Program-made: the position numbers and the translations under genes
In this document: positions 1 to 64,000 of the stretch, one piece after another
How positions within the stretch are numbered: position 1 is the stretch's first letter
Layout of the letters: each line of letters starts with the position of its first letter
Source: Diplosphaera chodatii
Lineage: Eukaryota > Chlorophyta > Trebouxiophyceae > Prasiolales > Stichococcaceae
Direction: 5' to 3'
Assembly (NCBI GenBank): GCA_032358165.1
Contig: JAALGY010000015.1
Location: forward strand, 310,001-374,000
Length of the DNA stretch: 64,000 nt
Notes under the pieces: generated by a model
What the model was told of the DNA's origin: nothing
The model's input: the letters and a program-made list of their open reading frames with translations, nothing else
Databases searched by the model: none

Positions 1-59
1 GCAGGGAAACATCCTTGCCTGGTACACTTCTGCTGAGTCCATGTGCCGCCCGCCCGCAG

Positions 60-2837
60 GAGCACCCGGCTGCGGGTGATGAGCTACAACATCTTCCACG
101 GCGTGGGTCAGGACAACAGGCTGGACCTGCCGCGCACCGCGCAGGTCATCCGGAACCAGAAGGTCGACATTGTCGGGCTGCAGGTGCGCATGCCGGCTGT
201 TGCACCCCCACTATCTGACGCATTGCATGGTACATATTGATGCTAAGGATGGAGCTGCAGTGGTGTGCAACCTGCATGGGCGTCTGAAAGGTGACTGCCT
301 GTAATGTGCTGTTCTCATGACACCTAGATCGGCCAGCAGCCAACTGCCATGCAGTCATCTGATTCCGGGCTGTCATGCATTCTGCAGGAGGTCGACAACG
401 CATACAGCTCCCGCAGGTGAGACTGATATTCCTCACAGCTTCCCGGGGTGCTGAAAGTGCTCGTGCACGGTCTGGGCAGCAGTGCAAAGCTGAATGCGCA
501 AGACGTGTGGACTGGCCCACCTGTGGCACCCAGCCGACAGTGTCATGCCATCCACTGCAGCAACTACACGGAGCAGGCCAAGGAGCTGGCCAAGCTGCTG
601 GGCTGGAACTACGTCTTCGCCCCCAACCTGAACCTGACGCGCCTCGCCGACACGCCGCCACAGTTTGCGTCCCGCCAGTACGGCACCGCCATCCTGACGC
701 GGTGAGTTCCGCGCAGAGTTGCCGTCCCTGCGGACATGCAGCCTTGGATGCCAACGTGGCACTGCCTCCGATGCCATCTGCGTGTCATGTTGCGGGTCGT
801 GGTCACCTGCCCAAATCACTGCAGATGAAGGTGCATGCTGTATCGTGTACTGGCCTCGCTCGACTAATGGGTCACCATTGCGACCGCCTGGATCCACTGC
901 TGCGCAGGTTCAAGATCCTGGAGTCCAAGAACACCTTCCTGTCGAAGCTCCTGCCCACGGTGCGAGCTGCGCCGCATCATTTTGCCGATTTGCCTTTCGT
1001 CACTGGTCCAGCAACCTGGCTGTGTGGCGAGCCAGTGCAGCAGCTGCACCCATGCTTTTCCTCACGTTTCCTCACGGCTGATCACCCATACCCTCACGCA
1101 ACCTGCATGCTCCCTGCATGCCGCGCCCTGCACTGAATGGTCAGGCGAGATCTGGGTCTGGCGACCTGTGCAGTAGTCCTGCATCACGCTAAATTGATTT
1201 AGCGTCGAGCTCGCTAAATTGCCCTAAACCAATTTAGCGCTGGCGCTGAACCAGTTTCGCGTGTCGTATAGGAGCTGAACGCTGTCGCTGTTTTTCCCGA
1301 CTGCTTCGTCGGCACGTCAAATCATCAAACAGGACTGATCACTTTGACTTCACGATGGGTTTACACATGCATACTGCTCATAAGGCACGGCATGTGCGTG
1401 GTGCCGCAGGCGGAGCAGCGCGGCCTGGCGCAGGCGAAGCTGCGCATCAACAACGAGAACGTGTGGTTCTTCAACACCCACCTGTCCGCCGCCGGCTTCA
1501 GGAACGGCGAGAACGGTACCACCGAGCGCACCACGCAGGTGACTACAAAAGTATAATCTATGTGTGCTACCACCCCTCAGCTGATGCCACGGCGGCGCAG
1601 CCGCTGCTGGGGTCGACATGCCGGCTGCGCTGTTGGTCGTCTGAACAGGCAGAACAGCGTCCCGCACAAAGGCTGCGCAATGAGCTCACACTCAGCAGCG
1701 GCGTGTGCAGTGGCACCGGTCGTGTTGTGCCATACTGATGGTGCCAGCGTGCAATATGGCAGCGTGGCATGGTCCATGCCTGCACATGTACAGCAAACGA
1801 CACCGCTGCGGCCTGCACTGGGGCGGGCGTCGCCACAGCTGGAGCAAAATCATTGCATGCGCCTGCGCAGGTGCTGGAGGTGATCGCACAGGTGAAGAAG
1901 ACCACAAAGAACTACCGCACCCCCTTTGTGCTGGTCGGGGACTTCAACGCGCGGCCCGACCAGTTTGAGGTGCGAAAAAATAAAAAATAAAACCCAGCGC
2001 TGTGCACACGGGCATGAAGTTTCTAGATGTGAGTCACCTGGCGATGCATCAGCCTGCGATCAGCGGCAGGTCCGCAAGTGGTCAGCATCACAGTTTGGCA
2101 CTTTCCTGCACCCGCCAATGCAGTTCGCCACGGGCTCTGCAGGCGCCCGTACGTGCGCTCTCCCACAGTACTTGTGCATCTGCATGTGCATCTGCATGCA
2201 TGCTGTTGTACCTGAACGTCTGGGTGAAATGTCTGCAGACGCAGCCCCTGTTCACCAACTTCACCGATGCGTGGACCGCCGTCAACGGCCCCGAGGGCGG
2301 CTTCACCATCCCAGGTGACAGACTTGCACATTGCTATGGGACGATCAGCGCCCAACGCTGTGCTAAGTGCACAGTCCTGCGAGCCAAGGGTGCCCATGTT
2401 GCGCCTGCTGTTGAAACCGGACTCGTGCCTCATGCCCATCTGTGCTCTCTGCAGTGGAGAACGCCACCCGCCGCATCGACTACATCTTCACGAACAAGCA
2501 GAGCAAGAACAGCCCGTTCAAGGTGAATCCAACAGTAATGTTGTGCGCTGAGAAGTTTCTGTAGGAGACGATGTGGCACAACCCTGTCTCCCATGCAGAT
2601 GCTCACCAGTGCTACTTGCAGCGGCCGTCTTGCTCTATTCAGCACAATGCCTCTGTCACAGCGCAGTCCGCCTGCTAATTACAATGCGCCATCAAGTCCA
2701 TGCCACATGAGCATGACATCGGGCTGTGTGTGCGGCTGCAGGCCCAGCAGGTGTTCGTGCCGACGGACGATCTGGTGCGGATCACGTCTGACCACCTGCC
2801 GGTGGTTGGCCAGCTGAAGTTCGACCCGGACTGCTGA
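60..2837 (+). CDS. Endonuclease/exonuclease/phosphatase-fold protein, 3' part (5' exons lie left of the window)
   Basis: This is a metal-dependent hydrolase of the DNase I-like (EEP) superfamily; the substrate cannot be told. Exons with matching phases are 60-183, 388-416, 561-701, 908-959, 1410-1538, 1871-1969, 2239-2314, 2455-2522 and 2742-2837. The family hallmarks occur in order: LRVMSYNI at the first beta strand, DIVGLQ followed across an intron by EVDN (metal-binding Glu), FNTHLS, GDFNARPD (catalytic Asp/Asn), RRIDYIF and the final SDHLPVV (catalytic Asp-His), then stop TGA at 2835-2837. The start codon and any targeting peptide are outside the window. Exon 959/1410 is the widest intron and holds a hairpin-rich stretch. 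Membership is certain from the motifs. Sphingomyelinase, nuclease and phosphatase branches cannot be told apart here. Confidence 0.85.
1187..1239. repeat. Nested inverted repeats in an intron
   Basis: Inside the intron between exons 908-959 and 1410-1538, an 18-bp palindrome at 1187-1204 (CGCTAAAT, TG, ATTTAGCG) is followed at 1212-1239 by a second pair of arms, CGCTAAATTG and CAATTTAGCG, around an 8-bp loop. The AT-rich core contrasts with the GC-rich surroundings. It may be a fragment of a small foldback element. No target duplication was recognised. Confidence 0.6.
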
Positions 2838-3247
2838 GTGTCAGGAAGCACACCGTGAAGCAGCTGAATCCGCAGCGTGGCATCTGCGCGAACCACCGGA
2901 AGCACAACGACTAATTGAAGCAACTATAATGATGAGCTGCACGCAGCAGCAGAGGAGCATCGGGGAGTGACTGGCAGCAGGACGACCAGTGAAGTCTGTG
3001 CGGCCCATGCTTGAAACCTATTCTTAGCAGCCATCAGGGCTGCCATTCATGTTCGGTAGTTTGAGCCACTGTGACACAAGCCAATAGACAGACGTGATTG
3101 TTTGCATCAAGCCTGATGCACGGTAAGAAGTGTGTTTTCGCCACACCGCGTTGAGGTCACTCTGCAAGCCCTGGCAGCAGCTTCAAGTGCACGTGTCGTT
3201 GGCATGCTGGCCGGCCCGCAGCCATCGACCCACTGGACTCTCGCGGC
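2838..3247. other. Convergent intergenic stretch
   Basis: This 410-bp stretch lies between the stop of the EEP-fold gene (+) and the stop of the XRN1-type gene (-). It should hold the two 3' untranslated regions. No exon with usable splice sites and no repeat was seen. Confidence 0.6.
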
Positions 3248-6200
3248 TCACTTGCCCAAGCCCTTCTGCTGCAGCTGCTGCCAGAAGTCCGCCTCAGACA
3301 CGGGCTCGCCACCTGTACCAGAAAGCAATGCATGTGGTACCAAGCCGGGAACGACTTTCGGCGGCACCATGCCCCCGAAGAACCATTAACATTTTTTTAT
3401 GTTGCAGCAGCATTGTCACCTGCAGACTGTGGGGCGTGCGCCTCGACAGCAGCACCGCCACCACCCCGCAGCTGCTGCAGCAGGTTGGCGCCGGCGCTGC
3501 CCAGGCCGCCGTTGGCGCTGCCGGCAGCGTCCTGCTGTGGCACCTGGCCGCTGGCGCCTGTGTTTGCAGACATGGTGTTGGCAGGCTGTGCGGGCGACGC
3601 TGCGCCCCCCGGCTTCAGCAGCGACAGCAGCGCGGCGCCGGATCCGGGGCTGGAAGCCGCGGCGGCGGTAGCGGAAGCAGTGGAGGCAGGAAATCCGGCT
3701 GGTGCAGCGGGCACAGCCCGCTGGGCGCTGCCTGCCCGCTGGGGGGCCTGCGCCTGGGGCGGCGCCTGCGGCTGCTGCTGTGCCGCCTGCGGAAATCTGG
3801 CCTGCGCAGGCGACGGGCGCTGCCACTGCTGGTGGAAAGGCGCCTGGGCGTGCTGCGGCGGCGGCGCCATGGCATAGCCAGGTGGGGTGGCAAAGCCTGC
3901 GGGAGGATACCCACTTGGGGCGGGTGGGACTCCATATGCGGGCGGCGGCGGGTGGGTCCCCGGCCAGCCGGGGGGCGGCGGGTGCCCGAACTGCTGGCCG
4001 GGCCACGGCGCCGGGAATGGCTGCTGCGGCGGGAAGCCAAACTGCTGTGGATGCATGCCGGGGTGCGGCAGTGCTGGGTGAGGCATGCCGGGATACTGCT
4101 GTGGTGGCGGCATGGGCGGCATGCCGGGGTGCGGGAACGGTGCGCCGGGCCAGTGGGCCCCCTGGGGCGGCATCGGCGGCGGTGGGGGCCCAGGCAGCAG
4201 GCCCCCCTGCAGCTGCATGTGCGGCATGTAGGGGCGCCTCGGCCCGGTGCCACCAGGGCCACCACGGCCCCGCGGCTGCTGCTGCGACAGCTCAACCTGC
4301 GGTTGCCGTTGGACATCCTCAGGCTTGGCTCCCCTGCTGCCGTCGCCGGCTGCGGCTGTGCTGCCGCCGCGCTGCAGCATCTGCAGCAGGTCGCCCCCGC
4401 CTGCGGCGCCCTGCTGCTTGGCGGGCGACGCCGCGGCGCTGCCTGCTGAACCCCGCCGTGCCAGGGCTGTAGCCAAGGAAAGTGATGTCTGGAGCTACAA
4501 GCTGTGGCAGTGGACACTTGCAACACGGCGAGCTTGCAAGCATTGACGTGGGGGCAGCGCAGCAAAGCCTAATGCTCGCAAACCTAGCATACCTGAGGCC
4601 GCAGAAGTGAGGCTGGACAGGCCAAGCAACGGCGAATCGGGTTCAGTAGTCAAGCCAGGGCTGCCACTCTCTGCATCCTTGCTGCTGCTGTCACGCTGTT
4701 GCAGGAAGCTGCTGCCAATGGTGGGCGCTGCTGCAGACACAAGCAGCCACAACGTTACGAAACTGTCACTGATCAGGGTGCTGTTGATAGGAGGAGCCAG
4801 CATGGCCACTGCACATTGTGCTGTGCAGATCCACAGGTGCATGTCTGCGGAGCACCTGGCGCTGCGGGTGGCCCTGTGGTCGCTGGCACGGCCGGCGCAG
4901 CATGCAGCGAGGGCGGCACAGGCAGCTGCTGGGGCGGCTCGGCGGCGGCCAGCAGCGATTCGGGGGGTGCTGCGGGGACAGCAGGGGCGGAGGCGGCCGG
5001 GCCGCGCGCCTGCTGCAGCTCCCGCAGCAGGCTCAGCCCCTCGGGCAGCGACGTCGCGGGCGGCTGAGGCGGCTGGTCAGGGGCTGCAGCTGTGGTGCTG
5101 CCGCCGGACCGGATGGCCGACAGGTCGCTCAGTTCCGCTTCCACTGAGGAGCCCCGCAGCTGGCGCAGCAGCCCCGCGCTCGCGGCGGCAGACACCGCGA
5201 CCGGCGCCGCCGGCACAGCAGACTGCTCCGACGCCGTGGCTTGCTGCGGCACGGTGCTTGATGCAGCCGCAGCTGGGGTCGCGGCAGGCGCGCTGGCGGC
5301 GGCGGCATCCGCAAACAGAGGCGGCGGGGCGCGCTGCAGCTGCTGCAGGGCCGCCAGCCCGGGCGCCAGCTGTGACACTCAGACACCAAATCAGCCTAGG
5401 TCCTGCCCGCACAGCTCGAGCAGACACAGCTACCTTGCTGGTGAGTGCTCTGGCCATGGGCCACCAACAAGCAGAGGGGCAGCAAATCACATCTCGGCAG
5501 CTGCCGCTTATCGGACCTGCACCTCCGGTGTTGAGCCCGTGGACAACTGATTCACTGATCCCACGGCTTCTGCCATGCCGGGCGCCGGGCGCTGCGCGAC
5601 GCTCAGGCCCTGCAGCTGCTGCAGCAGCACGGCGCCGCTGCTCCCTGCTGCCGCACCGCCGCCGCTGGGCGCCTTCACGCTCTGTCCCGCTGCGCTGCCG
5701 TGGCCCGCGGCGGCCGGCGGCGGCTGCACAGTGGCCAGCGCACCGGGGGGCGGCGCCTCGCTCTGGCGCAGGCTCTGCAGCAGCGCCATGCCAGGAGACA
5801 CCTGCAGCTTTGGAAGCAACGCACTCAGGCGGGCCGACAGAGCCTGCCTAAGACATGGAGCGTGATGTACAAGATGCACACATAAGATGCGGTGGTTCTG
5901 TGGGAGACGGAGGTTGCAGCAGAGAGCCTACCCCTGAGGTTGACAGGCCAGCGGTGGCCGGCGGCGGCGGCAGTGACCGGCCCCGCCCAATCGAGAAGCC
6001 GCGGTCCATCGCATCAGGGGGGCCCTGCAGACAGGCGTCAGGCCGTCCCGCTGGTAGCCAGCAACACGAGACAAGCACTGCCACACTTGTGGAGGAAGAT
6101 GGCCGGCTGAAGGTGCAGTGGACACTGTATGCGCTTGCATGCAGCTGAGCAGGGTGTGCCACACACCTTGGGCTGGGGGCCCTTGGGCTGCGACATGGCT

Positions 6201-9200
6201 GATGCGGGGCGCAGGCGCGCGGGGGAGGCGGTGCGCGACGGCGGCGCCGAACCGGGGCGGCTCCCCGCCTCGCTGCCTGTGCCCCCTGCAGCGGCAACAG
6301 AGTCTTGCCTGCCTGCCCGTCTCATTCGGCATGCAGCCTGCTGCAGCTGCTGTCGGCCCGGCACAGTCAGGGGACCGAGATGTGCACATCGACGCTGCCT
6401 CACCTGCAGCACCGTTACCGGCAGAGCCACGGCGCCGCAGAATATCTCGCCCGACAGCCGGTGCCTCCGCACCACCCGGCGTGCCGTTCTGGTGCTGCGC
6501 GACGCCGTTCTGGTGGGCAGCATCAGCGTGCGCCGCAGGCGGCGGCCTGCGCTGGCCAGCAGCACCCGTGAGCGCCGCCTGCGCCGCTGCTGCCGCCTCC
6601 GCCGCCGACGCAGCAGCAGCCGCAGCACCGTGCACAGGCTGCTGTTGGGGCTGTGGCTGCCCCTGCGGCTGCTGCGGCTGCTGCGCCCGCTGTGCAGCGA
6701 CGCCGCTGCCGTCCTGTGCTGCTGGCTTGGCCTTGCGCACTGCCCTGGGAGCAGTGGCGCCTGCGATGGGACAGCAGCATCATGTGTTTTGCATGTGCAC
6801 TAGGACTGGGCCCGATGGTCTACATCAAAGTGCCCCTTGGTCACAATACTGTGGGTTGTGGAAGTTGAGTGATTGTGCAGCGGTAACATGCGAGGATGGA
6901 CTAATTGTATGGCCAGGTGTTTGGCTGCACCCCTGGCCCAGCACTCGCCTGTGGCGGCGACGGCCTGGGGCTTGGACAGGTTGAGGAGCTGTGTGGCGGG
7001 CAGCATGCCGCCGTGGCGGCCGCGCGCCTTGCCGTGCAGGTCGGTGCCCTCCGCAAAGGGCTCGTCGAACAGAATCTCCACCGCGTCGTCATCGTATATG
7101 CCTGCGGGGCCCGGATGACACCTTTGCAAGCAGGCACCGTGGAGTCCCGCTTGCACCCACCCGTCGGCACCGGCGCTGCAGGCCTGCCAGGCGCATGCTG
7201 TGCTGTGACCTTCGGCATGCCCGCCGCTGGTGGCGGCCGCACCGTCAGAAGCACGCAGGCATGGCAGTGTGTGGACAGACCCTGCAAATTTGCTCAGCCC
7301 TCACCGACGACGGTACCGCGGGCGCCGAGGGCGGGGGAGCCGGTGCCGCGCAGGCAGGCCACGCGGTCGCCCAGCTCGAAGGTGCCGCCCGCCAGCGCCG
7401 CCGCCACCTGCGCCACACAATGCAATTCACGACTGGGCACGCGCTGCCAGGGGGGGTGCTGTATAGGGTTGCCAAACGGTTCGCCGGCCTCCAGTTGTGC
7501 CGAGGAGGCTGGCGGGGGACTGCCACGCTTGGTCCCCAGCAGCGGCAGGCCCCAGCACAGACAGTTCCTAGATGGCCCAGCCATCGGCTAACTAATCAGA
7601 AGGAGGGAGAGGAGTGAGCGCAGTGCAGCGTGTACAGGGGTGCCCACCAGGCCGCGGCCGGCGGGCGGGAGCAGCAGGCCGGGCGACACGTTCTCCAGGG
7701 TGGTGGGCTCCGGCGGCGAGCGCGGCGGCGGCGGCATCATCGTCTGCAGCTGCCGGACGGCCTCCTCCGGCGCCACCTCCGCAGTGGTCTGCGTCGCACC
7801 ACCGTCACAGCTGAGCCAACATCGGCCATGCGGTCGCCACACAGCAGCGTCGTCAGGCATGCAGACAGTGGCCGCATGGACGCCAAGATCAGCCTGCAGC
7901 CCCCCTGCACGCCGGTGCTGCGAGCAGCATGGCCAGTGGCAGCTGCATGCGTCAGGGAGTGTTGATTCGTCCCAGGAGGCGTCCCGATCAGCGCGGCGGC
8001 GCACCTTGACGAGGGGGCGGCGGCCGAGGGGCGACTTGTTGAGCCACTCCCGCACCGCCCGCGCCTGCCGCAGCCGCTCCTCGGGAGCCGCCTCGGGGAA
8101 AGCCAGCCCCGCGTCCCAGGCCCGCTCCTCGGGGTGCTGCTCCAGCAGCCGGAACACCCAGGCGAAGCGCGCCTGCGCAATGGATGCCCCCCGACGTCAG
8201 CGCAGCCAGATGCTGTTGAATCACGAGAAGTGGCAACACCACATAGCATCGGGCGAGAGAGGTGGCCGTCACTGCAGTTGTCAGCTTCAATTTGCACTCA
8301 AGGTGGACCATGCCCAGCTGAGGCAGCGCCAGTGCGCGCATGACATTGCACTGGTCTCGAGACGCCGTGCCAACGCGCCTTGTACTGCGTCAGGATGGCG
8401 GCCAGCGCCTGGGAGTACTGCCACCCCGTGCCGCTGGGCGCGGGCTTGGTGTAGTCGGGCACGCACAGCGGCCCGCGCCCGCTCTTGACCGCCAGCCCCA
8501 CATCCACCTTCTCATCGCCGACCACCACCTCCACATTGCCTGTCCGTGCAAAGGTTTGCGTGTCAGGCTGCAGTCACGCAGCATGGCATCAACTACAACC
8601 CTCCACCTGTGCACACGCCACCTCTGGAACACATCGTACACCGACTGGTTTGAGTGAAAGGCCATGGCTGCCCCATCATATGCGACCAAAAAGCAGCATG
8701 AGAAGCCGCAGGTGCTGACTGGTCTCCCTGCAGCTATGGCATCTGCTGCTGAGCGCAAATGAGGGTACCATCTATGGGCCTGCCCAATATCTTTGACCAG
8801 TTGTGCCATCTACAACAACATCAGGACGCAGTCCCAGCGCCCGCAGGCATGAGGAGGTGTGGGTCGCGCCGCACCCGTGATCTTGCCGAGGGTGCGGGGG
8901 TCGATGGCGAGCTTGCGCGCGATCGCGCCGCTGGGCTGGTACACCACCCGCACCGTGGTGAGCAGCCGCCGCGCCGTCTGCGCCGCCTGCGCCGCCGTCA
9001 TGGGCGCCGGCTCCAGCGCCACCCGCAGCATGCCGCCCCCCTTGGCCGGCACCTTGTCACCCTGTGCTGAGGGGTCGAGCCGACATGATGCGCAAGTCCA
9101 CCATCGAGACACACGAGCCACCAGGACCAGGATGGCAACCTGCCAGAGCTGCAATCCACTTTGGCTGCAACCCACTTTGGCTGCACTGGCAGTAGGCCAG

Positions 9201-12200
9201 AAAGCCATGCCATACAGTCGCAAGCTCGGGCGTGTGACCAGCTGCATATCTGTGTGGAAACGGCCAATCCCACCTTGCGGGTGAAGCCGCCGCTGCCGGG
9301 GTCCAGCACCGTGACGGCGCAGCCGTAGTAGGCGCGGCCCACGAACAGGGCGCGGGCGCCCGGCTGCAGCTCGGCGCCGCCGCCGCTTCCCGCCGCCAGC
9401 GCCGCCGCCATGCGCGGGTCCGGCGCGGGGTTGCGCCGCAGGGTGACCTGCCACCGAGACGCAGCCTCAGAAGCATACGACTGTGCTGGTGCACGCTTTG
9501 AACGCTGTACATCAGCACTCCATAGCAGCCATGTTACTTGCAGATGAGCTCGCTCCGGCGATTACCAGACTGGAAGCCCGCGGCGGGCGCTGAGACTGCT
9601 GTCAATGGGCGGATGCTGCTGGAGCAGCCTGGTGACAGGGGCCTGCTCCACCTACCTGCAGCGGCACGCGCAGCTCGGTCTTGGCGAAGCGCTTCTCCAC
9701 GGTGCCGTCCAGCTGGCGCACCAGCCCCTCGCACGGCCGCACGTGCAGCACCACGTCTGTCGGCCCCACCTCCAGGCCCTGCAGACAGCGGACAGTGTCA
9801 GCATGTCAATAGACCTTCTCAATAGACCCTTGACGTTGGGCCTGCCAGCATATCTATAGGGAAACGGTTGCGGCAGGCCTGGTCCTATTGGGTCGATGTC
9901 AGCCGACATGGAGCCATTGCATCCAGTTCCCAACTGGAGCCCATCCCGGCAGGCAATTGGGAAGAGGGCCACGGGCCAGACGCGCACCTGCTGCGTGACG
10001 GCCTCGTTGGACAGCTTGGTGTTGAGGAAGGCCCACTCGTCGGCCTCCGCGGGGCCGTGCCGCTGCGTCCGCAGCTCGCCGCCATCGCCCTTGCCCATGT
10101 GCAGGGTGCGGTCTGACACCCCAAACACCAGCGCCTCCTACAATTAAGTTGACAGCACAAGGTAAGCGATATCTCTGCACAGCGTTCAGTGGCACGGTGG
10201 GCATACACTTGATCGTGCTGCAGCTCATACCCTCCAATCACAATGGGCATCAGCAGGTGCTGCATCTACCAGACCCTTGATGTCACCTCTCACACATGCA
10301 AGCGCACCTGCAGGTAGGGCCACTTCACCCAGCACTTCTCGCCCAGGGTGCTGGGCGCCACCATGCCCGCTGTGATCTCCGCGCCATTCAGCGCATCCCG
10401 AAGGCCCTGCATGCACTCATTACAGAGCTATACGTAAGAGATGGGACACAGCCCAAACCTGCGCCCTTGCTCCAGTATGCAAGTGAGTGAAGCGGCGGCC
10501 AGCATCTTCTGTTGGCTACGCCCACCACAGCGCATGCGGCACACCGCTGCTCCGCACCTTGACCTTCAGGATGAGGCTCTCCTTGCCGGAGGGCCGCCCA
10601 AAGACCGCCACGCCGGCCTGCCGCACGTCCGGCAGCACCTGCAGCGTCTTCAGCGTCGCAAAGCCCGCTGGAGACTCGGGGCCTGTCTTCGTGCCTGGGA
10701 ACACCTGCCGCATCCAACACACGGGTAGACAGTCAGGCAGATGGAAGATGACTGACGCAATCAGACTGTCGGTGCGGAGCCAGATGTGCGACATGCATGG
10801 TCACGAGGAGTGCTTATCGTGAATCTTGCATGAGCAACTCACTGCAGGCACAAAGCCCCTCGTGCCGTCGGGCAGCGGCGGCGGCGGCGGCACACGCAGG
10901 CACCGGCTGTTGGGTTGCTGCACGCTGGCAAACTGGCTGGGCAGCGTGGATGCGCAGTAGTATGTCTCATCGGAGCCTGCAACAAGCACGAGGGCGGACA
11001 ATGTCACGAATGGCCACGCAATGGCAGCCAACAGGCCCAAGCACCCATGCTACTACAGCATTCAGCTGGGCTCAAACAGGACGTTGTTGATCGGCTTGCA
11101 AGACTCGCAGGGCTCACCATCTTTATATTCAAAGACCAGCATATCGCCCAGTTTGTTACGCGCCCGCTCTGCGTCTGTGAGCCGGGCCGTCGGTACCGAC
11201 TTCGCTGCTGAAAGCAGCCGCTGCTCGTCCACAAAGGGCACCTGGGTGCAGAGATGACCATGTTGCCGAACAGGCGACAGAACGACACTGGCCACAGGTG
11301 CTGGCAGCATTAGGTCAAACTGCTGCCGTCAAGCGTATCAACCCTGCGCTTGGCACAGACCTCCAGCAGCATAAACTGTGATGCGTGCTGCCCTGGCAGG
11401 AGGGCCAGCGCACCAGAACGATGCCCTCCCAGTCGTTGCGCTTCCCCTCCTGGTCCACCCGGAAGTCGGTGGGGTAGAAGTCCAGCACGGGGGACTGCGG
11501 GTCCTTCATCAGGAACTGCGGAAACAGGCCATGATGCAGTGTGTCAAGTTGGAGGCCCAGTACACGGCTTGCACGTGATGGCCAGGTACTGTCAGCCTGC
11601 GCATGCTCCACAGCCCATGCGCGCTGTCAGTCGCAGGGCGGCCCAGCGGCCAGCACCTCGAAGGGCTGCGGCAGCAGGCGGCAGGAAGCAGCCGGCAGCA
11701 CCGCCAGCAGCTGCTCAAAAGGCAGAAAGGGCGCCCCCGGTTCAAAGGCAACCTGCACCAGTTACATGTGTTCACATGCCCACGGCTGTATCTGTTTGTG
11801 AGGCTTGCAGTGCAAGTATGGCACTTATCAGGCAGCTAAGTCGTCAATGCAATGGTACGACACTATAAGGCATACCTTTGTTGATGCAATGTCTGTCATA
11901 TCGGAGGTTATGGGTGCGTAGTGGAACGGATAATACCACGTCCACGAGGCCACACCCCTGCAAGCAGATGACAGCGATCTCATGCTCTCTGAACCTTGAC
12001 CACATGGTCAACGCAGCAAAAGCTGCTGATTCACAGCTCAGCTGCCAGCACTTGGCGCATAACATGTCCGAACAGTGCAATCCCAACCTGTTCCAGCATG
12101 CAAGGACATCAGCAGCGCACCGGTAGTAGTACTCCAGCACCCAGTGCAGGCCCTCCACAAAGGCGTCCACCACGCGGCGGCGGCCCGCATCATCGCCCCG

Positions 12201-15200
12201 CCTGATCTCCAGCTTGTCTGCGTAATACTTCTCCTGCAGCGGCGTGCATGCACTTGTCAGCATGTTAGTCATGCTGACATGTGTGACACTTTCTCGCCCT
12301 CCTGCCACCCACCTGCACCAGGGCAACTGTCAGAGAACGCCCTAGGGCTACAAAAGGGTACCGTGCGCGGACACAAGAGCCCGGCTGGGCAGGGACATGC
12401 AGGCGGCCGTTTGCACCTTGAACTGCTGCAGCCCGGCGGCGCCCTGCCCCGACAGCAGCAGCTCCCGCGCGAGGCGGCCCATCATGGTGGGGCCCTCCTG
12501 CTCGGGCTCGCTGGGCAGCCCCTCCAGGGCCGCCAGCATCGCCAGGTCCGTTGAGCCTGCAGACGCAAGGATCGCCACAGCTGTGGCAACGTCTGTTGCA
12601 GGACATCAGTGCATTGCGCTCTACAGATGCCGGTCGAGTTCCAAACTGTCGTCCACAGTTGCTACATGCATTCATGCCAGCAGAGCCTCAGCCCAGTGCT
12701 GTGCTGCGGGGCTCACCACCGCCCAGCGCCGTGATGTCTGCATCCGTGACTGCGGCGTCATCATCAGCATCCAGCTCGTTCGTTTGTTGCGGCTGTTGCT
12801 GCGCCGGCGCCCTGCCCCGGGCTGCGCTGCTGTGGCCGAGGCCCGCTCCGCCGTTGCCACTGCGCCCGCCGCGCCGCGACCGCTTCGCCTCAAAGTATTC
12901 CGCATCCTGTAGGCATGCGCATGAGGCCCAATGCTGACATGAAGGTGAGCTCAAAACTGGAGGCTACACTGGATGCACCTTGTGCCTCTGTGACGATGGC
13001 AACAGGCCATGGCAGACAACAGGCGCCCCGTACGGCACTGATGTGCTGCCGGCACGTGTGCACGATGAGGATGTGCGCACCTGCGCCCGCAGCTCCAGGG
13101 TCTCCTGCTCCAGGTGGGACAGGCGGTCCAGCAGCATCTGCAGCCGTCGCCGGTTGAGCTGCCCCGCCTCGGTCAGGTACCCGCCCATCGCCGGCAGCAG
13201 CTGCTTGTAGATGGCGAAGATCTTGTCCAGCGCGCCCTCCGCGATGTCCAGCGTCGGCAGCGCTGCAGCAGGCAGGTTGGCAACACTGACAAAAGGTGTG
13301 AATGGTTGGCGCCCAGCAGCAGCCCCTCTGGCATGCGCGAAATGAGCATGGCGTTTTCTGGGGTCACAAAGCAGATGGATCGAAGCCGATGGATCTGGTA
13401 TGGACAAGGAAAGTGCGACGCAATCGTGCAGCTTGCGCAGCGCCTCACATGGCAGGAAGTCATTGCCGATCAGCATGCAGAACAGCACGAAGTCGTCGAT
13501 GATGCGCTCCAGCTCGAACTTGAAGCCCAGCACCTCTGCCGGCTGCTGGAACTCGAGCTCCAGGTAGTCTCGAAGCAAAGCCACCTGGTGCATGCACGTC
13601 TGCAATGCTGAACGTGCGCACCCAGCTTAGGTTGAGGTGTTCATACAAGCCCTGTCATGCATGTAAGCGCAGGCTACTGGCATGCCGCAGCGAGCGTTTC
13701 AATGCATCAGCTTGACAACAGGCCAGGCACCTGGAAGAGGATGAAGTGCTCGGCGCAGGGGTTCTCCAGCACCTCGCGTGCCGGCCTGCCCCGTGCGCCC
13801 CCTACGGCCAGCTCAGTCCTGCTCATGTGCATCCTTGCTTCGGGTGCATGTGGCACATGAGGTCCTCCACATGCCAGGCTGCAGCCCAGCTGATGCAACT
13901 GGTAAATTCACACGCTCGCCAGAGGCGGCGGCTTTGGACCCAGATGGCACCCACCTGAGTAGGACACAACCTCGCGCAGCAGGCAGAAGTGGGGCTCGTG
14001 CGTGACGAGGCTGAGCATGATGAGGTCGGCGTCCAGGCCGTACAGGCAGTGCCGCTGGTTGGGCTGCCACGGGTGCGCCGTGTCGCGCTTCGCCCAGCGT
14101 ATGTACTCCATGATCTTGTGCTCGCCCTCGCCCGGCACATCGTGGCCTGTTACGGTGAGCACTTTCTGTCTGTGCTGCAACCTGTGCAGTGCTTTGGGGT
14201 GCGTGCTGCCATAGATCGAGCAGCGCTTGGTGCTGCTGTACGCTACAGCTGCGTCGACACGTGCCGCTGGGGTCCAAAGTGAACCATGTCAAACCCGTGC
14301 AATGCTCACCGGAAAACACTATGCGGGGGCGCTGCCACACGGGGTCGCTGGCCATCTTGTGGCGGATGAAGAAGCGCAGGTGGTCGCCCAGCCGCGCCAT
14401 GAACGCAGTGCCCGGGGTGATGCAGTTGGAGTCGAAGGCCTCCTCGCCCGGCGGCGGCCCCTCACCTTTTCGTGCTGCTGCAGCTGCTGCCTATTGAAAG
14501 TGGACACAGCAATGCGGTCACCACGCAGGTGGACAGCCCGTGTGCGCTCAGTGCTTGCAGTTGTCATGCTGCAGGGCGGCGGAGCTCCTCACCTCCTCCG
14601 CATCGCGGGCTGAGCGGAAGCGGCGCGCCCGCTGCTGGTTCATCTTTGCACGCGGCGCGACGCCTGTCTCGACAAGCAATCACAGACGGTCACACCGGCT
14701 GTCAGCAGCGTTCGACTGACTCGTGCGCTCGCTGCGCCCTGATGGTCACTGGCCCCGGGACACCAGGTGCGGGCCTGCGCACCGTCGATGGCCATGAACA
14801 GCAGCTGCTGCGGCTTGGCGATCTGCACCAGCCGGTCCAGGTAGTTGAAGGTGCGGACGACCATCTCCGCCTCGGTCAGCTTGGTCGACGGGTCGTTGCC
14901 GTGGGTGCAATTGTGGATGATGCCGTTCATGTCCAGGTACAGGTTGTCAAACTCCGGGATGGCGGCCACGCCCACCGGCTGGTTGACCAGCGGGTACCGC
15001 TCGGACAGCCAGCGGTAGAACTTGGGAATGCCTGCGCCGGTGCACACGGGCATCACATGCATGGCACCACCCCTAGCAGCACTTCAGTATGTCCGGAGCC
15101 ATCGCCTCGACACGCTGCTGCTGAACAGCACGGCTGACCGCTTTGTTATGGCTGCGCTTGCACCATGCCTGGCAGACTGGCAGCTGCCCACATGCAGAGC

Positions 15201-15240
15201 ATGGGGTGGCAACGCTGTTTGGGGTGGAGCACTCACCCAT
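3248..15240 (-). CDS. XRN1: XRN1-type 5'-3' exoribonuclease, 34 exons, about 2,067 aa
   Basis: This enzyme degrades decapped 5'-monophosphate RNA in the cytoplasm. The N-terminus [15 protein letters not shown] is XRN1-type (XRN2 types start MGVPAFFRWLS). All acidic active-site motifs are present: LDMNG (D35), AIDG (D84), [11 protein letters not shown] (E175/E177), LDADL (D207/D209) and GNDFLP (D303). The D1 region ([24 protein letters not shown]), a PFVDEQRLL segment and the SH3-like part (GDRVACLRG) follow. Residues from about 1,240 on are low-complexity tail. Coding exons run from ATGG at 15237-15240, then 14783-15031, 14593-14663, 14310-14490, 13955-14146, 13731-13801, 13449-13599, 13081-13262 and so on, to 3420-4466 and 3248-3312 (ends [13 protein letters not shown]). 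Every junction phase closes. Two introns appear to start with GC. An optional in-frame 51-nt exon lies at 10209-10259. Confidence 0.93.
3420..5843 (-). other. XRN1 C-terminal tail: leucine-motif repeats and proline-rich block
   Basis: Exons 5523-5843, 4856-5369, 3420-4466 and the last exon 3248-3312 encode a disordered Ala/Gln/Pro/Gly-rich tail. Short amphipathic leucine segments recur in it: ALLQSLRQ (near 5764-5790), VLLQQLQGL (5604-5630), LAALQQLQ (5337-5365), LLRQLRG (5150-5178), SLLRELQQ (5010-5036), DLLQMLQRG (4370-4396), ALLSLLKPG (3605-3633), NLLQQLRGG (3463-3489) and FWQQLQQKG (last exon). Between them, at about 3800-4240, lies a block dominated by Pro with Met, Gly, Tyr and Gln. The pattern resembles helical leucine-rich motifs of mRNA-decay factors; that comparison is by memory of motif shape only. 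Confidence 0.7.
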
Positions 15241-16133
15241 GTTGCTTCTGTATCAGCTGAAATGAATGTTTATATATCTGCGTAACGCGCCTTCGCCCCT
15301 GTAAAACGCGGGGCTGGTAGGCAGTAATCAGCAAAGCCTGATGGCAAACCTGGCAGGAGCAACAAACGAGGGCAGACCCCCTGAGATACGATGTCAAATG
15401 CCTTCTACACTTCTGTGTCCTCCTCTAACTATGCTAGCAGTACGTGTCAACAGACAGCCGTTCCACCAATGCAAACCAAGCTGTGTGCATGCGATGTAAC
15501 TCACTGGCATACTTAGCATCATCGCACTGTTAAACTCACATCGACACATGCTGAGGCGGATCTGACGAGGCCTGCCTCACGTGCCACAATCGAAGGTACG
15601 GGACACACGGAGCTTTCATTACAACATCATCGACTCTACGAGCGACACAAACACAGTTCTATCACTGTCAATATAGCCTGCTGCCGCTGCGTACAACCCC
15701 CGGTGAGTGTTGCCTTGTTGCCTGTTCGTGCATACGAGGTGGGCAACAGTGGTGCAGGCCCCGTTACAGGGGCCATGCTCGCCGTGTTTAGGTCGTGGTA
15801 ATATTCGTGGCTGGCATGTACACATGGAGGCAGCTGACTGATGGAATCTCCCTTCCGTCTGGGGCGCGCTGTTTCCCCGTGTTGCGTTGCCTGGGGTTTC
15901 CAGTGTTACCGGTTCAAGCACCATACAAAAGCACCCTGCCGTCAAGATCTACAGATTTCATCGCTATACAGTCACCTGACGATGCCGACGCAAGTAGATG
16001 CGCGTGCACGATGATGTTCTACCACGCATACTGCATGTGCTGACGAAGCACTGCATGTTCTGCAGGTAGTTTTGACCAGGGCCATACTGCTGTGCCATAT
16101 ACTTTTCAGCAGCTAGGCCTACATTCTACATCC
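15241..16133. promoter_or_regulatory. Divergent intergenic region, XRN1 (-) / 16134 gene (+)
   Basis: About 890 bp separate two divergent starts. It is visibly poorer in GC than the genes. A TATA-like TTTATATATC lies at 15269-15278, too close to the XRN1 ATG (about 30 bp) to be assigned with confidence. No coding exon was recognised. Confidence 0.4.
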
Positions 16134-16868
16134 ATGTCGGTCCTGGCGCTGGCACGGCCCCACTCGGCGGCCGCCGCAGCGCAGGGAAACAGTGCTCGCG
16201 GCTGCGGCTGCGCCGCGCTGTTCTCGCGTCCGTACCGCCGCAGCAGCAGCCTTTCGCAATCGCCGTTGTCGGCAGGTCCAGGCTCAGGTACGTGCAAGGT
16301 CTTTCGCACCTGTTGTGTTGCGGGGCATGCTTCATGCTCAAGCAGCTCTAGCATTCTACAATGCCCAAGCTTCTGCTGATCCTGTCAGCAGCACCGTCTG
16401 TACGCATGTACTTCTGGCAAGCCTGATACACTTTGACAGCGTGGATGCTTCCCGCAGGTCGGCGGCACTACCCTGAGGAGTTTGCGCAGACAGCCGAGCT
16501 GGGCGTGGACCATTTTGACAAACGCAGCGCAGCAGAGGTAGAGCGCGAATTCTCTGCCCTGGTGCGGGCGAACAGCCCGCTGCAGGCGCACGACGATGCA
16601 GCGCACCAGCTGCCAGTGGGTGAGCTCGGTGCGGCCATGATGTCATGCGCGCATGCTGCGTGCTCTGTAGTGTGCCCCTCAGAGCCACGCAGTACTCTGC
16701 ATGCCCTGTGGTGGGTGAACTTGGCGATACTGTACCCTGACCAAGATTGCATGTGCGCAAGGTGTCGAGCTGTTCGCGATGGACTTGGGGCCGATGTCAG
16801 GACGGCGGGTGAGGCCGCCAGTCGCATCCCCAGACTACCAGCCCCACTGGCTGGATGCTCCGCAGTAG
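16134..16868 (+). CDS. Unknown 140-aa protein with organelle-targeting-like N-terminus
   Basis: Three exons, 16134-16287, 16458-16619 and 16762-16868, join in phase 1 twice and give exactly 141 codons with stop TAG. The N-terminal 50 residues are rich in Ala, Ser and Arg and almost free of acidic residues, as in algal chloroplast or mitochondrial transit peptides. The mature part is mixed charged (RRHYPEEFAQTAELGVDHFD) and ends in a Pro-rich tail containing DYQPHWLDAPQ. I do not recognise a family. Size, targeting and compact C-terminus would suit an accessory subunit of an organellar complex, but this is a guess. The gene is divergent from XRN1 and convergent with glutaredoxin. Confidence 0.7.
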
Positions 16869-17309
16869 CCGCAGAGCGATTTGCAGCAGTGCAGCTGCTT
16901 CAGCGTGTAATGTGGTAGAAGCCTCAGGTGTTGCTCAGTAGACTAGTGGCCGTGATATGTCATGGTGCCAGAGAAGGATCCAGATTCGGAGGAGTGGCTT
17001 TAGCTGTACCATATGCTCCCCTTTGTATGTAGAGTAGGTGCGTGTGCAGATTGACAGTGAGATCCTCAGTGGCACGACCTCACAATGGTAGCAGGTAGCA
17101 GCTACTGCAGTCTCAGCTGGGTGGTGAGAGTTTGTGAAGACAGGGCGCTGTGGTTGCAGTGCCCACGCAGCTTATTAGTTGAATGTTGTTGCAGGTTCAG
17201 GCTCGTCTGTTTGTAATCTATCTTGTTAGTCCATATATAATCTTGTTAGTCCATGGGAGGCGACACTCAGAAAGTTGACAACCGGCATGTGCTATCGCCC
17301 GAGCCCGTC
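16869..17309. other. Convergent intergenic stretch
   Basis: These 441 bp lie between two converging stop codons. The sequence CTTGTTAGTCCAT is repeated in tandem-like fashion near 17221-17255. Nothing else was recognised; it presumably holds both 3' untranslated regions. Confidence 0.5.
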
Positions 17310-18185
17310 CTAGATGCCTTCCACCAACTTGGCCAGCTCGCCAGACTGCTTTAGCCGTTCAGTGTCGTCACCACCGCCAATGAACTGCACGTGTGACGTG
17401 TAACGTCCATGAGCAGACTGGCCTGGCCACTTGCTGTGCAATGTTACCATCGAGAATGCACGCGACTGCAGGTTGGTGAGCAGCGATGTACGCATGTGCT
17501 CAATCAGCACGCTGCCTACCTTCTGGTTGATGAACACGCGGGGCACAGATGTGCCGCCCGTCTTCTTCCCAAGCTCGCCCTGGATGTCGCTGCCATCGTC
17601 CCGCTGGTCAAGCTGCACGTCATGACAACATGAAGCGTCGGCAACACCAACGCTGCAATGTCGCCCCGAGCATGGCTGCCATCGTGTGTGGTGTGTTTGA
17701 GACAGCTGCGTTTTACACATTGCACCAACAGTTGTCCTTGAAAGGTGTCGATACTCTATAACAAGTGCATCAGGGACGCACCTCCAGGACGGTGACCTTG
17801 CTCATGTCAAGGACACTGCCGATTGCCCGCTTGGCCTTCGCGCAGAAGGGGCAGTAGCTCTTCGAGAAGATGACCACCTGCTTGTCAGCAACTATCGCTG
17901 TTCAGCGTGCACAGTCACTGACCGGTTCACCATCTGAAGCATACTTTGATGCTGATGCATCAATTGACTTGGGTGCTAAACACGTGGCACAGGTCACATG
18001 CTGCCATGACCAGTCGAGTGCATACATAAAGCGTGTAGGCATGTAGCCGGCACTAAGGATGCCCGTCGTAAGCAGCACACCTTGTTCTGGTCGATGGTGG
18101 TTTGCACCAGCTCCTTGGCACCCATTCCGCTGCGTTTGGCAGGAGTACGAGCTTCAGCACCGTCCTTGGATCCGCATATACCCAT
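17310..18185 (-). CDS. Glutaredoxin, CPFC active site, 122 aa
   Basis: Thiol-disulfide oxidoreductase that uses glutathione. Exons 18081-18185, 17782-17877, 17520-17612 and 17310-17384 are all phase 0 and give 123 codons. Features in order: an N-terminal helix ending TTIDQNK, VVIFSKSYCPFCAKAK with the CPFC dithiol site, LDQRDDGSDIQ, the cis-Pro segment TSVPRVFI, and the glutathione-binding FIGGGDDT near the C-terminus. Length and motifs match class I glutaredoxins. The chosen start gives MGICGSKDG, a classical N-myristoylation plus palmitoylation pattern, which would place the enzyme on a membrane. The same frame stays open upstream, so an earlier start or a 5' exon is possible. An overlapping frame at about 18216-18340 could encode a signal-peptide-like segment, but the intron needed to join it would be only about 30-65 nt. 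Confidence 0.92.
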
Positions 18186-19041
18186 CAGCCTGATTACAGG
18201 AAATGCAGAGCGTCGCTGCACCTGGTGCTTGTCTTCTGGTTGGTATTTGCACACGTCTGGCTGGCTGCGAGTCCGATCGTGCACAGTGCCAATGCTGCTA
18301 CAGTCACAACAACAAGCGAACGCTTTGTAGGCTTCTGCATGGTCTGTAGGCGTAAGGCAGAAGATGGCGTCACGCGTGTCCGGCGAGGTGTCAGGCATTA
18401 CGAAGCTGGGCTGTAGGGTTTTGCACCACCTTGTCTGGCATTGGCACTTTGGCAGCAATGGCGTGCATTGTTCCGATGTGCAGGCTGTGAGTGAGTGACA
18501 GGAGAGGGGTGAGGCTAGTGAGCTCACGGTGTACGTCACGACGGTGCAACACTCAATGAGTCACTTACATCTCATCCAACTGTACACAACAGCATGAGCA
18601 AAGGCGCAGAGGTCAACGCCCAAATACTTGCGTACCATACCATAGGTTCACAACCTTGCTAGCAATGCCAGGCGCGCAGAAGACGAGGCTTCATGCAACG
18701 ACCTTGACAGAAGTGTCAGCAGCCATGCACTGCATGTCGCTGCCAACATGACCGACCACATGCGTCAACAGCTGCGGATGACATCAATGCTGGGAATCGA
18801 GATGCCCGGTGACATTGATGCTCGCAGCACCTCTCGTGGTCCACACACACACACCAGCTCAAGCCGTTGAGCACAGCCGCCATATACACTGTAGTAGGTT
18901 CTCCCCACTATCCACACCATTGTACCAACATTGCATGCGATTGCATTGCATCGCATCGCATCTCATCATCATCGCTCTCCTGCTGTCTGTCTGCAGTCTA
19001 CTGAGCAGCACCGAGGCTGTATGTCCCAACAACCATCCCGC
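18186..19041. other. Intergenic stretch between two minus-strand genes
   Basis: About 850 bp upstream of the glutaredoxin start and downstream of the next gene's stop. It contains a CA-rich run near 18841-18856 and an imperfect GCATC/GCATT tandem array at about 18938-18975. No exon was supported apart from the doubtful signal-peptide-like frame at 18216-18340. Confidence 0.45.
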
Positions 19042-20745
19042 TTATGCCGAAAACGGCTTGTAGTACTTGAGGTCCTCCAGCAGGCCCATCTTCCACCACC
19101 CCCGTGGCACCATCTGTGTTCAGGTCACACTTCCATGAGTGTGTGCACAAACAAGTGCACGTAAGATACTGACTTTGCTTCACTCAGAATAAACAGCAGG
19201 GACTTAGAGGCAGCAGCTGCTTCTCACCGTGTCGTCTGGGTGGTACCATGACAGGCGCGCCCTCTTCTGATCCTTCTTATCGACAGTGAACGTTGAGCGC
19301 ATGGTCTCACTTTTAGCAGCCCTGCATTCACCAGCAAGCATGCTGTGCACACACCAAAGGCAATGAAAGCAGCTTGCAAAAGAACGCGGCGTGCAGTTGG
19401 TCTGCCATCAAATGTGACCAGGATATGACGTCAGCACGACCGCGCTAGGTGCACAGCAATACCACAAAGCGCACCAGCGAGTGAAGGGCAGGAAGTGGGG
19501 GATGGAGGGCACTGAAACCTCCTGCTGAGTATCACCCAACAAGCCTGCCTCCCGCATGCGCTTTGTCTTGGCGTCCTCCCGCACCTGTTGTGCCACCATA
19601 GACACTTCATCACCCAATGAGAGCTGATCACCTCTGCTGGACCAGTTCTCAGGCTGTGCGCACGCACCTCAGATCCTGGAAAAAGCCAGCAAGCAGTGTG
19701 AAAGCAGTCAAGGGAATCAGTGGCAGGACGCCAGAACTCACCGCCTGCACGACAGGGCTCATCGCCGCGCCCATGCGCTCGGCCAGTGCACGGAAGGGCA
19801 GGCCAGCAAAGGGGTCGGATGCCGCCTCCACCTGGGGCACCGCAGCTGGTGCCACCTCGAAGCGCGAGTGCCGCTTTGCGTCAGGCGTCGGCAGCTTGAG
19901 GTCCGCACCAATGTGCAGGCTGAATGTCTGCAGGGTGCACAGGCGGAACAGGTTGGTTTGCTGGATACACACACGGCGTGTGCAGGCCGCACTCCAGGTT
20001 TCAGGCTGTAAGCTTCAGGCTGCGGAAAGCTGATCAGCAGAACACACTGTAGGGATGCTAAAGGACAGACAAGATGGTTAAGGCTCCAACAGGCGGCATG
20101 TTTCACGCGGGTTTGCTGACATGCATGGGCTGTGCCAGGATTTGGAACACATGTGCCCCACATCAGGCCCGCCCCATGGACAGTGCATGGACAAGTGACC
20201 GGACCGTCAGGCTTGCACAGTCGTCGGATCGACCAGCGCGACACACCTAACACAGCAAGACGCTCAAGAAATCCTAAGCACACCGTCCAAAAGCTGCAAA
20301 GCCAGAAACGCCTTGACGCACGACTCCGGCGGTTGACAGGCACAAGACGCTTTCCTGGTTGCCGAAGCAGCGTGAGGCGCCTGACGTGTTGACACAGACT
20401 AGGGACAGCGACACCGAGGTCAGCTGGGAAGGACAGGACCAGCTTGCCGGTGCAGGCGCTGAAGCCTCACAGACTGCGCTGAAACATCCCAACTGCAACC
20501 CTGACGACTGATCGTCCCGGCTGAGCCGCGGGATTGCTGCTGCGGGCCGATGCCGAGTCAGATAAAGCGCGTGATATGTTTGCCAGAAAGGTGGTCACCT
20601 TGCGGGGCTTTTGCGAGGCCTGCGCTGCAGCGGGCTCCTCCACGGGGTCCAGTGCAACCTGACTGTGCCCGAACACCGGACTGACGACGCCGCGGGCGGC
20701 GCCGGCGGCCACCACGCCCGTCCGCAGCATGCTGAGCTTCGACAT
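19042..20745 (-). CDS. Unknown mitochondrial-like protein (internal exon structure partly unresolved)
   Basis: The first exon 20599-20745 begins MSKLSMLRTGVVAAGAARG, basic and alanine-rich as in mitochondrial presequences, and ends PRK at phase 0. Exon 19742-19927 (TFSLHIGADLKLPTPDAK to SPVVQA) joins in phase 0, followed by an exon starting at 19623 (LSLGDEVSMVAQQ). The last two exons are 19228-19321 (ETMRSTFTVDKKDQKRARLSWYHPDD) and 19042-19113 (GWWKMGLLEDLKYYKPFSA, stop). The link between the 19623 exon and 19321 does not close in phase in the simplest model. A segment around 19330-19400 (open in one frame as a hydrophobic stretch) may be involved. I do not recognise the family. A short basic C-terminus with aromatic residues would suit a small subunit of a respiratory complex or of ATP synthase. 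Confidence 0.6.
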
Positions 20746-21381
20746 CTCGCTGATATTTGGGCTTTAGGTGACAGCAGCTGCGGCGCGACCCCAAGCAGCC
20801 TGACAGCCAAGACGTGGCGCCGAACTAGAGCTGTGTAAGCTTGTGCTGTGCAGCTGTACAGGTGTGGCTTGTGTGATCCGCCAACAAGTTCAGCGAGAGG
20901 ACAAAGATCAAAGCTGAACCCTGATCTTTCTGTGGACGTGTGGAGACATGTCTCCAGCAAATTTGCGATATTTCCAATAGTCATCTGCATGCTTGTCCGA
21001 AGGCACCTGGCGTGCGATGGTCTTGTATTACAGCATTCTTCAAGCCAAGTTGAACCTGCTGTGTGCCTGGAGTCGGCGTCGTAACAGAACGGCACATGGT
21101 CATGCAGCTTTGAGTGTTTCTGGTTGCGCTGGCTGCTTCTGCGGCCTGCTGCATCAATTTGCATACCGGTTGATTGCGTTCAATGTCTACATCCATCATG
21201 CAGACCGACACGTGGGTTCGACACACTATCATGTTGCCTGGGCAACATCGCCTCCGTAACACAGCAAGGGCCTGACTGCACTGTAGCGCCAGCGTCGCGT
21301 CACAAATGGCGGCATGTCAGCCAATACGCCGTGGCCAAATAAGCATAGCAGATAGTCCTTGCAGTTGTCCTGGAATAGCGC
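20746..21381. promoter_or_regulatory. Divergent intergenic region
   Basis: 636 bp between the start of the unknown mitochondrial-like gene (-) and the start of the acetyltransferase gene (+). It probably carries both promoters. No clear TATA box, repeat or exon was seen. Confidence 0.4.
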
Positions 21382-21467
21382 ATGCAGCTCATGTCAGACA
21401 TTCCAGCAGACTGCCTAGAAGCAACATCAAGCTCCGCCATGGACGTCCATGTGTGGTGGTGGCATGT

Positions 21468-21528
<61 letters not shown>

Positions 21529-23140
21529 CAGCCGTTGATGACACGCATCGTCAACGCAAGCTCGGCCGCTTTAACGCCAAGGCAGGGCCGTGGGCGCGCT
21601 GCGGCTCTTTGTGCATGTACACTGGGACATTCAACTGCCTCCCGCCGTCATGCATGAGGCACATTGGCATCCTGGACCGCAGGCAGACATCAGGCGCTCA
21701 CTACTCAACTTCCGCTATGAGGTCGGCCGTACTGCATTTGAAACCTACAAAACAGGTCACCTTGAATGACGCTCATGTCCTGCAAGCAGCACTGACCATG
21801 CACCCTGCCAACCATCGCTGATGGTTGCGCCCAGGCAGACGTGGAGGCCGGCACGCTGGTGATCCAGCCGATGTCGACGCCGCAGCTGCGGGAGGTGACG
21901 GACCTGCTGACGGATGTGTTCGAGGCCAGCGAGGACCCCATCGGCCTGTACACGCGGTGGATGCGGGGCCAGATCCGGCAGTACCTTGAGCACCACATCA
22001 AGGTGGGCAGCCGCCTGCCAGCAGCAGCACAGCAAGCCGAGCAGGGTTGCTGCAGTGCAACCTGGCGCCCAAAGGTCGTGCAGTGTGTACATGACAGTCA
22101 ACATCCTGTCCCAAGGTTATATGCAAATGCACAACCGACTTGATGTACAGGTGGCGCCTGATGCTGTGGTGCTGGTGGCCCTGCTGCTGCCACATGAGAC
22201 AGGCAGTGGCCCAGCGAGCAGCCGGACAGCAGGCGCCAGCGCAGCACAGTCACCGGGCAGCTCAGGCAATGGCAGCACCGCCGGCATGGTGGGCAGTCAG
22301 GCGAACACCAGTGATGCACCCGCTGACCCACAGCGGCAGCAGCGGCCAGCACAACGGCGGTCGGCTGTAGACGAAGGACTGCTGGTAGGGACAGTGGAGA
22401 TGTCCTTCACGGACACCACGCGCACACGGTTTCTGACGCTGAACCCACCAACGGTGAGGACCCTGCTGATACTGGCACGGTGACTCCTGGTCTGTGTCGC
22501 AATTTGCTGCTGCAACCAGAGCAAGGCGGTCTTGGTCCTGGCAGCTGGAGTGCTCAGCTTAGTCACCTGCTGCACATCGCTTTCTGGGTCAGACCATGGA
22601 TGCACCGACCTGGAACTCGCACCAGACCCGGACCACGTTCTGTACAGGACAGCGCGTACCTGGGGAACATGTGCACAGCGCCGGCCCACCGACGGCGCGG
22701 CTACGGCACCCACCTGCTGCGCGCTGCGGAGCAGCTCACGCAGCTGGCCGGCTACCCCATCATCTACCTGCACCTGAGGTGCGACGGGCACACTCACCAT
22801 CATGCTGGCCTTCGATTTCATGCTGCTCGCCACCCCCCCAAGTGCAATCTCGCCGTCCAGGGTCTCAGATTTGGCACAGGCGCTGGCTGTGCTGATGGCG
22901 ATGTCCTGTAGCAACTCTTGGACACATATTTGCATCATCTGCCACCGAAGTTACCAGATGCATCAGCAGACGGTTGTGTTTTATGGCATATGCAGGTTCA
23001 GGGACACAGAAGCAGCAGCCATGTATGAGCGGGCAGGGTACAGCGAGACGAAGCGGGACATGTTTCTGCTGCCGCTGGTTGGCTTTCAAAGACGTTTCCT
23101 CATGAGTAAGAACATGCCACACAAGCAGGCAAGGAAATAG
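21382..23140 (+). CDS. GNAT-family N-acetyltransferase, probably plastid-targeted, about 323 aa
   Basis: Transfers acetyl from acetyl-CoA to an amine, most likely a protein N-terminus or lysine in the chloroplast. Exons 21382-21610, 21839-22002, 22151-22453, 22648-22778 and 22996-23140 close in phase and end at TAG. The catalytic core shows ADVEAGTLVIQPMS, then LTDVFEASEDPIGLY, GLLVGTVEMSF, and the acetyl-CoA loop YLGNMCTAPAHRRRGYGTHLL (R-x-x-G-x-G) across exon 4, then AAAMYERAGYSETKRDM in exon 5. This exon order is that of plant plastid GNAT enzymes. The N-terminus holds an 18-residue serine run encoded by an (AGC)n repeat, then an Arg/Ala-rich transit-like stretch. Met at 21439 is an alternative start. 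Exon 3 carries a Ser/Gly/Ala-rich insertion of about 60 residues. Confidence 0.85.
21468..21522 (+). repeat. (CAG/AGC)18 trinucleotide repeat, read as poly-Ser
   Basis: A 55-bp pure trinucleotide run lies in the first exon of the acetyltransferase. The frame that leads by phase into the GNAT domain reads it as serine; the next frame would read glutamine. It lies in the presumed transit peptide and is likely to vary in length between strains. Confidence 0.9.
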
Positions 23141-23758
23141 CGTCTAGTATGTGTGCCCGTTCGAACTATCCCTTTGTCATGAAACCCCTGCAGGTGTGCT
23201 CATGCGTGTAGATGTTTGGGCCACAACAAACCCCACATTGGTCAGATGTACATCATGTGCCACGTGGGCAGTCAGAGTCATTTACACTCGTGCACGTAGA
23301 CGTTTGAGCCACATACAACAAATTGACGTGGTAACAACTATGCCAGCCTGAAAGCTGTTGACAGACACCAATCTTAGCTGCATGTGATGCACAGCGAATT
23401 GATGGAGGTCAATTCAGTATCGAGATAACTTTATGCAGAGTTTGCGAGTAAAATAATGTCATTGAGAGTTTGGATGCTGTCATTGAGAATTGTATGAGTG
23501 TGTATGTGCTGGTGGCGAATATATGTTCGGCTTTCGATGTGTAAAGTCATTCGACAATTACAACTGCAAGGTGCAGCAGTGTGCAATGTACACACCAAGA
23601 ATGGTAGGGCAACACAACATTTCAGACGAATGGTCTTGCAAACCCGATTCCACACATGCTCAACTCACTCATCCTAGACTCAGAGGTCGGCCAGAAACTG
23701 ATGACCAGGTTCTCAACATGTCTGTTCACTGCTGCTATCCATCACAGAACAATACAGT
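23141..23758. other. Convergent intergenic stretch
   Basis: 618 bp between the converging stops of the acetyltransferase and ELIP 1. AT-richer than the flanking genes. Short imperfect repeats of 'GTCATTGAGA' occur at about 23456-23490. No exon was recognised. Confidence 0.5.
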
Positions 23759-25433
23759 CTAGACCGCCGGAGTCTTTGTGATCAGCTCGTTGATGACGAT
23801 GCCCAGGAAGCCCTGCATGAACAGATCATTACTGGATGAGATTTTCAGAACTGGGTGAGATTTCCCGAATTGGGGCTTTACATGCAAGCTTTTTACAACA
23901 TACGTACATTCCAGCGACTAAACAACAAGCACAGCACTGTAGCACACGGTACTCAGGAGTCAGCATGATGTAGAACAAATGACAACTGATGGACGTACTT
24001 ACCAGCATGGCAATACGGCCGACGGTGATCTCAGTATCGGGTGTGAACTGCTTGATGCCGCCCCAGTGGCCACCACCATACCGTGGCACACCCTTCAGCA
24101 TGGGGATGAGCGAGGCAACGCTGCAACAAAGGAACTCATGCAAGTCAGTACTAGCAGTGATCAATGAGAGAGAGGTGGAGAAAGTTACCAGCAGAGCACA
24201 GCAACAGGTAACTCTGGTGTGTATGTTCTGACATGAGTGACGTTGCAGGTGACACCCACCTGAAGAGCACGAAGACGCTGACGATTGGGACTGGCGCCTT
24301 GGCAAACTGCATATGAGATGACGGAAGTCAGAATTTAACAAAAGGGACAGTCAAGTTTATTTGCCAGGCAAAACTGATGACATGCAAGATGAATTCACAT
24401 CATAATATGCATTAGAGTAGCAGAGCAAAGCACCATCTGCAGCCGGACCCACACCTGCTCAAACACAGTCGTCTGTGTTGTCAGCTCTGCGGTGATGGCT
24501 GCTACACAGCCCAGCATCGCCAGCCGGCTGTTGATCACTGTGAGCACAACAAAAGAGTAGCTGAGTCATGCAGCACCTTGGTTGGCGTTTGATACGAAAG
24601 AACCAGCAGCACATCACCGGCAGTTCAATGCGTGAAGCAATATGCTCACCCTCAGGGGCTGCGCCATTGAAGCGCATCAGGTTGGGGAAAGCGACCTTGT
24701 TGCCAAGAGCTGTAAGCAGAAATTACAACGTGTCAGTAAGTGAACAAGACACAATGACAGACGCATCTGCTCTCGATAAACATGGTCGAATGCCAGTGGG
24801 CGTATACAAGCAGAGTTGCACAGCCTGCAGCGACCACAGTCATCCAGTGCATAGCAACGCACCCTGCTTCTCGGCGCTGCCGTCGATCTGGATGAACATG
24901 TCATCGCGATCCTGGCGGCGCTCGGCCACGGGTGGTCCACCGTCGGGGATGTTTGCACCGCGCACTGGCGCCTCCAGCTGCCTGCAGAAATTTCGGCACA
25001 TGGACCAGTCGAAACGTGGCAGCGCTACTTATCCTCCACAGTTGAATACACAGGTGCAAGCAGGCACTTGTCGCCACTGCGACCAGCGGTAAACCAGGCA
25101 GCGAAGCTACATGGCATGTGCGCATGTGGCACGAGATGTCGCAGGTGCAACTCAGCTGAGCAAGTCGTGTACTCGCCCACCTCAGAACAGAACATGGTGC
25201 TGGTGCAAACAACACGTCTGACAGGAAAAGACGCACTCATACGAGTCCTTCTCGCCGTTGTCGGGCACAGACACGCCGGGTGCGCCCTGCACAGTCTCGC
25301 GCAGCTTGTCGCCCTCGGCGCGCACCACCAGCGACCGGCGCATCTGCCGGGCGCGCACTGTGCGCTGCGGGAAGGGCGTGACGGAGCCGGCCAGGGCGTT
25401 CATGCTCATCACGTTTGCGGTTGCGAAAGACAT
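23759..25433 (-). CDS. ELIP: Early light-induced protein (ELIP/LHC-like), 223 aa
   Basis: Thylakoid pigment-binding stress protein of the LHC superfamily. Seven exons close in phase: 25243-25433, 24863-24981, 24650-24709, 24455-24537, 24260-24306, 24003-24120 and 23759-23812. The transit peptide (MSFATANVMSMNALAG to RRSLVVRAEG) is followed by APVRGANIPDGGPP and MFIQIDG. Helix I carries the LHC motif PEVINSRLAMLG (Glu and Asn-Ser-Arg for helix packing and chlorophyll). Helix II is APVPIVSVFVLF. Helix III carries EITVGRIAMLGFLGIVINE. The C-terminus ITKTPAV is short. Length and three-helix layout match ELIPs, not three-helix LHC antenna proteins. A second family member lies at 52672-54712. Expression is expected to be light-stress induced; no promoter element was identified. 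Confidence 0.93.
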
Positions 25434-26142
25434 GCTGTGCAGATCACTGAGCGAACGGCGAAAGCTGCAGGAGACGCTTATGAAAGGTTTGAGTACAGTT
25501 ATCAAGAGTTGTCAGCGTCAAGAGAGTGTGTAGCAGGAGCGTGAAAGCGAGAATGCCGATTGCAACGACGTCACGGGTCATATGGGCTGGTCTCGCCGGG
25601 GCTCCTTTCCAGTCCCCCTGCTTCCCTCGACGTGGCCTCTTGCTTGACGGTCCTTCAGCGGCAGCTGCCCATTGGCATCTTCACCCCGGCCGCTCCGCCT
25701 TTGGGCAGCTGCACTGGACCTAGAGGAGTGGGAGGCGGGACGGAACATTGACTCCTAGACGAGCTTGCTCAGCTCGCTGCACTGGCAGGCTGAGGAACAT
25801 TGCAAGCGGTCATCGTTCAGCATCAAACCCTGCCGCTCTTCATCACACTTTGGATGCTGTAGCTACACCACCTGACAACAACCAAGCATGGCAAGCATGC
25901 TGACACCTTGTGTGCGCAGCTGACATGTGTGCCTTCAACACAACAGTCCACCTTGACTCTGCCATCAGCTATTGATCCTGGCCCAGGCAAATCTGACAGC
26001 ATAGCCTGCTGTATGTAGTCAACAGACGTCGCCGCCCAGTAGGTCCCTCTAGCATCCTCCACTACTACAGCCCGCAACTGTACCAGGCTTCATGCATATG
26101 CATCCAAAGAACTACCCGCCAGACTGATGATTGCTGCAATGC
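25434..26142. other. Intergenic stretch upstream of ELIP 1
   Basis: About 700 bp between the ELIP 1 start (-) and the 3' end of the next minus-strand gene. It should contain the ELIP promoter. No TATA box or exon was assigned with confidence. Confidence 0.4.
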
Positions 26143-29100
26143 TCAGCTGCAGCGCCATGCTGGTGTGCCAGCCACAGCAGACTCGGCCTGCCCCAAGCCG
26201 CCGTCTGCGACTTGTGCTGCTGCTGCTGCTGCTGCATCATCCGCAGCGCCACTCTGTGCCGCGGCTGTGCCGTCGGAGATCGCATCTGCTGCATGGTGCT
26301 CTACTGCGTCAAACGAGGTGGCCTCGTCAGCTGCACCCCCTGGCATGAAGTCGTCCTCGAGCCCCGGCAGCAGGTACAGGCGGATGGACTCCCGCTGCAG
26401 GGTGGGAACACGAGCTGAGAAAGCAACACACGGCATGGTTTCATCAACACAGCATGCCAGTGTATGAAGTTCCAGAGGCCGCATGCCCAGCTTGCCAGTA
26501 GAAGCAGCAAGCCAGGGATATGGGACAGCATGAGAAGCGCACGAAGCTGTTGCTCGAGTGGCTGGTCAGGCGCAGCACGTTGCGGAGGATGGTCCGGATC
26601 TGAGGGTGAGCAGACGGGGACGTCAGCACAGGAAGTGCTGCTGAAGTGTCACATCGACTCTCACACGAAGACTGTACGGACAGGGACAGGGACAGGGTAC
26701 GGACACCGTTGGGGGTGACGGCTCGCATCACCTGGCCGAGGGGCAGGCTGTCAGTGTGCTGCGTGAACTGCACCAGCAGCCTGCAAGCACCGCTCATTGG
26801 GTTGCTATTATCCGGGGACACACGAGTGTGGTGCTGTGTATCTCTTGTACCACTTCCAGTGTGGTGGAGTCATGAACACCCATGAGCAACCTGCACGATC
26901 TGGGCAAAAGACGAATCGACAGGAGGTCTGCTGGCCGCACCGCCATGTGTCGCTTGTGAGGGGCCCTGCGGTGCGCAGCGCCGCTGCCGCCAAGTCATTC
27001 AGCACCGCCAGCAGCACCTGCGCAGCAGCTGACATGAACTCTTTCTGTTGCACACTTTTCGCCCATGTAATGCTTTGTGACGTGCGCCTGGTACATTGCT
27101 GATCCTTCGACGCCTGGAGCCTGCTGCCAGACCACCACAGCTCAACACGGCCCTCCACCTTGCCAGCAGGGTTTGGCTGGGAACTGCGGCAGGAAGTGGG
27201 GCATGTGTGGCGGGCTGTATCAGGCTGCGCCAAGTTGGCAGCAGGCGCCCCGTGCTACGGTCCAGGCTCATGCCATCACAGTAGAAGCTCCAGTGCCCCC
27301 ACAAGTCAGGAGCACCCTTGACATGAAAACCTTTCCAGCTCAGGGTGGGACATGAAAGGCGTGAGGGTACGGCGGCCACCTCCCGGGGGCTGGGCCCCAG
27401 CGGCAGGTCCAGCAGCGTGCGCAGCAGCTTCTTGCGGTCGCCGCGCGCAAAGGCAGCCGCCACGTCGGGCGCCTCCGCCGCCGGCGCCGCCGCAGCTGGC
27501 GCCCCGGGGCTCGCAGATGGCTGCCGCTGGTTCCCAAACACGCCCACGGGGTGAGGACCCATGCCTGCGGCCGCCTCTGCCGCCTCTGCTGCAGGGGCTG
27601 CTCCCTCTGTAGTGGGCGCCTGCTGCGTTGGGCCATCGGCTGCGGCTCCAGGGCCTGTGATGCATGGTATCTGTGGCCCGGCAGACGCAGCGGGGCTGAT
27701 GAACTTGTCGCCACCAGCAGGGTGGGTCGTTGGCGGCGGCGCCTCAGGGGCAGGCGCCTCTGTCATAAGGCCTGCTGCCTGACTGCCAGGGCCAGGGGAC
27801 GCTCTCTGGCCTGCATCTATTGCATCACCTGCCTCTGGCGCTGCACATGCTGGAGCCTCGTCGCCGCCCCCGCCATTGTCTGCAGAGCTGCAGTGATCAG
27901 GTGCCGGGCTGCCGCTGTCGACGTCCATTGGAGCGCATGCTGGGGCATGGCTGACGCCATCGATGACGACGGCTGGGCCGCCGGTCGGCGGCACTTTGCT
28001 TGCCAGGAGGGAAGCGCACAAGGGAGCAGTTGCTGCAGGAGTCTCTGCAGCTGGCACAGGGCTGTCACCACCAGCCGCTGCGGCCGCATCTGCAACCGTG
28101 GTGACATAGCAGGGCGCAGGCAGACCGGCCGCAGCAGCTTTGCTGTGGCTGCTGCCATTCCCATCCGCAGTCTCCGAAGCAGCTGCAGCAGCACCTCCAG
28201 GGACAGGAGCAGCGCTGGCAGAGGGCACAATGTTGTCCTCGCTCACTGCTGGCAGAGCTGCAGGTGTGACTGTGGACGCCGTGCCATCAGCCACATGGCT
28301 CGGAGCACCCGAGTGGATGCTGACGCCGCCGCCGCTCCCGCCGCTGCTATCAGCAGCTGAGCCGTATGCCATGCTGACCAGCGCAAAACCGTTGCCACGC
28401 TTGCTATCATCGCTGCTGGCGGGGGCTGCGGTGGCTGCCATAGCTGGGCCAGCATCCGAGTCGCCGCCACACACTGCCAGGCTCATAGGCATGCTCAGCG
28501 CTGCAGCGCGCTGAAACACGGAGGAGGTTGCGGCAGCGGCTGCTTGTGCCGAGGGCGCAACTGCTGCCGTCGCAGGGCTCAGCAACGGCGTCGACGGGCG
28601 CAGCTGCTGCAGGGATGCTGGCATGCAGCCTCCTGCAGCGGCTGCCATACTGGGCGGTAGGCTCTGGGTGGTCAGCGGGTCAGCGGATGATGGTGCGCTG
28701 CCTGCGACTTCCTGCTGCTGCTGCTGCCGCTGCTTCAGCTGGTACTGCGCCAGGGCGGCCTTGTACTGCGCCTGCGTCTGCGTCTGGCGGGCGGGCGGCG
28801 CCAGCAGCGCCTGCATTGAACGCAGCAGTTGGTGCGTCAACCATGCTGAAACTGGCTGCTGGCATGTCAGCACACTGGCAGCAGGCCATACACCCACGCA
28901 GCGAGTGACACCATCAGAAGCAGCATGCTATCAGGCTACGAAAAGGTTTCATCAGCACGCTGCTGCCCTCCAGCGAAGTGCACAGGTCATGCAGAGGACA
29001 CTATGTTTGCTCGAAGGCGTTAGCAAAGCAGAGCTAGTGGAAATGCCAGTAGGCTCTTCTGTCAGGCCAACCACATGCTCAGGACACCTGAGCGTGTGCT

Positions 29101-32100
29101 CCTGCTGAGGGAGAGCAAACTGGGGGTCATGCAGAAGCTCCACCCTGGCATGAGATGCGATCACATCCAGGCGCCTCACTTGCAGCGGCATCGTCAGTGG
29201 GGATGCACCCCCAGGGCTGGCGCTGGCAGTCAGCAGCTGCAGCAGCGCTGCGGCCACCCCGGGGTCAGCCACCTGCACGCCGCCGGCGCCCGCCAGTGCA
29301 GTGCCGTCTCCCGCGGCGGCCTGACCAAGCAACAGTGCAGAACTCAGTCTGAATTGTAGTGGAGCATCCAACGCTTTGCGACATGCATGGCAACACCAGC
29401 TGCCACACAGTGCTGCGCTCCTTGGCGTCGGATGGCTTCCAAGGTGACACTCACCGCGGCATCAGGAGTGGACGGTTGGCTGGATCCGAGTGCCAGCTGC
29501 GCCAGGGCGTAAGCGCGTGCATTTGCCGCCTGCGGTCACAGCGTGTGCTCTGGGTGAGTCACTGAACATCAACGTGGGCAGCAGGTCAAGAGACACGACA
29601 ATCAAATGCCACAAGCAGTATGGCATTGCTGCACTGCTGCGAAACCTGCCTCACCTGCTGCGCCTCGGCAATCACAGCAGCCGAGGCATACTCGATGCCG
29701 AGGGCCTCGCATGCTGCCTGCATATTGGTGACATTGTGCATCTCTGATCCATTGCAGGAAAAGGCTGTGCAGTCGTCAACATGTTGAGTCAGAAAGCTCA
29801 AGTGGTCTACGTCTACAGTGTTTGGGCACATGGTGCATGCATATGTGCACAACAGCGAAGACCCGCAAGTAGCATGAAGTACAGCAGGCCAGCATGGCAC
29901 GCTGAGTCAGACTTGCAACATCTTTTCGTGTCTCGTTCGTGCTGCCTGCCTAAACCTGCCAGCATGCCATGCCAGCCTTTGTAACATGTGGTACTTGCTG
30001 GTCCCAGTGCTTCCGTGAAGTCAACGCACTTTGCTCTCAGCTACTATGTCCAAGTGCAAATCGATATCTGGCAGTACAGGGGCACATTGCTTTACAACGT
30101 GATGTCTATGTCATGTGTTTGGAGCTGGTCACTTAGCCTGGTGCATCAAGGACACCTCGGAGGCCATGTTCTTGGCGGCCATCTTGCGGACGGCGGCGCC
30201 GTGGCCCGCCAGGCGCCCGTCCCACAGCGCCACCATCTGCCAGATCGTGCGCGAGAAGCCGCCGTAGCCCACTTGCGCCGGCGTCACATCCTGCCGTGTC
30301 AATCCACCACATCAGGGGGACGCCGTGGACCACCCTGCATGATGCGCTGCAGCTGGCTGATCTGATCACTGCCAGATCACCGAGCACTCGCTGTAGCCTG
30401 TCGCTGTGCATCCTGCTGACGGCCTCTGTTGGCAGCACCACACACATGTTAAGCACCCGCTCCTACATGCATGCAGTGCAGGGTTCCCTGCGTGCCTGGA
30501 AGGTGAGCAGGGCGCCGGCGCGCTCGGCGGTGCGCTTGAGGCGGGCCATGGGCGTGTTGGACGGCGCCTGCGGGTTGTCCAGGCAGCTGGGCATCTCCAC
30601 CTGCCGGCGCAACAGTTGAGCGCCATGAGTTTTGCACTGTTGCTGGTATTGTATGCAGCACAACAAGCTACGTGAGGCATCACTCTGGGGAGCAATGAGG
30701 GCATCGTGCGTCGCACCACTTTCAGCGCAGCCCGGATGTCGGCCACGCTGTCCTGGTGCGGGCTGCAGGCACCATTCCCTTGGCCATCTGCGCCTGGGAG
30801 CGATGAGATACACAACATACAGCAGTGCAACAGAGCACATGGTTCCGTAGTTCGTGTGACATAGTCGCTCAGCAGGCAGGCAGCCAGGCAGACAGACAGA
30901 GAGTGGCAACAGCAAAGTGGTGCACGGGCACCCGGCAGCAGTGGCGGCGGCGCATTGGGGTTTGCTGCTGGGCCGGTGCCCTGGTGCTGCTGCTGCTCGT
31001 TGCGGGCGATCCACTCCTTGAGCGTCATCGGCGCTGCCGCAGCGACAGGAGGCTCCCCGGGCTTGACGGGCGTCAGTGGCGGTGCCGGGGTGCCATCGAA
31101 ATTTGGAGGCCCCGTGGGCTGCACTGCTGCTGACGTGGCACCGGCAATGGCAGCTGATGGCTGTGCTGCTGCAGGCGGCTGTGGTGAGGTGGCAGGACCT
31201 GCTGGCTTGGTCACTGCGGCTGCGGTAGTGGCGCTGCGTTTCACGACACCCTTAACGGCGGACCCGCGCTTCATCGCATCCCTGCTGTCTGTCCTGACAG
31301 GCCTCGGGGTGCCCCTGCCACTTGCATGCATGGCAGGTCGGGCCCTACTCGCCGCAGCTCGCGGCTTGCACATGCCGGGGCGCTGGTGCTGCGGCCGGGG
31401 TGGGGGCGGCCGCAGTGCTGGTCCTGCAGGGCGGGGTGGCCGTGTGTTTGGCACGCCATATGCCGGACGCTGCATCACGCTGGACGGGCCAGCACCCTGT
31501 GGCGGATGGGGCAGCAGCTGCAGCTGCTGCGGGTATGGCAGTAGGGGTGGCTGCAGCTGCGGTGGCTGTGGCCATGGCGTCAGCTGCTGCGGCTGCAGGG
31601 CAGGGGCAGGTTGCCACGGTGGCGGCCATGCACCAGGTATCTGTGGCTGCACAGGTGTCCACAGGGCCTGCGAGCCTGCGCTTGAAAGCAGCGGCGGCTG
31701 CTGCTGCTGCTGCTGTGCAGAGGAGTACGTGACAGGCGACGGGGGCATCTGCGGTGCGCACTGTCCTGTCTGTGGGTGCTGCTGCAGTGCTGCATCTCGC
31801 TGCGCTTCAGTGAGTGCGGCTGCTGCAGCTGGCGCAGTGATTGGACCGCTGGCATAGTGAGACGTGGACAGCTGACGGCTGCTCACATGTCCAGGACAGC
31901 CATCCTGGCCAACTGGAACCGGCTGCAGCTGCATTGGCATATGTCCACGCGCAGGGGCCGGAGGTGGCTGCTGCCACGGGCTGCCGAGGGGGCCAGCTCC
32001 GTCGCCGGTGCCCTGCACCAGGCTGTTGCTGTTACCTGCACACTCTGCCTTGTCAGGGGTTGGCGGCTGCGGCCAGGGCGCCGCTGGACTGCCGGCGGCA

Positions 32101-34224
32101 CCATCTGCACTGGGGTTGGGCACAGCCTGCTGCTGCTGCCGGGCGAGCGCGGCTGTGCTGCAGGGTGGCGCTGCCATGCCCTCTGCTGCACCGCCTGCCT
32201 GGCGCTTCGCAGCAGGCGGATCCGCAGGCGGCCAGCAGCAGATGGGCTCCGGCGCAGCACGCTTGCCAGCACTGGTGGCGACCAGCCCTGCAACCATGCA
32301 GCCATGTCAGCATGCCAGACAAGGGCGTTGAAGCATCTGCTGGGAATCCTTCGCCTGCACGGCCATGTTACAGCGTTGAAGCACCCTTGTGGATACCTGA
32401 TGTGCTGACGCCGGGCTGCACGCAGCTGCTGGCGGTGTGCGGCAGTGCCGGTCCACCATCGCTGATGGTGACATCACTTGCAGCCGCTGGGATGGGTACA
32501 GCAGGTGGCATGCGGACGACAGCAGCAGCAGGCGCAGCAGCGGGCGCTGCAGCGCAAGGTGCGGCTTTTGGCGGCAGATGGAACAGCTCCAGCGGTAGCA
32601 CGACACGGGTTGCCTGCAAGGAAAAACAGTTCTATGGTCCTGCTCACATTATACTCACCACTTGGCCCTCAGTATGAGGTGTTTCAAGGGTCTAATGTGA
32701 TTGTGCTGTGGAGCAGACGCAATGTCCATCAAAAAAGCAGTGCCAAGGGGCTGGCAGGAGCCTTCCGTGTTCAACCATCGTATGGGACAAATTCCAAAGC
32801 AGAGGGATTCACACCTGTGCGCCAGGCTCATCGGCATCCTGCAGTAGGTGCGTGCCATCAGCAGCAGCATAGCTGACACACTGCATGGGCCGGAACCGCC
32901 TGTGGTGTACACTGAATATCTGCATGCAGGGACACAAAGCGGGCTTGTTAGCTTACCATCCACCATGTCCACCAAGCATGCATGAACACGCTGATGCTGA
33001 AATGTTGTCCGCAGGTTGATCTGCAGCTGGTGTTGACACTGTATAGGCGGATCCCTAACCTGGATGGTTCTGCCATCGGCAGCCAGGCGATGCTGCTGCT
33101 CCAGGGTAGCCGCAGCACAATCCAGGTGCTGCCCAATGGGCGGGCCCAGCAGACCGCCATGCCGCACCTGTTGAGCGCTAGGCCTCAGGAGTCAGTTGCT
33201 TGCTCTCAAACTGGAAGAAAGCACAAGCACACCTCGTTCGATTATTATTGGCAGGTCTGCCAGATAGCTGCATGTGCATGCAACGACAGATGGCTCTGCA
33301 GCATGGCATGGCATGGCAGTGCAGTGCTGCAGGCCATGTGCAGCCACCCTGCCGGAGGCACAGCACCTGCCGCAGCTTGCACCGCCACTGCAAGCCCCGG
33401 CAGTCCTCCTCGGGCAAGCCTTCAGAACGACCCAGGGCACTCTCAGTAGCACACGTGCTACTGCTGTGCGATTGCAGACATGATGTGATGGGGCATTTTC
33501 CTTGTGCAGCAGCATCCACGCCATGTTTCAGTCATCATAACGAGCCGTTGGATTGAATGCATCATGAGCCATCAGCCCACCCCAGCACCGCAGCAGAGAC
33601 TCTGCGGAGTAGAAATCCTTCAGGGTGTTGGGCTTGGCTTCAGCGGCGGCCTCGGCGGTGCGGTGCGCCGGCTTGAGCAGCCAGCGGAACAGCAGCACGC
33701 CGTGGCGATTGCCGTAGCAGTCTGCCAGCTTGGACTTGTCGACGCTGGGTCCATCTGGTGTGACCTGCACACCCGCCCAGTGCACTGTGAATGATCGACA
33801 GCCAGGCAGAGGCCACCCACCTCTGGGACGGCCGGCATGCTGCATCACGCTTGATCGGTACCTCGTATAATGAGCAGAACGTCAGCTGCTGCCAGGCAAA
33901 TGAGTCAAAGCATGCAGCGGGCAGCACCTGGAAGATGGGCAACAGCTTTTGACGCAGGACGGTGCTCGCGGCCTGCTGGGCCTCAATGTCAGCCTCGTGA
34001 GCCATGGCCCTGGGTTCGACGCAAAGGGCTGCAACGCGACCTGGCAAGGTTGTCGAGACTGGTACTGTGTGCAAGGCAAAGCGCTGCATGCGCATGTGTC
34101 TGCGGGCATCGAGACCGGGCTGCGTGCTTGGACCTGCCAGCGGCCGCTGATTAATCCCCGGCGGGATGCCAACAGCCTCAAGGTCCTTCCGATTGCTGGC
34201 CACATACTGCCACATTTCCAACAT
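26143..34224 (-). CDS. Unidentified large multi-exon gene (or adjacent genes) rich in Ala, Pro and Gln
   Basis: Many minus-strand segments have good splice borders and coding-like sequence, but I cannot name the family or prove that they form one gene. From the 5' end: near 34150-34224 (MLEMWQYVASNRKDLEAVGI), 33867-33983 (VLRQKLLPIFQVLPAACFDS), 33590-33765 (CYGNRHGVLLFRWLLKP), 32500-32615, a Pro/Gln-rich exon 30975-32290 ending near MTLKEWIARNEQQQ, 30718-30793, 30500-30603 (NPQAPSNTPMARLKRT), 30150-30290 (GYGGFSRTIWQMVALWDGRL), 29645-29745 (ACEALGIEYASAAVIAEAQQ), 29100-29335, an Ala/Ser-rich exon about 27400-28815, and short helical exons to a last exon ending at 26143 with an acidic Ala-rich tail. 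The acidic, low-complexity composition would suit a nuclear regulatory scaffold. The gene lies tightly behind PEX12 (86 bp). Confidence 0.45.
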
Positions 34225-34309
34225 TACGCACGTCAAAGCGCTTCAGTGCCTCGCAGCACAGCCCATATCAACATGGACCTATGTTCAAGGTTCTGCTGAT
34301 TGGCACAGG

Positions 34310-36534
34310 TCAGAGCTCAGAGCCGCGGATGCGGCGGATGTGGTCTTCAGTTGCCGGCAGCCGTGTGATGGGGCAACACCCGTGCTCGCGCACCCAGCGC
34401 ACCGCACACGGGTAGCAGAATGCGTAGCCGGACACCTGCAACCAGTTTGGGTGCATGTCAGGGTTCTAACATGGCATCCAACCATGTAACCATCTGAAAC
34501 ATGCAACAATGCTTTGCCTGATGGATGCAGCAGCTCACGCGGGAAGAACCAGCCTGGCATCTGCAGCATCAAGCAAAAGAGTCATAGGTAGATCGAGGCG
34601 CACCTCCAGGAGGGCGGGGTTGGTGCGCTGGCGGCGGCATATGGCGCAGTCGGCGGGGTCCGGCGGCAGCGGCAGGCCGTCCAGGTGGGGCGGCGGCGCG
34701 GGGGGCGGCGGGGGCACCGGCAGCACCCGCTGCGCCGCCAGCTTGCCCTCCGCCGAGTCGTACCACCACTCCAGCGCCTGCGCTCGGCAGCCGCAAGCTA
34801 CTCAAGGGTGTGCGGCCATGCTTGCCACGAAGACGGCTGACACTCAGGACGAAGGCCACAGGGTTGCACAGCCTGTCGACAGGTCCTAGCAACCAGATTT
34901 TGTTTCTGCCCTTGCATTTAGCAAGCGCTGCTTTTAGTCTTTGGTACGCACCTTGAAGGCGAACACGGAGAGGATGAGCGCGTTGCGGGTGTGGTCGGTG
35001 AACAGCCATGCCGCGCGCAGGTAGCCCTGCCGCGCCAGCGACCACAGCAGCGAGGCGCCCTCCCGCGCCTTCAGCAGCGCCGCCTCACGGTGGCGCGCCC
35101 GCTCCCGCTCCACAGCTGCCTGCTTGTGGACAGGGACACCACCGCTGTACACGATATGAGCGGATGGTCATCCAGCATGCGCTGTCGTACATGCGAGGCC
35201 ACCACTGGACCACCCTGTAAGCCAGCGCCCTGTCGATCCAGATGAGTTGCTTGCAGCTTCGCGTGGCCCGTCTCTTCAAGAGGTGCACCACTGCACCACG
35301 CGACAGGAGGCCGGCTCACGAATATACAGTGCGCTGCTGCCATGCAATGTGCCTCGCACTGGACGCACCAGCTCGCCGCCGGAGACGCGGACGATGCGCT
35401 GCCGCAGCAGCCACAGCGCGGGGGAGTAGAAGGCGGTGCGCTCCACCAGGTACCCCAGCTGCAGCACGAACTTGCTGCCCTCCTGGACTGCGTGCGCCAG
35501 CGGGTACGCCTGCAGGACGTGCAGCTTGGTTGTGGCTCTGCTGCAGGCGCCTCCAGCAGTGTTTCATGCTTGCACACTCCACACGATGAGACACAGCCAC
35601 CCAAGACTACCAGAAGCCAGCCCTGATCTCACAGGCATCGTCCCGTGCTTCATCTGGTCGAGACAGTGGCATCAGGCTTGATGGGCAGGTTGCAAGACTC
35701 GGTCGCCTGTCGCAAGGACAGGCTGCACTCACCTTGATGAAGGCGTGCAAGGCAAGCGCACGGATGTACCGCCGCCAGGCACGCAGCCGTGCGGCCGCCG
35801 CACTCAGGCTGCCACCCAGCCGCACATCCAGCAGCTGGAACTGCTGCTGCAGGGGGTGCTGCTGCTCCTGCTGCCGCTGCTGAGCTGCGTCGTGCTGCCC
35901 TGCTGGCCGCGGAAGCTCTGCTGGTGGCCCAGGGCCAGTCAAGCGCGGGAGAGTCGGTGGTCTGCTGCTGTGTCGGTCGTACAGCGCTGACAGCTTTGCA
36001 TGGGCGTATGGCAACAACACCTGCACCAGTCGTGTTCGCGAGAGGTGAGGTCTGGGACACTGTTTTCGGTACGAAAACAAGAGAAGGCAGCAGTTCCACA
36101 CACACCAGTACAAAGACAAAACAGCTCACACTTAGCAGCAGCGCAGCCCGCCGCTGCCGCTGGTTCAGCATTGGTGCTGCTGTGCCGTCCTGTCCAGCTG
36201 TAGCAGATATGCCGCCATTGCTGCTGGTGCTGGACTCACTGCCGGTGGCTGCGGCATCGTTGCTGCCCTCTGCAGGCGCTCGCCGCAAGCCATACAGCGA
36301 CTCTGAGAATGTTCCGCCGGCGCTCACAAGGCTGCCATGGTCCAGAATGGCTGCCACCAGCGCAAACACCTCGTCCTCGTACGCCAGCATGCGGTACACC
36401 CAGGGACGCCGCTGGCTTAGCACCTGCAGGGAGTAGGATGCAGCAGCCTTGAGGCTAGGCATCAGGCGCTCCGCCGCCACCAGCTCGAAGAATGTTGGGC
36501 GTGGCGCATCGAAGCCTCCCAGCATGAACGACAT
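34310..36534 (-). CDS. PEX12: Peroxisome biogenesis factor 12 (peroxin-12), 433 aa
   Basis: Peroxisomal membrane RING protein that, with PEX2 and PEX10, forms the ubiquitin ligase recycling the import receptor PEX5. Six phase-0 exons give exactly 434 codons: 36130-36534, 35733-36020, 35369-35509, 34952-35119, 34604-34777 and 34310-34435. The N-terminus has the family signature RPTFFELVAAERLMPSLKAA and YEDEVFALVAAILD, then FSESLYGLRR. Membrane-region exons include YPLAHAVQEGSKFVLQLGYL. The C-terminal RING-like domain reads CAICRRQRTNPALLE, then SGYAFCYPCAVRWVREHGCCPITRLP. It is degenerate, as is normal for PEX12, which lacks part of the zinc ligands. Exon 1 ends in a Ser/Gly/Ala insertion and exon 2 has a Gln-rich linker, typical low-complexity expansions of this genome. 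Confidence 0.95.
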
Positions 36535-37187
36535 GGTGCAATGTCAATGTGGAGCTGACCGCCGTGAAGCGCTAGCGCTGGCCCTTCACCTCTAGGGACC
36601 GCTGCAGCTTGCAATTGCTGACTGGACCTCGTTTGCTCATAAGTGCATGTTGGCAACCATCACGCCTCAACTTATTGAAGCCAGCCTCCGTGGCTTCTGC
36701 TCTCGACGGACACTAGACGTGTCTGTTGGTGATCAGTGTTCAAGTGGATAGTACGTCACAGGAGGTGGACGCTGGCTCGCAAACCGTGCATGCAGGTATT
36801 GCAGGAGCACGTTGCTGCAGGGTGGGCAAGCAGCAGGTAAGCACTGAGCAGGATGCGAGCATGTGGTCATTTAGGTCAGGCCGCCACAGTTACAAATAAA
36901 TTTGCTACCGGTCACTGTTCAGCTAGCAGCCAGTGCTCTTGACAAAACCATCAATAGGATGAAAACTCCGTACCCTTGATGGGGCACACTGAGATTGGCA
37001 TGTAAATGACGTCTGAACACGGTCAATTGCATTGCTCAACTCAATTCCCCAGACTCCCATCGTACACATCGCCCCTCTCCTTATATACATAACATGCGCC
37101 ACGGGGTCAAGGGCAGCGGCCCTGCCGCTAGGCCAGCTTGTGTGCTGCGGCGTCTACACATGGGCATGGGCCTGTTGGTCAAATGCC
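36535..37187. other. Intergenic stretch between PEX12 and phosphoglycerate mutase
   Basis: About 650 bp upstream of PEX12 (-) and downstream of the mutase stop (-). It presumably contains the PEX12 promoter and the mutase 3' untranslated region. No repeat or exon was recognised. Confidence 0.45.
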
Positions 37188-40100
37188 TTATTGCTCCAAA
37201 ATGCTAGGCTCCATGTGCTCCGGGGCCTGCAGCCGCATGTATATCCATCAACAAGAGCAGCCACACTGTCCTTGCCGAGCTCACGTTCTTGCAAGTCTTG
37301 CAGTGCTGTTGCTGCTTGGTTCAGCGCCTCGTGTCACCATTGCAAACAGCCTGCCGCACTGAAGCGGCTTGCATCAAGCAGCCAGGTGTCAAAGACACAA
37401 GTGAGCGCATGCCTGGAAGCCCAGCAGGTTCATGATGGCGCCCGTCACGTTGGTGAGCCCAGCGTCCGGCAGGTCCTGACGGAACTTGGCCTCGTCTGGC
37501 AAGCCCTTGCCGCCAATAGCCACAGGCACCTGCAAGCAATACCACCCAGTAGATGGGTGACGGCCCTGATGTGCTGATGAAGGTGTGGCTGTCATGATCC
37601 TGGTGATGTTGGGGTGCTGACAGGCAAAACGCACCAGGAGCTACACCTAACACTATCCAAGATACCACCTCGTCTTGCATGTTGTGTGGTGCGGTGTCAG
37701 GTGCGCACCGGCACCAGGGTGTGCGAGGACAGCGGGATGGGCTTGCCCTCCTTGTTCTTCAGCACGTTGCCCTTCTTGTCCTTCTGCAGCATCGTTTCCG
37801 CGTTGCCGTGGTCCGCGGTGATCAGGAAGCGCCCGCCGACCTCCTCAACCGCCTTGAGCAGCGTCTACAGCACCAGCGCAAGGAAGTCGGGTTCATCAGA
37901 TCCAGAAGGTCCAGCATGCGATCCGCACATGTCTTCACGCTGCTGCAGCTGACAAAGGCCATCTTGCATGCCCAGTGTAAATGTGGCGCACCGTGAGGGC
38001 CTTGTCAGCAGCTGTACAGGCCGTGATGGTGGCCTTCAGGTCTCCCGTGTGGCCAACCATGTCGCCATTTGGAAAGTTCAGCCGCACCTGCGCCCGGTGA
38101 TGCTCAGTCATCGCCATCCTGCTGCAGAGCCACAAGGTTGCATCCTGTGAACGTGCCAAATGCAGCCAGCGTGTGCTGTAGAGAGGCTGCTGCAGAGAGG
38201 GAGACAATGTTCAGCGCAGCCACACCTGGTGGTACTGCCCGCTCTTCAGCGCCTCGACCCCCGTCTCTGCAATTTCCTTGGCCTTCATCTCCGGCTTTTT
38301 GTTAAAGGCAATGCCCGTGTCCGAGCGGATCTGTCGCACAATGTGAGCATCTGAGCTCAGCATTCAACGATGATGCCTGCTGATCAGGCCAGTGAAAGTG
38401 CATGGTGTACGTGCAGCAGCGTGTCATGGATCTGATACGAGGTGACCTAGTGTGCAGCCTGCGGCCAGCACATGCATATCGCACCTCTTTGTGCTTCTCG
38501 AGGTCTTTGTTGAATGGCCCGCCACGGTTGCCATTCCAGAAGAAGGTTACGTGCCCAATCTTCTGGCTCTCCGAGCACCTGCATGGGGCCAGGTCGCCTC
38601 AGCAAGTGCTTGAGCTATGATATGCTTCACCGTAATCATCACTGGAGATATGTTCAAGGGCGCAAGCCATATTATAGTGCCAGTGGGGTTGCAGGCATGA
38701 GGTGCATAGTGGGATACTCACGCAAAGGTAGAGATGCCATTGTGCGCGAGGAACTCGCCGCTGGTGTTCTTGATGTTGGGCGGCGGCACCAGGTAGTTGC
38801 GCGGGATGTGCAGCTCGCCGTCATACTCCATCATGCCCGCAAAGTTGACCTGAAGACAGGTAACAGGAGGTTCAGAGCCATGCTTCAACGTCACTTGCGT
38901 CTTTTGTCGAGTGTTACACAGGGGACTTATCCCACAAGCTGCAGCAGACTGTTTTGTAAGCAGCAGACCAATATGAGCGGCACCTTTGGCACGCGCTTCC
39001 GCTCAAACTTGTCGAAGTCCTCCTCGTCGAAAGCCTTTGACAGCTCAATCACGCGGTCTGGACAGCAGCGCAGCAGGGTGCCCGTTAGGTCGTGCTGGAT
39101 GAGCGCTCTGCTACAACAGATGAACTGCAAATAGTATCCGACTCTACTACATGGCCCAAGTGCCAAAGCCGTGAATGTGCGCTGCCTTTGCACCTGCCCG
39201 GAAGTTGAAAATAATCACAGAGTCGCCATCCTCAATGGCACCCACTGGCTTGTCATCATCGCCGACGATGACGTACGGGTCCAGCCATTGATCTGACACT
39301 GGGTCATCCTTGGAGCCCTGCACAGGTTGTCAGAGCATGCCATTGGGAGGGCGCACAACGTGGTACAGAGTGCCCGCTGGTGGCTTTCATAGCACACGCA
39401 TGTCAGGCAATCCTGGACCATCATCAGAAGCGTACGATCATCGAGATGGTGGGGACAACACATGGTATGCTACATCATCAGTCAGTAGGGTTAGGTACCT
39501 TGAGCGTCTTGACACCCTCAAGGGCGTCCTTGAAGGTGTGCTCCGCCTCGCCCAGCACGTGCGCCTTCCACCCGCGCTCCACGATCTCCCAGTCGGACTG
39601 CAGTCGTGGGTATGCCCACATGACTCGCAACCACCACAGCAAGGTTGTGGGCATGCACAGGGCCGCAGAGCAGCCTAGTTCCATCAATGCACAGACCTGG
39701 CAACATCGACTAGTGTCCTTGATCAGGCCGCGATCAGGCAGCGGCAGCAGCAGCACCTGGGCGGCCTGCAGCACACCTCATACCGGTCCATGGTTACGCG
39801 CATGCGGCCGCCGCCGGATGCAATCTGGGCATCGCAACCATGCTCCTTCTGTATGCCTGCCAGGTCGTTCTGCAGCCGCTCGATGAAGTCCACTGACGTG
39901 CCATCCTCCACATCGCGCCTGCAAGATATCATGCAGCTCGGTGCCCATCTCAAGGGGTGCAGCAACAAGCAAGCCTACGGCCAGGAAGGCTGCTTTGATA
40001 TGTACTAGAGCTGCTGTGACCATGCAGCAAGGCTCATATGCGGGAGTGCCCACCCATCGGCAAGAGCGTGTACACGAAGCTTCTTGGCGCCCTCCTTGGC

Positions 40101-41408
40101 AGCCCCTGCACACTCACAGCGCTTCACCTCGTGAAGTGCAGAATGCACTTGTGGTGGACAGTTCACTCACGTGGGTCATAACATTTGACACTGGATCTGC
40201 AATGGCATCGTATGCCACAGGCACAGATGGTGGCCACAGGCTGGACACATTGCAGTTGCATCAGGGTGCCCTACTGCACCTTGCAGACACAGCAGCAGCT
40301 GGTCGTATCGTGAGTGCACGCCGCCATCTGACAGCAGGCCAATGAAGTGCAGCGTGTGGTCTGCGAATGCTGGCTTCAGCTTCTTCCAGCCGTCATGCTT
40401 GAAGATGTCGCCGCTCTGCAGTCGACAGTGCAGCCTGGGTCCTGGTAGAAGTCGTCTACCGTGAATGCAAAGCTAGCAGCAACCATGTCACCGGTGGGCC
40501 CAACAGAAGTTCAAGCCTGGCCCCAGGGTGGGCTGCACCTGCACCGCATTGTCCACCAGCCGTGCGCCCTGGTCGATGACCTGGCCTGCGCCCAGCGCAT
40601 TGTGCCCAACCTGTAGCAATTTAGACACACCGGGTCTGCAAGCGCACTTGATTGTCAATCGTGAGCCTTCAAACTGAATGATGACCAGAGCCCATGCATC
40701 TGGCCACTGCTTGGACGATCTGATCACAAACCGCATGCTGCTTACCTCGGAGTTGCCCATGTCATCGTCCGTTGGCAGGCCTGCAGATGCACAGACGAAT
40801 TCGGAGCGATCCAGCAAGGCACCGAGAAACAGTCTGTGCAATTCACCGCAGGCATCCCCACGTAGTACCACGCTCACCAACATAGGTGCCGTGGGCATGC
40901 ACTGTTCGCCAGTGGTCAGGCGCCCCCTGCTTCAAGCTGTCTATCGTCGGCGTCTCTGTCATAATGCAAAGGGGTTGCCTCGGATACGTAGGTCCTCAGG
41001 GTCAAATTGAGCGGCTAGTCTGCTTAATGTCAGGACAGTCCGGCCAACAACCCTGCCAGCAGATACCGCACCAGCGAGGGCGATCGCGTTGTCTTCTGCG
41101 TCGGGCGCCTCACCTGTTGTGATCGCAACCAATTCCTCGGCTCAGAAACTGGTCAACAACTTGACGATGCATGTGGCATGCACATGCACTTGCAGGTGCG
41201 CATGCTGCAGAGGTGCACGACTTCGATGGCAGGGCGCGACAGGCATCGTCACGCTGCATCGCGTACCCCAGCCATCCAGCACAACCACCAGCAGCGGTGA
41301 CTCTTTGGTGGGCGGCTTGATTGTGCGGTGTGGCTTCAGAGCCCACTTGCTATCACTACCATCCTCCGTCTTTGCTCTCTTCTGGTCCGGCGACGAGGTC
41401 GCGACCAT
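37188..41408 (-). CDS. 2,3-bisphosphoglycerate-independent phosphoglycerate mutase (plant type)
   Basis: Interconverts 3- and 2-phosphoglycerate in glycolysis using two Mn ions and a phosphoserine. About 18 exons run from 41267-41408 (start; ends VVVLDGWG) to 37413-37529 and 37188-37226. Motifs in order: LDGWG (metal Asp), [19 protein letters not shown] (catalytic Ser, split by an intron after NSE), [62 protein letters not shown] and [11 protein letters not shown] (metal ligands), [14 protein letters not shown] and a C-terminus ending [12 protein letters not shown]. No transit peptide is evident: the N-terminus is Lys/Ser-rich, so the enzyme is probably cytosolic. The last intron seems to start with GC. 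The family usually has GFEAP at the last junction; here it reads GFQAP. Confidence 0.95.
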
Positions 41409-42393
41409 CGCAACGCCACTGCACTCGGCTACGTCAACGTGACCAATGAATCTCGGCTGTTGATTGCTGCAATTGCGTTACCCTAACAGGGGACCTTGCA
41501 GGTGATCCAGTGCGATATGGCGTGCAGCTCTCCGCAGCAGCAACAATTTGATGATATCCCCGACCACTGGCAAAGATTCCGAAAGCATACAATGTCAACT
41601 CGATGTGTTGCACCATCACACACCAGAGTGTTACTGATCTGGCCGCGCTGCATCCGGCCTGAAGCCAAGGCGGAATCTATGTTCAGTGTCTTAGTATCGA
41701 CGTTCCGCATGAGAAACTTCAAGCGTGGTAGTTTACATGATATTGTTGCCCCCAGGCCCTTTACTTTCGTCAAGATGCGGCGTGCCTTTACAGTTTCTGA
41801 TAGTCCCCGATACTTATGCAGTACAGTAAAGTTTTCTCCCCACGCGATCTCTGTAAAAGTTGTGAATTCCCCGTCAATTCGCACGCTCGTCACGGCCGGC
41901 GTGGTGCGCACGAGGCCCGGCGGCCCGCCGTGGGCTGTTCAGTACGGTTGGCTTGCAGTGACCAAGTGCATGGCGACCACTGAGATGCACGCCGTTGAGA
42001 GATTTAAACTTAGCGTCGCAACCGCGACCGGCACGATGCACCGCTGCTACAGCGCTTCCGTGTGGTAGATCTGCGCTAGTGAAGCTTGCCGATGCGGGGT
42101 GTTTGGCTGGTGTGTTGCGCTGCCGGTGCCGATCAGACCTTAATCAGACTTCACCGGCATCGTTTACCGGCAATTGCTGAAAGTCTGTCGGGTTGTTCGC
42201 GTGGCGCTTATGCACGCTGTAAACTATCGCGTGGATCTTTGTCACAAATGACTTTGCGTCTGCATCCCGGTTGCATGCTGCCGCCGCAGCTGCGTTTCTG
42301 CAGCACGTGCCTGCAACATTGCTTCGTTTGCTGACCCTTTCAGCCCCCCTTTCAACCCCTGTATGTCAACTGCACATCCCCTGCTCCTCCACC
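41409..42393. other. Intergenic stretch with an unexplained AT-richer open frame
   Basis: Upstream flank of the mutase (-) and left flank of the transposon. The sequence is clearly less GC-rich than its neighbours. Open frames run on both strands: minus 41483-41911 and plus 41496-42068. The minus frame has the more protein-like text (SVRIDGEFTTFTEIAWGENF, then RGLSETVKARRILTKVKGLG) and is open above its nominal GTG start. No family, splice site or start was recognised. It may be a decayed mobile-element gene or just unspliced upstream sequence. Confidence 0.3.
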
Positions 42394-42402
42394 CCTGCAA
42401 AT
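42394..42402. repeat. Target-site duplication, left copy
   Basis: CCTGCAAAT, immediately outside the left terminal inverted repeat and identical to 49398-49406. Confidence 0.9.
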
Positions 42403-42481
42403 GCACGACGCCCGTTACTGACCTTTCCAACTTAAGCAGGGTTTAAGCGATGGCCATCAGTCTACAGACGTTGACGACTGT
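42403..42481 (+). repeat. Left terminal inverted repeat, 79 bp
   Basis: Begins GCACGACGCCCGTTACTGAC and ends GACGTTGACGACTGT. It matches the reverse complement of 49319-49397 base for base. Inside this point the two ends diverge, although both continue with a GTGAGC-like stretch. Confidence 0.95.
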
Positions 42482-42579
42482 AAACCTGTGAGCACTTAAA
42501 CGATTTTCAAGCACACAGCTCTGCACTGTGCACATCCAATGCAGTCTGCAGCCAACTTGGTGCGGTCTTAGCACCCGGC

Positions 42580-44591
42580 ATGGGGACGGTTGCTGATATC
42601 AGCCGTCAAGTGCAGTCGCCTGACCAGTCGAACGCCGAAGTCCACCAGCAGGTGCCCATCTGCAGCACTTCTTCCGGTGTGATCCCGCGGGTAAGAAACG
42701 GTTTGCCCGCCGGTGGCCTGAAAGGATGCGATGCGGTCAGGTATACGAGTATCATGTTCAACGAAATGCAATCTGCTGTTGCATGCAGGCGAGCCCACTG
42801 GGGTGCCTGCCGCAGCGCTACGAGGAGTACCGGCGCTTACTGCAGGGCAGTGCAGCATGGCACCAGGCCAGGAAGTACCGCCTGACTGCGTCAGACTCAG
42901 CTGTAGTCTGCAGCCCAGCCAGCGACGGTCTGCAGAAGCGGCAGGCCAGGCTTGCAGCCAAGCTTGCCGGCGGAAGCATACCCACAGCGGCAATGCAGCA
43001 TGGCATTGCCAGCGAGCCGCTTGCAGCTGAGGCTTACAGGCAGCATGTGCTGGGTACGCTTCCAACGGGCAGCAGCGTCACACTGCACACAGAGGGACTG
43101 TGGCTGCATGCTGCAGAGGATTGGCTGGGTGCGTCCCCAGATGCCCTCGTTTCAGTCACGGTGCCAGGCCAGGGTCCAGCGGTGCACCTGCTGGAGATCA
43201 AATGCCCGCACAGTCGCCAGCCAGCTGACTTCCAGCAGCTGCCGCAGCACATCGAGGCTCAGGTGCTGACACAGCTGGCGGTGATAGGCAGCCACAACCT
43301 CCCGCTGTTCCGGAACCCGCACGCCAAGGTGTTCATCTGGTTCGCTGACCAGGCCCCTGTCGTACACCACGTGGACTGGGCTGGTGGTGGGCAGCGGCAG
43401 TGGCAGAGCAGCATTCTTCCCCGCCTGCAGCGCTGCTGGAAGCAGGAATGGGGGCCTGCCATGCGGACGGCAGGGCATGCACCCACCGTGCAACCATTGC
43501 AGGAGCTGCCTCAGCCCACGGCGTCTCAACAATGCATCGCAGAGGACCTGTCAGCTTCAGACAGCGACGATGCTGATGAGCCTGCTGCAGCGGATGCCAA
43601 GCTACACCTGGCACTGGGCGACCCTGCAGCCAGCGATGCGCAGCGGCTGGCAGCCGCACGGACAGCCGCTGCAAGCCTGGTGCAACTGCTGGACCAGCAG
43701 GCGCTCAAGGTCGGCAGCCGTGTGCAGCACATCAAAACATCCAGCTTCGGCACCATCACAGCCGCGGTGCCCGCCGGATTTGTGGTGGCATGGGAGGGCA
43801 AAGCTGGCCAGCGGCAGCGTTCAACAGGCACGCACAACCTCAGGGCGGTCGTCGAAACAGCCAGCAGTCAATGGCAGCAGCTCGTGGGCGCCTGCGCATA
43901 TGTGCCGGTGTTGGTGGCGAGCGGCACACATGCCGGCAGATGCGGCGTAACGTTGCGGCAGACGGGACCTTGGTGGCACGTGGAGCTGTCCGAAGGGCAG
44001 GTCGAGTACTTGCCGCAAACAGCGTTGTTCCAGCGGGCTGGGCCTTCAGCAACCCCTTCAGATTGTGCTGGCCCTCAGGTAATGTTCATTATCACACTCG
44101 CCAAGGTTCGCAAGCCTTGACAGCTTCGATCTTGTCACTGGCGGAACTCCAGTTACCCATCACCCAGTGACACTCGAGCATATCAACAGCGTTTTCTCTG
44201 CGGAATGCTATCCAGGTCGTGGCCACCAATGTGCCACTACGAGAGCTGCCAGACCGCCTCACAAGCTATGCCAACAGCCAAGGCGTCGACCTGATTCTGC
44301 TCAAGCCTCACTCGCGTAGTGAGTACGAGGCCTTCTGCCAAGGTGTGGAGATGCTATGCTGTCAATGCCAACATATGACGTCATGATATCAAGTGCATTG
44401 GTGCTTATGCTACCTTCGACAAGCAGCACCGTGACAAGCGTCTAGAGCATCCTGATGGTGTGAGCGTAATTCTGATTGCTATCACAATTCACCTTGACAA
44501 CAGGCGCAGCCGACGAGGATATGTCCTCCCCACAGCAGCTGGCCCCGCCTGCACCGCCGCTGTCAGAGCAGCAGCAGAAGCAGCCCCCGCT

Positions 44592-44641
<50 letters not shown>

Positions 44642-47600
44642 CAAGCCTTGCTCAGCAGGAGCACAGCACCGGCACGAGCACAAAGCATGCCCGCCAGCGC
44701 CGTGTGGCTGCCGTGTTCGGCTGCCGCCGAGGCCGCAGCACCAAACCCAGTCGGCAGCCGGGTCACAAACAGAGCATCTCTGGCGTGAAGTGCGGCTGTC
44801 CATTTCAGCTGGCAGTAATTGTGGACCGCAGCCGTGCTGGCGTTGTTGATCTCGTTGTCACGGCGCCGCATCAGTTTCACGTGCCTGGCAGCCCCGAGGA
44901 TCAGCGGCAGCTGCGTGTCGACCGGCGCCTGGAGCAGCGGGCTGTCGAACTGTTCGGCCTGGGGCTGCCGCCGCGCCGCGTCCTGCGTCTGCTGGACAAG
45001 GAAAGCGATCAGCTTTTGTCGCAAGCCCTTGGCGGCGACAAAGCAGCATATGATGCCAGCTTCCAGTCTTCGCGTTGGTGGGCATCACAGCGTGCCTTGC
45101 GCAGCATTCAGAAGCGCGTCATCAACAGCCAGCGCATCGCCGGCTCAGATCTGACTGCAGTGGAAGCAATGCTTGGCGCCTTGGAGGCGGCAGGCGACGA
45201 CAGCGTGCTGCTATACCAGCCACAGCTCAGCGACGACGGCGTCATCAAGCAGCGGCTGGTCATCGTCGTCTGCACACCCTTCCAGCGCGCCCTGCTCCAG
45301 GCTTTTGGGAGGGAGTTGGTGTGCATGGATGCAACAGGTGTCAACTCGTCTACTCGTCATGTCAGATGCCTGTCAGTGATGTTTCTGACAACCTGTGTAT
45401 GATGGCGCATGCATATATGTAGGCGTCTGTGATTTGGAACTTCTGACACATACCATCGTTCATGTTGACATGCATTGTGTTGGCAGGTGGCATCTGCAAG
45501 TATGGATACATGCTCACAGCCATCTTCGTCGTCAACGACTTCATGTCGGCCGACGCGGCTGCATGGATGATCAGCGATGTGAAGGCACAGCAGAGCTGAA
45601 GACATTCATTCAGGTGGTGGAGCGCGCCGTCAACCAGGACATCCACACAGGTACCCTTTCAACCTCCTGCCTGGGTCATAACTGTGCACAACGGCTGCTA
45701 TGCAGTTGCAGCTGCTGTCACGTATATACTTACTGGCTTTCGGCTATAGGACAGCATTCCGGTTCTCAGCAGTCGCATCGAATGTGTGTTACGCAGGGCG
45801 GATTGGCGGACAGCAGGCGGACGTAGTGTTGGGCCATGTCACGCACTCATCCCAGCTGACCCCGCAGCCGGCACACGCGCATGTCATCGAGCAGCCATCA
45901 GCCGTACCCAAGACTCCGCAGGTGATTGAAGCACAGTAATAGACAATGGTTCTATGTGCAATGAACAACAACAGCACTTTGAAAGCGTTGGCATGAGCTG
46001 TATTTTGACAGGTGGGAGTCGACAAGCCAAGAGGCCATGATAACTGTGTCATCGTAGAGAGTGTGCAAACGTGGCATTGTACCTCGTGTAGGCGTTGGTG
46101 GCGTTGCCGCCACCGCCACGCTTGCCGCCAGTGGTGATCCAGGGGCATCCGGCGGGTCCCCTGCGGCAGCCGCCTGTGTCCTCGCAACTCGAGGCTGCTC
46201 TGCGGCAGCATCGGACACCGCCTTCACTGCTGCAGCCGCTGGGGAGTTCGCCAGGAGTAGTGCCTCAGGTGAACCTGGTTGCTGAGCAGAGTTCAAACCA
46301 GAGAGACTCGAGCAACGGTCCTCTGAGTGCTAACAATATGAACTGTTGGCACTGCAGACGCCCGAGACACAACTACTGCCGGCGGCAGCGCATCCTGCAT
46401 GGGACATGCTGCAGCAGGGGTGTGTGACGCCGCAAGCAGAAGCCCTGCAGCAGCTGCTGCCGGTGTCGCCACCACAACAGCCTTCTCCAGTGCTGGCTGT
46501 GACACCGCAGGTAAACATCTGCAACTGACGTGTGTTGGACTGTGAGTGTAGCTCATGATATTGCTAGGCATCAGGACTGCAAGACATCCCGCTCTTGTCA
46601 GCCCCTGACCCTGGACTGTGGGCTGTTTCACAGGTGTCTGCAGCGCTGCCACTGCCATCTGTGCCTGAGACGCAATTTGCCACGGGCACGGTGCCACCGA
46701 AAGGAAGAGAGGCTGCCGTGCAGCAGGAGCAATCAGTGCAGCTGAGCCCTGCAGAGCTACAGCCGCTGCCATCATTGGTCGAGCCTCGGCTGCAGCCACA
46801 GCCGCTGTTGCAAGAGCCAAGTCAGCAGTCAGCCCAGCAGCAGCAGCAGCAGCAGCAGCAGCCCCCGCCGCCACCGCCACGCCTTCCCACATTCAGGATG
46901 CAGCGCTTCATGATCGACAAGTCCAAAGCGGAGATGAGCGCATGCAACCAGCTCCAGCGCCAGTATCTGCTATGCTGGTTCCACGTCTTACAAGAGTGGG
47001 ACCGGTTCCTGAAGTCAGCAGCCAGCGGCGTCAAAGCTGCGGCCGACCGCACCAGCATCATCCGGCGGGTGCAGGCATTGCTACGCCTGGCTGATGAGCG
47101 CAGCTTTTGGCACCACAGCAAGCAGTTTGAGGCCGACCTGGACAGCCGCTTCCCATCGGTGGTGCAACAGTACAGGACATACTGGGCGCCGCTTGCGCAG
47201 CACTGGGCAGCCTTCGGCAGATCAGCAGTCAGCCACTTGCGCACCGACACCAACAACTTTGCGGAGCGCGGCTTTGGCGTCCTCAAGTACACGTGGATGG
47301 ATGGACGGAAAGGCGTGCAGCTGGTCGACTTCCTCAGGCTGTTGCTCGATGAGCTCGCGGCGGACATGGTGGTACAGCGGCGCAAGCTGGTTGCTGGTGT
47401 GGCAGCGGGGAGGTATGAAGCCGCGCATGCCAAGCACCAGTTCGACATCAAGTACCTCGTCGACAGCGGCTCCGTGCAGGTCAGGACCCAGCTTCTAATA
47501 CGCAGGCCTAGACAGCAGCCACAATGTAGCGTCCTGTTGTTCACTTGAAGTATAACTACAAGACCAGGTTACCATACGGTTTTATGTTGTTCTTACTCCT

Positions 47601-48737
47601 ATGTGTCTCTACTGGGCGCAGGTAACAATCCCTGAGCTGGGGGCGGTGCTGGTGAACAGCCAGACGAAGCCGGGCGTTGTGTACAGCTGCATGTTGGGCG
47701 ACTGCAGCTGCGAGTGCCCAGATCGACAGCGTAGCGGCGCAGTCTGCAAACACCTTGAGGCGGCAGCACAGCGGGTCAGCTTCACGGCAGCGATGCGGAT
47801 GGCAGCTGCACAAACCATCGTGATAGAGAAGCTTCTGCAGCCTGTGGACGCAAAGGCAGGCATGTGGCACTGCCCAGCACTCGTTCCCGCAGCCGCTCTC
47901 ACCTACCAGTTGAATGTGCACAGCAGCTTTTGCAGCTGCCCAGACTGGGCAGAGCATCAGGTGTGCTGCCACTTGCTGGCGGCCGCACAGTACCAGCAGA
48001 TCTTGGCGCTGCCGCATGGGCTGGCGGTAACTGCGACGGGCAGCAGTGGCAGCGGCTTGCGCGACCCCATCTCAGTGAGCCGCCGGTTGCCGCAGCAGGT
48101 CAAGCCGCTGCAGCACCTCGAGCCACTGCTGGTGGTCGATGCTACGGCTGGCAGCGTGCAGGGCTGCACCAGCACTGCAGCGGCGCGGCAGCATGCCGAA
48201 GTGCGCTCGGAGCCAGCCAAGGAGCTGGTGCGGCTTGGTGCACAGCTGCAGTCGTTGGCCAACCATGGGCTGCCGGATGAGGCGATCAGCGACCAGCTGA
48301 CAGCGCTGCGGCAGATAGCTGACAACCTGCAGCAGGCGACTCCCCGCTTCCAGTTCCGGCGGCGACCAGCGCAGCCGGGAGACCGCCGCACCGATGGGCA
48401 GAGGCGAGTCGTGCCGCTCTTTGTCAGGCGTGTACGACCATCCCCTGCTTCGGCAGCCAATGGCAAGGAGAACAGACAGCCAGAGCAGGCAAGCTCGCTC
48501 AGAGGTAGCATTGCATCAGCCACTGACGGCAGCGGAAGCAGGATTGCTGGAGAGCCGCCGTTAGCCAAGCGGCGGCGCACGGCTGGTGGTGGCGGCGGCG
48601 ACGGCGGCAGCAAGGGCGACACCGGCAGCTGCCCCCCACAGTTTGCAACTGTCGTTGCGAGCGGCAGGCCTCGCAAGCCGGTGGGTCGTGCTTGCCAGTA
48701 TGCAGAATGTGTGCATGTCTGCAGTTGGGCAGTTTAA
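42580..48737 (+). CDS. MULE-encoded fusion: YqaJ-type nuclease + MULE DDE transposase + two SWIM zinc fingers (one frame break)
   Basis: Exons: 42580-42690, 42789-44078, 44216-44342, 44504-45337, 45487-45650, 45797-45921, 46092-46268, 46358-46510, 46634-47479 and 47622-48737, about 1,647 aa if the break is ignored. Exon 2 is a YqaJ/lambda-exonuclease-like domain: WHQARKYRLTASDSA, GIASEPLAAEAY, LGASPDAL, LLEIKCPHSR (PD-(D/E)XK core). Exon 4 has a poly-Gln run, a FAR1-like zinc segment (VKCGCPFQL to HQFHVPGS) and the first catalytic Asp (VCMDATG). Exon 9 has the second Asp (MIDKSKAE), CWFHV and the Glu (DTNNFAERGFG). Exon 10 has SWIM fingers CSCECPDRQRSGAVCKHL and CSCPDWAEHQVCCHL, then a basic NLS-like tail. 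Phases close everywhere except exon 5, which is one nucleotide short. A further 3' exon after 48682 is possible. Confidence 0.8.
44593..44640 (+). repeat. (CAG)n repeat, poly-Gln in the transposase
   Basis: Sixteen glutamine codons, almost all CAG, in exon 4 of the transposon gene just before the FAR1-like zinc segment. A shorter CAG run at about 46838-46860 encodes another Gln stretch in exon 9. Confidence 0.9.
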
Positions 48738-49318
48738 CCACCATCACAACATCGCCCTGGCGACTCGCTGTCGCAGCAAGCTTTAGCATGGTGCATGGCA
48801 TGCGTATGGTAAGCATGGCTAGTTAGCTTTCAGTCGCCTTCTGGGTGCATCTGCAGAGGACTGCATTGACGACGCTGCATGGCACCCAGCCTGGCCAGCA
48901 GGCGAAGCCTGGCAAGATAGCGAAGCCCCGCATGACGGCCGCAAACACGCAAACGATGCCGCTTTGAGATTGGGCATCAGGGAGAACACCTGCTGTGGTG
49001 TTGACTACGATGGCTGCACCATGTGTGTAAACCAGATTTTCATCGGCAACGTGACATGTCTACCTGACTCCGCCCCTCCTCTCTGATGCAATTGATGAGC
49101 ATGTTTCACCTTGTTGGCACAGCGTTTGGCAGCACGGCCGCTGCTTGCATGCCTTGGCATCACTGGCAATCACTCATGCACAATCACTGGTTGTGAGCTG
49201 CGCGCATGTCTCCGACGAGGCGCGAACAATATGAACTTGCATCTGATGACATCCAGATCGCTATCGCAAGCTGTCATACAAGAACGCCGCGGTCAGAGCG
49301 GCAGCTAGTGAAGGGCTC
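48738..49318. other. Transposon 3' non-coding segment
   Basis: About 580 bp between the transposase stop and the right terminal repeat. No further open frame with convincing splice sites was recognised. Confidence 0.5.
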
Positions 49319-49397
49319 ACAGTCGTCAACGTCTGTAGACTGATGGCCATCGCTTAAACCCTGCTTAAGTTGGAAAGGTCAGTAACGGGCGTCGTGC
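49319..49397 (-). repeat. Right terminal inverted repeat, 79 bp
   Basis: Perfect reverse complement of 42403-42481. The outer end is GGGCGTCGTGC, directly followed by the 9-bp duplication. Confidence 0.95.
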
Positions 49398-49406
49398 CCT
49401 GCAAAT
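49398..49406. repeat. Target-site duplication, right copy
   Basis: CCTGCAAAT, identical to 42394-42402. Confidence 0.9.
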
Positions 49407-49717
49407 CCATCCGTGCCTGGGGCCTACCCATATCATACCCCCCTAATTTCTACCACGCCGACGAAGTAGTGCGTACTGCCGATCTGGCCAGCTGACAACA
49501 ACGACAATGTACGCATGGCATCATATGCCCTGAGGAGTATTGGATCGAGGAGAAGGCGGCGTCGTTAGTGACCGACGCGTGCAAACGACGGTGTCACCAG
49601 AATTTTGACGCCAAGCGCGTGCGGTGGCACCTGGCTTTTGCTGCGCTCCCAGCACAGAGGACCTAGCTCGCCGGCGGCATGTGAGCAGCCTGTCTTATCG
49701 GCTGAGTAGGCCGTACC
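49407..49717. promoter_or_regulatory. Remaining upstream region of the SnRK2-type gene
   Basis: Only 311 bp are left between the transposon's right target duplication and the kinase start codon. Any promoter element of the kinase farther than this has been displaced by 7 kb. No TATA box was seen. Confidence 0.5.
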
Positions 49718-52354
49718 ATGGGGTGCGGCGGTTCCAAGTCGCAGGCCCCGGGGCCGCAGGAGGCTTCGAAGCACACTGCCTCGCAAAAGGGCGAGGTGCA
49801 GCGGCAGTCGGGCTCCGTCAGGCGGGCGATCACCAAGCAGGATGAGCAGAAGCCGGTGCAGCCGAAGTACGAGGAGGTGCGAATTCGCTGTTGCGCCTGC
49901 ATCAACCCCTCTGTGCACAGGTACCAGCTGCGATGGGGATGCATGTCGGGCACAGCCTGTGGGCATGCGGGATTGTCTGAAGGTCGTCGATGGTATAGGA
50001 GCAGCATACTTTTAGCTATACTGCTCGGCAACACACTGAGCCTCGCTGCTTGCGCGTGGTGTTGTCGTTTTGCTGTCTGTGGCAGCGGCGTCACTAAAAA
50101 CCCAAAATCATTCTTGCAGGTACGGGACGTGGGCAGCGGCGCCTTCGGCGTCTGCAAGCTGATGAAGAACACGCGCACGGGGGAGATGGTGGCCGTCAAG
50201 CTCATGGAGCGGGGCGACAAGGTGGGTGTACCGACGCGGCGTCGATCCCGGCATTGGCCACTAGCCGAGGCACAATGCGTGCACATACCAAAGACTGCCC
50301 ATCGACAGTCTGTCTGCTGCAGATCGACATCAACGTGGAGCGGGAGGTGCTGAACCACAAGCAGCTGGTGCACCCCAACGTGGTGCAGTTCAAAGAGGTG
50401 CGCCTGCATGGAGAGGGGGGCCTGCCACTGTCGCCACACAGCATGGGCACTTCGGCACACCGAGACTTCGTAAAACTGAAGCGGCTGGCGCAGGCAGTAC
50501 ATGTGCAGGATACACACAGCAATGCGCCGCAACGGACGGAACTGTTGAAACTCTCAAGTGCATCTCCAGGTGTTCGTGACGGATGCACACCTGGGTGTGG
50601 CTCTCGAGTATGCTGCTGGCGGCGAGCTGTTCGACACGGTGGCGCGCGCCGGCAAGCTGCCGGAGATCGAGGCCCGCTACTTCTTCCAGCAGCTCATCTT
50701 GGGCCTGGAGTACTGCCACAACAGGGTGGGCCCACACGGCGGTGCTGAGACAGGTCGTGGTGGCGTCATGTCATGTCAGGTGACGGCCGCAGATGTTTGC
50801 CGCAGCATATGGCGATGCCGAGCTGGTCCATCTCTTGCCCTGCAGGGGGTGGTGCATCGGGACCTGAAGCTGGAGAACCTCCTGCTGGATGGCAGCCCGC
50901 AGCAGCGCCTCAAGATTGCCGACTTTGGGTATTCAAAGGCGAGTGGGCGTCGGCATGCCGCACAGCCGTGCCACGATCCTTGTGACAGCCTGCTGGTCTC
51001 ATCTCAGCAGATCTCTGCATCCAGCCCCGAGCGGATGGCACTGGCCTGACGTGGGTGTGCGGTTGTGCTGCAGAACATGTACGCCTCACAGCCCAAGTCA
51101 ACAGTGGGCACGGTCGCGTACATCGCTCCAGAGGTGAGGACACGCTCATGGTTTGTGCACCTGGCAGAAGCTCCAAGGACAGCAAATGCTGCTGCAACTG
51201 CGGCTTGGGCTTTCGGATGGCCCCCACGGCCATGAGGTGCCTGCATGTGCCGTGGCGCAGGTGCTGACCAGCAAGCGGGACGCGGCAAAGTACAAGGGGC
51301 CGGCGGCGGATCTGTGGTCCTCCGCCGTCATCCTGTTCGTGATGCTCAGCGGCGCGTACCCCTTCGAGGACGCGCGCGACCCGCGCAACATGAAGAAGAC
51401 CGTGGAGGTGCGGGTCCCATTCCTGCAGCCTGCTGCTGCTTGCCACCAACCTATCCCAGGGCTCTGGGAAGCGTCCGCCGTGTGCAGACGGTGACTTGCA
51501 CCCTGTCAGCTGGGCCATGGGTGTTATCACAGCACCAATGCTGCCAGTGGACCACATCGCAGGCGATCCTGGACGTCAAGTACCAGTTCCCGAAGGGCCT
51601 GACGCGCGAGTGCCGCGACCTGATACGCGGCCTGTTCCAGAAGGACCCCGCCGAGCGGCTGTCCATCGCCGAGATCAAGAAGCACCCCTGGTTCAAGTCC
51701 CACCTGCCCGAGGAGCTGTCGGTGAGCGGCGCTGTCTGCTCATATACCGTCAACCACTGACATGGCTGTGCACACCTGTCAGTCCACGGGCAGTGTTTGC
51801 AGCAGTAGCGCGCTGGTCATACGACTGCTGACATCACGCCTGCAAGCCAGGCTGAACAGCTTGTCTGCTGTTAGCTGGTGACCATCACACTGTGCCCACA
51901 TGGAGCACCATTGATGCCAACAGGACGAGGGCATCGCGGGGATGGAGGCCAGCATGCAGCCCAGCACCCAGTCGGACGAGGAGATCCGGGAGGTGCTGCA
52001 GCAGGCGCAGCGGCGGCTGCCCAGCCACAAGGAGGTCGAGTTCTTCGCCAAGTACGGGTACCCAATGGGCCAGGACCCGCCCCCACAGCAGCAGCAGCAG
52101 CAGTCCAAGCCGGCAGCCAACGCGCCCAAGCTGAAATCGTTTGACAGGTGGGTGTTGGAGAGCAGACTTACACCCTATCTGAGGCAGTGGCCTGCCTTTC
52201 GTCTGAGACTGATCAAAGTTCAGTTACAAAATGTCTTTGATTCTACTGCAGCGAGTTCATCGATGCTGAAATGGACGATTACATGAACGGCATCCCGGAC
52301 AAGCAGCTGTCTGTAGACCCAGAGGAGCGGCTTGGCATGCTGCCTGGGCGCTAA
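49718..52354 (+). CDS. SnRK2-type serine/threonine protein kinase with N-myristoylation-like start, 425 aa
   Basis: Kinase of the SNF1-related group 2, which in plants signals osmotic, nutrient or ABA stress. Ten exons close in phase: 49718-49876, 50120-50221, 50323-50397, 50570-50725, 50846-50938, 51074-51133, 51261-51407, 51563-51721, 51924-52147 and 52252-52354. Motifs: glycine loop [20 protein letters not shown] (catalytic Lys), [27 protein letters not shown], and activation loop [15 protein letters not shown], the SnRK2 signature. [22 protein letters not shown] and HPWF follow. The C-terminus has a poly-Gln linker and an acidic end ([15 protein letters not shown]) as in SnRK2 tails. The 53-residue N-terminal extension begins MGCGGSKSQ, a good acylation signal not usual for SnRK2. 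The intron after 50938 begins GC. Confidence 0.93.
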
Positions 52355-52671
52355 TAAGGTCACCATTAGCAGGCACCACAGTGACACGTAGCGTTGACAG
52401 GTTTTGCGCTGGCATGATAAGTTTCCATTTGTACTCAGTGGTACATCTCAGGAATGTCACATCACTATGTTGCATTGCAGACATCTGCGGCTATTTTCGT
52501 GCTGCAATGAGGTTGTGAACACTTCATGCAGACTGCAACATTTTAGTCATCATCTTCTCGTAGTTTACAGTTGCACAATCCGCCGACTCCTACAGATGCT
52601 AGTAGCAAGGAAAACAGATCAATCAATGGCTGGCACAACCCAGCAAAGAATCAGCTGCGTGGCAGCAATGC
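52355..52671. other. Convergent intergenic stretch
   Basis: 317 bp between the stops of the kinase (+) and ELIP 2 (-). AT-richer; presumably both 3' untranslated regions. Nothing else was recognised. Confidence 0.5.
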
Positions 52672-54712
52672 TCAGAAGATGTGTGGGAAGGTCGGCTGCT
52701 TCATGATCAACTCCTGCAGGAAACAAGGCTGCACGCTTCAGCACTCAGGCATGACATCTGCCAGTGTACAGCAAAGCGAGTGCTTTCACCAGCTGAGCAA
52801 TATGTCAGCAGGTGAGCAACAATCGTGTGTGCACTTCCACATACCTGGATGAACAGGCATGCGAAGCCCACGATTGCCACACGACCCTGTAGTCGCAACA
52901 CACAGTCGAGTGAGAAAAGCGGCAGGGATCTTCAATCACATGCGCCAATGCAAGGCCGCGTGCATCACTTGCGACTGACTGCGAGTGGAACAGTATGCTC
53001 ACATTGATCAGCTCAGCATTTGAGGTAAAGGCAGACAGGCCGCCGAACTCCTTGGCGTCCTTCCTGGGCACGCCACGCACAATTGGCACCTGCAGCATGG
53101 TCATAGATACTTCAGGCAATCGGACCCTGCCCACGCCATTTGCTCAGGCGTCTAATGACCAAGGAAGGAAGGACACGAACGCAATATAGCAGAAGCAGCA
53201 CATCCGATGTGCAACCTCACCAGCGTGGCGACTGCGAACAGCGCAAAGGTGGCGACAATGGCCTTGGGCGCTGCCTCGAACTGCTGGAAGATGGTCTGGC
53301 CGGTAGCCAGCTCCGCGCCCAGGGCTGCGATGAAGCCTGCGGTGCAGCGGAGGCGCAGTAACAGACCGTCCAGACCATCGTATCCAGCCATGTGCACAAG
53401 GAACACAGGGGAACAAGTGGTCGCCATGGTGACACAGCATTATAACCAATACAGCTGTTGCAGCCTATCAGCTGTACTCACCCAGCATAGCCAGCCTGCT
53501 GTTGATAATCTCTGGGGCTGCGCCCTTGAAGCGCATCGCATCGCTGAGTGCAACCTCTGCATGTCAGCAATCAGCTTGGAGGTGAGCGGGGTGCTAAGCC
53601 ATGCTGTGATTGGGGCTGTAAATGTACCAACCATTGGACACAAAGAGTCGAGGCACGCTCAGCCTGGAAGTGGCCTGCTGCCAGGATTCACAGCAGTCAG
53701 ATATGCCATAGCGCGCACCTGTGCCCAGAAGGTTCTTCTCCTTAGCACCGTCCTCCTGGATGAACATGCGGTCGTTGCCGCCCAGGCGCTCGCTCATGGG
53801 TGGGCCACCGTCTGAGGCATTGTCGCCACGCACAGGCGCCTCAATTTTCTGTAAGAGCAAAGGAGCATGTAAGACCACGAGCATTTAAGACCACGATAAA
53901 CCTCAACAAACCACGCTTGAACCTTGTGACCCAGCATGGCTAGGTGTCGACTGGAGGCAATGTCAGTCAGACTCACGCCACTGCTGACACAGTCTGACAA
54001 TCAAATAGTGTTATTGGGTTGCAAGCAGGCGCACCTGGAAGCTGTCGGTCTGGCCCTGGTCCGCGATCTCGACGCCCTGCACCGCCGTGTCATCATTGCC
54101 TGCAATGGTGGTAATATACCGCTCATGCAGCAGTCCAACGTGCGATTCCATAAACATGCAAGCTGCAGATGCTGCAACGGGTGGAGCCGTGACATTGACG
54201 GTCACAGGCAAAGCAGCTGCACGCATGCAAGCGAAAGCGTTCGTTCATTCACTCTTGCTACCATAATGTGGACAAGTGGAGTGGTACTCACCCTTCTCGC
54301 CACCAAAGCCACCACCCTCCTTCGCCTGCACAGCGAAGTTGCGGCGCGTAACCCTGCACGCTCAGAACAGACGGTGTCAGCATGACGACAAGCTGTGATC
54401 GGAGGTGCCCACCGCTTCTGCTGGGTAGAAGCTGCCTAGCAGTATGCACGGATCCTCTGATCGGTCGGCTCTGGCTGCGAAGACGAGACAGCAATGCAAG
54501 CACCGCTCAACATGCACGAGGTACATGCATTGGGCGTTGTGTAGGCTAATCGCGGGCTGCCTGTGCGATCAGAACAGTTGCACCTCAGCTTAGGTTGACG
54601 GGTGGGCGCACCTTACGGATGCACGGGGGAGCGCAAAGGCTGCGGCGCGGCTGTGCTGCAGCGCGGAGCTGCCGGAAAGAACTGCCTTCTGGGTCTGCAT
54701 GGTGCTCAGCAT
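52672..54712 (-). CDS. ELIP: Early light-induced protein (ELIP/LHC-like), second copy, 239 aa
   Basis: Nine exons close in phase: 54612-54712, 54292-54353, 54035-54099, 53719-53848, 53482-53556, 53221-53336, 53003-53089, 52845-52886 and 52672-52713. The transit peptide reads MLSTMQTQKAVLSGSSAL and continues to VTRRNFAVQAKEGGGFGG. IEAPVRGDNASDGGPP and RMFIQEDG match ELIP 1. Helix I has PEIINSRLAMLGFIAALGAEL, helix II KAIVATFALFAVATL, and helix III ELINGRVAIVGFACLFIQ. The C-terminus is ELIMKQPTFPHIF. The LHC packing Glu and Arg are kept in helices I and III. Two N-terminal intron positions match ELIP 1, the others differ, so the copies are old paralogues rather than a recent duplication. Met at 54700 is an alternative start. 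Confidence 0.93.
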
Positions 54713-55183
54713 TGTCGGTGTGATGTGTGTATCCTGTGGTGCAGAATGATCGGCGCAGTCCGTGGCTGTCCTGACAGTCTTTGCTTGAAGGCTGAGCGCA
54801 GGTGTTCGCAAGGCAACTGTGTGTAAAACTGATTTTGAGAGATTGCAAAAGTGATTTCTGTGGCGAGATCGCTGGAACGCTGCAGCAATGTACCTGATGA
54901 ATAGGCTAGCATCGTGCGACGTGGAGGCCTGTCCGAGAGGCAGCACTACAGGGCTGCCATTTGCCGTTGCTGTGCTTCGCACCAGGTTCCTCCGCCTGCA
55001 GTCGCCTTCTCTGGTCATTCTAGCTGAGTGCAAGTGGTGAAAGCAGGCAGCAAGCAAGGCTATATACAGTCACTCCAGAGCTGACGCCCATCGCACGATC
55101 AAACACGCAAGAACGTAGAATCAAGTCACTAAGGGGCTCCCATCAGCAGGCGCAGCACTGATTTGCAAGCTCACCAGATCATC
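54713..55183. promoter_or_regulatory. Divergent intergenic region, ELIP 2 (-) / 55184 gene (+)
   Basis: About 470 bp shared upstream region. A TATA-like CTATATAC lies at 55060-55067, about 117 bp before the ATG of the plus-strand gene, a plausible core promoter position. No light-responsive element was identified with confidence. Confidence 0.35.
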
Positions 55184-56344
55184 ATGGCGTCGCAGACGGC
55201 CAAGACGGCATCCACCTGGTACCAAACAAAGGCAAGCGCCGCCGCACACATGCCAGAAACCAGCAGTGGCCAATCGGAGGAGTTGACTGTGCCACGTCCC
55301 TGCGAGTATTGACATCGATCACCTGCTGCGCCATGCTCTCTGAAGTGCTTGGTCTCACTTTTGCTGCAGCGAATTCCGCTGTACTTGGTGGTCGGCGGTA
55401 CCTTCGCTGCTGGTGTGACGTTCCTTACATACAACCGTGCGCAGCACCCCTCGGTACGCACCACACTCAAGCAACGGAACAGATGTTGCATGTTTGCCAG
55501 CTGTGACTTCTTTGAACGTCCTCCTACCCACAAACGCCCTTCAGGCGCCTGCTCTCGATGCAAGCAGTCCACCCGCTCTGGCCTGCTGACAGCTGGCCCT
55601 TGGCCTGATGCAGGTTGAGTCACACAAGTCTGTTCGGCAGAACGAGATGCACGAGGTCGAGCCAGGTACCACTCTGCAGATGCAGGCTGGCATGGTGCAC
55701 AGTCTGAAGCGTGCGTTATATAAGCACATCAAAGCGGCACAATCATGGACATGTGCTTGTCTGAGGCCGTTGCATTGGTCCGTGACATGGCTTTGTGAGC
55801 GTGTCCCCAGCAGGCAGCCCGATGACGGAGCATGTGAACCGGGGCGCGGGCCACGGCGCCAGCACGCAGACCAGCGGCGTGCGCAGCCAGCTGCGCAACA
55901 CCGGCATGATGGACGGCCAGTCCACCCACGGCATCCTGCCCAACGAGGTGCGCTGACAATGCAGCGATAATGACAGCACTGGGTACGCTTGCAGCAACTC
56001 ACAGCGGCACCCTGCGCCTAACCACCGCAAGTATGTCTCGTCAGGTGCTGCATCACATGGCACTTGAGATGTGTTTGGGAGCTCCTCACAAGATGAGTGG
56101 TTGCTTTGCTGTAGGCGATTGCCAACAAGCTGCGGGACTGGGTCGGTGAGTTCTTGCAGCTTTGTGCTCTGATCCACCGATGTTCATCTAGTCACATGCT
56201 GCTGGTATGCCGCATATTCTGGTGCATGTCCTACAACAACAACCGACGTCTGTGTTGGCCATCAATTGTGTCTGATTGACGGCCCTTCATTTCGCAGGCC
56301 CCGAGCACAAGGAGCATGAGGAAATACTCGCTAAGGGGAAGTAA
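55184..56344 (+). CDS. Small single-helix membrane protein, 131 aa, perhaps B12D/NDUFA4-like
   Basis: Six exons, 55184-55231, 55370-55453, 55614-55665, 55814-55947, 56115-56145 and 56298-56344, close in phase to 132 codons. After MASQTAKTASTWYQTK the second exon encodes one hydrophobic helix (IPLYLVVGGTFAAGVTFLTYN) followed by RAQHPSV, then a polar, His/Gly/Ser-rich matrix or lumen part ending EHEEILAKGK. A short N-terminus, one helix and an N-rich segment after it recall the B12D/MLRQ (NDUFA4) family of respiratory-complex subunits, but the similarity is weak and by eye only. The first intron begins GC (AAG|GCAAGC), the textbook GC donor consensus. Confidence 0.75.
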
Positions 56345-56767
56345 CTTGCCAAGCCCTGTGCCCGAGCCTCTCGCTTGACGCTTTCAGTGCTCACGTCTTC
56401 AGATATAGATAGGTGTAGAGGAGGCTCGCCGGCGCCTGCTGCTGCTGGGATCTGTGGGTCGGGGACAGCAGCTAGGTTGCAGCCAGCGCGCCATTCCACA
56501 TCCTGCTGCCTGATGGTTGATCACATTTAGACAGGATTGCACACGTTGCTTGGTGGCACATGCAGCCCTGGCAAGCGATGGGCACCAACGTGCGTCAGGC
56601 AGTGACTGAGGGTTGTACAGTAGCTGTTGCTGCATTCTATCGAACTGTGGGACGTGCCAACGCTGAACCTTGCCAGGAGCGACTCCCACCACATTCCCTG
56701 TACACACAACTGCTGGTTCAAACCACACAGACAACAAATATCAGGCGTTAAGCTGTTCGAGCAGATC
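56345..56767. other. Convergent intergenic stretch
   Basis: 423 bp between the stop of the 55184 gene and the stop of the J-domain gene. No exon or repeat was recognised. Confidence 0.5.
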
Positions 56768-59524
56768 TTACAGCATCACGCCACCCTCGATCTCGGGTCC
56801 ACCACAGCCATCAGACAACGCTGCCTCAATCGTCCACTGGTCAAAGCGGCCGTCATAGGCCGCCACTGGAACGATGCGGAGCTCACCCAGCCGCACGAAT
56901 GCTGAGGCCTGCATCAAGCAACATCTAGCCACTGATGCATACCCTGATACAAATGCCATCTCCCAGCCAAACCGCATATAGCGTCCCGCCCGCTGGGCCA
57001 CTGAGAGTTGCACGGGAAGCGGACCTGCAGCTCGTCGGGCACCCACACGCTGCTGTCGGGGTCCTCCTGCCGCAGCGGCTCCACCTCACACAGGTCCAGG
57101 GCCTCTTCCGGCAGCCTCCCTGCGCACCCCAAGCCTGATGCTCTGCAATGCAGGCGTGCCAACAGGCAGGTGCGCAGCCTCTGATGTGCAGTCACAGCGT
57201 GCAGCCTGGGGTTGGAACGTGCAGCAGGAAATACGCTATCAAATTTGCCACAGCGTTCCGCGGCCTCGCGCCTGCGTCGCCGCGGTCCATGTTGCGGCCC
57301 ACCAGCAGCGCGACGCCGTGGGACCGCCCGTCCTGCAGCTGGCCCCGCACCACGTCGCCTGCAATGCACAAAACGCCGTGGTACCTGGCAGACCAGCAGC
57401 CATTATGGAACGGTCATATATCACCAGGCTTGACCCTGCAGCTGGTAGCGAGGCACCAAGCACTGTGTATGCAGTGACAGCCAGGCCCGCGCTCACTGAG
57501 AGGATACTCGACGACATCGCCGGCCTGCGGCTGCTGTGCGTGGCCGCTTCCGCCCGAGGCGCCGTTGCCTGCGGCTGGCTGCCCTGGAGCGTCTGCTGCG
57601 GAGCTGGTTGCCGCCTCCGCCTGGGCTGCGTTGGCGGCACGTGCGGCGTCGCGGGCCTTGGTCCGCTTGTTCTCCCGCTTGAAGGGCTGCACGCCACCAG
57701 CGCACCCATTTGTGCCGAATATTTCCACAGGTGCGTCACATTGACACATGACACGCTTGGTGAGACCTAGCATGCAGTCATGGACCTCGGCAAGCCATGT
57801 TCACACGGTGCGTTTCAACACATGGGGATGTGCACATGCTAGGCTACAGAGCAGGTTCAGCAGACCTTGAACTCGTCCCAGGCCTCCCGGGAGTTGCCTG
57901 CGCCGGCGGCTGCGCCCTGGTGCCTCGCCATGCCCGCCGCGCCATACCTGTCATACAGCCGCCGCGCCTCCGCATCCGACAGCACATCTGCACCAGGCAA
58001 TGCAAGCTGGCAAGGCCTGCTTTTGAAGTGGTTGTTCTAAGTCATCCTGAGCTCGCGGGTGAGGCGGATCTGTCACTGCAGCGGTGGCAAGCACATGCGC
58101 ACAATGGGCCCGACTGCTGTGACATGGGGCGACTGGCACCGTTGTAGAGTGCTGGACTGGGAAGTTGTGCCCAGCACGCACCGTACGCCTGGCTGACTTC
58201 TGTGAACCGTTCGGCGGCATCCGGCGCGGAGTTGACGTCCGGGTGCAGCGCCAGCGCCTTCCTCCGAAACGCTGACTTGATATCGGCCGGCGCTGCTGTG
58301 ACACCCACCTCCAGCAGCCTGCAGCAGGTGCCCGACCACGTGCCACAGCGTGGCATGCAGTGAACAGTTGTCGTCCTGTCGTGTCTGCTATTTGTTGCAG
58401 GGTGCTCACAGTGTCGTGCAGCTGCTGGCTGCTGGCTCCAAACGTGAGGCAGATGCGCCAAGGGTTTGTCAAGGCCTGTAGCTTGTATATCGCACACAGG
58501 TTCACCTATAGAATGTGTCCTGCAGGACGCCACTCCTACTGCTTTCCTGCGCCGGCTGCTCACTGCCTCTGCTGCCATCCCTGCCACTGGTGGCGCCATT
58601 GCCGCCGCTGCTGCTGCTGCTGCCGCTGCCGTTCTGCTGCTGTTTGTTGTTCAGTGCCTCCTCCCAGGTGCTGAAGCGCGGCTCCTCGGGGATGTCTGGC
58701 TGGCCGTCCTGCTTCAGAGTCCAGTCGCTGCCGGCGACCTGCACTGAGACATCAGCAGAGAGGGCTGGACAACTGTGCCGGTCATCATACTTTCATCATA
58801 CTTCAAAAGCATATGAGAAAGCCTCAGTGCCGGCAGGGGTTCAGGTGTTCGCACCTGGTTGCAGATGCGATCGAAGGCCCTTCCATATGGCCCCTGCAGA
58901 TGCTCAGCATCTCGTGAGATGCGGTGATCCAGCATGCCCTGCAGCAGGGGTGGTGGTAGCACATGAACTCTTGCCACTTCCTCGTGCATGCGCAGATCAC
59001 CAAGGATGTAATTGGTGCAGACACCAGCAGAGCACTTGGCGTCTGCTGGGCTCAAATGCACACTGCAACATTGACCGGACGGCAGGACTCGGAACGTTGC
59101 TGGCCTTTCGCTGTAGTGCCCCATTCGGCTGCCCACCTGCAGGACCTGCAGGAAAGCTGCAGCGTCCCTCTCATTCACATCGAGGCACTGGCCCCGCATA
59201 GCGTCTAGATCCGCTGAGACATCCGCGACTGTCCGCCGATCCCCGGCCAGCATGGCGCGCACCACACTGCTGGACACCTGCAGCATGAATCTGAGATGTT
59301 GACCTGCGTCCCGGCGGCGGCCATGCAGTGTCCGCTTTGATTGCCAAAGTGGTCCGCTGCAAGCGACACAGCTGCGGTTGATGGCATTTGCTGTCAGCAG
59401 TTGTTTATTGACAGACTGTGCCTTCCACCTCGTTGATCGCCTCCACGATGTCGGCGTCCAACTCAGCATGGGCGCCGGCGCAGCACGCCATGCTGCGTTG
59501 CCTCTGAGACATTGCTGGAGGCAT
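56768..59524 (-). CDS. J-domain (DnaJ-like) co-chaperone with N- and C-terminal extensions
   Basis: Stimulates an Hsp70 through its J domain. The J domain is split by introns: DTFYR, then LLEVGVTAAPADIKSAFRRKALALHPDVNS with the essential HPD, then ERFTEVSQAY and VLSDAEARRLYDRYGAAG. It is central, not N-terminal: upstream exons on the same strand (59205-59270 region, LDAMRGQCLDVNERDAAAFL; 58855-59030, VCTNYILGDLRMHEEVARVH; 58500-58740, IPEEPRFSTWEEALNNK) lead into it in frame. Downstream are FKRENKRTKARDAARA, GDVVEYPL, GQLQDGRSHGVALLVGRN, PDSSVWVPDELQVRF and a last exon LGELRIVPVAAYDG to the stop at 56768. There is no zinc-finger or Gly/Phe region, so this is a class C (type III) J protein. 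Start and the first exon border are uncertain (Met at 59512 also possible). Confidence 0.75.
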
Positions 59525-60094
59525 TGTGCAGCCAACCACAGGTGCTGCATCAGAAGTAGCTGCGCTGCAACACGCAGACTCCCGGCTCCCGTGTTGTGTG
59601 AACATACATGGGCGTGCACGCCAATGTAGGTGAGAAGTGTGCAGTGCATTGTGTTGGTTCGGTTGCGTCAGCAGGGAGAGCCGCAGGCTTGGTGTCATAC
59701 ACTGCATTTTGAGGACTATTGTACGTTCTTATGGAATGTCATTCTGCAAGTGCAGCGCTGCATGCATGCACCTGACTAAGTGTTCAGCCCAGATCCTTGG
59801 CAGGATATCGCTACAGGGTCTAGGATTCAGCCTGTGCCAGTCTTGAGCGGTCATGTCTCAGACATTATCAATCAAAGACCCCAATCGATAAACGGACATC
59901 ACAATGAAGCCACGAACATGATCTTCAAACAAGTAGTCAAACAAACGTCACAGCTACCAAGACAGCTACCACAGTGCCATCATTCCAAGATTTTGTGCAT
60001 GATTACCCACAGCGGACACATGGACCACAGCCTACATATACATGCGTGCATACGTGGGACCAACAGCATCAGCCGGAGTGCTGGCGTATGCTGA
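59525..60094. other. Intergenic stretch
   Basis: 570 bp upstream of the J-domain gene and downstream of the EGF-repeat gene, both minus strand. It is AT-richer, with no exon or repeat recognised. Confidence 0.45.
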
Positions 60095-61931
60095 TCATAC
60101 CGGCGGCGGTGGTGAGGCATTCGGACTGCCCCGCTCGCCAAGCTGTGTGTTTGGGTTCTTGGAGGACAGCTGAGCGTTTGTGATGATGCGCCGATTCTCG
60201 TCCTCATCAAATGGCACGAAGACCTGCACAAACCACCAGACATGTGGATTGTGGAGGCACGTGCAGCATTGACATGCTCATGGCTGTTGTGCAGCCGTGA
60301 CACCAGGGTGTAGCTGGTCATGAAAAACAATGCACACCGGCTTGCCACGCCGCTCCCGCCAGACCAGGACGGCGAGGCATGCCGTCAGCACGGCCACGAG
60401 GACCGATGCAATGACAATGCCAGCAATGGCGCCGCCAGACAGCTTGCTGCCGCCGCCGCCGCCGCCACCCGGGGCAGCTGCAATTTCTGCAATAGCAGGG
60501 TTGAGTTCTGCTCATGGCTTAACTTTAAGGCCGAGCAATACATGGTGTCTCGTAACAAAGACTTGCTGCATTGCTGGCAGCTGAGTATCAAGTGCGGCGG
60601 CAACACTAACGATGGCATCGGTCACCTGTGCTGCCGGTTGAAGCGTTCTCAGATACCTTTGCGCCGCAGTTGGTGCCAGCAAAGCCAGCCGGGCACCTGC
60701 AGGCAGTGCTGGCAGCATTGCAGGTCCCGCCATTCAGGCAGTACACCTGCAGGAGCCAAAATGGTGCACAATGAACTCAGCTAGCATGCATTTCAGTCCG
60801 TAGTTCCTGATTGTTTGCAGATATGAAGTTGGATCAGGAAGGCTGTCTAATCGTAAGTGGAGCAGTCTGCCTCGTCATGAGGGTTGCTCTGGCTGGCACA
60901 ATCGCTGGGCACAGGGACCATCTGGGCGTGAAAGACGACATCTTTGGCAGGAGCAGACAAGCAGAACCATCATTGGACCTGGGGGCCGCAGACATCGGCG
61001 TTCAGAGCGGCAGCATCGACTTCGCACCGCTGGCCCACAAAGCCTGATGAGGTCACCAACAGAGTCCGCGCTCAGCCGACGCAAAGAGGCTGTAATTTCA
61101 GACAGCTCCAAAACAGCCCAGTGTCCCGTCATGAGCTCACTGCACCTGTCGGGCAGATGCAGATGGCGCCGCTTTGGACATTGTTGAGGTTCTGGCATGT
61201 GCCGCCATTGGTGCAAGACAAGCCGTTGCCACAGTCATCCACCAGAACCTGGCAGTTTGCGCCCCTGCAAAACAAGGAATATCATTGAGCACAGATGTGC
61301 GGTAGCATGTGGCGCATCTGGGTCAATCTACCAACGCCATGCAGAGTCATGTGAACTGAGGTGCAATGAGGGGCAGCAGTAGGCTTGAAGCAGTGCACCG
61401 TGTGCCCGCTGGGCAGTTGCACTGGTACGCGTCGGTGTTGAACAGCTTTTCGCACGTGCCGCTGTTCAGACAGTACACGCCGCCGTCACATTCTGTCGAG
61501 GCCAGCTGGCAGGACGCCCCGCGGAATGTTGCACCCGACGCTGGGTCCTGCAGTCGTTGGCAGCAGGTGCATTCATTCGGGCACCATGCGCCGTTCATCT
61601 TCGCTGATGGTGCACTGGCATGTGCAGCCGCATGGCAGCCATCTGGTGGGCTGCCAGGCTTGCCTGGGGTCCACAACATGACGCTGTGCCGCAGGCGCTG
61701 CAGCAACAGCACCTTGGCCGCGAACCGTAACATATTGCAGCATGCGCCTTTTCGCAAAGCACGGCAAGACATCAGCCAACATGTCACCTGGTTGCAGACG
61801 CAGGTGCCGTTCGCGCTGCTGAAGGGCTGGTCGTTGGCGCAGCGGGCGGGTGGCAGTGGTTGTGCCGCTGCTGGCGCCACCGCCAGCGCCGCTGCCATGA
61901 TCAGCATACCAAGCAGTGCCGACGCGCCCAT
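60095..61931 (-). CDS. Type I membrane protein with EGF-like repeats
   Basis: Predicted cell-surface or secretory-pathway protein. Exon 1 (61788-61931) encodes a signal peptide, MGASALLGMLIMAAALAV to APAAAQ, then a short Cys-containing segment. The next exons carry three EGF-like modules: CDGGVYCLNSGTCEKLFNTD with CNCPAG; CGNGLSCTNGGTCQNLNNVQ with CICPTG, FVGQRC; and VYCLNGGTCNAASTACRCPA with GFAGTNCGA. They end in a poly-Gly linker and one transmembrane helix (AGIVIASVLVAVLTACLAVLVW) with a positive RERRGK stop-transfer. The cytosolic tail (VFVPFDEDENRRIITNAQLS) is acidic then Pro-rich, ending PPPPV at stop 60095-60097. Two donors in this gene appear to be GTCCAA- or GTGCAC-like. Ligand and role are unknown. 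Confidence 0.85.
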
Positions 61932-62579
61932 CTTGGCGTGAGTCACAAACCACCTGCGCCTTCACCAACGCTTGCTGGTCATTGAGCGCAGCAGGACAAC
62001 AGGTGGCGACTGTCTGCGGCGGCGCAGTGCCTGGCAGTACTCAATCCATTGACGGGGCTGGGTGGTCTATATACTGCACATGGCACAGCAGCAGCATGTA
62101 TACAAACGTGTTGATGATGCCGTGACGTGCATGCGATTAACCACTGCGCAGCGGGGTGGACGGAGGCCGGACTCAATGAAGCACCATGCTTCTGAGGCAC
62201 ATCACAAGGCTTTGACAGCCGCCGTCACCTGGCGAGCTTTGAAGGTAGTACCTCCGAAGTGGCTATTCTAGCAGCAGCGCGTCAGCAGCTGAGCCGCTGA
62301 CGACCCTGTAGTCCTCAGTGCAACGCAGACACAGCAGTGAGCGGGTTGTACAAGGGGATGACCCTCTTCCAGGAACCCCGCGGCCACGGGTGCGTGCTGA
62401 TCAGCCTTTCAGGCTGTGGAGTGCTGAGGACTGCTGCCTGCCGCTCCTATGATGATGGCAACTCGTGGGACGAGGGTTTGGCGTGATCTCCAGGGGGCAA
62501 CGTGGGCGGAGTCGATCGTGAAGGCGTCTCACTTTTGCATTTGCACCGGACCAGCCCCGACCGTTACACCCTCGGCACC
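61932..62579. promoter_or_regulatory. Divergent intergenic region of two secretory-pathway genes
   Basis: 648 bp between the start codons of the EGF-repeat gene (-) and the secreted-protein gene (+). A TATA-like TCTATATAC at 62067-62075 lies about 136 bp upstream of the minus-strand start. No other element was recognised. Confidence 0.35.
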
Positions 62580-63901
62580 ATGCAACACCTCAGCTACGTC
62601 CTACTGTGCGCTGTCACCATCCTGGCAGCGGCTGTTGTGCAGCCAGCGGCCGCCGTTCGCTCAGGTGCGAGACTTGTTGCTTTGAACGGCACTCTGGCAA
62701 ACGTCCCGGCTTCGCACGGCGCAGTGCCCCGTGCCTAGTCTAATCACACTCCTAGGATGAAGCATGCTGCTCGCTGGCCTGACGTGGTGATGCCGTGCCA
62801 CGGCGGCCGACCTCCGTTATCCTGCCGCTCACGCGCAACCGCGAGTTTCCAGGGCCCCGAAGACAGCGCAAGGTCCCACGCGCGCTAACATGCCCATGGA
62901 TTAAACAAGACAGCACGCATGCTGCTCGGGCGCCGCTGCGGCGCGGCCGCCGCGCTTGACACGAAGATATCTCACATCGTGCACGTGTGCTCCCTCGCTG
63001 CCCAGCGGGTTATGTGCTGCAACGTAAACCCCGAAAGGCCGCCCCTGTAGTCAAACTCGCCTGCATCATTAGTAACATCATCGGTATTGGTCCAGCACAC
63101 CACACATCGTGTGCGAACCCTTCCGGCATCGTCGGAAACGTAACTCAAATTCCCGCTCGATGGCAATCTCATGTGCTTGTTGACTCGGAGCTTGCCACCA
63201 ACTCATGCTGCCGCCACTACCGTGCATGCATGCCAGCACTTCGCGCCAGCTGGACAAAACCTAGTAGACTGAGTGTGACCGTAGACTCATTGTTCAGTTG
63301 AAATGCTACTGTACGACTGTTGACATGTCGTCTTGCAGGAGATGACCACTTTGAAGGTGACACACCAGGACTGTTTTATGTCCCTGGAGACTTGGTGAGC
63401 GTCACCCTTCCTGTGCATGCGAGCTGTTGTTCTGTACACCGCCAGTTAAGTATCCAGGCATCACATGTGATGACAGACCGGTCAGCTTTGACCGACTTGC
63501 TCGTGCATGCCATGAGTGCTGCCCTGGACCATGAGTGCTGCCCTGGATGCATGCCTGCAGGCCATCGCAATCATTGACCCAACAACCCAGACTAACGTGA
63601 AGAACATCACGACCTTTGCTGGCGCGCCGCTGCTCGGCCCAGACGGGGAGACCCCCCGAAAGTGAGCTATGACATCCAGCCAGTTGCCGGACCTGTTTGC
63701 GCAGGATGACTTTGGCCGGTGTAGGCCATCCTGCATGCTTCCAGCCCAAGTTGCAAGTGGGTTCCGTCCAGGTGCATGCAGAACCACTTCTGACATTGCT
63801 CTCAAGCCAGTGCTAGAATTGTGCTGCTGCACTGCAGGTGGGGCGATGCCATATATGCAGAGGACCCTGCGAATGACCGGTACTACATCTTCATCAATGA
63901 G
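62580..63901 (+). CDS. Secreted protein, 5' part (continues beyond the window)
   Basis: Exon 1 (62580-62664) encodes a clear signal peptide: MQHLSYVLLCAVTILAAAVV ending QPAAA. Exons 63339-63394, 63561-63661 and 63838-63901 join in phase (1, 0, 2, 0) and read DDHFEGDTPGLFYVPGDL, AIAIIDPTTQTNVKNITTFA, GPDGETPRK and WGDAIYAEDPANDRYYIFIN. A strand-rich text with repeated 'I-x-D' and 'YYIFIN' phrases resembles blades of a beta-propeller, but no family is recognised from this fragment. One exon in the 670-bp gap between 62664 and 63339 may have been missed. The gene shares its upstream region with the EGF-repeat gene, which is also routed to the secretory pathway. Confidence 0.65.
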
Positions 63902-64000
63902 GTGCATGCTATACCATGTTGCAAATCCAATCTCGCCGAGTTTCACCTGCAGGTATGTTGGTGTGAGGCATGCTAAAGCTTGCTGATGCTTGTGAAGAGG

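Follow-up and report, generated by a model that had tools for sequence, protein, structure and literature searches.

A MULE-like transposon of Diplosphaera chodatii with a predicted gene joining a YqaJ-type nuclease to the transposase

The presence of YqaJ exonuclease domains in eukaryotic transposons is already known from the ISL2EU transposons, which according to excerpts of two sources carry the domain on a second, separate ORF (PMC4482050; PMC9179366), in agreement with the original prediction for this locus, which had placed such domains in some other groups of eukaryotic DNA transposons. For MULEs, excerpts of a survey include a table in which the extra motifs comprise OTU, SET, FAR1 and PMD, and the words "nuclease" and "YqaJ" are absent from the main text of this survey (PMC6446971). 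A literature search found no YqaJ-MULE fusion. The window analyzed here, a stretch of 64,000 nucleotides of the D. chodatii genome, contains what is probably a DNA transposon of the cut-and-paste type with a MULE-like anatomy, whose single spliced gene would encode one nuclease-transposase protein.

The element occupies positions 42403–49397. Its terminal inverted repeats (TIRs) are complementary at 79 of 79 bases and CCTGCAAAT lies on both sides as a target site duplication (TSD; Table 1), so that the perfect 79-bp TIRs and 9-bp duplication originally described are borne out. Two of the three paralogous loci examined (L031 and L032) are empty, contiguous across the insertion point with a single CCTGCAAAT, and in the third (L033) the insertion point shows a partial duplication. 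Further copies in the host genome, for which a search had been proposed, were found: a second full-length copy (copy B) and 10 short elements that have the outer part of the TIR (33–51 bases) in common with the element. Copy B is 99% identical to the window copy, differing from it along ~7 kb by 66 substitutions and 40 indel columns, and its TIRs are likewise perfect; its TSD is imperfect (7/9), which suggests age. Short elements of 415 bp had a 9-bp TSD in all seven cases examined, exact in six and 8/9 in one. Direct comparison revealed that these have only their ends in common with the full-length element, and they are therefore regarded as MITE-like, their origin as deletion derivatives being rejected. 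A chance origin of the TIR and TSD was also rejected, given the match at every TIR base and 9-bp duplications at independent loci. Three other stretches (C10:460644, C49:2909117 and C15:312362) were rejected as further autonomous elements, as tblastn of the protein against them returned no match at E ≤ 1; two of the three have an inverted second end ~0.4 kb off, and the remaining one has 343 aligned bases in common with one of the other two. The element was mobile in the past, as seen from its ends, the 9-bp duplications, the empty sites and the short elements with the same ends.

Table 1. Features of the element, in window coordinates
Feature	Position	Strand	Description
Left TSD, CCTGCAAAT	42394–42402	.	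Same 9-mer at 49398–49406
Left TIR, 79 bp	42403–42481	+	79/79 complementary to right end
Exon 1	42726–44078	+	Open frame, predicted ATG; YqaJ, then ~200 residues without confident model
YqaJ / lambda-exonuclease-like PD-(D/E)XK domain	42858–43289	+	PF09588, fold match, motifs
Exon 2	44216–44342	+	Joined in phase to exons 1 and 3; its frame lacks an ATG in both copies
Exon 3	44504–45337	+	Poly-Q, zinc-finger-like C/H cluster, first putative catalytic D
Putative C..C..H..H zinc finger, FAR1/FLYWCH type	44713–44886	+	Motif only
Putative first catalytic Asp codon (CMDATG)	45328–45330	+	Motif; sub-threshold PF21056 spans stretch
Exon 4	45487–45650	+	164 nt in window copy, 165 nt in copy B
Exon 5	45755–45921	+	GT-AG; in phase in copy B
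Exon 6	46092–46268	+	Pro/Gln-rich insertion between first and second catalytic Asp
Exon 7	46358–46510	+	Pro/Gln-rich insertion
Exon 8	46568–47479	+	Insertion remainder, second Asp, CWFH (C-x2-H), Glu
Putative second catalytic Asp codon (FMIDKSKAE)	46916–46918	+	Motif
Putative catalytic Glu codon (TNNFAERGF)	47264–47266	+	Motif
Exon 9	47622–48737	+	SWIM zinc fingers, C-terminal tail; stop 48735–48737
SWIM zinc finger 1 (CSCECPDRQRSGAVCKHL)	47703–47756	+	PF04434, motif
SWIM zinc finger 2 (CSCPDWAEHQVCCHL)	47931–47975	+	PF04434, motif
Right TIR, 79 bp	49319–49397	-	Perfect match to left TIR
Right TSD, CCTGCAAAT	49398–49406	.	Same 9-mer at 42394–42402

The gene model, from 42726 to 48737, has nine exons and eight introns, all of them GT-AG in both copies. 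The transposase had been described as a single exon at 44504–47479, but is instead spread over exons 2 to 9. The donor GT of exon 1 is at 44079, and exon 2 connects in phase to the flanking frames, as had been predicted. When spliced at the eight introns, copy B is predicted to form one unbroken frame of 1662 aa, in the order YqaJ, putative zinc finger, DDE and two SWIM fingers. Differences in exon length between the copies are multiples of three except in exon 4, where the 1-nt difference from copy B breaks the transposase frame of the window copy. The intact fusion is therefore taken from copy B, whilst the window copy, because of this frameshift, is probably non-autonomous now, although the 1-nt difference could be an assembly error. 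The single nuclease-transposase protein originally proposed is thus upheld, as a prediction, by the frame of copy B, but not by the window copy.

In copy B, the frames of exons 2 and 3 contain no ATG upstream of the zinc finger, which makes one fused protein the simplest reading. That the transposon instead makes two separate proteins, one the YqaJ nuclease and the other the transposase, is improbable, despite the precedent of ISL2EU in the excerpted sources (PMC4482050; PMC9179366). Were intron 1 retained, the frame of exon 1 would stop at 44118–44120, and in the window copy the exon 3 frame contains a single ATG ahead of the zinc finger, at 44521; this ATG, however, is absent from copy B, and exon 2 offers no other. 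Exons 1, 2 and 3 are in phase and have GT-AG sites, in keeping with a fused protein; an ATG inside intron 1, combined with a cryptic donor, might still serve as a separate start.

By profile and predicted fold, the first frame is a PD-(D/E)XK domain of the lambda-exonuclease type, and it presumably acts as a nuclease. The YqaJ-like frame proposed from motifs matched Pfam PF09588 (E 2.5e-16; score 60.7 bits, cut-off 22), the RecE-like exonuclease of PHROGs (E 1.1e-14) and PDB profiles of LHK-Exo (E 1.9e-17), R354 and lambda exonuclease. The original prediction had also been staked on a structural match to PD-(D/E)XK nucleases, and Foldseek of the exon 1 model retrieved LHK-Exo and lambda exonuclease (E 1.1e-9 to 1.1e-7), with 3syy/3sz4 among the fold matches and a target TM of 0.67–0.70 at E ~1e-9, using a model of moderate confidence at residues ~31–250 and a mean pLDDT of 52 over all 451. 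The residues taken to be catalytic, E97, D139, E157-x-K159 and Q179 (frame from 42726), are present in both copies. In a five-row alignment D139, E157, K159 and Q179 are invariant; E97 is not, owing to P0001, a YqaJ protein from another source.

P0001 was the close match among the 4 of 1170 candidates returned by a protein search with exon 1, with 79% identity along 62% of the query stretch and an apparent frameshift in its first part; the others (P0002–P0004) are distant. The YqaJ part matched none of 1684 candidates among long proteins at E ≤ 0.01, and the transposase without its insertion matched none of the 7996 candidates scored, which were those with most words in common, so that these three protein searches found no second fused protein. 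Scans of IMG/VR contigs with the element's own exons returned nothing, as did a contig scan with P0002; P0003 gave two loci, and alignment A2 gave 96 confirmed viral loci, of which 80 were kept, plus 6 bacterial loci. In a 38-row YqaJ tree comprising the window, P0002–P0004, 30 of the 80 viral and 4 of the 6 bacterial loci, with P0001 left out, the window groups with P0002 and P0004. The branches there are long, and therefore no origin is drawn for the YqaJ frame.

As a further alternative, the YqaJ frame could be a passenger without any role in transposition, originating in a gene of the host or of a virus and captured in the manner of a Pack-MULE. MULEs do tend to acquire host gene fragments, according to the excerpted survey (PMC6446971), but this genome turned up no donor gene, and the diverged relative P0001 retains the YqaJ domain. 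Only two YqaJ matches exist in the genome, both in this transposon family, and consequently three other ZSWIM-type loci are without a detected YqaJ, which would suit a passenger; in both copies, however, the frame is intact with its catalytic motifs kept, and in copy B splicing joins it in phase with the transposase. Comparison of the copies is weakly informative and does not show constraint, with pN/pS at 0.51 overall, a YqaJ value that rests on 5 changes, and 5 nonsynonymous and 0 synonymous changes in exon 8, where the second Asp and the Glu lie; this leaves some room for the passenger, which is nevertheless judged unlikely.

The transposase is MULE-like by anatomy, with sub-threshold profile support. 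The MULE assignment originally made holds for the ends, as the long TIRs are of MULE type and the 9-bp TSD, at the window copy and the short elements, is within the MULE range of 8–11 bp. The profiles do not give it full support: the Pfam MULE profile PF10551 had no match in hmmscan of the spliced protein or in a six-frame genome search, in which the core is interrupted by introns, and the highest-ranking transposase profile, PF21056 (ZSWIM1/3 RNase-H-like; E 0.0011 to 0.015), scored 19.3 bits against a cut-off of 27.2. For the putative zinc finger in exon 3, assigned to the FAR1/FLYWCH type from its motif, the Pfam search gave no zinc-finger match. SWIM (PF04434) did match exon 9, in 2 stretches (E 1.4e-8). 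Read by motif, copy B would have its catalytic residues at D765, D1104 and E1220, with C1123-x2-H1126 between the second D and E, an arrangement that Yuan and Wessler reportedly described for the MULE DDE triad in 2011. A CxFHVxxxW-like stretch also occurs at three further ZSWIM-type loci in the genome (weak tblastn). The structure model of the exon 8 DDE piece was too poor for use (mean pLDDT 42.8).

Duplications of 8–9 bp are also made by the hAT- and Zisupton/KDZ-related superfamilies, and a transposase from one of these or another such superfamily would account for the missing PF10551 match and for the lack of a homologue at E ≤ 0.01 among the 7996 proteins scored. This is quite unlikely, since the best profile is still PF21056, at E 0.0011 though below cut-off, the catalytic motifs run D, D, C-x2-H, E and precede the SWIM fingers, and the long TIRs with 9-bp TSDs fit rows of the MULE table in the excerpted survey (PMC6446971).

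In the MULE-like reading, one protein would carry an N-terminal YqaJ domain, a zinc finger that putatively binds DNA, a DDE core of the RNase-H type with a Pro/Gln-rich insertion, and two SWIM fingers. The zinc finger and SWIM part may bind the long TIRs, excision and integration, with a 9-bp stagger, would fall to the DDE core, and the nuclease tethered to it may chew back the DNA ends at the excision site. Copy gain by cut-and-paste transposons depends on repair of the donor break, which is usually left to the host. Resection in the 5'-to-3' direction by a lambda-exonuclease-type enzyme could direct that break into homology-copied repair, which can restore the element; alternatively, the nuclease might process the ends left by excision. 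Processing of ends or gaps by the fused nuclease, as the original prediction had it, is a hypothesis. It is suggested only tentatively, and with some doubt, that the transposase brings its own end-resection enzyme, one polypeptide both excising the element and picking the repair of the donor break, in favor of regaining the excised copy. If true, a resection-type exonuclease fused to a transposase makes donor-break repair part of the element, and is a possible tool. Together with ISL2EU, it would also mean that YqaJ was recruited in two architectures by two groups of eukaryotic transposons, arguing for a shared need.

Among known systems, the YqaJ-family nucleases lambda exonuclease, LHK-Exo and Mimivirus R354 resemble the element in PD-(D/E)XK fold and catalytic motifs, but are stand-alone viral or phage nucleases, whereas that of the element would be tethered to a transposase; nucleases of the lambda exonuclease type are often paired with an annealing protein. 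The ZSWIM1/ZSWIM3 RNase-H-like proteins (PF21056) provide the nearest Pfam profile to the DDE core and also have a SWIM finger, though the match is below the curated cut-off and the profile has no YqaJ. Teratorn, the piggyBac-herpesvirus of fish, is similarly a cut-and-paste transposon joined to viral-type genes, but is, in the excerpted description, a 180-kb transposon-virus fusion, in contrast to a nuclease and transposase predicted in one protein. SWIM-bearing MULEs have in common with the element long TIRs, a 9-bp TSD, one gene, a SWIM zinc finger and a DDE order in which C-x2-H separates the second D from the E; the predicted fusion to an N-terminal YqaJ nuclease, the large Pro/Gln-rich insertion in the DDE core and the second SWIM finger set the element apart. 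ISL2EU (PHIS/Harbinger-like), as far as its excerpted descriptions go, is likewise a cut-and-paste DNA transposon encoding a YqaJ exonuclease domain, but its target site is A|AT|T rather than a 9-bp TSD, and its YqaJ ORF lies beside a THAP/HTH Harbinger-like transposase, unlike the one fused MULE-like gene predicted here.

The original prediction described perfect 79-bp terminal inverted repeats (TIRs) and a 9-bp duplication, and both were confirmed in the window copy, which is 6995 bp in length, has TIRs that match at 79 of 79 bases, and carries the same 9 bases on both flanks. Its left flank belongs to a repeat dispersed through the genome (85.6 Mb, 55 contigs), where it matches six further loci; three of these were inspected at the insertion point. 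Two of these (L031 and L032) run uninterrupted across it with a single CCTGCAAAT, and are therefore paralogous empty sites, while the third (L033) reads CCTGCAAAT-GA-TGCAAATCC (TGCAAAT-GA-TGCAAAT) at the exact insertion point, a pattern resembling the footprint of an excised transposon, although a small duplication could also account for it. The repeat around the element (41742–42402 and 49398–49446) shares ∼710 bp with these three loci, and its right edge is ATACCCCCCTAA. A frame at 49706–50353, opening with MGCGGSKS at 49718, gave a protein-kinase match that is partial and below threshold (E 0.0026); such a start is a possible N-myristoylation signal. As this frame begins ∼320 bp downstream of the element, the insertion may sit in the promoter region of a host gene.

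Searching the genome with the whole element revealed one other full-length copy (C1:1293619–1300609, minus strand, 99%), which differs from the window copy by 66 substitutions and 40 indel columns. Its flanks agree at only 7 of 9 bases, suggesting an older insertion or a decayed duplication. The search for further copies proposed with the original prediction, using the element end, gave 18 matches at 12 loci: both full copies, seven elements of 415 bp in which both ends are present, and three additional short elements. The 415-bp elements are MITE-like, and all seven have a 9-bp duplication (exact in six, 8/9 bases in one). Their likeness to the element is limited to the ends, with interiors that have no match; one end corresponds to the first 44 bases of the element at 98% in five, and to the first 33 at 94% in two, and the first 8 bases of the opposite end differ from those of the element. 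This asymmetry, GCACGACG as in the element vs. GCTTTTGC, was seen in all seven (L010, L011, L012, L014, L023, L025, and L026). We infer that the transposase of the element moves them, but the asymmetric ends and non-matching interiors could reflect another, unseen autonomous family.

With GT-AG introns, the second copy is predicted to contain nine exons that read as one 1662-codon frame running from an ATG to a stop codon, the exon borders of this sequence-based model having been picked for open, in-phase joins. Identical splice sites occur in the window copy (see table), and the exonic length differences between the copies (18, 6, and 3 nt) are all in phase. The exception is exon 4, which has 164 nt in the window copy vs. 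165 nt in the second copy. The frame of the window copy is lost there, which probably makes it a broken member of the family with an intact sibling. Both the density of introns and the Gln-rich proteins would be consistent with a green alga.

Predicted exons of the nuclease-transposase gene in the window copy
Feature	Window positions
Exon 1	42726–44078
Exon 2	44216–44342
Exon 3	44504–45337
Exon 4	45487–45650
Exon 5	45755–45921
Exon 6	46092–46268
Exon 7	46358–46510
Exon 8	46568–47479
Exon 9	47622–48737

The proposal that nuclease and transposase form one protein is supported by the unbroken predicted frame of the second copy; the window copy is frameshifted. Exon 2 has no in-frame ATG in either copy, and the exon-3 frame of the window copy has a single ATG before the zinc finger, at 44521. 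In the second copy the matching codon is not ATG and the following ATG lies only past the zinc finger, and a stand-alone transposase that keeps the zinc finger would therefore have no ATG start in exons 2–3. A separate transposase could possibly begin at a cryptic start within intron 1; under the fusion model, in-phase splicing from the YqaJ exon is predicted to provide the ATG start in the intact copy.

The N-terminal frame bears a YqaJ-type nuclease domain, as originally predicted, with 60.7 bits against Pfam YqaJ (cut-off 22) and a match to PHROG RecE-like exonucleases (E 1.1e-14). A five-row profile against the PDB matched LHK-Exo (E 1.9e-17), Mimivirus R354 (6.8e-14), and lambda exonuclease (1.3e-4), none of which was found there with the single sequence, and the NCBIfam lambda-exonuclease model scored 43.3 bits, under its cut-off of 68.05. 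The predicted structure reaches moderate confidence only at approximately residues 31–250 (mean pLDDT 52 overall). The prediction would have been refuted by a lack of PD-(D/E)XK fold matches, yet the top Foldseek matches of the model were LHK-Exo and lambda exonuclease (E 1.1e-9 to 1.1e-7, target TM ≤0.70). Active-site acidic, Lys, and Gln residues are kept in both copies, and presumably have the catalytic roles of their counterparts in known YqaJ-type nucleases. Both YqaJ matches in the whole genome lie within the element's family, and thus no host donor gene for the domain was detected there. Exon 1 beyond this domain (43700–44078) includes KVGSRVQHIKTSSFGTITAAV... and GRCGVTLRQTGPWWHVEL and reads like SH3/KOW-type barrels, with no profile match or confident model; its first part is conserved in P0001.

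P0001, a protein of 337 aa from an 83-kb contig, is a diverged relative of exon 1 (79% identical across 62% of the query stretch), its opening part apparently lying in a different frame, and P0002, a metagenomic protein, shares 36% identity with exon 1. Between the two copies, non-coding divergence is 1.05% and overall pN/pS, computed without exon 4, is 0.51 (17 synonymous and 26 nonsynonymous changes), with 0.66 for exon 1, 0.51 for YqaJ (resting on five changes), and five nonsynonymous vs. no synonymous changes in exon 8, values that do not prove constraint.

Motif reading of the transposase gave D765, D1104, C-x2-H, and E1220, followed by two SWIM fingers; the two Asp residues are widely spaced because ∼280 residues, mostly Pro/Gln-rich, separate exon 4 from the second (exon 8). 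The profile checks suggested for both halves succeeded for YqaJ but not for MULE PF10551, which had no match in the spliced protein or in six frames of the genome, and the top transposase profile, ZSWIM1/3 RNase-H-like, stayed under its cut-off (E 0.0011 to 0.015). With TIRs and 9-bp duplications beside these motifs, the element is MULE-like by anatomy. Three other ZSWIM1/3-type transposase loci in this genome (L037–L039; C49:104789, C10:92048, and C10:485163), one of which exceeds the PF21056 cut-off together with its neighbours, gave weak tblastn matches to a CxFHVxxxW-like stretch (E 0.03, 0.11, and 0.44) and, in one, to a SWIM-like stretch (E 0.24). No YqaJ was detected at these loci in the genome search.

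The ends, stagger, past mobility, and domains are evident from the sequence, as is the single frame of the second copy under predicted splicing. By analogy with known families, the zinc finger and SWIM part would bind the TIRs, the DDE core would excise and insert the element, and the nuclease would act either at the donor break or at the ends of the element. Phage relatives of the nuclease degrade one strand 5'-to-3' from duplex ends. Provided the fusion is real, donor-break resection is tentatively put forward as the likeliest role, the alternatives being end processing, target-site processing, or DNA binding only.

The fused nuclease-transposase element is considered real, with stronger support than the initial reading of the sequence gave, albeit frameshifted in the window copy. 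Among the matches listed in searches of the open-access literature, none reported a YqaJ-MULE fusion in its title or abstract start. One MULE survey tabulates other extra motifs, and "nuclease" and "YqaJ" are absent from its main text (PMC6446971); in an arthropod MULE survey, "exonuclease" does not appear in the main text, nor does "YqaJ" anywhere in the full text (PMC13359780), and "YqaJ" is likewise absent from the cited Inoue 2018 (PMC5822658), whose title and abstract start concern piggyBac-herpesvirus elements. As originally proposed, YqaJ is already known from other eukaryotic DNA transposons, since the passages on ISL2EU describe a YqaJ exonuclease domain on a second ORF, with its function termed unknown (PMC4482050; PMC9179366). 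The element described here is best read as a MULE-like transposon that carries a fused exonuclease, YqaJ being predicted in frame with the transposase, whereas in ISL2EU, as described in those passages, it is a separate ORF.
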